The notes beneath the pieces are model-generated. The model saw nothing but the letters and a program-made list of their open reading frames with translations. It did no database searches and was not told the DNA's origin. Below, piece after piece: positions 1-36,573 of a stretch of DNA of 36,573 bases (positions within the stretch are counted from its first letter, which is position 1; every line of letters begins with the position of its first letter). Origin of the DNA: Rubrivivax sp. (lineage in GTDB: Bacteria > Pseudomonadota > Gammaproteobacteria > Burkholderiales > Burkholderiaceae_C); the NCBI GenBank assembly GCA_021298085.1, contig JAJTDE010000034.1, positions 1 through 36,573 of the forward strand, given 5' to 3'. The position numbers were made by a program, and so were the translations under genes.

Positions 1-4
1 GCCC

Positions 5-856
5 ATGACGATCAGCTTGAAGACCCCTGCCGAGATCGAAGGCATGCGCCGCGCCTGCCGCCTGGCCAGTGAAGTGCTGGATTACCTCACACCCTTTGTG
101 ACGGTTGGCACCACCACGAAGCCGATCGATCACCTGGCCCACGACTACATGGTCAACGTCCAGGGCGGCATTCCCGCCACGCTGGGCTATGCGCCTCAAG
201 GCTACCCGCCCTACCCGGCGTCCCTGTGCACCTCGCTCAACGACGTGGTGTGCCACGGCATCCCTGACGACAGGCCCCTGAAAGACGGCGACATCGTCAA
301 CATCGACGTCACGGTCATCAAGGATGGCTGGCACGGCGACAACAGCCGCATGTTTGTGCTGGGCAATGCGTCCATCGCGGCGCGCCGTCTGTGCACGGTG
401 GCGTTTGAATCGATGTGGAAGGGCATCCTGAAGGTCAAGCCGGGCGCGCGCCTGGGTGACATCGGCCACGCCATCCAGACCTATGCCGAACACCACGGGT
501 TCTCCGTCGTCCGCGAGTTCTGCGGCCACGGCGTCGGCGCGCGCTTCCACGAAGAGCCGCAGGTGCTGCACTATGGCCGCCCGGGAACGCTGGAAACGCT
601 GCAGGCCGGCATGACCTTCACCATCGAACCGATGATCAACGCCGGCCGGCGCGACATCAAGGAAGACCGCAAGGGCGGCCGCCCGTACGACGGCTGGACC
701 ATCGTCACCCGCGACCGCTCGCTGTCAGCCCAGTGGGAACACACCGTGCTGGTCACCGACACCGGGTTTGAAGTCCTGACACTGTCTGCCGGCAGCCCGG
801 AACTCCCCGAATTTGTCAAGGCGTCGGGCCTCGCACCCGCGCCGGTCCTGGCCTGA
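5..856 (+). CDS. map: Methionine aminopeptidase, type I
   Basis: Removes the initiator methionine from nascent cytosolic proteins, using two divalent metal ions. The 283-residue product has every metal and substrate residue of the M24A family in order: H84 (VCHGIP), D101 (VNIDVT), D112 (HGDNSRMF), H175 (CGHGVG), H182 (FHEEP), E208 (TIEPM) and E245 (QWEHTVL). It is about 20 residues longer than E. coli Map at the C-terminus, where the tail is Pro/Ala-rich and probably disordered. The ATG at position 5 is the natural start because MxISLKTPAEIEGMR is the usual N-terminus, but the ribosome binding site lies outside the window. It ends 5 bases before glnD, so the two are probably cotranscribed; a map-glnD order is common in Burkholderiales. 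Confidence 0.97.
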   Translation: MTISLKTPAEIEGMRRACRLASEVLDYLTPFVTVGTTTKPIDHLAHDYMVNVQGGIPATLGYAPQGYPPYPASLCTSLNDVVCHGIPDDRPLKDGDIVNIDVTVIKDGWHGDNSRMFVLGNASIAARRLCTVAFESMWKGILKVKPGARLGDIGHAIQTYAEHHGFSVVREFCGHGVGARFHEEPQVLHYGRPGTLETLQAGMTFTIEPMINAGRRDIKEDRKGGRPYDGWTIVTRDRSLSAQWEHTVLVTDTGFEVLTLSAGSPELPEFVKASGLAPAPVLA

Positions 857-861
857 CCGGC

Positions 862-3489
862 ATGGAGATGCGCGCCGCCACACCGGCCGCGTCCCAGCCC
901 CTGACGGTGGCTGATCTGCGCAGCCGCTTCAAGGCCGGCAAGCAGGGCCTGCTGGAACACTTCGCCACGGCGCGTCCTTCGGCCTCGGGTGCGGTTCGGC
1001 TGCTGCGCGGCCTCACCCGCCACGTGGATGACACGCTGCAGGCCCTGTGGGCTCTGCAGCCAATGCCCGCCGGCGCAGCACTGGTGGCCGTGGGTGGTTA
1101 CGGGCGTGGTGAGCTCTTCCCCTATTCCGACGTCGACGTCCTGCTGCTGATCCCGGAGGACCTGGACTCCACCGCCCCCATCGAGGCCTTCATCACCGAC
1201 TGCTGGGATGTGGGCCTGGAGATCGGTTCCTCGGTGCGCACCGTGGCCGAGTGTGTCAGCGAAGCCCAGCGCGACGTCACCATCCAGACGGCGCTGCTCG
1301 AGTCACGCCTGGTGGCCGGCGCACGCAAGACGATGCAGGCCTTCAAGACGGCCACGGAAGCTGCCATGGACACCGCGGCCTTCCTGCGCGCCAAGACACT
1401 GGAGATGCAGCAGCGGCACACGAAGTTTGAAGGCACACCCTACTCGCTCGAGCCCAACTGCAAGGAAAGCCCGGGCGGCCTGCGAGACCTGCAGGTGCTG
1501 GTGTGGATTGCGCGCGCCGCCGGCCTGGGCCGCACCTGGGCCGAGATGGCGGCCAAGGGCCTGCTCACGCCCTTTGAGGTCGCACAGCTGAACAAGCACG
1601 AAGGCACGGTCAAGCTGATTCGCGCCCGGCTGCACGCCGTCGCTCGCCGCCGCGAGGACCGCCTCGTCTTTGACCTGCAGACGGCGGTGGCCGACAGCTT
1701 TGGCTACAAGTCGTCCCGGGTGCAGCGCTCGTCCGAAGTGCTGATGCACCGCTACTACTGGGCCGCCAAGGCAGTCACCCAGCTCAACCAGACATTGCTG
1801 CTCAACCTCGAGGAACGCATCCTCGGTTCGGCCAACGCCCCGATGCGGCCGATCAACGCCCGCTTCCTTGACAGAGCCGGCATGCTTGAGGTCGCGCACG
1901 ACAACCTCTACGTTGAGAACCCGCACGCCATCCTGGAAACCTTCCTGGTGTTCCAGCAGACGCCAGGCATCAAGGGCCTGTCAGCGCGCACCCTGCGCGC
2001 CCTCTACAACTCGCGCAACGTGATGGACGGCCGCTTCCGGCGCGACCCGCTCAACCGCGAGCTGTTCATGGACATCCTGCGGCAGCCCCACAACCTCACG
2101 CACGCCTTCAGGCTGATGAACCAGACCTCGGTGCTGGGGCGTTACCTGTGGGTGTTCCGCCGCATCGTCGGCCGGATGCAGCACGACCTGTTCCATGTCT
2201 ACACGGTCGATCAGCACATCCTGATGGTGCTGCGCAACGTGCGCCGCTTCTTCATCCCTGAGCACGCCCACGAATACCCCTTCTGCTCCCAGTTGGCCTC
2301 CCAGTGGGACGAGCCCTGGATCCTGTACGTGGCGGCGCTGTTCCACGACGTGGCCAAGGGCCGTGGTGGCGATCACAGCGACCTGGGCGCCTCCGAGGTG
2401 CGGCGCTTCTGCAAGGACCACGACATCCCCCGCAGCGACACCCAGCTCATCGAGTTCCTGGTGAAGGAACACCTCACGATGAGCCGCATCGCCCAGAAGG
2501 AAGACCTCAGCGACGCCGACGTCATCACCGCCTTCGCCAAGCGTGTGGGCGACATCCGGCGGCTGACCGCCCTCTACCTGCTGACCGTCGCCGACATCCG
2601 CGGCACCAGCCCGAAGGTCTGGAACGCCTGGAAAGGCAAGCTGCTCGAAGACCTCTACCGGCTCACCGCACGTGCATTGGGTGGCACTCGCCCGAACGTG
2701 GACGCCGACATCGAGAACCGCAAGGCCGATGCGCGCCAACTGCTGGCCCTGCACTCGGCGTTGCCCGGCACCGAAGAGCCGCTGTGGAAGACGCTGGACA
2801 TCGGCTACTTTGCGCGCCATGACGCCAACGACATCGCCTGGCATGCACGCATGCTGTGGCGCCACCTCGACGCGAAGCACCCGGTGGTGGTGGCGCGACT
2901 GTCGTCGGTGGGCGACGGCCTGCAGGTGCTGGTGTTCTCGCCCGACCGCCGCGACCTCTTCGCCCGCATCTGCGGCTACTTCGACAGCGCTGGCTTCAGC
3001 ATCCAGGACGCCAAGGTCCATACCACCCGCAACGGCTATGCGCTCGACACCTTCCAGGTGCTCAGCACCACGATGGGCGCGGATATCGGTGCGGCCGAGT
3101 ACCGCAGCCTGATCCCGCTGGTGGAAGCGCAGGCCGCCGCCGCCCTGGCCAGCGACGGCCCGCTGCCCGACCCCGCCAAGACCCGCGTCTCACGCCGCGT
3201 GCGCAGCTTCCCCGTCGTGCCGCGGGTGTCGCTGACACCCGATGAGCGCGCCCAGCGCTGGCTGCTCACTGTCAGCGCGAGCGACCGTTCCGGCCTGCTG
3301 TACGCCATCGCCCGCGTGCTGGCGCGCCACCAGGTCAACCTGCAACTCGCCAAGGTCAGCACCCTGGGTGAACGGGTGGAAGACACCTTCCTGGTGGACG
3401 GCAGTGCGCTCCAGCAATCCAAGGCGCAGCTGCAGATCGAGAGCGAACTGCTCGACGCGGTGGCTGACGGCCTGCCGCCGGCGCGGTGA
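862..3489 (+). CDS. glnD: Bifunctional uridylyltransferase/uridylyl-removing enzyme (PII)
   Basis: Senses glutamine and adds or removes UMP on PII proteins (GlnB/GlnK), the top of the nitrogen-regulation cascade. The 875-residue protein has the full family architecture. A nucleotidyltransferase domain carries GGYGRGELFPYSDVDVLLL from about residue 78, with the two catalytic aspartates in SDVD. A central HD domain (LFHDVAKG, about residue 493) catalyses UMP removal. Two C-terminal ACT domains follow (about 690-760 and 799-870, the latter starting RWLLTVSASDRSGLL) and bind glutamine. Length matches the usual 850-900 residues. The ATG at 862 is used; a second ATG two codons later is equally possible. 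It starts 5 bases after map, implying translational coupling. Confidence 0.97.
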   Translation: MEMRAATPAASQPLTVADLRSRFKAGKQGLLEHFATARPSASGAVRLLRGLTRHVDDTLQALWALQPMPAGAALVAVGGYGRGELFPYSDVDVLLLIPEDLDSTAPIEAFITDCWDVGLEIGSSVRTVAECVSEAQRDVTIQTALLESRLVAGARKTMQAFKTATEAAMDTAAFLRAKTLEMQQRHTKFEGTPYSLEPNCKESPGGLRDLQVLVWIARAAGLGRTWAEMAAKGLLTPFEVAQLNKHEGTVKLIRARLHAVARRREDRLVFDLQTAVADSFGYKSSRVQRSSEVLMHRYYWAAKAVTQLNQTLLLNLEERILGSANAPMRPINARFLDRAGMLEVAHDNLYVENPHAILETFLVFQQTPGIKGLSARTLRALYNSRNVMDGRFRRDPLNRELFMDILRQPHNLTHAFRLMNQTSVLGRYLWVFRRIVGRMQHDLFHVYTVDQHILMVLRNVRRFFIPEHAHEYPFCSQLASQWDEPWILYVAALFHDVAKGRGGDHSDLGASEVRRFCKDHDIPRSDTQLIEFLVKEHLTMSRIAQKEDLSDADVITAFAKRVGDIRRLTALYLLTVADIRGTSPKVWNAWKGKLLEDLYRLTARALGGTRPNVDADIENRKADARQLLALHSALPGTEEPLWKTLDIGYFARHDANDIAWHARMLWRHLDAKHPVVVARLSSVGDGLQVLVFSPDRRDLFARICGYFDSAGFSIQDAKVHTTRNGYALDTFQVLSTTMGADIGAAEYRSLIPLVEAQAAAALASDGPLPDPAKTRVSRRVRSFPVVPRVSLTPDERAQRWLLTVSASDRSGLLYAIARVLARHQVNLQLAKVSTLGERVEDTFLVDGSALQQSKAQLQIESELLDAVADGLPPAR

Positions 3490-3537
3490 GCCACGTCCCC
3501 CCGATCACCGCCGTACCGATACCGACACCACCCTCTC

Positions 3538-4638
3538 ATGCCCCTGGTTCGCCTGCCCTGGCCTGACGTTCAGGCCCGCATGGCCCGCTTCTCCGCCGTC
3601 ATCGACGCCCGCAGCGAAAGCGAGTTTGCGGAAGACCACCTGCCCGGCGCGGTGAACTGGCCCACGCTGAACGACGCCGAACGCCACCGCATCGGCACGC
3701 TGTACAAGCAGGTCTCCGCCTTCGAGGCGCGCAAGCAAGGCGCGGTGTGCGCAGCCGCCAACATCGCCCGGCACCTCGAGCGTGAGGGACCCGGGCTGCA
3801 GCGCGACTGGAAGCCGCTGGTCTATTGCTGGCGCGGAGGGCAGCGCTCCGGTTCGCTGGCCCTGGTGCTTTCACAGATCGGCTTTGAGGTCACGGTCCTG
3901 GAGCAGGGCTACCGTGGTTTCAGGCGCCATGTCCTGGACGCGCTCACCACGTCGGCGCAGCCCTTCAGCCTTGAGGTGCTGTGCGGCACCACCGGCAGCG
4001 GCAAGAGCCGCCTGCTCGAAGCGCTGCAGGCTGCCGGCGCCCAGGTACTCGACCTCGAGGCCCTGGCCAGCCACCGGGGTTCCGTGCTGGGCGAACTGCC
4101 CCAGGCCCAGCCCAGTCAGAAAGCCTTCGAGACCGCGGTATGGCAGGCGCTGCAACACCTGGATGCCAGCCAGCCCGTTTGGGTGGAAGCCGAAAGCCGG
4201 ACGATCGGCCGGCTGCGGGTACCGGAAGCCTTGACCGAGCGCATGCGCGCCTCACGCTGCTGGCGAGTCGAGGTCCCGCTGGCCGAACGGGTGCGTTTTC
4301 TGCTGCGCGAGTACGCCCACCACTGCGACGCCGTGGACACCTTCTGCAGCCGCCTGGACGCACTGCGCGACATCCAGGGGCACCAGGTCATCGACGCCTG
4401 GCAGCAGGCCGCCCGCGCCGGCCAGTGGCCACAGGTGGTGGAAGAACTCCTGCTGCGCCACTATGACCCGGTCTACCTGAAGTCCATGGCGCGCAACTTC
4501 ACGCAGTACGCCCAGGCGGTGCCGCTCAGCTTGCACAGCCTGGATGCAGGTCCCTTGGCCATTGCCGCCAGCCAACTGCGTCACGAGTGCCCCACACACC
4601 GGGGGCCGTCACTGGAGGGGCCCCAGACCGACGACTGA
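3538..4638 (+). CDS. mnmH: tRNA 2-selenouridine/geranyl-2-thiouridine synthase
   Basis: Converts 2-thiouridine at the wobble position (U34) of tRNAs for Lys, Glu and Gln to 2-selenouridine through a geranylated intermediate, using selenophosphate from SelD. The 366-residue product has an N-terminal rhodanese domain with the catalytic cysteine C97 in VYCWRGGQRSGS, the signature of the family. A P-loop domain with Walker A GTTGSGKS (about residues 150-157) follows, as in SelU/YbbB. Length is typical (E. coli 364). It begins 48 bases after glnD on the same strand. No selD, selA or selC is visible here, so whether selenium is available cannot be judged from this window. Confidence 0.95.
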   Translation: MPLVRLPWPDVQARMARFSAVIDARSESEFAEDHLPGAVNWPTLNDAERHRIGTLYKQVSAFEARKQGAVCAAANIARHLEREGPGLQRDWKPLVYCWRGGQRSGSLALVLSQIGFEVTVLEQGYRGFRRHVLDALTTSAQPFSLEVLCGTTGSGKSRLLEALQAAGAQVLDLEALASHRGSVLGELPQAQPSQKAFETAVWQALQHLDASQPVWVEAESRTIGRLRVPEALTERMRASRCWRVEVPLAERVRFLLREYAHHCDAVDTFCSRLDALRDIQGHQVIDAWQQAARAGQWPQVVEELLLRHYDPVYLKSMARNFTQYAQAVPLSLHSLDAGPLAIAASQLRHECPTHRGPSLEGPQTDD

Positions 4639-4700
4639 AAACCCCGCTGCTAGACTGATTTCTCCTCGCGGTTGGGGCGGGGCAGAACAGCAAGCAGCAC

Positions 4701-6917
4701 ATGACAAACACTTCGGACACCACCGCATCTGACGCGGTTCCTGCAGGCCCTGCGGGGGCCGCTTTCCTGCAGCCATCACCACGGTGGGGCGTACTGGCGG
4801 GCGCCCTGGCAGCCTTGGCGCTCCCGGCCTCGGCCTGGCTCTCGCCCAAGATTGACGCGGTCTGGAGCCTGGTGCTGGCCGTGGTGCTGCCGGCCAGCAT
4901 GCTGCAGGCGCCCATCCTGCCCTGGAGCAGCCTGGGCTGGAGCGCCACGCTCTGGGCGACGGTGATCGTCGCGCTGATGGCCGTGTCGTCCGGGCCGTGG
5001 CACGGCCCGCGCATCACCGCGCTGGGCGCCGCCTTCAGCACGCTGCTGCTGAGCCTGAGTGTGATGGGCCGCGCCTTCTCTTCGGCCGAGACCCAGCCCC
5101 TGCTGTGCCTGGTGGCGCTGTGGGGCGGCGTCGGTGGCCGTTATGCGTTCGAGCTGTGGCAGCGCTGGAGCGAGCGTCGCCAGGCGGCCCACCAGCGCGC
5201 CGTGCGCCTGGCGGTGCAGCAGGCCCGCGCCGACTTTCTGCAGCAGGTGGCCCGCGACCTGCGCACGCCCATCCACTCCGTGGTGGGCGTGGCTGACCTG
5301 CTCGCCGAGACCGCGCTCGACCTGGACCAGCGCCGCCACATGACGGTCTTCAAGCGCTCGGCCGACGCCCTCACCCGCCTGGTGGAAGACCTGGGTGACC
5401 TGGCCAAGATGGAGAACCACCGCGTGAGCTTGAAGCCGGCACCGATCGGCCTGGTCACGCTGCTGCACGAACAGATCAACGCGCTGCGCAGCGAGGCCGA
5501 CGCCAAGGGGCTGCAGCTCCAGCTCAGCCTGTCGTCTGACCTGCCGCGAACCGTCCATGGCGACGTCCGCAGGCTGTCGCAAGTGCTCTCCCAGGTGCTG
5601 GGCCAAGCGGTCCGCAGCACCCGGCAGGGCCGCATCAGCGTGGAGGTCAGGCCCCATGCGCGCCACTCCGACATGGTGCGTTTCACGGTCACGGACACAC
5701 GCCTGTGCCCGCTGACGGGCCGCCTGGCCACTCTGTTGGAACCCTTTGAGAACCCACGCGCCGACGGCAAGCCACGCGAATCGGCCATCGGCCAGGCCTT
5801 GTCAGAACGGCTGGTCGAACTGATGGGCGGCAAGCTCACCACCCGCCAGACGGAGGGCAAGGGCTGCTGCGTGATCTTCAGTGTGCTGCTGCCGGCCCAG
5901 GCGCCTGGCCCCATGACGACACCTGCACCGGGCGCTGTACCGCACGCCACCGCCAAGGTCAGCGCGGCCTCCGCCAACCAGCAGGCCCCTGCACCGGCCA
6001 GGCCGACGGCTGTCCAGTCGAACGAGCCTGCATCGGCCACGCCAACGACAGGCGCAGCCGAACAGGTCACCGTGCTGCTGGTCGACGACAACTACTCGAC
6101 ACGCGAGCTGATCGAGTCGATGCTGGACCGCAAGCGCTTCACCGTGCTGCCCTGCTCCAACGGCCGAGAAGCCCTGGAAGCCTTGAACCTGACGGCCTTC
6201 GATATGGTCCTCATGGACCTGGAGATGCCGGAACTGGACGGCTGGTCTGCGATCCGCATCCTGCGCCGCCAGGAAGTGGAGCGAAAGCTGCGCCGTACGC
6301 CGGTTATTGCACTGGGCACTGCCCCTTTTGAGACCGAACGCCAGAAAGCCCTGGAGGCCGGGTTTGACGAACACCTGTGCAAGCCGCTGCGCAAGAGCCG
6401 CCTGCTGGACCACATCGCCCGCCTGCTGGCCCAGCCGCCCAAGCACAGTACCGTGGCCCCCGCTGACGCCAACCCGCTGCGCTACGAGCAGAGCGACGCG
6501 CTGAACCTGCTCAGCCAGGATGGCATGGTGGACGTGCGCACCTCGGTGGACCACCTGGGCGGTGACGCTGGTGTCTACCTGGACGCCATCGAGCACCTGG
6601 CCCCGGCCCTCGGCAACTGGCCCGCGCGCTTCCGCGACGCCCTTTCCCGCCAGGAGACCGAGCGTGCACGCCAGATGGCCCTGGACATGCAGGGCATCCT
6701 GGAGATTGTGGGCGCCGTTCCGTGCGCCGCGGCGCTCGGCCGCATGGCCGACGTGCTGGCCCAGCAGGACAAGTCCAGCGGCTCATACGCGGCCGCGTTG
6801 GGTGACCTGGACGGCTACCTGCTGCCGCTGCTGGCCGCGCTGCAGCAGGCCGCGGAAAAGATCCGCGCCGGGCGCGCCTTGTCCAGCAAAGAACAAGGGC
6901 ACAACTCGGCTTCTTGA
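4701..6917 (+). CDS. Membrane hybrid histidine-kinase-like protein with degenerate kinase and Hpt domains and intact receiver
   Basis: 738 residues resembling a BarA-type hybrid sensor kinase. Residues about 25-150 contain four or five hydrophobic membrane segments. A HisKA-like region follows (FLQQVARDLRTPIHSVVGV), but the expected Ser-His-Glu is Ala-Arg-Asp, with Arg185 at the phospho-acceptor position. The ATPase domain is also eroded: the N-box asparagine is replaced by Gln302 (VLGQAVRST), and the DxGxG and GxGxG loops read TDTRLCPL and ESAIGQAL. An Ala/Pro/Thr linker (about 395-450) leads to a receiver domain with LLVDDN and phospho-acceptor D506 (LMDLEMPELDGW) plus the conserved Lys (LCKPLRK). 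The C-terminal Hpt-like domain has ALDMQG where AHxLKG is expected, so its histidine is Leu661. Only the receiver aspartate looks usable. It lies between mnmH and the convergent phbB. It could be a pseudokinase or a receiver-based scaffold; function unknown. Confidence 0.8.
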   Translation: MTNTSDTTASDAVPAGPAGAAFLQPSPRWGVLAGALAALALPASAWLSPKIDAVWSLVLAVVLPASMLQAPILPWSSLGWSATLWATVIVALMAVSSGPWHGPRITALGAAFSTLLLSLSVMGRAFSSAETQPLLCLVALWGGVGGRYAFELWQRWSERRQAAHQRAVRLAVQQARADFLQQVARDLRTPIHSVVGVADLLAETALDLDQRRHMTVFKRSADALTRLVEDLGDLAKMENHRVSLKPAPIGLVTLLHEQINALRSEADAKGLQLQLSLSSDLPRTVHGDVRRLSQVLSQVLGQAVRSTRQGRISVEVRPHARHSDMVRFTVTDTRLCPLTGRLATLLEPFENPRADGKPRESAIGQALSERLVELMGGKLTTRQTEGKGCCVIFSVLLPAQAPGPMTTPAPGAVPHATAKVSAASANQQAPAPARPTAVQSNEPASATPTTGAAEQVTVLLVDDNYSTRELIESMLDRKRFTVLPCSNGREALEALNLTAFDMVLMDLEMPELDGWSAIRILRRQEVERKLRRTPVIALGTAPFETERQKALEAGFDEHLCKPLRKSRLLDHIARLLAQPPKHSTVAPADANPLRYEQSDALNLLSQDGMVDVRTSVDHLGGDAGVYLDAIEHLAPALGNWPARFRDALSRQETERARQMALDMQGILEIVGAVPCAAALGRMADVLAQQDKSSGSYAAALGDLDGYLLPLLAALQQAAEKIRAGRALSSKEQGHNSAS

Positions 6918-6971
6918 ACCGCCGAGTGAAGCCAGGAGGAGCCGGCGCGACAGACGCTGCCGGAGTCGTGG

Positions 6972-7004
6972 CGGGAAGTTGCCCTGCTGAAGGGCAACTT
7001 CCCG
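6972..7004. terminator. Stem-loop between convergent genes
   Basis: A perfect inverted repeat, CGGGAAGTTGCCCT (6972-6985) and its complement (6991-7004) around a 5-base GCTGA loop, lies between the stop of the hybrid kinase gene (6917) and the stop of phbB (7012). Its position suggests a bidirectional transcription end or RNA-stabilising hairpin. Neither strand has a U-tract after the stem, so it is not a classical intrinsic terminator. Confidence 0.5.
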
Positions 7005-7011
7005 TGCGCAC

Positions 7012-7749
7012 TCAACCCATGTGCAGGCCGCCGTTGCAGGAGAAGTCAGCACCCGTGGTGAAGCCGCTGTCCTCGCCGGCCAGCCAGGCCACCACAGAGC
7101 CAATCTCCTCCGGCGTGCCCAGGCGCTTCACCGGGATGGTGGCCACGATCTTTTCCAGCACTTCGGGCTTGATCGCGCGGACCATGTCGGTGCCAATGTA
7201 GCCCGGGCTCACGGTGTTCACCGTCACGCCCTTGGCAGCCAGTTCCTGGGCCAGGGCCATCGTGAAGCCGTGCATCCCGGCCTTGGCGGCCGAGTAGTTG
7301 GTCTGGCCGGCCTGGCCTTTCTCGCCGTTGACCGAGCTGATCTGGATGATGCGGCCCCACCCTTTTTCCACCATGCCCGGCACCACCTGCTTGGTGACGT
7401 TGAACATGCTGTTGAGGTTGGTGTCGATGACCATCTTCCAGTCTTCGGGCGTCATCTTCAGGAACATGCGGTCCTTGGTGATGCCGGCGTTGTTCACCAG
7501 AACATCCACCTGGCCGTGTTCGGCAATGGCGGCCTGGAAGGCAGCCACGGTGCTGTCCCAATCGGCCACATTGCCGACGCTGGCGAAGAACGTGTAGCCC
7601 AGGGCCTTCTGCTCATTGAGCCACTTGTTGAAGTCGCGGCTGGGGCCACAGCCCGCAATGACCTTGAACCCTTCACGCGCCAGCCGCTGGCAGATGGCGG
7701 TACCGATGCCGCCCATGCCGCCTGTTACGTAAGCCACTTTCTGTGCCAT
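7012..7749 (-). CDS. phbB: Acetoacetyl-CoA reductase (NADPH), PHB synthesis
   Basis: Reduces acetoacetyl-CoA to (R)-3-hydroxybutyryl-CoA, the monomer for PHB synthase. The 245-residue short-chain dehydrogenase begins MAQKVAYVTGGMGGIG, with the glycine-rich nucleotide-binding motif. The catalytic Ser-Tyr-Lys set is in ISSVNGEKGQAGQTNYSAAK, and the Q-x-N-Y-S-A-A-K pattern and VNTVSPGYIGTDMV are typical of PhaB/PhbB rather than FabG. Start is the ATG at 7749, preceded by AAGGAG seven bases upstream. It follows phaC by 46 bases on the same strand and is surely in one transcript with it. The ketothiolase gene phaA, often between or beside these genes, is absent here. Confidence 0.96.
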   Translation of the reverse strand: MAQKVAYVTGGMGGIGTAICQRLAREGFKVIAGCGPSRDFNKWLNEQKALGYTFFASVGNVADWDSTVAAFQAAIAEHGQVDVLVNNAGITKDRMFLKMTPEDWKMVIDTNLNSMFNVTKQVVPGMVEKGWGRIIQISSVNGEKGQAGQTNYSAAKAGMHGFTMALAQELAAKGVTVNTVSPGYIGTDMVRAIKPEVLEKIVATIPVKRLGTPEEIGSVVAWLAGEDSGFTTGADFSCNGGLHMG

Positions 7750-7795
7750 TGCTCTGCTCCTTGTGTTGAATGAATCACTCAGGCTGGACCCGGCG

Positions 7796-9445
7796 TCATG
7801 CCGTGGCCTTGGCCTTTACATAGCGCCCGGGTGCGGGCTCGATGACCTTGCGGGTGCGGTTGCCGTAAGCCTTGGGTGCCGCCACCTGCTTGCCGCCATG
7901 CGGCGCCAGCCAGCGAGACCAATCCGGCCACCAGCTGCCGGGGACTTCCTGGGCCGTGGCGAACCAGTCGTCGGACGACTCGGGCAGCTGGCTGTTGACC
8001 CAATGGCTGCGCTTCTTGGCCGCCGGCGGGTTGATGACACCGGCGATGTGACCCGAGGCACCCAGCACAAACCGGCGTGGCCCCTTGAGCAGTGGCACCG
8101 AGCGGTAAGCCGCCGCCCAGGGCACGATGTGGTCTTCGCGCGAGCCATAGATGTAGACGGGGCAGCGGATGGCGCCCAGGTCGACCTTCTCGCCACAGAC
8201 CGTCAGCCGCTTCGGCAGCTTGAGTTCGTTCTGCAGGTAGGTATGACGCAGGTACCAGCAATACATCGGGCCCGGCAGGTTGGTGGAGTCGCCGTTCCAG
8301 TACAGCAGGTCAAACGGCGGCGGTGCTTCACCCTTGAGGTAGTTGCCCACCACATAGTTCCAGACCAGGTCGTTCGGGCGCAGGAAACTGAAGGTGGTGG
8401 CCAGCTCCTGGCCCTTGAGCAGGCCGGGGCCTGACGGCGCAGCCTCACCCAGCGTCATCTCGCGCAGCTTGACGGCGGCCTCGTCCACGAAGATGTCCAG
8501 CACGCCGGTGTCGGCGAAGTCCAGCAGGGTCGTCAGCAGGGTCATCGACTGTGCCGGGTGCTCACCACGTGCCGCCAGCACGGCCAGCGCAGTGGACAGG
8601 ATGGTCCCACCGACGCAGAAGCCCAGGGTGTTGAGCGTCGACGCGCCGGTGATGGCCAGCGTTTCGCGGATGGCGGTGATGGGGCCCTTGTCGATGTAGT
8701 CGTCCCAGCCGTAGGACTTGAGCGAATCGTCGGGGTTGCGCCAGCTGACCACAAACAGGCGGTGGCCGTTTTCCACCGTGTAGCGGATCACCGAGTTCTC
8801 GGGCTGCAGGTCGAGGATGTAGTACTTGTTGATGCAGGGCGGCACAAACAGCATCGGCCGCTCATGCACCTTGGCTGTGAGCGGCTTGTACTCGATGAGC
8901 TGGAACAGCTCGTTTTCGAAGACCACGGCGCCCTCGGTGGTGGCGACATTGCGCCCCACCTCGAAAGCCGATTCGTCGGTCTGCGAGACATGCCCCTTCT
9001 GCACATCGGCCAGCAGCTGCGACATGCCCTTCTTCAGGCTCTCGCCCTGGGTCTCGAGCGCCAGCTTCAGCGCCTCGGGGTTGGTGACCAGGTAGTTGCT
9101 GGGGCTGGCCGCATCGATCCACTGCTGCACACCGAAGCGCAGCCGAGCCTTGGACTTCGGGTCGGCTTCGACGGCTTCGGCCATGGCCATCAGCGTGCGC
9201 GCATTCAGCAAGTACATCTGCGCCGTGAAGGCGGCAGCGGGGTTCTCTGTCCAGGCGCTGGCCGAGAAGCGGCGGTCTTTCAGCGGCTGCCGCGGTGCGG
9301 CCGCACCAGCCCCGGTGGCTGAGCCGAGCGATTCGTTCCACAGCCGGGTGGCTTCCTGGACGTAGGTGGCCTGCAACTGGCTGAACGCCTGCCCGAAGGC
9401 TTGCATGGATTCGGCGGACGGGGCCTGGCCTGACGGTACTTTCAC
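7796..9445 (-). CDS. phaC: Class I poly(3-hydroxyalkanoate) polymerase
   Basis: Polymerises (R)-3-hydroxybutyryl-CoA into PHB at the granule surface. The 549-residue protein has the PhaC N-terminal domain and an alpha/beta-hydrolase core with the lipase-like box GFCVGG (nucleophile C277), D438 in GSREDHIVPW and H466 in GASGHIAGVINPP. The spacings C-161-D-28-H equal those known for the Cupriavidus necator enzyme (C319, D480, H508). FVVSWRNPD is also characteristic. It is about 40 residues shorter than the C. necator protein at the N-terminus, a region variable in the family. The start is a GTG at 9445, supported by AGGAGA about seven bases upstream; no ATG lies nearby in frame. First gene of a phaC-phbB unit. 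Confidence 0.97.
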   Translation of the reverse strand: MKVPSGQAPSAESMQAFGQAFSQLQATYVQEATRLWNESLGSATGAGAAAPRQPLKDRRFSASAWTENPAAAFTAQMYLLNARTLMAMAEAVEADPKSKARLRFGVQQWIDAASPSNYLVTNPEALKLALETQGESLKKGMSQLLADVQKGHVSQTDESAFEVGRNVATTEGAVVFENELFQLIEYKPLTAKVHERPMLFVPPCINKYYILDLQPENSVIRYTVENGHRLFVVSWRNPDDSLKSYGWDDYIDKGPITAIRETLAITGASTLNTLGFCVGGTILSTALAVLAARGEHPAQSMTLLTTLLDFADTGVLDIFVDEAAVKLREMTLGEAAPSGPGLLKGQELATTFSFLRPNDLVWNYVVGNYLKGEAPPPFDLLYWNGDSTNLPGPMYCWYLRHTYLQNELKLPKRLTVCGEKVDLGAIRCPVYIYGSREDHIVPWAAAYRSVPLLKGPRRFVLGASGHIAGVINPPAAKKRSHWVNSQLPESSDDWFATAQEVPGSWWPDWSRWLAPHGGKQVAAPKAYGNRTRKVIEPAPGRYVKAKATA

Positions 9446-9587
9446 AAAGGTCTCCTGCAGCGTAGCGGGGTGCCCGAGCCCTTCTGGGTGACCGCAGGCG
9501 TGTGGTGATATCCCCGCGAATGTAGGATGGCCAGCTTACCCCCTTTTGACGCCCGCGCGACAGCGCGCATGCCCGACGGAGCACCGC

Positions 9588-9887
9588 ATGTACCTGGTAG
9601 CCATCGCGTGGATCTACGTGGTGCTGATGATGGCGCTGAGCGAAGCCATGTCCAGCCAGGGCACGGTGCTCGGCGCACTGTTTACCTTGCTGATCTACGG
9701 TGTGCTGCCGCTGGGCGTAGTGCTCTACATCATGGGCACACCGCTGCGCAGGCGGCGCATCCAGCGGCTGGAGTCGGAGGCCGCGGCGGCCTCGGGCCCA
9801 GCGGCCTCCGCCTCAGTCGCCACGCAGGCAGATGCCGGCGGCCATGCGCCCGGTGCGGCCGTCCCGCCGGTAGGAAAAGAAGGCTGA
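9588..9887 (+). CDS. Small membrane protein, hypothetical
   Basis: A 99-residue protein I do not recognise by function. It has two hydrophobic segments: about residues 3-18 (VAIAWIYVVLMMAL) and about 27-50 (VLGALFTLLIYGVLPLGVVLYIM). A basic stretch (RRRRIQR) and an Ala/Gly/Pro-rich soluble tail follow. Basic residues after the second helix suggest both ends are cytoplasmic. The ATG at 9588 is preceded by GGAG at 9578-9581; a TTG further upstream in frame would add an uncharged non-membrane leader and is less likely. It is divergent from phaC, with a 142-base gap, and its last 75 bases overlap tail-to-tail the end of the laccase-domain gene on the other strand, so both products depend on the same DNA there. 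Confidence 0.72.
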   Translation: MYLVAIAWIYVVLMMALSEAMSSQGTVLGALFTLLIYGVLPLGVVLYIMGTPLRRRRIQRLESEAAAASGPAASASVATQADAGGHAPGAAVPPVGKEG

Positions 9888-10643
9888 CGACTGCTCCACG
9901 GTGCACCAGAGCCCGCCATCCACCGCCTGGACACCGGCCGCCTGAAGACGGTCGCTGGCCAGGCCGGGCAGATCGCACAGCCAGGCCTGGCTGCCATCGG
10001 CACGACGGTGGCGCACCAAGCGGGTGTGCGCCGCCGCACCAAAGGCCTCGCGAACATCGTCGCCCACTTCAAACTGCCGCGGGCCGATGCAGGGCCCCAG
10101 CCAGGCGACCACCGCGGTGGTGCTCGCGCCGTCATTCGATGGCAGGGCGTCACCTGCCGATGGCGCGGCTGCCCGCAGCGCCGCCACCGTGGACTCCAAC
10201 ACCCCGGCGGCCAGGCCGCGCCAGCCGGCATGCGCGGCGGCCACGGCCTTGCCGTCAGCGCGCGCCAGCAGCACGGGCAGACAATCGGCCACCAGCACCA
10301 CGGCCGCCAGGCCGGGCTGGGTGCTGACGCAGGCGTCGGCTGGCGGCACCACCCCATGGGCACCAGGACCAGGGTGCAGCACCTCGGCGGCATCGGCGAC
10401 CCGCGCGCCATGCACCTGGTTCAGCCATGCGGCCCTGCCGCCCAGGGCCTGCTCAAACGCCGCCCGATGCGCCTGGACCACCGTGGCGTCGTCGCCGACA
10501 TGCAGGCCCAGGTTGAACGAGACATACGGGCCCTGCCCCTGGCCACCGCGGCGCGTGCTCATGCACGCACGAATGCCAGGCGGCCAGTGGCCCACGCTGA
10601 CGACAGCCTCGCTGCTGTCGAACAGGCCGGCCTCAGCCCGCAT
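9813..10643 (-). CDS. pgeF: Laccase-domain purine nucleoside phosphorylase/peptidoglycan editing factor (YfiH/PgeF family)
   Basis: 276 residues of the multicopper-oxidase-like YfiH/YlmD family, whose members act on purine nucleosides and have been linked to peptidoglycan precursor quality control. The zinc/active-site residues are present: H78 in LNQVHGARV, C121 in VADCLPVLL and H138 in AAAHAGWRG, followed by the conserved WLGPCIGPRQFEVGDDV. The start chosen is the ATG at 10643 (MRAEAGLF), which overlaps the last 11 bases of the upstream isomerase gene and suggests translational coupling. An in-frame ATG at 10700 would extend it further into that gene. The 3' end overlaps the convergent small membrane protein gene by 75 bases. 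The exact substrate is not visible from sequence. Confidence 0.9.
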   Translation of the reverse strand: MRAEAGLFDSSEAVVSVGHWPPGIRACMSTRRGGQGQGPYVSFNLGLHVGDDATVVQAHRAAFEQALGGRAAWLNQVHGARVADAAEVLHPGPGAHGVVPPADACVSTQPGLAAVVLVADCLPVLLARADGKAVAAAHAGWRGLAAGVLESTVAALRAAAPSAGDALPSNDGASTTAVVAWLGPCIGPRQFEVGDDVREAFGAAAHTRLVRHRRADGSQAWLCDLPGLASDRLQAAGVQAVDGGLWCTVEQSSAFFSYRRDGRTGRMAAGICLRGD

Positions 10644-11271
10644 CGGGGCAGGCTTCTGGGCGGGTGTCCTCGAAGGCCGGCAGGCGCATGCAGGCATCAA
10701 AGACCCGCATCACCTCCGGCACCTGGGACAGGTCGCAGTCGAAGCGGCGGGCGTTGAAGATCTGTGGCACCAGCACACAGTCGGCCAGCCCCGGGGTGTC
10801 GCCATGGCAGTAGGTGCCGGGCTGTTCCTTCAGGCGCGCTTCCACCACCGCCAGGCCTGACTCCACCCAGTGGCGGTACCAGGCATTCTTGGCGTCTTCC
10901 GTGGTGCCCAGCGGCCCCACCAGGTAACGCAGCACCCGCAGGTTGTTCAGCGGGTGGATCTCGCAGGCGATGTCCAGCGCCAGCGAGCGCACCCTGGCCC
11001 GCCCCAGCGGGTCAGCCGGCAGCAGCGCGGGCGTCGGGTGGGTCTCGTCCAGGTACTCGATGATGGCCAGGGACTGGCTGACCAGATGGTCGCCGTCGCG
11101 CAGAAGCGGCACCAGCCGCGCGGCGGCCATCGACGCAAAGGGCTCCTGCAGATGCTCGTTGCGTTGCAGGTGCACGCTGCGGTACGTGTAGGGCAGGCCC
11201 TTCAGCGCCAGCGCAATGCGTACCCGATAGGACGCGGACGACCTGAAGTAGTTGTACAGCTCCATGCTCAT
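10633..11271 (-). CDS. maiA: Maleylacetoacetate (or maleylpyruvate) isomerase, zeta-class GST
   Basis: A 212-residue glutathione S-transferase fold enzyme of the zeta class, which isomerises the cis ring-cleavage product of homogentisate or gentisate with glutathione as cofactor. The signature SSASYRVRIALALKGLPY near the N-terminus carries the catalytic serine region. QSLAIIEYLDE binds glutathione, and CEIHPLNNLRVL, GDTPGLADCVLVPQ and NARRF are typical of this class. It lies 15 bases after the hydrolase gene, which would take the next step of either pathway, so the pair forms a lower-pathway module. Whether the substrate is maleylacetoacetate (tyrosine/homogentisate) or maleylpyruvate (gentisate, NagL-like) cannot be settled here, because no ring-cleaving dioxygenase is in the window. 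Confidence 0.88.
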   Translation of the reverse strand: MSMELYNYFRSSASYRVRIALALKGLPYTYRSVHLQRNEHLQEPFASMAAARLVPLLRDGDHLVSQSLAIIEYLDETHPTPALLPADPLGRARVRSLALDIACEIHPLNNLRVLRYLVGPLGTTEDAKNAWYRHWVESGLAVVEARLKEQPGTYCHGDTPGLADCVLVPQIFNARRFDCDLSQVPEVMRVFDACMRLPAFEDTRPEACPDAG

Positions 11272-11286
11272 GGTCTGCCGCCCGCC

Positions 11287-11979
11287 TCAGCGAACGCCCA
11301 CGCGCAGCGTCCCCAGGCCGTCCACCGTGGCCTCCATCAGGTCACCGCGCACCACCGCGGCCACCCCAGCCGGGGTGCCGGTGTAGATCAGGTCGCCGGG
11401 CTGCAGCGCCCAGGCCTTGCTCAGGTGCTCGATGGTTTCGCTGACGTTCCAGATCAGCTGCGAGAGATCGGCCGTCTGGCGCACCGCGCCGTTGACCTTG
11501 AGCTCGATGCGGCCGCTGGTGAGTTCGCCCACACGCGCCTTGGGGTGGATCGGGCCGATGGGTGCCGATTCGTCGAAGGCCTTGCCGATGCACCAGGGCC
11601 GGCCCTGCTTCTTCATGTCGCCCTGCAGGTCACGGCGTGTCATGTCCAGGCCGATGGCGTAGCCATAGATGTGGGCTGCGGCATCGGCAGCGGCAATGTC
11701 GCGCCCGCCTTGGCCGATGGCCACCACCAGCTCCACCTCGTGGTGCAGGTTCTGCGTCAGGCTGGGGTACGGCATGCTGCCCGTCTCACCGTCGGCCACC
11801 GCCACCACTGCGTCGGCAGGCTTCAGGAAGAAGAACGGCGGTTCACGCCCAGTGAAGCCCATTTCCTGGGCGTGTTCGACATAGTTGCGCCCGACGCAGT
11901 AGACGCGGCGGACGGGGAACTGGCCGCCACCGTCAACAGGTACCAGGACGGGTGGCGCAGCAGGGATGACGAGGTTCAT
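11287..11979 (-). CDS. Fumarylacetoacetate hydrolase family protein (possibly fumarylpyruvate hydrolase)
   Basis: A 230-residue FAH-family C-C hydrolase. Visible motifs are VYCVGRNYVEHAQEMG and PPFFFLKPADAVV near the N-terminus, then LHHEVELVVAIG with the metal-binding acidic residues, YGYAIGLDMTRRDLQ, KAFDESAPIGP and the C-terminal GDLIYTGTPAGVA. The compact size and PPFFFLKPADAVV resemble NagK-type fumarylpyruvate hydrolases and YcgM proteins more than the 420-residue eukaryotic-type FahA. Start is the ATG at 11979 (MNLVIPAAP); an upstream in-frame start at 12033 would add an unconserved proline-rich leader. It is the first gene of a tight minus-strand unit with the isomerase and PgeF genes, divergent from the Nudix gene. 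Confidence 0.88.
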   Translation of the reverse strand: MNLVIPAAPPVLVPVDGGGQFPVRRVYCVGRNYVEHAQEMGFTGREPPFFFLKPADAVVAVADGETGSMPYPSLTQNLHHEVELVVAIGQGGRDIAAADAAAHIYGYAIGLDMTRRDLQGDMKKQGRPWCIGKAFDESAPIGPIHPKARVGELTSGRIELKVNGAVRQTADLSQLIWNVSETIEHLSKAWALQPGDLIYTGTPAGVAAVVRGDLMEATVDGLGTLRVGVR

Positions 11980-12112
11980 GGCATTCGGGCCCGGATAAGG
12001 GGGTGTTTGCGGCGTGGGTTGCAGTCTGGGCAATGTTCGCAGGGCGACACACCCAGAAGGTCATCATGCCATGGCCTCAGGCGGGCCTGCGGTGCCCCGA
12101 TACACTGAAGCC

Positions 12113-12658
12113 ATGCTGCTTGCTTCCCGCATCCGCCACTGCCGTCGCTGCGGTACGGCCATCGAGCGGCGCACCCCACCCGACGACAACCGCGAACGCG
12201 CGGTCTGCCCCGCCTGCGGCGAGATCCACTACGAAAACCCGCTCAACGTGGTCGGTACGGTGCCCGTCTGGGGCGAGCAGGTGCTGCTGTGCCGCCGCGC
12301 CATCGAACCCCGCCACGGCTTCTGGACGCTGCCGGCCGGCTTCATGGAACTGGGTGAGTCCACGGCCCAGGGCGCCGCCCGGGAAACCGACGAGGAAGCC
12401 GGCGCGCGCATCGAACTGCAAGGCCTGTTCACGGTACTGAACGTGGTGCGGGTAGGCCAGGTGCACCTGTTCTACCGCGCACGCCTGCTCGACACCGACT
12501 TCGCCCCTGGCAGCGAAACCCTCGAAGCCCGCCTGTTCCACGAGCACGAGGTGCCCTGGGATGAGCTGGCCTTCAGGACGGTGCGCCAGACGCTGGAGCA
12601 CTTCTTCGACGACCGCCGGCGCGGGCAGTTCGGCATCCACTGCGGCGACATCGCCTGA
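12113..12658 (+). CDS. Nudix hydrolase with N-terminal zinc ribbon
   Basis: A 181-residue protein that should hydrolyse a nucleoside diphosphate linked to another moiety; the substrate is unknown. Four cysteines, C10/C13 (RHCRRCG) and C32/C35 (VCPACG), form a zinc-ribbon like that of NudC-type NADH pyrophosphatases, but the protein is shorter than NudC. The Nudix box from G76 (GFMELGESTAQGAARE then TDEEAGA) matches GX5EX7REUXEEXGU exactly. The start at 12113 is preferred because the zinc ribbon begins nine residues later; ATG at 12071 is an alternative. A -10-like TACACT (12101-12106) ends seven bases before this ATG and there is no Shine-Dalgarno sequence, which would suit a leaderless message. 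Confidence 0.88.
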   Translation: MLLASRIRHCRRCGTAIERRTPPDDNRERAVCPACGEIHYENPLNVVGTVPVWGEQVLLCRRAIEPRHGFWTLPAGFMELGESTAQGAARETDEEAGARIELQGLFTVLNVVRVGQVHLFYRARLLDTDFAPGSETLEARLFHEHEVPWDELAFRTVRQTLEHFFDDRRRGQFGIHCGDIA

Positions 12659-12679
12659 GCGGCGTCGCCAGCGGGCTCG

Positions 12680-14644
12680 TCAGCGCGATGCCGTGACGGC
12701 CGGCCCCGTGGCCCCGTCAAAGCCGATGGACCACAGCACGCGCAGGTCCTGCAGGTCATCCACCCCTTCGGCATAGAGCGACACCCCCATCGCGCGGGCC
12801 GTCACCACCAATTGGCGCGCAAAGTCGGCCAGCGCCGCGTCGTTGGCCAGGCCCCGGATGTAGCGGCTGTCCACCTTCAGGTAATCGACGCCATAACTGC
12901 GCGCGTCGGCCAGCGCCTCCAGCGCACGCCCGGTGTTGTCGATGCCCAGCCGCACGCCCAGCGGACGCCAGCGCTCGGCGGCATCACGCCAACGCCGCCA
13001 ATGGGCCGTCGCCGATTCATCCACCTCGATCGACAGCTTGCCGGCGGCCTGCGGCACGGCGGCCAGGCGGCGCTCGAACTCACGAACAAATCCGGAATCG
13101 GCCAGCGCGGCGGCCGACACATGGATGCTGCGGGGGCGGCCGTCCTGGGCGATGGCCGCCAGCGCCAGGCGCGCCGCCGCCAGGTCGACCTGGTCCATCA
13201 GCTGGCCGCGCCAGGCCATGGGCAACCAGCGCTCGGCGCGGACAAATGGGCCGTCGCTGTGCAGCTGCACGCGCAGCGGGCATTCCAGGTGCGCGATGCG
13301 CCCGTCGTTGAGCACCACCGGGAACTCGGCAATCTGCGTCTGGCCGGCGGCCAGTGCGCGCATCAGGCGCGAGCGCCACTCGCTCTCGCCAATGCCCTCG
13401 CCTTCGGCCAGGTCCAGCACCTGCACCACCGGTGGCACCTGCAGCTCACTGCGGGCCAAGGCCTCGTCGGCACGGGCCAAGGCATCCGATGAGCCGTCGG
13501 CCTGGAGGCCGTCCACGCCGCCGATGCACACCCGCGCACTGGGCTCGATGACCGCCAGGACGGTGGTCAGGGCCTCGCGCAAGGCATTCGCGGTTTCGCG
13601 GGCCATGCCGTTGGCCGGCAGGTACAGCGCCACATCGCGGCCATTCAGGCGGCCCGCAAATGAGCCCTCCACCCGAGAGGGATAGGTCTGCATGACCTCG
13701 CCAATGGCGGCCAGCAGCCTGTCCACCACCGCATGGCCGAGCTTCGAGTTGAGCGTCTCGATATCGCTGAGCCGCACCATCAGCAGGCCGCCACGGCGCG
13801 GGCTCTCGTCAGCCGCCAGGCCGCCGTGTGCGGCACCGGCCACCCCGGCTTCGGCAGGCTCTGGCACCGAGGCGTCCAGCACCTGCTCCAGGCGGACCAG
13901 GAAGTGCCGGCGGTTGGCCAGGCCGGTGAGCGAATCGGTCTGCACCTGGCGCTGCAGGGCTGCCAGCTGGGCGGCATGCTCGTCAAACAGTGCGTGCATG
14001 CGGCGAACCATCGAGTTCATGCCCGAGGTCAGTCGCTGCAATTCCGCCGTGCGCGGCTCCGGGATCTCCTCAAAGCGCCCGGCTTCCAGCGCCTGGGCCT
14101 GCGCCAGCACCTTGTTCAGGCCCTGGCGCCAGCGCTGCACCGCGGCCAGCACCACGGCCAGGGTGGCCAGGCCCATCAGCGCCAGCCAGGCGGCACTGCG
14201 CACCAGCGAGTTCCACAGGGCGTCGTAGGCCCAGGCCGAGTGGCTTTCGATCTCCACCTTGCCCAGGGACTTCCAGCCGTCGGTGACGATGGCCACACCG
14301 GCCTTGGCCTCCATGGGCAGCCAGCGCGCCACCCAGGCGGGCGCCGTGCCGGTGCGGTGGGGCGACTCCCGTTCGAACAGGGCCTGGTTGCCATCCAGCA
14401 CCAGGCGAATGCGGCGGTAGTGACCGGTGTCGAACTGTGCCGCCAACACCAGTTCCAGCAGGGCCTTGTCGCCCTTCTGCTGGCTCAGGGCGAGCGCGAG
14501 CATCGACGCCGCGTCGGCATTGCGCACCTGCCACTGTTCCTCCAGGGCGGTGCGGGTGTTGTAGACGCTGACGCCAATGCTCCCCGCCATGGAGAGCACC
14601 ACCGCTGCCAGGACGATCAGCGCCATCTGGCGGATCATCGACAT
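12680..14644 (-). CDS. lapD: LapD-like c-di-GMP receptor with degenerate GGDEF and EAL domains
   Basis: 654-residue inner-membrane receptor that, when bound to c-di-GMP, is expected to sequester the protease LapG through its periplasmic domain. Order: membrane segment about 6-26, a LapD/MoxY-type periplasmic domain about 27-145 (FDTGHYRRIRLV, PAWVARWLPMEA), second membrane segment about 146-169, HAMP, GGDEF-like about 245-410 and EAL-like about 425-650. The GGDEF signature is NGRDVALYLP, and the EAL motif is replaced in VRAERWLPMAW, with LGIDNTGR in place of DDFGTG, so neither synthesis nor hydrolysis is expected; this matches known LapD proteins. Start ATG 14644 has a strong AGGAGGAG ribosome site; longer in-frame starts run into lapG. 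It follows lapG by 19 bases. Confidence 0.9.
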   Translation of the reverse strand: MSMIRQMALIVLAAVVLSMAGSIGVSVYNTRTALEEQWQVRNADAASMLALALSQQKGDKALLELVLAAQFDTGHYRRIRLVLDGNQALFERESPHRTGTAPAWVARWLPMEAKAGVAIVTDGWKSLGKVEIESHSAWAYDALWNSLVRSAAWLALMGLATLAVVLAAVQRWRQGLNKVLAQAQALEAGRFEEIPEPRTAELQRLTSGMNSMVRRMHALFDEHAAQLAALQRQVQTDSLTGLANRRHFLVRLEQVLDASVPEPAEAGVAGAAHGGLAADESPRRGGLLMVRLSDIETLNSKLGHAVVDRLLAAIGEVMQTYPSRVEGSFAGRLNGRDVALYLPANGMARETANALREALTTVLAVIEPSARVCIGGVDGLQADGSSDALARADEALARSELQVPPVVQVLDLAEGEGIGESEWRSRLMRALAAGQTQIAEFPVVLNDGRIAHLECPLRVQLHSDGPFVRAERWLPMAWRGQLMDQVDLAAARLALAAIAQDGRPRSIHVSAAALADSGFVREFERRLAAVPQAAGKLSIEVDESATAHWRRWRDAAERWRPLGVRLGIDNTGRALEALADARSYGVDYLKVDSRYIRGLANDAALADFARQLVVTARAMGVSLYAEGVDDLQDLRVLWSIGFDGATGPAVTASR

Positions 14645-14663
14645 GCCAACTCCTCCTGCTCGC

Positions 14664-15392
14664 TCATTCGAATCCCTCTGCTCGGGCTCGCTGCAGCACA
14701 TCGCGCCAGCGTGAGACCCGCGCCTGGGGATCACCCGCGCTCTGTGGGCCCGCACCGTTCCACAAGCCGTCGCGGTTGAAACTGAACACCGGCGTCAGAT
14801 CCGGCCGTCGCGACGCCGGGCGGATGTCCGGCACCAGGTTGTCCAGGATCAGCGGCTCGGCCGTGGGCTCTGAATAGTAGGCCAGGACCATGTGGGCCTG
14901 GGATTCCGCAGGGCGCCCCGGCCCCATCGGCATCTGGGCCCGCACGTAGACCAGGCGCAGCCGCGTTGACGTCACGCCGGCCGACAACAGCGTGAAGTAT
15001 TTGCCAATAGCGTAGTCTTCACAGTCGCCCAGGCCCTTTGACAAGGTTTCCAAAGGTGTCGCCCAGTGGTCGTCCTGGCCCCACACCGCCTGGTCATTGG
15101 AGAAGCTGACCTGCCGGTTGAAGAAGCGGTTGATGTTCTCCAGGCGCCCGGGGTCATCGAGGGTGCCTGAACGGGCCAGCACATCGCGCAGCTCGCCCGC
15201 CATGCGCTCGGCGCGTGGGCCCAGGGCCACGGCCGCCTGCTGCAGCCGCACGGTGTCCAGTGCCCTGGCGCTGGGCTCCAGCGTCAGGCACAGCACCATG
15301 ACCGCAGCCGCCACGGCTGTTCGCCATGGCCGGTACGCGGTGCGCACAGGGGTGTGACGCACCGGCGCTGCACGCAGAACAGGGCCCGACAT
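14664..15392 (-). CDS. lapG: LapG-type periplasmic cysteine protease (transglutaminase-like)
   Basis: A 242-residue secreted protease. In the known Lap system it cleaves the N-terminal retention module of a giant surface adhesin, releasing cells from biofilm when c-di-GMP is low. A hydrophobic signal-like segment (about 25-37, AVAAAVMVLCLTL) ends near ARA-LDT. The catalytic triad is clear: C124 in GLGDCEDYAIGKY, H167 in AHMVLAYY and D184 in ILDNLV. The calcium-binding region WGQDDHWATPLET is present. Start at ATG 15392 is tentative because the N-terminal 20 residues are not hydrophobic; a GTG fifteen codons in (MSG..PVRTAYRPW) would give a shorter signal peptide. Adjacent lapD supports the call. 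The adhesin and its type I secretion genes are not in the window. Confidence 0.9.
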   Translation of the reverse strand: MSGPVLRAAPVRHTPVRTAYRPWRTAVAAAVMVLCLTLEPSARALDTVRLQQAAVALGPRAERMAGELRDVLARSGTLDDPGRLENINRFFNRQVSFSNDQAVWGQDDHWATPLETLSKGLGDCEDYAIGKYFTLLSAGVTSTRLRLVYVRAQMPMGPGRPAESQAHMVLAYYSEPTAEPLILDNLVPDIRPASRRPDLTPVFSFNRDGLWNGAGPQSAGDPQARVSRWRDVLQRARAEGFE

Positions 15393-15438
15393 GGGCCATC
15401 TGATCGGAGCGCGGCCGGGCTACTTGAGAAATGCGGGT

Positions 15439-15460
15439 GTTTTTGCGGTCAGTTTTTGCG
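15439..15460. repeat. Direct repeat GTTTTTGCG upstream of lapG
   Basis: Two copies of GTTTTTGCG start at 15439 and 15452, 13 bases apart, in the 101-base gap between the lpdA stop and the lapG start. This is the only AT-rich patch there. It may be a regulator site or promoter element for lapG-lapD, or read-through sequence from lpdA. No named motif matches. Confidence 0.35.
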
Positions 15461-15493
15461 ATACCGGCGGCTGGCTGCAGCGTTCAGCGCACT

Positions 15494-17347
15494 TCAGCGG
15501 CGTGCCGGTGGTAAGTCAGTGCAGCTGCCGTGGGCCACTTCGGCCGCCATGCCGATGCTCTCGCCCAACGTGGGGTGCGGGTGGATGGTCTTGCCGATGT
15601 CCACCGCGTCGGCGCCCATCTCGATGGCCAGCGCCACCTCGCCGATCATGTCTCCGGCATGGGTCCCGACAATCCCGCCGCCCAGGATACGGCCATGGCC
15701 ATGCGCCTCCTCGCTGTCGTCGAACAGCAGCTTGGTGAAGCCTTCATCGCGCCCATTGGCGATGGCCCGTCCGGAGGCCGTCCAGGGGAACAGCCCCTTC
15801 TTGACCTTGATGCCCTGGGCCTTGGCCTGGTCTTCGGTCAGGCCCACCCAGGCGATCTCAGGGTCGGTGTAAGCCACGCTCGGGATGACACGGGCGTTGA
15901 AGGCCGCACTGGCCAGGGCCTTGTCGCCCTTCAGTTCGCCGGCCGCCACTTCGGCCGCCACATGGGCTTCATGCACCGCCTTGTGCGCCAGCATCGGCTG
16001 GCCCACGATGTCGCCGATGGCAAAGATGTGCGGCACGTTGGTGCGCATCTGGATGTCCACCGGGATGAAGCCGCGGTCGGTCACGGCCACGCCCGCCTGC
16101 TCCGCGCCGATCTTCTTGCCGTTCGGGCTGCGGCCCACCGCCTGCAGCACCAGGTCATAGGTCTGCGGCGGCGGTGCGTTCTCGCCCTCGAAGCTGACTT
16201 CGATGCCAGCTTCGGTGGCCCGCGCCGCCACCGTCTTGGTCTTCAGCATCACGTGGTCGAAGCGGTGCGCATTCATCTTCTGCCAGACCTTGACCAGGTC
16301 ACGGTCGGCGCCCTGCATCAGGCCATCCATCATCTCGACCACATCCAGGCGGGCGCCCAGGCTGCTGTATACCGTGCCCATCTCCAGACCGATGATGCCG
16401 CCGCCGAGGATCAGCATGCGCTTCGGCACGGACGCCAGCCCCAGTGCGCCGGTGCTGTCCACCACCCGCGGATCGTCGGGCATGAAGGGCAGGCGCACGG
16501 CCTGGCTGCCGGCGGCGATGATGCAGCGCTGGAAGGCAATCACCTGCGACTCGCCGGTCTTTTCCTGCGCGCTGCCGGCGGTGAGTTCCACCTTCACGTG
16601 CTGGGGGCCGGCAAAGCTGCCGTAACCCCGCACCACCGTGACCTTGCGCATCTTGGCCATGGCCGCCAGGCCGCCGGTCAGCTTGCCAATGACCTTTTCC
16701 TTGTGCCCGCGCAGCTTGTCGATGTCCAGCGCTGGGGCGCCGAAGGACACGCCGAGCTCGGCCATGTGGCTGACCTCGTCCATCACGGCGGCCACGTGCA
16801 GCAGCGCCTTGCTGGGGATGCAGCCCACATTCAGGCAGACACCACCCAGCGTGGCATAACGCTCCACCAGCACCACCTTCAGGCCGAGGTCAGCGGCGCG
16901 GAAGGCGGCCGAATAGCCGCCGGGGCCGGCGCCCAGCACCAGCAGGTCGCAGCTCAGATCGGCCTGGCCGGTGTAGGCCGGGGCGGCGGACGCCGCTGGC
17001 ATGGCCGGTGCGGCTGCGGCCGCGGGAGCAGTGGCGGGCGAAGCCGCCGCGGGCGCTGGCGCAGGTGCTGCCGATACCGCCGCCGGTGCAGCAGCGGCTG
17101 GCTGCGCGCCCTCGGCTTCCAGCATCAGCAGCAGGCTGCCTTCGTTGACCTTGTCGCCCAGCGCCACCTTGAGCTCGCGCACGACACCGGCGGTCGACGA
17201 CGGGATCTCCATCGACGCCTTGTCGCTCTCCACGGTGATCAGGCTCTGGTCCACCTTGATGGTGTCACCCGGCTTGACCAGCAGTTCAATGACCGTCACA
17301 TCCTTGAAATCACCGATGTCCGGAACCTTCACTTCGACGAGTGCCAT
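15494..17347 (-). CDS. lpdA: Dihydrolipoyl dehydrogenase (E3) of pyruvate dehydrogenase, with N-terminal lipoyl domain
   Basis: E3 reoxidises dihydrolipoyl groups of the E2 core and passes electrons to NAD+. The 617-residue protein starts with a lipoyl domain (about 1-78; lipoyl lysine K43 in [11 protein letters not shown]), then an Ala/Pro hinge (about 80-120). The flavoprotein follows, with FAD motif [15 protein letters not shown], redox disulfide [13 protein letters not shown], second nucleotide fold [13 protein letters not shown], and the catalytic His of [10 protein letters not shown] at the C-terminus. E3 proteins with their own lipoyl domain are typical of betaproteobacterial pyruvate dehydrogenase. 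The ATG at 17347 is chosen for its upstream GAAGGTGAG; a GTG at 17356 is also in frame. Last gene of the aceE-aceF-bph-lpdA unit, 16 bases after bph. Confidence 0.96.
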
Positions 17348-17363
17348 CGCGCTCACCTTCTTC

Positions 17364-17942
17364 TCAAAGTTGGGTGCTGAGCTTGACCGTGTGCAACTTC
17401 ACCGGCAGCCCAGAACTCTTGTCAAACTCGCAGCCTGCACGGACGCCGATGTCGGCGATGTCCTTCGCGCTGCGCTTGCCTTCCCAGCTGGCGTGCATGG
17501 CACCCAGCGCGTACGTGCGGCCTGAGCCGATGGCCCAGAAGCGGTCGAACTCAAACACTTCCCGGTAGGAGTAGACGCCGTAGATGCCGCTGGCATTGGC
17601 GATCAGCATCACAAACTGGCTGCTTTCGTACGGGTCTGCGTCTTCTTCCTTGGGGTTGAGGAAGAAGTTCTCCTTCAGCTTGGGGTGCAAGCGCAGGAAG
17701 GTGTCGAAGACCTCGTCACGGGAATTCAGCCGCAGCTCATCGGCCGGCAGCGACGACAACGCCCGGCGCAGCACACTGAAGTGCGCCGTGGTGCCGGCCA
17801 GCCCGAACCAGCTCGCCCCCACTCGAAACAGCTTGTCGTTGGCTTCGTAGCCATGCGAAAGCCGCGTTTCGCCGAAGGTGACGAGCGAATCGGCGGCGAT
17901 GGCCACCTGGCCACCCTTGCGGGCGACGGTGATGGTGGTCAT
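17364..17942 (-). CDS. Betaproteobacterial proteasome homologue (BPH), Ntn-hydrolase peptidase
   Basis: A 192-residue protein of the proteasome beta/HslV superfamily. The N-terminus [19 protein letters not shown] places Thr2 directly after the initiator Met, so Met removal would expose a threonine nucleophile without a propeptide, as in HslV. D18 (AADS) and K37 (ANDKLFRV) sit where the catalytic Asp17 and Lys33 neighbours fall; GLAGTTAHF and [13 protein letters not shown] match the Gly47 and Ser-loop regions. It differs from HslV (no partner hslU here, insert [20 protein letters not shown]) and from the longer Anbu proteins, and fits BPH, reported as a self-assembling double-ring peptidase in betaproteobacteria. 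It lies between aceF (25 bases) and lpdA (16 bases), so it should be cotranscribed with pyruvate dehydrogenase. Substrates and any unfoldase partner are unknown. Confidence 0.85.
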
Positions 17943-17967
17943 CGCGGGCAGCCCTGCGTCAACCGCC

Positions 17968-19368
17968 TCACAGCATCACGCGCCGGAAATCCGCCAGCAC
18001 CTGGCCCAGGTAGGCGTTGAAGCGTGCCGCGGCAGCGCCGTCGATGACGCGGTGATCCCAGCTGAGGCTCAGCGGCAGGATCAGGCGCGGCACAAACGTT
18101 TCCTTCTCGGCGTCCCAGCGCGGCTCGGTGCTGCTGCGGCACACCCCGAGGATGGACACCTCCGGTGCATTGATGATGGGCGTGAAGTAGCGTCCGCCAA
18201 TGCCACCCAGGCTGCTGATGCTGAAGCAGCCGCCCTGCATCTCGGCCGGGCTCAGCTTGCCGTCGCGGGCCTTCTTGGCCAGGTCGCTCATTTCCTGGCT
18301 GATCTGCAGGATGCCTTTCTTGTCGGCGTCCTTGATCACCGGCACCATCAGGCCGTTGGGCGTGTCGGCCGCAAAGCCGATGTGGAAGTAGTTCTTCAGG
18401 ACCAGCTGGTCGCCGTCAAGGCTGGCATTGAACTCCGGAAACTTCTTCAGTGCCGCCACGCTGGCCTTGATCAGGAAGGCCAGCATCGTCACCTTGACGC
18501 CCGACTTCGCGTTTTCGTCGTTCAGGCGCACGCGGAAGGCTTCGAGGTCGGTGATGTCGGCGTCGTCGTGGTTGGTCACGTGCGGAATGACCACCCAGTT
18601 GCGGTGCAGGTTGGCGCCGCTGATCTTCTTGATGCGCGACAAGTCCTTGCGCTCGACCGGGCCGAACTTGCTGAAGTCGACCTGCGGCCAGGGCAGCAGC
18701 CCCGGGAACGTGCCCGCCGAGGCACCGGCGCCCCCAGCGGCCGCGGGTGCCGCAGCGGGCTGGCGGGCCCGCTGCGCGGCGGTCAGCTCGTCGCCCTGCA
18801 TCACGCGCTTCACGAAGCCTTCGATGTCAGCCTGCGTGATGCGGCCCTTGGTGCCGGAACCCTTGACCTCACCCAGCGGCACACCCAGCTCGCGCGCAAA
18901 CTTGCGCACCGACGGCGAGGCATGCGGCAAACCCACCGGCGCCACCGTGGGCTCATGCGCCGGCACGGCTGCACTGGCGGCAGGCGCCGGCGCAGCAGCG
19001 ACGGCCACCACCACCGGTGCGGGCGCAGGCGCGGGAACCGGCGCCGCCACCACCGCTGGTGCAGCAGCCGGCGGCTCGGCCGGCGCCGCAGGGGCTGGCG
19101 CGGGCGCCGGCGCGGGCGCTCCAGCTGCCCCGCTGGCCTCCAGCATCAGCAGCACGCTGCCCATGTTCACCGTGTCACCCAGCTTCACCACCAGGCTCTG
19201 CACCACCCCGGCGTGCGACGACGGAATCTCCATCGACGCCTTGTCGCTCTCCACGGTGATCAGGGATTGGTCCACCGCCACGGTGTCGCCCGGCTTGACG
19301 AGCAGCTCGATCACCGCCACGTCCTTGAAATCGCCGATATCCGGCACCCGTACTTCCATCACTGCCAT
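17968..19368 (-). CDS. aceF: Dihydrolipoyllysine-residue acetyltransferase (E2) of pyruvate dehydrogenase
   Basis: Core component that carries the acetyl group from E1 to CoA on a lipoyl arm. The 466-residue protein has one lipoyl domain (1-78, lipoyl lysine K43 in [11 protein letters not shown]) and a long Ala/Pro/Val hinge (about 82-145). A peripheral-subunit-binding domain follows (HASPSVRKFARELGV to GRITQADIEGFV). The catalytic acyltransferase domain ends with the active-site motif DHRVIDGAAAARF, with H439. One lipoyl domain rather than the three of E. coli makes it shorter than that enzyme. Start ATG 19368 has GGAG upstream. It follows aceE by 32 bases and precedes bph by 25. Its lipoyl domain is very similar to that on lpdA. 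Confidence 0.96.
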   Translation of the reverse strand: MAVMEVRVPDIGDFKDVAVIELLVKPGDTVAVDQSLITVESDKASMEIPSSHAGVVQSLVVKLGDTVNMGSVLLMLEASGAAGAPAPAPAPAPAAPAEPPAAAPAVVAAPVPAPAPAPVVVAVAAAPAPAASAAVPAHEPTVAPVGLPHASPSVRKFARELGVPLGEVKGSGTKGRITQADIEGFVKRVMQGDELTAAQRARQPAAAPAAAGGAGASAGTFPGLLPWPQVDFSKFGPVERKDLSRIKKISGANLHRNWVVIPHVTNHDDADITDLEAFRVRLNDENAKSGVKVTMLAFLIKASVAALKKFPEFNASLDGDQLVLKNYFHIGFAADTPNGLMVPVIKDADKKGILQISQEMSDLAKKARDGKLSPAEMQGGCFSISSLGGIGGRYFTPIINAPEVSILGVCRSSTEPRWDAEKETFVPRLILPLSLSWDHRVIDGAAAARFNAYLGQVLADFRRVML

Positions 19369-19400
19369 GTCTGGACTCCGTCTCTTGTGCTCGGGTGGGT

Positions 19401-22106
19401 TCAGGCGAATAAGGGGTTCAGCCGCTCGGCCTTGATGCCGTAGCGGTGGATGGCTTCAGCCACCCGCGACGCCGGCACCGTGCCCTCGTCGGACAGCGCC
19501 TTGAGCGCGGCCACGACGATGTAATGGCGGTTGACCTCGAAGTGCTCGCGCAGCTTGGTGCGGAAATCCGAACGTCCGAAGCCGTCCGTGCCCAGCACCC
19601 GGAACGGCCGGCCCTTGGGGATGAACGCGCGGATCTGGTCGGCGTAGCTGCGCATGTAGTCGGTGGACGCCACCACCGGGCCGACATGGCCCAGCAGCTG
19701 CTGCGTCACAAAGGGCACACGGGCCTCGTGCGTAGGGTGCAGCAGGTTCCAGCGTTCGCAGTCATGGCCGTCACGGGCCAGTTCATTGAAGCTGGGGCAG
19801 CTCCAGACATTGGCGGCCACGCCCCATTCGGCTTCCAGCAGCTTGCGGGCTTCGATGCTTTCCCGCAGGATGGTGCCGCTGCCCAGCAGGTTGACGCGCG
19901 GCGTGCGCGCGGCGCCCTCTTCCAGCAGGTACATGCCCTTGAGGATCTCTTCCTCGGTGCCCGGCTTCAGGCCCGGCATGGGGTAGTTCTCGTTCAGCAG
20001 CGTGATGTAGTAGAAGACGTTGTCCTGGTTCTCCACCATGCGCTTGAGGCCGTGGTGCAGGATGACACCGACCTCGTGCGCAAAGGTCGGGTCGTAGCTG
20101 ATGCAGTTCGGGATGGTGCCGGCCAGGATGTGGCTGTGGCCATCCTCGTGCTGCAGGCCTTCGCCGTTCAGCGTCGTCCGCCCGGACGTGCCACCCAGCA
20201 GGAAGCCGCGGGCCTGCATGTCGCCGGCCGCCCAGGCCAGGTCACCGATGCGCTGGAAGCCGAACATCGAGTAGTACACGTAGAACGGCACCATGATGCG
20301 GTTGCTGGTGCTGTAGCTGGTGGCCGCCGCGATCCAGCTGCTCATGCCGCCGGCCTCGTTGATGCCTTCCTGCAGGATCTGCCCGGCCTTGTCCTCGCGG
20401 TAGTACATGACCTGGTCCTTGTCGACCGGGGTGTACAGCTGGCCTGCCGGGTTGTAGATGCCGATCTGCCGGAACAGGCCTTCCATGCCGAAGGTGCGGG
20501 CCTCGTCCACCAGGATGGGCACGACCCGCGGGCCCAGTTCCTTCTCGCGCAGCAGCTGCGTCAGGAAGCGCACATAGGCCTGCGTGGTAGAGATCTCGCG
20601 GCCTTCGGCGGTGGGCTCCAGCACGCTCTTGAAGGTCTCCAGCGGCGGCACGGTGAACTGCTCGTCGGCCTTGCGGCGGCGCGCGGGCAGGTAGCCGCCC
20701 AGCGCGGCGCGGCGTTCGTGCAGGTACTTCATCTCCGGCGTGTCATTGGCCGGACGGTAGAACGGGATGTTGGGCAGCTCGTGGTCGGGGATGGGAATGT
20801 TGAAGCGGTCGCGGAAGGCGCGGATGTCGTCATCCGTCAGCTTCTTGGCCTGGTGGGCGGTGTTCTTGCCCTCGCCGGCCTTGCCCATGCCCCAGCCCTT
20901 GACCGTCTTGACCAGCAGCACTGTGGGCTGGCCCTGGTGGTGGACCGCGCGGTCAAAGGCCGCATAGACCTTGCCCGCATCGTGGCCGCCGCGGCGCAGG
21001 TTCCAGATCTCGTCGTCGCTCATCTTGGCGACCATCTCCAGCGTGCGCGGGTCGCGCCCGAAGAAATGCTTGCGGACAAAGGCGCCATCGTTGGCCTTGA
21101 AGGCCTGGTAGTCGCCGTCCAGCGTATCCATCATGATCTGGCGCAGCGCACCGTCCTTGTCCTTGGCCAGCAGCGAATCCCAGTTGCTGCCCCAGATCAG
21201 CTTGATGACGTTCCAGCCGGCGCCGCGGAATTCACCTTCCAGCTCCTGGATGATCTTGCCGTTGCCCCGCACCGGGCCGTCCAGGCGCTGCAGGTTGCAG
21301 TTGACGACAAACACCAGGTTGTCCAGCTTCTCGCGGGAGGCCAGGCCGATGGCGCCCAGGCTCTCCGGTTCGTCCATCTCGCCGTCGCCGCAGAAGACCC
21401 AGACCTTGCGGTTTTCGGTGTTGGCGATGCCGCGGGCGTGCAGGTACTTCAGGAAGCGCGCCTGGTAGATGGCCATCAGCGGGCCCAGGCCCATGGACAC
21501 CGTCGGGAACTGCCAGAAATCGGGCATCAGCTTGGGGTGCGGGTAGCTCGACAGGCCCTTGCCATCCACTTCCTGGCGGAAGTTCAGCAGCTGCTCTTCG
21601 CTCAGACGGCCTTCCAGGAAGGCGCGTGCATAGATGCCCGGGGCGCTGTGCCCCTGGATGTAGAGGCAATCACCGCCACGCTCGGCGCTGTCGGCGTGCC
21701 AAAAGTGGTTGAAGCCGGCCGCAAACAGGTGCGCCAGCGACGCGAAGGAACTGATGTGCCCGCCCAGGTCGCCGCCATCGGCAGGGTTGAGGCGATTGGC
21801 CTTGACCACCATGGCCATCGCGTTCCAGCGCATGTAGGCGCGCAGGCGTCCTTCGAGCTCGAGGTTGCCGGGGCTGCGCGCCTCTTCGGAAGGTTCGATG
21901 GTGTTGACATAGCCCGTGGTGGCCGAGAACGGCATGTCCACGCTGTGCTGCCGTGCATGCTCCAGCAGGCTCTCCAGCAAGAAGTGGGCACGTTCAGGGC
22001 CCTCTGCCGCAATGACAGCTTCAAGCGCATCCAGCCACTCTCGGGTTTCTTGCGCGTCGACATCGGCGCTCGGCAGGACTTTCGGAGAATCTGGTGAAGC
22101 TGACAT
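19401..22106 (-). CDS. aceE: Pyruvate dehydrogenase E1 component (homodimeric)
   Basis: Thiamine-diphosphate enzyme that decarboxylates pyruvate and acetylates the E2 lipoyl group. The 901-residue product compares with 887 in E. coli. The thiamine-diphosphate motif starts at GDGEMDEPES and continues to VFVVNCNLQRLDGPVRGN. HISSFASLAHLFAAGFNHFW, the E1-type GWGMGKAGEGKNTAHQ and the C-terminal LGTDGFGRSD are all characteristic of AceE. Start at ATG 22106 (MSASPDSPK) is supported by GGGAG nine bases upstream; an in-frame start at 22148 would add an unconserved leader. First gene of the aceE-aceF-bph-lpdA operon, divergent from a FixL/FixJ-like two-component system across 167 bases containing inverted repeats. 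Confidence 0.97.
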   Translation of the reverse strand: MSASPDSPKVLPSADVDAQETREWLDALEAVIAAEGPERAHFLLESLLEHARQHSVDMPFSATTGYVNTIEPSEEARSPGNLELEGRLRAYMRWNAMAMVVKANRLNPADGGDLGGHISSFASLAHLFAAGFNHFWHADSAERGGDCLYIQGHSAPGIYARAFLEGRLSEEQLLNFRQEVDGKGLSSYPHPKLMPDFWQFPTVSMGLGPLMAIYQARFLKYLHARGIANTENRKVWVFCGDGEMDEPESLGAIGLASREKLDNLVFVVNCNLQRLDGPVRGNGKIIQELEGEFRGAGWNVIKLIWGSNWDSLLAKDKDGALRQIMMDTLDGDYQAFKANDGAFVRKHFFGRDPRTLEMVAKMSDDEIWNLRRGGHDAGKVYAAFDRAVHHQGQPTVLLVKTVKGWGMGKAGEGKNTAHQAKKLTDDDIRAFRDRFNIPIPDHELPNIPFYRPANDTPEMKYLHERRAALGGYLPARRRKADEQFTVPPLETFKSVLEPTAEGREISTTQAYVRFLTQLLREKELGPRVVPILVDEARTFGMEGLFRQIGIYNPAGQLYTPVDKDQVMYYREDKAGQILQEGINEAGGMSSWIAAATSYSTSNRIMVPFYVYYSMFGFQRIGDLAWAAGDMQARGFLLGGTSGRTTLNGEGLQHEDGHSHILAGTIPNCISYDPTFAHEVGVILHHGLKRMVENQDNVFYYITLLNENYPMPGLKPGTEEEILKGMYLLEEGAARTPRVNLLGSGTILRESIEARKLLEAEWGVAANVWSCPSFNELARDGHDCERWNLLHPTHEARVPFVTQQLLGHVGPVVASTDYMRSYADQIRAFIPKGRPFRVLGTDGFGRSDFRTKLREHFEVNRHYIVVAALKALSDEGTVPASRVAEAIHRYGIKAERLNPLFA

Positions 22107-22175
22107 GAACACTCCCGGTGTGGCAATGACGTGGTGGATGGGGCGCATCAGGGCCCCGGGTGACGGGCGGCGAAG

Positions 22176-22204
22176 AGTGTCCCACAGCGCCCGTGATATT
22201 TCAA
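22176..22204 (-). promoter_or_regulatory. Candidate sigma-70 promoter of the aceE operon
   Basis: On the minus strand TTGAAA (22204-22199) and GACACT (22181-22176) are 17 bases apart. The -35 matches TTGACA at 5 of 6; the -10 is weak (3 of 6). It would give a 5' leader of about 60 bases. The -35 overlaps the left arm of the inverted repeat at 22193-22239, so a protein bound there would be expected to block it. Inference from sequence only. Confidence 0.4.
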
Positions 22205-22239
22205 ATAGCGGCTATTCGTTTCATATCATGAAATATCAC
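22193..22239. promoter_or_regulatory. Nested AT-rich inverted repeats, candidate operator between aceE and the two-component system
   Basis: Perfect 11-base arms GTGATATTTCA (22193-22203) and TGAAATATCAC (22229-22239) flank a 25-base spacer. Within it are two further dyads, AATAGC-G-GCTATT (22204-22216) and TTTCAT-ATC-ATGAAA (22219-22233). Such AT-rich symmetry stands out in very GC-rich DNA and sits at the shared control region of the two divergent units. A dimeric regulator site is likely; the protein is not identified, and the sequence does not match the E. coli PdhR box. Confidence 0.6.
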
Positions 22240-22273
22240 GCGTCGGCGGCGGTGCTTTCATAATCCCGGCCCA

Positions 22274-24829
22274 ATGCCTCCTACCACCCTCCCCGCCGGC
22301 CATGCCTCGCACGAACTGAGCCGCCTGCAACGCCTGCTGGGCCGCTGGTGGCGCCGCCAGTCACCGGCGCGCCAGGACCGTTACGCCACCCTGGCGCCGC
22401 TGGCGTCGGTGCTGCTGTTCCTGGCGGCCATCATCTCGGCCTTCTGGTACCTGCGCAATGAGGAGATGGACCGGGAAATCGAATCCGTTCGTCGCGACAC
22501 CGAGATTACGCAGCAGCAGATCGGTCTGCGCCTCATCGAAAACCAGGAGCAGCTCTACCGAATTGCCCGTGAACTGATTGCCCGGGACAACGCCGGCGAA
22601 GACCTCTCGGCCCAGGTGGTGAACTTCGTGCGTGAGCGCCCGGAGATCAACATCGTGCACTGGGTGGCGCCGCAGCGCACCCTGCGTGGCAGCCACCGCT
22701 CACCACGCCACCAGTCCGACCTGGACAGCGCCTTCGAAGCCACCGCCAGCGCCGTGCCCATCGAAGGCAGCGAGTCCCCCACCGAGCTGGCCTTCCGGGC
22801 CGCGCGCGACCAGCGCCAGCCGGTCTATACCGCGGGCTTTCGCAGCCCTGGCGGTGATGCCGTGTTCCACCTGCATGTGCCCCTGGTGGACCGTGGCCGC
22901 TTTGCCGGTGTCCTGCTGGTGGAGTATTCGATACCGTCGCTGCTGCGCCACTTCGTGCCGCCCGATGTCGCGCGACGCCATGTCATGTCCATCGTGGGCG
23001 ACCAGCAGACCGTGCTCGCCAGCACCTCCAGCACCCTGCCCGAACCCGGGCGGCCGAGGCCGTCCATCATCTACGACGCGCCCGTCACGCCTGCGCTGAG
23101 CGGCATGCTGGTGCGCGGTGAGGGCTGGCGCGCGTCCATCGGCCTGGTCAGCAACGGGCTGTTCTGGATGGTGGTGTCGCTGTCGGTGCTGACGGTGTGG
23201 ATGCTGCTGGGCACCTTGCGGCACATGCAGCGCCGTGCGCAGATCCAGTCAGCCCTGGTGCAGGAAACTCAGTTTCGCCGTGCGATGGAGAACTCCATGC
23301 TCACCGGCATGCGTGCGCTCGACATGGAAGGTCGCATCACCTACGTGAACGCGGCCTTCTGCCAGATGAGCGGCTTCACCGAGGAAGAGCTGCTGGGACT
23401 GCTGCCGCCCTACCCCTACTGGCCGGCTGACCGCATCGAGGAGAACCTGCGCCTGCTGGAACAGGAACTGCAAGGCCGCAGCCCGTCAGGCGGCATCGAA
23501 GTCCGCCTCATGCGCAAGGACGGCCAGCTGTTTGACGCCCGGATGTATGTGTCGCCGCTGATTGACCCCCGCGGCCAGCAGGCCGGCTGGATGACCTCCA
23601 TGACCAACATCACCGAGGCCAAGCGCATCCGCGACCAGCTCTCGGCGTCACACGAACGTTTCACCACCGTGCTGGAAGGCCTGGACGCCTCGGTGTCGGT
23701 GTTGTCGGTGGAACAAAACGAGCTGCTGTTTGCCAACCGTTCCTACCGCCTGTGGTTCGGTGCTCACGCGCGCGGCCACGCGCAGCTGGCCGGCGGCCTG
23801 GAGCCCGGCAACTTCTCGCGCGCCAACGAAGACACCGTCGACGACCTCTCCGGCCTGCCCGCGCAGGCGCTGACTGACCGCAGCGGGGATCTGCGCGAGA
23901 TCTACGTCGAATCCCTGAACAAGTGGTTCGATGTGCGCTCGCGCTACCTGCAGTGGACCGACGGCAGCCTGGCGCAGATGCTGATCGCCACCGACGTCAC
24001 CGCGCGCCTGAAGGCCGAGGAGCAAGCCGCCCAGCAGGCCGAACGCGCGGCCATCACCAGCCGCCTGATGACCATGGGCGAGATGGCCTCCACCGTGGCC
24101 CATGAACTCAACCAGCCGCTGACGGCCATCACCAACTACTGCAGCGGCATGGTCAGCCGCGTGCTGAACGACGCCATCGCCAAGGACGACCTGATCAACG
24201 CGCTGCGCAAGACGGCCCACCAGGCCGAGCGTGCCGGCCAGGTCATCCACCGCATCCGGGCGTTTGTGAAGAAGAGCGAGCCGCAGCGCCAGCCCGCGCA
24301 GGCCAAGGCCATCGTCGAGGACGCCGTTGAACTGGCCAGCCTGGCCCTGCGCCGGCGCAACGTGGCCATCCGCAGCTACGTGGCCCAGCACCTGCCGCTG
24401 ATCAACTGTGACCCGATCCTGATCGAGCAGGTCATCCTGAACCTGCTGAAGAACAGCGCCGAGGCCATCGATGCCGCGCAACTGCCGGTGCAGCGCCGCA
24501 GCATCGAACTGCGCGTGGTGCCGCGCCACACCCAGGACGAAGGCGGTGTCATCGAATTCAGCGTCACCGACGCCGGCCCCGGCCTGCCCGAGGATGTCAG
24601 CAGCCGGCTCTATGAAGCCTTCTTCTCCACCAAGAGCGAAGGCCTGGGCATCGGGCTGTCGCTGTGCCGCTCGATCGTGGAGTCGCACCAGGGGCGCATG
24701 CGTGCACAGAACCTCTACAATGGCACCACTGTCGTTGGATGCCGATTCGCCTTCACGCTGCCGGTTGACTTGAACCTGCGGCACGAATCCGAACGAAACC
24801 ACGGCCCAACTTCTTCAGCACAAGCATGA
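22274..24829 (+). CDS. Membrane PAS-domain sensor histidine kinase (FixL-like)
   Basis: 851-residue sensor kinase. Membrane segment about 43-60, an extracytoplasmic sensing region about 61-290, second membrane segment about 294-316, then two PAS domains (about 332-455, ending in the GWMTSMTNITEAK PAC-type motif, and about 458-575). The HisKA domain has the phospho-acceptor H610 in MASTVAHELNQPLTAI, typical of the FixL/NtrB-like HPK4 class. The ATPase domain has N727 in LNLLKNSAEAI, DAGPGLP and GLGIGLSLCRSIVE. All catalytic boxes are intact. It overlaps the response regulator by ATGA and is divergent from aceE. There is no Shine-Dalgarno before ATG 22274; CATAAT at 22259-22264 is a possible -10 close to the start. 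The signal is unknown; proximity to aceE suggests a link to pyruvate or redox state, but that is only inference. Confidence 0.92.
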   Translation: MPPTTLPAGHASHELSRLQRLLGRWWRRQSPARQDRYATLAPLASVLLFLAAIISAFWYLRNEEMDREIESVRRDTEITQQQIGLRLIENQEQLYRIARELIARDNAGEDLSAQVVNFVRERPEINIVHWVAPQRTLRGSHRSPRHQSDLDSAFEATASAVPIEGSESPTELAFRAARDQRQPVYTAGFRSPGGDAVFHLHVPLVDRGRFAGVLLVEYSIPSLLRHFVPPDVARRHVMSIVGDQQTVLASTSSTLPEPGRPRPSIIYDAPVTPALSGMLVRGEGWRASIGLVSNGLFWMVVSLSVLTVWMLLGTLRHMQRRAQIQSALVQETQFRRAMENSMLTGMRALDMEGRITYVNAAFCQMSGFTEEELLGLLPPYPYWPADRIEENLRLLEQELQGRSPSGGIEVRLMRKDGQLFDARMYVSPLIDPRGQQAGWMTSMTNITEAKRIRDQLSASHERFTTVLEGLDASVSVLSVEQNELLFANRSYRLWFGAHARGHAQLAGGLEPGNFSRANEDTVDDLSGLPAQALTDRSGDLREIYVESLNKWFDVRSRYLQWTDGSLAQMLIATDVTARLKAEEQAAQQAERAAITSRLMTMGEMASTVAHELNQPLTAITNYCSGMVSRVLNDAIAKDDLINALRKTAHQAERAGQVIHRIRAFVKKSEPQRQPAQAKAIVEDAVELASLALRRRNVAIRSYVAQHLPLINCDPILIEQVILNLLKNSAEAIDAAQLPVQRRSIELRVVPRHTQDEGGVIEFSVTDAGPGLPEDVSSRLYEAFFSTKSEGLGIGLSLCRSIVESHQGRMRAQNLYNGTTVVGCRFAFTLPVDLNLRHESERNHGPTSSAQA

Positions 24830-25452
24830 GCCTGATTCCCAAACGCGGCACCGTCTACGTGGTTGATGACGACGAAGCGGTTCGAGATTCCCTTCAGTGG
24901 CTGCTGGAAGGCAAGGACTACCGGGTCAAGTGTTTTGATTCCGCCGAATCCTTCCTGTCCCGCTTCGACCCGCGCGAAGTGGCCTGCCTGATCGCCGACA
25001 TCCGCATGGATGGCATGAGCGGTCTGGAACTCCAAGACCGCCTGATGGAGCGCAAGAGCCCGCTGCCCATCGTCTTCATCACCGGCCATGGCGACGTGCC
25101 CATGGCAGTGAACACCATGAAGAAGGGCGCGATGGACTTCATCGAGAAGCCCTTCAAGGAAGAAGAGCTGCTGGGTCTGGTCGAACGCATGCTGGAACAG
25201 GCCCGTTCAGCCTTCAGCCAGCACCAGGAAGCTGCCAGCCGCGACGCTCTCCTCGGCCGCCTGACCACCCGCGAAAGCCAGGTGCTCGAACGCATTGTGG
25301 CCGGACGCCTGAACAAGCAGATCGCCGACGACCTGGGCATCAGCATCAAGACGGTCGAGGCGCACCGCGCCAACATCATGGAAAAGCTCAACGCCAACAC
25401 CGTGGCCGATCTGCTCAAGATCGCGCTCGGCGCCAGTGCCGCCAAAGCCTGA
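24826..25452 (+). CDS. FixJ-family response regulator (receiver + LuxR-type HTH)
   Basis: A 208-residue DNA-binding response regulator and the evident partner of the preceding kinase, whose stop overlaps its ATG by four bases. The receiver domain (about 8-122) has the acidic pocket D14-D16 (VVDDDE), phospho-acceptor D58 ([11 protein letters not shown]), T86 (FITGHGD) and K108 ([10 protein letters not shown]), with the PFK-type ending of FixJ/TodT/NodW proteins. The LuxR-type helix-turn-helix (about 140-200) is [15 protein letters not shown], then [21 protein letters not shown] strong terminator lies 27 bases downstream. Target genes are not shown; the nearby inverted repeats and the aceE promoter are the obvious first candidates. 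Confidence 0.93.
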
Positions 25453-25478
25453 GCAAGGCGCCTCCACCCTCACCCCTC

Positions 25479-25504
25479 AAGGCCGCTGTCTTCAGCGGCC
25501 TTTT
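25479..25504 (+). terminator. Rho-independent terminator after the FixJ-like gene
   Basis: Stem AAGGCCGCTG (25479-25488), loop TCTT, complementary arm CAGCGGCCTT (25493-25502), ending in TTTT (25501-25504). It closes the two-component operon 26 bases after its stop. folD begins 19 bases later, so folD must have its own promoter inside or before this element, or rely on read-through. Confidence 0.85.
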
Positions 25505-25523
25505 CACGTCAACGGCCCACCCC

Positions 25524-26378
25524 ATGAGCGCACAGCTGATCAGCGGTACCGCACTGTCTCAACAGATCCGCCAGGACATCGCGCAGCGGGCCGCCGTCCT
25601 GGCATCGGCTGGCCACCCACCCGGGCTGGCGGTGATCCTGGTGGGCGACGACCCGGCGTCAGCCGTCTATGTGCGCAACAAGGTCAAGGCCTGCCACGAC
25701 CTGGGCTTCCACTCGGTGCTGGAAAGCTACCCGGCCGATTTCTCCGAAGACGCGCTGCTGGCGCGCATCGCGGCCCTGAACGCCGACACCCGCATCCACG
25801 GCATCCTGGTGCAGATGCCGCTGCCCGCCCACATCCGCGCGGCGCGGGTCATCGAGGCCATCGCCACCACGAAGGACGTCGACGGTTATTCGGTGATGAG
25901 TGCCGGCGAGCTGATGGCCGGCCTGCCCGGTTTCAAGCCCTGCACCCCCTGGGGCTGCATGAAGCTCATCGAAGCCACCGGTGTGCCGCTGAAGGGCAAG
26001 CACGCCGTGGTGATCGGGCGCAGCAACACGGTGGGCAAGCCGATGGCGCTGCTGCTGCTGCAGGCCAACGCCACCGTCACCATCTGCCACAGCGGCACGC
26101 CCGACCTGGCCGTTCACACGCGTCAGGCCGACATCGTCGTGGCCGCGGTGGGGCGCCGCAACACCGTCACGGGCGACATGGTCAAGCCGGGCGCCATCGT
26201 CATCGACGTGGGCATCAACCGCAACGAGGCCGGCAAGCTCTGCGGCGATGTGGATGCCGAATCCGTGGCGCCAGTGGCGGGCTGGCTGTCACCCGTGCCC
26301 GGCGGAGTCGGGCCCATGACCATCACCATGCTGCTGGCCAACACGTTGGAATCGGCCGAGCGGGCTGCCAACTCTTGA
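25524..26378 (+). CDS. folD: Methylenetetrahydrofolate dehydrogenase/methenyltetrahydrofolate cyclohydrolase
   Basis: Bifunctional cytosolic enzyme interconverting 5,10-methylene-, methenyl- and 10-formyl-tetrahydrofolate for purine and formyl-Met synthesis. The 284-residue protein has the catalytic Tyr-x3-Lys pair Y49/K53 in [37 protein letters not shown], the cofactor-binding [15 protein letters not shown] and the C-terminal signature [15 protein letters not shown]. Length is standard (E. coli 288). Start ATG 25524 gives the usual N-terminus [16 protein letters not shown] terminator lies just upstream, separating it from the FixJ-like gene. A 152-base gap without obvious features follows. 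Confidence 0.97.
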
Positions 26379-26530
26379 CGCTTTTGCGGGTTGCTGTGGG
26401 TGCCAGCACGCCATCAGGCGGCGGGTGAGACACCCACCCCGCACTCAAGGGGTGAAAATCGCGACAGGCGGTCAGTCCCTCGCACACCAGCCGGTGACGG
26501 TCGCCGCGGTTCAGTTCCTGCGGGGTCAGC

Positions 26531-27178
26531 ATGCACAAGGTTTTGCTCGGATTGGCGGTGGTGACAGGCGCGATGGCAGCCCCCCTGTCGGCCCAGGCCA
26601 TGTACAAGGTGGTGGGGCCGGATGGCCGCGTCACCTACTCTGACCGTGCGCCCAGCGCGCCCGCGCCGGCCGAGCGGGTCGAAGCGTTCAGGCCCGGCCA
26701 CAGCAGCGCCCAGGACCCTGGCCTGCCCTTCGAGCTGCGACAGGTGGCTCAGCGCTTCCCGGTGGTGCTGTACACCGCCGACGACTGCGGCCCCTGCGAC
26801 AGCGGCCGCCAACTGCTGCTGCAGCGCGGCATCCCCTTCAGCGAACGCAAGCTCGTCACCGAGGAAGACGGCAAGGCCTTTGACAAGCTGGGCGCCGGCC
26901 GCACGCTGCCCGGACTTTCCGTCGGCAGCCGCCAGCTGCGCGGCCTGAATACCGTGGACTGGGCGTCCTACCTGGACGCCGCGGGCTACCCGAAGGAATC
27001 TCGCCTGCCGACGGCCTGGAAGCCGCCCGCAGCCACGCCGCTGACCACCCCGGTGGACAGAACCGCGAGCCGCCAAGCCACCACGGCGACCCCGGCCAAT
27101 CCAGCGCCACCCACGCGTCGCAACGCGGCGCCGGCCGAGCCCGCAGCGGTAAACACTGCCAACACGATTCGCTTCTGA
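26531..27178 (+). CDS. Secreted DUF4124/glutaredoxin-like protein with CGPC motif
   Basis: 215 residues. A signal peptide (about 1-23, MHKVLLGLAVVTGAMAAP... ending AQA) directs export. The mature start YKVVGPDGRVTYSDRAP is the DUF4124 motif, common in betaproteobacterial envelope proteins. A thioredoxin-fold glutaredoxin-like domain follows (about 76-150) with the redox pair C86-C89 in YTADDCGPCDSG, TLPGLSVGSRQLRG as the cis-proline region, and an Ala/Pro/Thr-rich tail (about 165-210). A periplasmic thiol-disulfide role is inferred; the partner is unknown. Start ATG 26531 has GGGG upstream. It converges on the broken epimerase gene 52 bases away. Confidence 0.8.
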   Translation: MHKVLLGLAVVTGAMAAPLSAQAMYKVVGPDGRVTYSDRAPSAPAPAERVEAFRPGHSSAQDPGLPFELRQVAQRFPVVLYTADDCGPCDSGRQLLLQRGIPFSERKLVTEEDGKAFDKLGAGRTLPGLSVGSRQLRGLNTVDWASYLDAAGYPKESRLPTAWKPPAATPLTTPVDRTASRQATTATPANPAPPTRRNAAPAEPAAVNTANTIRF

Positions 27179-27230
27179 GCGCCGCCAAAGGCCTGGCGCT
27201 GTCGGCGGTGGTTGCGGCTTCGGCCTGGGC

Positions 27231-28021
27231 TCACACCGGGAACAGCCCATCGGCAAACCGGCTGCCGTGGTAGCCCTTGATGGGCACGCTGCGCGCCAGC
27301 GGGCTTCTGGGGTCCTGGCCGGCGGCCAGGTCGGCCAGGGCACGTTCGAAGCCATAGACCGGCTCCCAGCCCAATGACCGCCGGGCCTGCTCATTCACAT
27401 AGACCCGGTCGATGTCGTCCAGCATCCGCCACTGGAGCGTGGCCAGGGTCACGGCCGCACCCGGCACCCGCTCGGCCACCACCTCGGCGGCCCGCCCGCG
27501 CAGGCGCGGAAGATCGTCAGGCGCGAGGTGCGCAGCACCAGCACCGGCAGGCCATGCAGACGGTGGAACAGCCGGCACAGGTCTTCGGCCGCACACTTGG
27601 TGACGCCATAGATATTCTTGGGCTCCGGCACCACGTCTTCGGTGATCCAGGCCGCCGGCAGCGTGGGCGGTGGCGCCAGCGCATCACCGAAGGCACTGGT
27701 GGTGCTGGTGAAGACAAGGCTGCCCACCCGCTGGGCCACGGCTTCTTCCAGCAGGTTCAGCGTGCCGGTGATGTTGGTGTCGACAAACTGCTGCCGCGTG
27801 TGGGTGGCCACATGGGGCTTGTGCAGGGTGGCGGTGTGCAGCACGGCATCGACCCCGGCCATGCTGGCCTGCACCACCTCGCGCTGGCTGATGCAGCCGA
27901 CCACATCGGTGGTGGCCGACGGCAGGATGTCCAGGCCCACCACGGCATGGCCCTCGGCCCGCAAGGTGCGCACCAGCGCATCACCCAGGTGGCCCGAACT
28001 GCCTGTCACCAAGATCCTCAT
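27231..28021 (-). pseudogene. NAD-dependent epimerase/dehydratase family gene, internally deleted and frameshifted
   Basis: The first 167 codons encode the start of an extended short-chain dehydrogenase: VTGSSGHLGDAL (nucleotide binding), TSTTSAFG, and catalytic Y138/K142 in YGVTK, up to GLPVLVLRTSR (about 27521). From there the frame diverges from the family (LTIFRACAGG..., stop at 27449). The adjacent frame continues the gene: PDDLPRLRGRAAEVV, then WRMLDDIDRVYVNEQAR, GWEPVYGFERALADL and a stop at 27231. Intact relatives are expected to have a stretch of several tens of residues (the FFPE-rich substrate loop and the following strand) between these two parts, which is absent here. So an out-of-frame internal deletion near 27521 is the simplest reading. 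The product would be a 190-residue truncated protein, probably inactive. An assembly error is the alternative. Confidence 0.75.
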
Positions 28022-28058
28022 GGCAACACCTTCATCACACGGATGATCCGTGGCGGCC

Positions 28059-29300
28059 TCAGGCCTGCACCCGCAGGCGACGTGTCAGGCTGCTGCCCAG
28101 CCCGACAGCGGCCGCCACGCCCCAGAACAATGCGCCAGCACCCACCACCAGGCCCAAGGCGCCAAAGGCCATCGGCATCAGCACGCTGGACGTGTTGATG
28201 GCCATCGAGCGCACCGCCAGCACTTCGCCGTGTCGCCCCGGCGGCGACAGCTGGTGCAGGGCAGACATGATCATGGGCTGGGCAGAACCCAGCGTGATGC
28301 CCAGCAGCGCCGCCAAGCCGGCCATCACCCAGGCCGCACTGGCAAACGGGTAGGCTGCGTAGATGACGGCCGTGCCCAGCATGCAGCCGCCCACCACCAC
28401 CTGCGGCTTGAGCCGGTGGGCCATGGCCGGGATGGCCAGGCGGATCAGGCTCACGCTCAAGGTGAAGGTGCCCAGGATGAAGCCGATGGTGGACGCACTG
28501 AAGCCGAAACCATGCCCCAGCACCGGCACGGCAAAGGTGTGCACGTCCCAGCAGATGGCCAGCAGCCAGTTCACCGCCAGCAGCCGACGCATGCCGGGCA
28601 GGCTCAGCAGCGCCCAGAAGGCCTGCGGCTGCGCCTGTGCAGCCCCGACAGCGGCAGCCCCGGTGGACCGCGGCACCCGGCGGATGGCCGCCAGGCTGAG
28701 CAGGGGCAGCAGCAGCACCAGCACATAGGCCCAGCGAAAACCGGCCGCATCAATGACCAGGCCCACCGACACCGGCCCCAGCACATTGGCCAGGGACGGC
28801 GCCACCCCCAGCCAACTGAACAGCTGCACACGCTCGGTGGTGTTGCGGGCGGCCAGCCCGGCGGTTCGCTGGATGGCCAGCACGCCAAAGTTCGCCCCAG
28901 CGCCGGAGAACAAGGCCCCCAGGCCCAGCAGCACCAGGTGGGCCGTGCCCTCGACCAGCGTCGACAGCACGGCCAGCAAGGCCCCGAAGACCGCCAGGCC
29001 CGACGCCAGGGTCATGGGCCGGTGAAAGCCGTGGCGATCGGCCATGCGGCCGGCCTGCCAGGCCAGGGCCACCGGCGCCACCGCAAACAGGGCCAGAACC
29101 ACGCCCACGGCCGAGATGCTGGCCCCTTCACGCAGCGCCTGCAGCGGCGCCGCCATGCGCATGCCGGCCATTGACGCGTGGATGCCCATCTGCGACAGCA
29201 GCAGCGCCACGATCAGCGACGGCGACAGGCCGCCGGGCTGTGCCGCAGCCGGCGCCACGGTGGGTTCGGGCACTGGCGCCGGCGCAGGCGGCTCAGCCAC
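28059..29300 (-). CDS. MFS transporter
   Basis: A 413-residue major facilitator superfamily protein with about 12 hydrophobic segments (for example LIVALLLSQMGIHASMAG, AVGVVLALFAVAPVALAW, WAYVLVLLLPLLSLAAI). The loop motif after helix 2, GRMADRHGFHRPM, matches the MFS A-motif GxxxDRxGR. Substrate is unknown; drug or organic-acid efflux are possibilities without direct support. The start is a GTG at 29300 preceded by an excellent GAGGAGG site, overlapping the last 8 bases of rmuC, which implies coupling. An open frame extends further upstream but is Arg-rich antisense-like sequence within rmuC. A short Pro/Ala-rich cytoplasmic leader precedes helix 1. Confidence 0.86.
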   Translation of the reverse strand: MAEPPAPAPVPEPTVAPAAAQPGGLSPSLIVALLLSQMGIHASMAGMRMAAPLQALREGASISAVGVVLALFAVAPVALAWQAGRMADRHGFHRPMTLASGLAVFGALLAVLSTLVEGTAHLVLLGLGALFSGAGANFGVLAIQRTAGLAARNTTERVQLFSWLGVAPSLANVLGPVSVGLVIDAAGFRWAYVLVLLLPLLSLAAIRRVPRSTGAAAVGAAQAQPQAFWALLSLPGMRRLLAVNWLLAICWDVHTFAVPVLGHGFGFSASTIGFILGTFTLSVSLIRLAIPAMAHRLKPQVVVGGCMLGTAVIYAAYPFASAAWVMAGLAALLGITLGSAQPMIMSALHQLSPPGRHGEVLAVRSMAINTSSVLMPMAFGALGLVVGAGALFWGVAAAVGLGSSLTRRLRVQA

Positions 29301-30660
29301 GCAGGTCCTCCTCGGCCGGTGGTTCGGCGGCCAGCGGCAGCCACGGCGGCGTCGCCGCCTGCGGCATGGCCTCCACCTGGCGCAGCGTGCGTTCCATGGC
29401 CCGAGTGCGGGTCTGGGCCGATTCGATGGTGTTGCTGGCTTCCTGCAGCTTGCGGCGCGTCTTGTCCATGACCTCGCCAAACTTCAGGAACTCGGTCTTC
29501 ACCGCGCCCAGCACCTGCCAGACCTCGGCGCTGCGCTTTTCCAGCGCCAGCGTGCGAAAGCCCATCTGCAGGCTGCTCAGGGTGGCCAGCAGCGTGGTCG
29601 GGCCGGCCAGCACGATGTGGTGTTCGCGCTGCAGGCTCTCGCTCAGGCCGGGGCGGCGCAGCAGCTCGGCGTAGAGGCTTTCCGTGGGCACAAAGAGGAT
29701 GGCGAAATCGGTGGTGTATGGCGCCGCGATGTACTTCTCGCGGATGGTGCGCGCCTCCAGCCGCAGGCGGGTTTCGATGGCGCGGGCTGCGGCCTCGGCC
29801 GCCGGTGCATCGGCGCGTTCCTGGGCATCGAGCAGGCGTTCGTGGTCCTCGCGCGGAAACTTCGCGTCAATGGGCAGCCACAGCGGCTGCGCACTGTCGC
29901 CACGCCCCGGCAGGCGCAGCGCAAACTCCACGCGCGCGCCGCTGCCCGGCACCGTCTCCACATTGGCCGCGTACTGCTCGGGCGTGAAGACCTGCTCCAG
30001 CAGCGCGGCCAGTTGCACCTCGCCAAACACGCCGCGGGTCTTGACGTTGGTCAGCACCCGGTTGAGCGAACCGACATCGCGGGCCAGGTTCTGCATGTCA
30101 CCCAGGCCCTTGTGGACCTGGTCCAGGCGGTCGGCCACCAGCTTGAAGCTTTCGCCCAGACGCTGCTCCAGCGTGGCATGCAGCTTCTCGTCCACCATGG
30201 CGCGCATCTGGTCCAGCTTCTTCTCGTTGCCTTCCTGCAGGGCAGTCAACCGCTGCTCCACGCCCTGGCGCATGTCGGCATGGCGACGTTCCTGGGCTTC
30301 CTGCAGGCGCTGGAGCTGGTCCACCAGCAGCTCATTGGCACGCCTGAGCGACGACTCCATGGCCTGCTGCGTCTGGGCCAGCTGGGTTCTGAAGGAATCG
30401 ATCTGTTCATTCTGTGTGCGCGCGACGTCGCCGCTCTGCGTCAGCAGCATGCGCTGGAAATTGCTGAGGTCAGCCCGCTGGGATTGCGCGTGGCGATCCA
30501 GCGCATTCAGCAGGCCTTGCTCGAACAGCGCCTGGGCGTTGCGCAGCTGCTGGGCAGCGGCCTGGCCGTCGTGTTCAGCCCGCTGCTGCGCGCGCAACCA
30601 CCACCACACCAGCAGGCCCAGGGCCGCTGCCACGGCCGCGGCCAGCAGCAAGCCGGCCAT
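29293..30660 (-). CDS. rmuC: RmuC-family DNA recombination protein
   Basis: About 455 residues (from ATG 30660). An N-terminal membrane anchor (MAGLLLAAAVAAALGLLVWWWL) is followed by a long coiled coil (about 30-190, rich in Gln/Glu/Leu heptads). The RmuC nuclease-like core follows, with RGVFGEVQLAALLEQV, DAKFPREDHERLL and FAILFVPTESLYAELLRRP. RmuC limits DNA inversions between short inverted repeats in E. coli and is related to restriction-endonuclease folds. Start is uncertain: ATG 30687 or GTG 30696 would add 9 or 12 residues. It lies 75 bases after the dehydrogenase gene and overlaps the MFS gene by 8. Confidence 0.93.
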   Translation of the reverse strand: MAGLLLAAAVAAALGLLVWWWLRAQQRAEHDGQAAAQQLRNAQALFEQGLLNALDRHAQSQRADLSNFQRMLLTQSGDVARTQNEQIDSFRTQLAQTQQAMESSLRRANELLVDQLQRLQEAQERRHADMRQGVEQRLTALQEGNEKKLDQMRAMVDEKLHATLEQRLGESFKLVADRLDQVHKGLGDMQNLARDVGSLNRVLTNVKTRGVFGEVQLAALLEQVFTPEQYAANVETVPGSGARVEFALRLPGRGDSAQPLWLPIDAKFPREDHERLLDAQERADAPAAEAAARAIETRLRLEARTIREKYIAAPYTTDFAILFVPTESLYAELLRRPGLSESLQREHHIVLAGPTTLLATLSSLQMGFRTLALEKRSAEVWQVLGAVKTEFLKFGEVMDKTRRKLQEASNTIESAQTRTRAMERTLRQVEAMPQAATPPWLPLAAEPPAEEDLRG

Positions 30661-30735
30661 CGAGACACCCGACGCTTCCGGCGGCATCAGCCCCACGCCT
30701 GGCCGCTATGCCCTGCCCGCTGGCAGGCACGAGGC

Positions 30736-31722
<987 letters not shown>

Positions 31723-31773
31723 CAACCGATCCCTTGAGAAGCGTTGTCACCGGATTGTCAACGTGCGCGGCGC

Positions 31774-32487
31774 TCAGCCCCAGAATTTTGCGAAGCCCTC
31801 GATGCTTTCTCGGTCCGTCACCAGGCTGTTCTCGATGGCCGACGGGTCGGCATGGCCCAGCGCCATGCCGCAGACCACCATCTCCTGGCTGGGCAGCTGC
31901 AGGTGCTCGGCAATCACCCGGTGAAACTGCGTGAAGGCCGCCTGCGGACAGGTGTCCAGCCCACGAGCCCTTGCGGCCACCATGATGTTCTGCAGGAACA
32001 TGCCGTAGTCGAGCCAGCTTCCCTGCTGCATGACGCGGTCGATCGTGAACATCAGGCCCACCGGCGCCCCGAAGAACGTGTAGTTGCGGCCGTGCTGGGC
32101 ATGCATGCGTTCCTTGTCGGCCTTGCCGATGCCCAGCAGTGAGTACAGGTCCCAGCCCACCTTGCGGCGACGGTCGACATAGGGGCTGCGCCACTCGGTG
32201 GGGTAGTAGGCGTACTCCTCCTGGTGCTGGGCGCGCTCGGCCGGGTCGTTGAAGGCCGCGAGGATCTTCTGCGACAGCGCTTCGCGCGCCTCGCCCATCA
32301 GCACATGCACCCGCCAGGGCTGGGTGTTGGTGCCGGACGGCGCCCTCGAGGCCACGCGCAGGATGTCTTCCACCACGGCGCGTTCCAGCGGCGTGGACAG
32401 GAAGGCGCGAACGGAATGGCGGCCGGTGATGGCGGCGTCGACGGCCGCCACGGCCGCGTCAGGCGGGGTGTGGGTGGTGTGGTGCAT
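31774..32487 (-). CDS. Nitroreductase family flavoprotein
   Basis: A 237-residue FMN-dependent NAD(P)H oxidoreductase. Family motifs are AITGRHSVRAFLSTPL and SRAPSGTNTQPWRVHVL near the N-terminus (FMN phosphate and isoalloxazine contacts). LQNIMVAARARGLDTCPQAAF and VVCGMALGHADPSA near the C-terminus are typical of the NfnB-like group that reduces nitroaromatics or quinones. The physiological substrate is unknown. Start ATG 32487 lies inside the 3' end of the histone-deacetylase-like gene (29-base overlap), so translation is probably coupled. An open frame continues further upstream, but that sequence is an out-of-frame reading of the neighbour. Confidence 0.9.
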   Translation of the reverse strand: MHHTTHTPPDAAVAAVDAAITGRHSVRAFLSTPLERAVVEDILRVASRAPSGTNTQPWRVHVLMGEAREALSQKILAAFNDPAERAQHQEEYAYYPTEWRSPYVDRRRKVGWDLYSLLGIGKADKERMHAQHGRNYTFFGAPVGLMFTIDRVMQQGSWLDYGMFLQNIMVAARARGLDTCPQAAFTQFHRVIAEHLQLPSQEMVVCGMALGHADPSAIENSLVTDRESIEGFAKFWG

Positions 32488-33421
32488 CACCCGATTCTGC
32501 CGCCTGGCGCGCCAGGCGCAGCGTCTGCAGGTGCACGTCCACCGTGGTGTCCAGTTCGCGCCCGTAGCCACCCGCCATCGACACCGCGACGGCCATGCCG
32601 CGCTGGCGCAGCCACTGCAGCACCCGACGGTCGCGTTCGGCCAGGCCCGCCAGGCTGAGCTTGAGCCGCCCGAGGCGGTCGTTCTCGTGGGGGTCGGCAC
32701 CGGCCAGGTAGAAGGCCAGGCGTGGCGGCGTGGCCGCGCAACGCTCAGCCACCGTCTGCAGCGCCTCGTCCAGCGCGGCCAGGTAGGCGTCGTCGGCACA
32801 GCCATCGGGCAGGTCGACGTCCAGGTCAGACGCCTCCTTGCGGAACGGGAAGTTGCGGGCACCGTGCATGGAGAACGTGAAGACGCTGCTGTCGTCGCGA
32901 AAGATCGCGGCCGTGCCGTTGCCCTGGTGCACGTCGAGGTCCACCACCAGCACCCGCAGCAGCGGCTGGCCGGGTGCGTGGCGGTGCCACTCGGCCTGCA
33001 TCAGCCGGGCCGCCACCGCCACGTCATTGAAGACACAGTAGCCACTGCCCTTGTGGGCGTAGGCATGGTGGGTGCCGCCAGCCAGGTTGGCCGCCACCCC
33101 TTGCCCCTGGAACAACGCCGCCCTGGCGGCTGCCACCGTGGCGCCCACGCTGCGCCGGGCGCGTTCCACCATGCGCGGGCTCCAGGGAAAGCCGATCTCG
33201 CGCTGCTGCGCCGGGCTGGTGGTGCCCTGCACCACCGCGTCGATCCAGGCAGGGTCATGGGCCAAGGCCAGTTCGCCATCACTGGCCGGAAGCGCCTCGC
33301 GCAGCTGAATGCCTTGTGGGTCGGCGGCCAGCCGCTCCCGCAGGCGGCCGTACTTGCCCATGGGGAAGCTGTGCCCGGGCGGCAGCGGCAGCACAAAGTG
33401 GTCTGAATAGAAGGCCTGCAT
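32459..33421 (-). CDS. Histone-deacetylase superfamily amidohydrolase
   Basis: A 320-residue zinc-dependent deacetylase of the arginase/HDAC fold. Catalytic residues are visible: H118-H119 in [19 protein letters not shown], zinc ligands D163 and H165 ([12 protein letters not shown]) and D243 ([19 protein letters not shown]), and the transition-state tyrosine Y286 in [11 protein letters not shown]. In bacteria such proteins act on acetylated small molecules (polyamines, acetoin pathway) or acetyl-lysine; which applies is unknown. It is the first gene of a packed minus-strand unit and is divergent from the phasin gene, with 165 bases between the two starts. The 5' palindrome of the phasin promoter lies at about -65 from its ATG. 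Confidence 0.93.
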
Positions 33422-33483
33422 GGCGCCTGCACAGCCCTGAACACAGAGGGCGTGGACCGCATTCTAGAAAGGCCACTCAAAAA

Positions 33484-33498
33484 TGTTGCACCGCAACA
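33484..33498. promoter_or_regulatory. Candidate PhaR operator, distal copy
   Basis: TGTTGC-ACC-GCAACA, a perfect 6-base dyad just upstream of the phasin -35 (33507). It shares its arms with the copy at 33543-33557. PhaR repressors of PHB genes are known to bind GC-centred TGC/GCA palindromes, so this is a plausible site by analogy. It may also serve the divergent deacetylase gene. Confidence 0.6.
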
Positions 33499-33506
33499 AA
33501 AAGTGC

Positions 33507-33534
33507 TTGCAATGCTCGGGAAGACCCCTATACT
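33507..33534 (+). promoter_or_regulatory. Candidate sigma-70 promoter of the phasin gene
   Basis: TTGCAA (33507-33512) and TATACT (33529-33534) with a 16-base spacer. Both hexamers are close to consensus, suiting a strongly expressed phasin. Transcription should begin near 33541, right at the second palindrome (33543-33557). Confidence 0.7.
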
Positions 33535-33542
33535 TCGCGTCA

Positions 33543-33557
33543 TGTTGCAGTGCAACA
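33543..33557. promoter_or_regulatory. Candidate PhaR operator, proximal copy
   Basis: TGTTGCA-G-TGCAACA, a perfect 7-base dyad at the expected transcription start of the phasin gene. A bound protein would block initiation or early elongation. Its centre is 59 bases from that of the distal copy, and the promoter lies between them. Confidence 0.65.
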
Positions 33558-33586
33558 AACACTTCACCCCCCCAAAGGAGCTCTCC

Positions 33587-34144
33587 ATGTCTTACCTGAC
33601 CGCTGAACAAATGATGGCCGCCCACAAAGCCAATATGGAAGTCCTCTTCGGCCTGACCGAAAAGGCTTACGCTGGCGTTGAAAAGCTGGTCGAACTGAAC
33701 CTGCAAGTGGCCAAGGCCACGCTGTCCGAAACCTCGGAAGGCGTGCAGGCCGTGATGTCCGTCAAGGACGCCCAGGAACTGATGTCGCTGCAACAAGCCA
33801 TGCTGCAGCCGGCCGCCGAGAAGGCTGCTGCCTACAGCCGCCAGGTGTACGACATCGTCACCAACACCAACACCGCTGTTGGCAAGGTCGTTGAAGTGCA
33901 GATGGCCGACGCCCAGAAGAAGTTTCTGTCGGCCGTCGACACCTCGCTGAAGAACGCCCCCGCCGGTTCCGAGAACGCCGCCAGCCTGGTGAAGTCTGCC
34001 GTCACGGCCGCCAACACCGCGTTTGAAAGCGTGCAGAAGGCCGTCAAGCAAGCCACCGATGTGGCCGACGCCAACTTCCAGGCCATGACGCAAACCGCTG
34101 CCAAGGCTGCTGCCAACGCCCCCAAGGCCCGCCGCGCCGCCTGA
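33587..34144 (+). CDS. phaP: Phasin (PHB granule-associated protein)
   Basis: A 185-residue amphipathic, mostly helical protein that coats PHB granules and controls their number and size. The sequence [43 protein letters not shown] matches the start of Burkholderiales phasins. The Ala/Lys/Val-rich body lacks Cys and Trp, and the C-terminus is [12 protein letters not shown]. Start ATG 33587 has AAAGGAG (33574-33580) upstream; an in-frame extension to 33452 crosses the promoter and is rejected. Codon usage (AAG, CTG, GCC) suits high expression. It is a single-gene unit with its own promoter, two candidate PhaR sites and a strong terminator, away from phaC-phbB. Confidence 0.95.
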
Positions 34145-34297
34145 GACCCGACAAACACACAAGAATTTGAGCAACGCCGCACGGAACTTACGCACGGCTT
34201 GCGCTTCTGAGCAAGGGCAGGCGCCGCTAACGTGGCGCTTGCAGCTCTCGGAAGGTTGACTCCCTAGACCTGCAGTACCCCTGTTCAAGGTCTATTC

Positions 34298-34326
34298 AAA
34301 GCCCAGCTCTTGCTGGGCTTTTTTTT
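34298..34326 (+). terminator. Rho-independent terminator of the phasin gene
   Basis: Stem AAAGCCCAGC (34298-34307), loop TCTT, arm GCTGGGCTTT (34312-34321) and an uninterrupted run of eight T (34319-34326). It lies about 155 bases after the phasin stop. Confidence 0.93.
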
Positions 34327-34387
34327 GGCCTGACGTCCCTTTATAACTTCAAGGCTTCAAGAACAAATCAATCAGTCGTTTACTTTA

Positions 34388-34405
34388 TGTAGAGCGGTTT
34401 CTACA
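34388..34405. promoter_or_regulatory. Inverted repeat upstream of the nitrite/sulfite reductase gene
   Basis: TGTAGA-GCGGTT-TCTACA, a perfect 6-base dyad with a 6-base spacer, 82 bases before the preferred start. It contains T-N11-A spacing of the kind used by LysR-type regulators such as CysB, but the regulator is not identified. Confidence 0.45.
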
Positions 34406-34486
34406 GTCATGGGCGTCCTTTCTGCGCCCCTGACACCCGCCACACGCGGGCGCCTGGGTGGCCTTCTGACACTCCCGGTAGACACC

Positions 34487-36292
34487 ATGTACCTCGCCAC
34501 CGATTTCGACCGCAGCTTTGTGCACCAGCGCGCGCGCCAGTACCGCGACCAACTGGAGCGGCACCTGAGCGGCGAGCTGTCGGCCGATGAGTTCCGCCCG
34601 CTGCGCCTGCAGAACGGCTGGTATGTGCAGCGCCATGCGCCCATGCTGCGGGTGGCCATTCCCTATGGCGAAGTGTCTTCCCGACAGCTGCGCACCCTGG
34701 CCCGCGTGGCGCGTGAGTTTGACCGCCAAGGCGCCGGCACCCCTGAGGAACGCGGCGGCTTCGGCCACTTCACCACGCGCCAGAACATCCAGTTCAACTG
34801 GATCCCGCTGGAGCGCAGCGCCGACGTGATGGACTTGCTCGCCGACGCCCAACTGCACGGCATCCAGACCAGCGGCAACTGCATCCGCAACATCACCAGC
34901 GACAGCCTGGCCGGCATCGCCCCCGACGAGACCGTGGACCCTCGCCCCTACTGCGAGATCCTGCGGCAGTGGAGCACCCTGCACCCTGAATTTGCCTTCC
35001 TGCCGCGCAAGTTCAAGCTGGCCGTGAGCGGCGCCACCGAAGACCGCGCCGCGCTGCGCTGGCACGACATCGGTCTGCAGCTGCACCGCAACGCCGCGGG
35101 CGAGGTGGGCTTCGAGGTGTTTGTGGGTGGCGGCATGGGCCGCACGCCGGTGGTGGCGCCGCGCATCGCGGCCTTTGTGCCCTGGCACGACATCCTCATC
35201 TACCTGGAGGCCATCGTCCGCAGCTACAACCGCTTCGGCCGCCGCGACAACCTCTACAAGGCCCGCATCAAGATCCTGGTGAAGGCCGAGGGCGAGCGTT
35301 TCTTCGAGGCCGTGCAGAGCGAATACCAGGCGCTGCTGGCGGAGCACCCGGCCGGCCAGCACCCGCAGCGCATCACCGACGCGGAACGCGAGCGGGTCTC
35401 CGCCGGCTTTGGTGTCCCCGCTGCTGTTCAGGCAAGGCTGAATGCCGCCACCGCCGCCGCACACCACACCACAGATGCTGTGGCCGCCGCCGGCCGCGAG
35501 GCACCCGCCTACACCCGCTGGCAAGCGCGCAACGTGCAGGCCCATCGGCTGGCGCCGCTGCGCGCGGTGACGCTGTCGCTCAAGCGCGCGGGCCTGCCGC
35601 CGGGCGACGTCACCGCCGACCAGCTGGACGCCGCCGCCAGCCTGGCCGAGCGCTACAGCGCCGGCGAAGCGCGCGTGACCCACGAACAGAACCTGCTGCT
35701 GCCCTGGGTGCACGAGAGCGACCTGCACGCCCTCTGGCACGAGGCCCGCGCGCTGGGCATGGCCACCCCCAACATCGGCACGCTGACCGACATGATCGCC
35801 TGCCCCGGCGGTGACCTCTGTGCCCTGGCCAACGCCCGCTCGCTGCCCATCGCCGCCGAGATCACCGCCCGCTTCGACGACCTCGAAGACCTGGAAGACA
35901 TCGGCAACCTGGACCTGCACATCAGCGGCTGCATCAACAGCTGCGGCCACCACCACAGCGGCCACATCGGCATCCTCGGCGTCGACAAGGACGGCAGCGA
36001 GTGGTACCAGCTCACACTCGGCGGCAGCGACGGCTCGCACCTGAGCGGTGACACCGTCGCCGGCAAGGTGGTGGGGCCGGCCTTTGCGGCCGACGAGATC
36101 GTCGACGCCGTCGACGCCGTCATCCAGACCTACCGCCTGCACCGCCAGTCCACGGCCGAACGTTTTGTCGACACCGTGCGCCGGCTGGGCGTGACCGCGT
36201 TCCGCGCCCCCACCGACGCGGTGCGCAGCACCACGGCCGCTGCAGCCCCTGCGGGCCGCAGCGACACGCAACCCGAAAGAGCCCTGCCATGA
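34487..36292 (+). CDS. Siroheme/4Fe-4S nitrite or sulfite reductase (CysI-like)
   Basis: A 601-residue reductase catalysing the six-electron reduction of sulfite to sulfide (or nitrite to ammonia). Duplicated ferredoxin-like halves carry RQNIQFNWIPL and TSGNCIRNITSD in the first half. The siroheme/cluster cysteines are C439 and C445 (CPGGDLC) and C482 and C486 (SGCINSCGHHHSGHIG), the canonical Cx5C...Cx3C. The ATG at 34487 (MYLATDFDRSF) matches the usual N-terminus of the betaproteobacterial enzyme; ATG 34409 would add 26 unconserved residues. It overlaps the DUF934 gene by ATGA. In this group the enzyme sits in the cys operon of assimilatory sulfate reduction, so sulfite is the likelier substrate. 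Confidence 0.92.
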   Translation: MYLATDFDRSFVHQRARQYRDQLERHLSGELSADEFRPLRLQNGWYVQRHAPMLRVAIPYGEVSSRQLRTLARVAREFDRQGAGTPEERGGFGHFTTRQNIQFNWIPLERSADVMDLLADAQLHGIQTSGNCIRNITSDSLAGIAPDETVDPRPYCEILRQWSTLHPEFAFLPRKFKLAVSGATEDRAALRWHDIGLQLHRNAAGEVGFEVFVGGGMGRTPVVAPRIAAFVPWHDILIYLEAIVRSYNRFGRRDNLYKARIKILVKAEGERFFEAVQSEYQALLAEHPAGQHPQRITDAERERVSAGFGVPAAVQARLNAATAAAHHTTDAVAAAGREAPAYTRWQARNVQAHRLAPLRAVTLSLKRAGLPPGDVTADQLDAAASLAERYSAGEARVTHEQNLLLPWVHESDLHALWHEARALGMATPNIGTLTDMIACPGGDLCALANARSLPIAAEITARFDDLEDLEDIGNLDLHISGCINSCGHHHSGHIGILGVDKDGSEWYQLTLGGSDGSHLSGDTVAGKVVGPAFAADEIVDAVDAVIQTYRLHRQSTAERFVDTVRRLGVTAFRAPTDAVRSTTAAAAPAGRSDTQPERALP

Positions 36293-36573
36293 AATTTGTC
36301 GACGTCAGCCAAGACCCGTGGCACAGCGCCGGCGGTGAAGACGCGCCCGTGACCCACCCGCGCCCCGCACCGCACCTGCTGCTGGACCTGAAGCAATGGC
36401 ACGCCGTGCGCGACCACTGGCCCGAAGGCCTGGCCACCGGCCTGTCACTGGACAACGACACCGATGTGGAAAGCCTGCGCGATGACCTGCCCCGGCTGTC
36501 GCTGATCACGCTGCGCTTTCCGCTGTGGACCGATGGCCGTGCCTACAGCCAGGCCCGCCTGCTGCGCGCGCGG
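36289..36573 (+). CDS. DUF934 protein (partial, runs off the window)
   Basis: Open from ATG 36289 to the window end (95 codons), overlapping the reductase stop by ATGA. It starts MKFVDVSQDPW and contains LSLITLRFPLWTDGRAYSQ followed by ARLLRAR, which is the DUF934 signature (F-P-x-x-x-D-G-R-x-Y-S-Q-A-R-x-L-R). DUF934 proteins regularly follow cysI-like genes in proteobacterial sulfate-assimilation operons, and their biochemical role is unclear. The context supports the sulfite reading of the preceding enzyme. The C-terminal part, including any further conserved residues, is outside the window. Confidence 0.88.
   Translation, partial: MKFVDVSQDPWHSAGGEDAPVTHPRPAPHLLLDLKQWHAVRDHWPEGLATGLSLDNDTDVESLRDDLPRLSLITLRFPLWTDGRAYSQARLLRAR

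Follow-up and report, generated by a model that had tools for sequence, protein, structure and literature searches.

The gene at positions 17364-17942 on the minus strand of the window, the whole 36,573-nt stretch of Rubrivivax sp. DNA analysed here, is confirmed as a true beta-proteobacterial proteasome homologue (BPH) with its catalytic residues in place, and it lies between the genes for the E2 and E3 subunits of the pyruvate dehydrogenase complex (PDC). The explanation we prefer, at roughly even odds, is that BPH acts as an accessory, ATP-independent threonine peptidase that borrows the expression of the pyruvate dehydrogenase (PDH) operon. The presence of BPH inside a PDC operon is already published for Cupriavidus metallidurans. 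To this our survey adds counts for operon types that were earlier given by examples, a probable single entry into the PDH operon, and the scars of former copies. The genes and spaces of the window on which the argument draws are as follows.

15494..17347, minus strand: lpdA, dihydrolipoyl dehydrogenase (E3) with an N-terminal lipoyl domain (Pfam; TIGR01350, 462.4 bits, cut-off 408.8)
17348..17363, minus strand: 16-nt gap from the BPH stop to the lpdA ATG, same strand, without a terminator or promoter match
17364..17942, minus strand: BPH gene, 192 aa, ATG start, N-terminal Thr hydrolase without propeptide
17943..17967, minus strand: 25-nt gap from the aceF stop to the BPH ATG, same strand, without a terminator or promoter match
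17968..19368, minus strand: aceF, dihydrolipoyl acetyltransferase (E2) with lipoyl, E3-binding and catalytic domains (Pfam; TIGR01348, 599.7 bits, cut-off 552.1)
19401..22148, minus strand: aceE, pyruvate dehydrogenase (E1), homodimeric type (NCBIfam TIGR00759, 1424.7 bits, cut-off 859.9)
22149..22273, minus strand: 125 nt that separate aceE from a divergent histidine kinase gene, putative promoter site, with no minus-strand promoter match

An earlier sequence-only reading had described an Ntn hydrolase between aceF and lpdA on one strand, with gaps of 25 and 16 nt and no terminator match, and every detail that was checked proved right. A scan of positions 15300-22400 returned zero promoter-like and zero terminator-like sites on the minus strand, and one promoter-like and four terminator-like sites on the plus strand (shuffle means 0.4 and 4.0). 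For lpdA, an alternative in-frame GTG start is present at 17356, and the conserved lipoyl domain begins at the ATG at 17347. Judged from gaps and overlaps, aceE-aceF-BPH-lpdA is likely cotranscribed in the window organism. Divergent from aceE and 125 nt away, a PAS histidine kinase gene (Pfam) overlaps an apparent response regulator gene recognised by eye (22274-25452, plus strand), and this pair is a possible regulator of the PDH operon. On the other side, 101 nt behind lpdA, the minus strand carries a Peptidase_C93 (BTLCP) gene and a LapD_MoxY_N-GGDEF-EAL gene (12680-15392); we take the former to be LapG-like and the two to form a c-di-GMP adhesin-release pair.

The window protein has a Met-Thr start, D18, K37 and G-S-G at 139-141 (Met = 1), and its nucleophile Thr directly follows the start Met with no propeptide. 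In mature numbering its active site reads T1, D17, K36, G49 and S139, which matches the published list of Thr1, Asp17, Lys37, Gly50 and Ser139 in Thiobacillus denitrificans numbering (PMC5777263). The best PDB matches were the BPH structures 5ovu (E 3.8e-72) and 5ovs (1.7e-36), followed by HslV at 1.4e-4, and the match to PF00227 scored 28 bits against a cut-off of 22.4. Across a 70-row alignment of the PDH-type clade, Thr, Lys and both Gly are present in 70/70 rows, Asp in 67 (3 Glu) and Ser in 63 (7 Thr); at the N-terminus, 60 rows are written MT and 10 have V or L at the aligned first codon. The acidic pore loop, a 21-residue stretch in the window protein, has a net charge of -3 by hand count, and its net charge ranges from -2 to -7 in all 157 BPH rows; the structure model of the window BPH is that of a monomer. 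The identification of the protein as BPH with a catalytic Thr is therefore upheld by its closest structural relatives, by the invariant Thr and by the missed HslV cut-offs. Assignment to HslV itself was rejected on the PDB ranks and on scores of 30.6 of 137 bits for NF003964 and 28.4 of 157.75 bits for TIGR03692; the window genome's own HslV is a separate gene (G000:C86; 292.3 and 270.3 bits). Replacement of HslV by BPH was likewise rejected for lack of a link: in a tally made by hand on high-quality genomes, with a strong PF00227 hit taken as HslV and absence defined as a best E above 1e-14 or no hit, such a hit was absent in 10/68 carriers vs 25/199 non-carriers.

According to Fuchs et al., BPH descends from HslV, its 14 subunits form a double ring whose pore loop is acidic, and its operons are mainly of three types, which contain argG, the three PDC genes (C. 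metallidurans) or hsp33 (PMC5777263). In the C. metallidurans protein, mass spectrometry indicated removal of the start Met and exposure of Thr1, which reacts with epoxomicin; epoxomicin and MG132 bind the active site, and BPH was inert towards standard peptides and casein (PMC5777263). According to the accessible text of the same report, BPH has no HslU-type ATPase partner and the HslU interface residues are not conserved, and the sequence-only statement that BPH is without an assigned substrate or ATPase agrees with this record (PMC5777263). A subsequent survey from members of that group gave, in its accessible part, no function-suggesting genomic context for new homologues (PMC8665760), and no functional BPH study after Fuchs et al. 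was found among the matches listed by a search whose scope left out most subscription journals. In comparison with these systems, the C. metallidurans BPH (5ovu) shares family, catalytic residues and acidic loop with the window protein, and its 60% identity in structural alignment marks it as coming from a different species; the internal gene order of its PDC operon, unlike that of the window, is not stated in the accessible text (PMC5777263). The T. denitrificans BPH (5ovs, 5ovt) is of the argG-operon type and 40% identical to the window protein. HslV (ClpQ) has the fold and the Thr1/Asp17/Lys mechanism in common with the window BPH, but its partner is HslU, and its pore region is short and basic where BPH has a long acidic loop (PMC5777263).

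BPH was carried by 96/250 genomes of the order, 75/299 of the family and 23/60 of the genus, the window genome included. The sequence-only reading had proposed counting BPH places across the order, and this count gave 98 with the window, of which 37 were of the hsp33 type, 34 arg, 10 PDH, 6 hsp15 and 11 other; the 97 places other than the window were retrieved and sorted by their neighbours on the same strand (PDH 9), and some of the 'other' places end at contig ends. The PDH setting is a minority among the BPH places of the order. We take the S4-domain gene that lies beside BPH to be hsp15. The neighbourhood of the arg setting (L201-L236) roughly equals that of the PDH setting in strictness, with argG preceding BPH, a DUF520 gene (presumably yajQ) downstream in 34/34 and ppnP located between argG and BPH in 20/34. 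Five BPHs of the window's order start with Ser in place of Thr (L200, L210, L212, L213 and L232), and two genomes, G118 and G157, each hold an arg-type BPH together with a Ser-type BPH at another locus (L212 with L233, L213 with L234); a Ser start was described in the 2017 paper, as far as its accessible text goes, for BPHs outside Betaproteobacteria. An Actinomycetes MAG holds a BPH-like gene, 32% identical (L138:307-873), with no PDC, argG, hsp33 or hsp15 gene found in its 5.5-kb neighbourhood.

Among PDH-type loci with both flanks, the order E2-BPH-E3 was found in 80/80 (the window, 70 further carriers of the family and nine from beyond it), with median gaps of 13 and 12 nt. Gaps of at most 50 nt occur at the E2-BPH side in 63/80 and at the BPH-E3 side in 66/80, negative gaps number 19/80 on each side, and in one outlier (L043) BPH lies 936 nt behind the E2 stop. 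In the window's genus, E2 is directly upstream of BPH in 23/23 further places and E3 is downstream in 20/23, the three places where E3 was unseen being short loci of 2.2-2.4 kb. Contig ends cut the BPH locus in G467 (L279), with E1 and E2 upstream, and split the BPH of G293 over two contigs, taken as L130 and L137, where E2 precedes and E3 follows; a contig-end BPH fragment in G480 was left out of the loci read. The same order in 80/80 loci indicates that the position of BPH is more than chance, as had been claimed from the single locus. The linkage had also been called fixed, which stands for the clade with BPH in the PDH operon and not beyond it; in the order, the PDH setting makes up 10 of the 98 places.

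In a tree of 157 BPHs, the 70 PDH-type rows form one clade (SH-aLRT 95, one change), and the numbers of changes in the other settings are 3 (hsp33), 2 (arg), 5 (other) and 1 (hsp15). The tree was made by a quick method with the window genome's HslV as outgroup and carries a long-branch warning that includes L269 in the PDH group; it left out 13/170 candidate rows for a match start beyond the first three residues, a short copy or a contig end. Because the 70 rows form one clade, BPH probably entered the PDH operon a single time. No PDH-clade BPH was found outside the PDH operon among the sampled members, and the BPHs beside hsp33 or the S4-domain gene, which share family and loop, have other neighbours and fall outside the PDH clade. 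In its E2-BPH-E3 block (15494-19368), the window agrees better with other genera (91% in the E2 core, 90% in the E3 core) than with two congeners (86% and 83% in E2, 80% and 74% in E3), and of 23 further BPHs of the genus only that of G545 is near the window protein (79%), the others being 60-68% identical. Either an exchange of the operon or a broadly drawn genus would account for the closeness of the block to other genera.

Within the family, aceE was present in 290/299 genomes and BPH was not found in 224/299, and the genus lacked a detected BPH in 37/60 genomes, some of the genomes in these counts being incomplete. We examined 110 of the 224 BPH-lacking family genomes (20 PDH regions and E2 loci from 88/90 further genomes), which were chosen non-randomly by aceE similarity, genus common to carriers, handle order and completeness. 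These gave 103 resolved BPH-free E2-E3 junctions from 102 genomes and 7 unresolved loci; the gap is at most 32 nt in 86/103 junctions and reaches 389, 807 and 1101 nt in three, and no BPH match above 45 bits was found in the 103. A relic profile, run on 20 junctions with gaps of at least 25 nt, detected one clear relic, a 3' BPH remnant in L283 that scored 20.6 bits with the PDH-type profile (best of 400 shuffled junctions 2.3). A second 3' remnant, in L285, was recognised by blastn to its congener L058 and missed by the profile. Apart from L283 and L285, no BPH trace was found at these junctions, so BPH may also never have been there. On an E2/E3 tree of 180 rows (78 with BPH) that has many weak branches, presence changes at least 37 times, 7 of them forced by starred branches; this tree left out L359 and L389 (second copies, removed by hand), six too-short rows, and L328, L329, L386 and L387 (E2 stop unresolved). 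Although parsimony alone is undecisive, the absences point to loss rather than gain, because of the scars and because carriers with the same setting occur in four other families.

Such losses bear on whether BPH is a near-neutral passenger of small or conditional benefit, kept by its embedding between important genes and dropped upon clean deletion. The wide absence of BPH and the scars in L283 and L285 fit this account, as does an internally deleted copy in G347 (L237, L139) that is without about residues 48-137 and still lies between E2 and E3, G347 being a draft genome in which an assembly error is possible. The BPH genes that persist speak against it, with a median dN/dS of 0.159 over 162 related, non-independent pairs of the PDH type and with Thr1 and Lys intact throughout the clade. 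BPH is under purifying selection while present, and we consider a passenger quite unlikely. The medians of the hsp33 and arg types are 0.092 and 0.080 (16 pairs each, again non-independent), and weaker constraint would fit the higher value of the PDH clade.

The substrate pocket was compared between the clades with two residue sets. The first, residues 20, 31, 33, 35, 45, 49 and 53, represents the S1 pocket. The second consists of the published beta-5 residues 20, 21, 27, 45, 49, 50 and 52, mapped onto BPH by eye (positions from the accessible text of PMC8297691 and PMC5721123). With P values uncorrected and columns treated as independent, the pairs PDH/hsp33, PDH/arg and hsp33/arg gave P of 0.44, 0.003 and 0.005 for the published set, 0.35, 0.72 and 1.0 for the S1 set, and 0.23, 0.04 and 0.02 for their union, so that the arg clade alone stands out in the pairwise tests. 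This clade, the T. denitrificans type, has other residues than the PDH type at positions 21, 27, 52 and 54. Clade-specific columns, counted under the same limits, fall in the published set for PDH in 2/6 (P 0.016), arg in 4/20 (0.003) and hsp33 in 1/6 (0.20), and in the S1 set for PDH in 2/6 (P 0.016), arg in 0/20 and hsp33 in 0/6. Inside the PDH clade, T20/H54/L55 is found in the two f21 rows and T20/H54 together with E32/Y125 in the four f3 rows; the f1, f8 and f32 rows have nearly all V20/F54 and mostly P55, with L248 (I20) and L269 (L54) as exceptions. Pocket retuning was rejected as proof of PDC substrates, given the P of 0.44 between PDH and hsp33.

These data also bear on a dedicated quality control of the PDC, in which BPH would clear damaged, unlipoylated or unassembled subunits, or flexible linkers. 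The strict E2-E3 linkage and the stepwise alteration of pocket columns from f21 and f3 to f1, f8 and f32 are in its favour. Against it, the pocket columns of the PDH and hsp33 types differ no more than other columns, the same enzyme is found in three other settings, the 103 junctions are BPH-free, and pull-downs with tagged BPH from C. metallidurans extracts found neither PDC subunits nor HslU (PMC5777263). The accessible text makes no mention of a Thr-to-Ala bait for these pull-downs (PMC5777263). The persistence of PDC genes without BPH speaks against a need for it and not against a helper role. The sequence-only suggestion of PDC turnover has thus lost ground, given the pull-down, the contrast between aceE in 266/267 and BPH in 68/267 high-quality family genomes, and the location of most BPHs of the order elsewhere; we regard PDC-dedicated turnover as improbable. 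Still more doubtful is a version in which BPH, after its single entry, was retuned stepwise into a PDC-dedicated protease that cuts a PDC-derived polypeptide missed by tagged pull-downs, perhaps the Ala/Pro-rich lipoyl-domain linker; it draws weakly on the confinement of the clade to the operon and on the staged pocket, with E32/Y125 common to f3 and V20/F54 in f1, f8 and f32.

An oxidative-stress role was proposed by Fuchs et al. from the operon types, such that BPH would clear oxidised proteins in the manner of an uncapped 20S proteasome and its operons would share a stress link through Hsp33, arginine and the carbonylation-prone PDC (PMC5777263). Hsp33 or the S4-domain gene lies downstream in 43/97 order places (37 and 6), in keeping with this proposal. 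Carbonylation patterns, however, were unaltered by BPH both in vitro and in protease-deficient E. coli (PMC5777263), and the arg setting with ppnP and the DUF520 gene is not clearly stress-related. We consider a stress protease unlikely, and rank it behind the accessory peptidase and ahead of the passenger, with PDC-dedicated turnover last of these four.

As an accessory peptidase, BPH would be expressed from the aceE-aceF-BPH-lpdA message and act as a hydrolase with the HslV/proteasome fold, a homo-oligomer that forms its own compartment. Removal of the start Met would expose Thr1, and by analogy 14 subunits may assemble into a double ring whose inner pore loop is acidic. Its substrates would be small, unfolded or damaged polypeptides able to enter the ring, an ATPase would not be needed, and the PDH operon would act as a strong, growth-linked expression site and not as a substrate source. 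Catalytic residues and the character of the acidic loop are shared by BPHs from four or more settings, so what the enzyme basically does is expected to be independent of the PDC. Given the strict location and close spacing, the simplest gain would be expression together with an operon of the growth phase. Hein and Steinbuechel (1994) reportedly described an unknown reading frame, ORF3, between pdhB and pdhL. In Ralstonia eutropha H16, growth brings high induction of pdhA1 (A1374), pdhB (A1375) and pdhL (A1377); A1376, which by its number lies between pdhB and pdhL, had no match in the accessible text (PMC3734047). Against the accessory reading, the PDH clade keeps to the operon, a restriction that is not needed if the operon is just a site of expression, and PDH-specific columns are mildly enriched at the published pocket positions (2/6, uncorrected). 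In addition, Fuchs et al. found no activity, so that the term peptidase relies on structure and inhibitor binding (PMC5777263).

BPH is among the few proteasome relatives with a solved structure yet no known substrate. There is weak support for turnover of the PDC by BPH, and the outcome of one published test was contrary to it (PMC5777263). Because natural absences stand beside close carriers, the window's genus included, the role of BPH for the PDC is testable by comparison.
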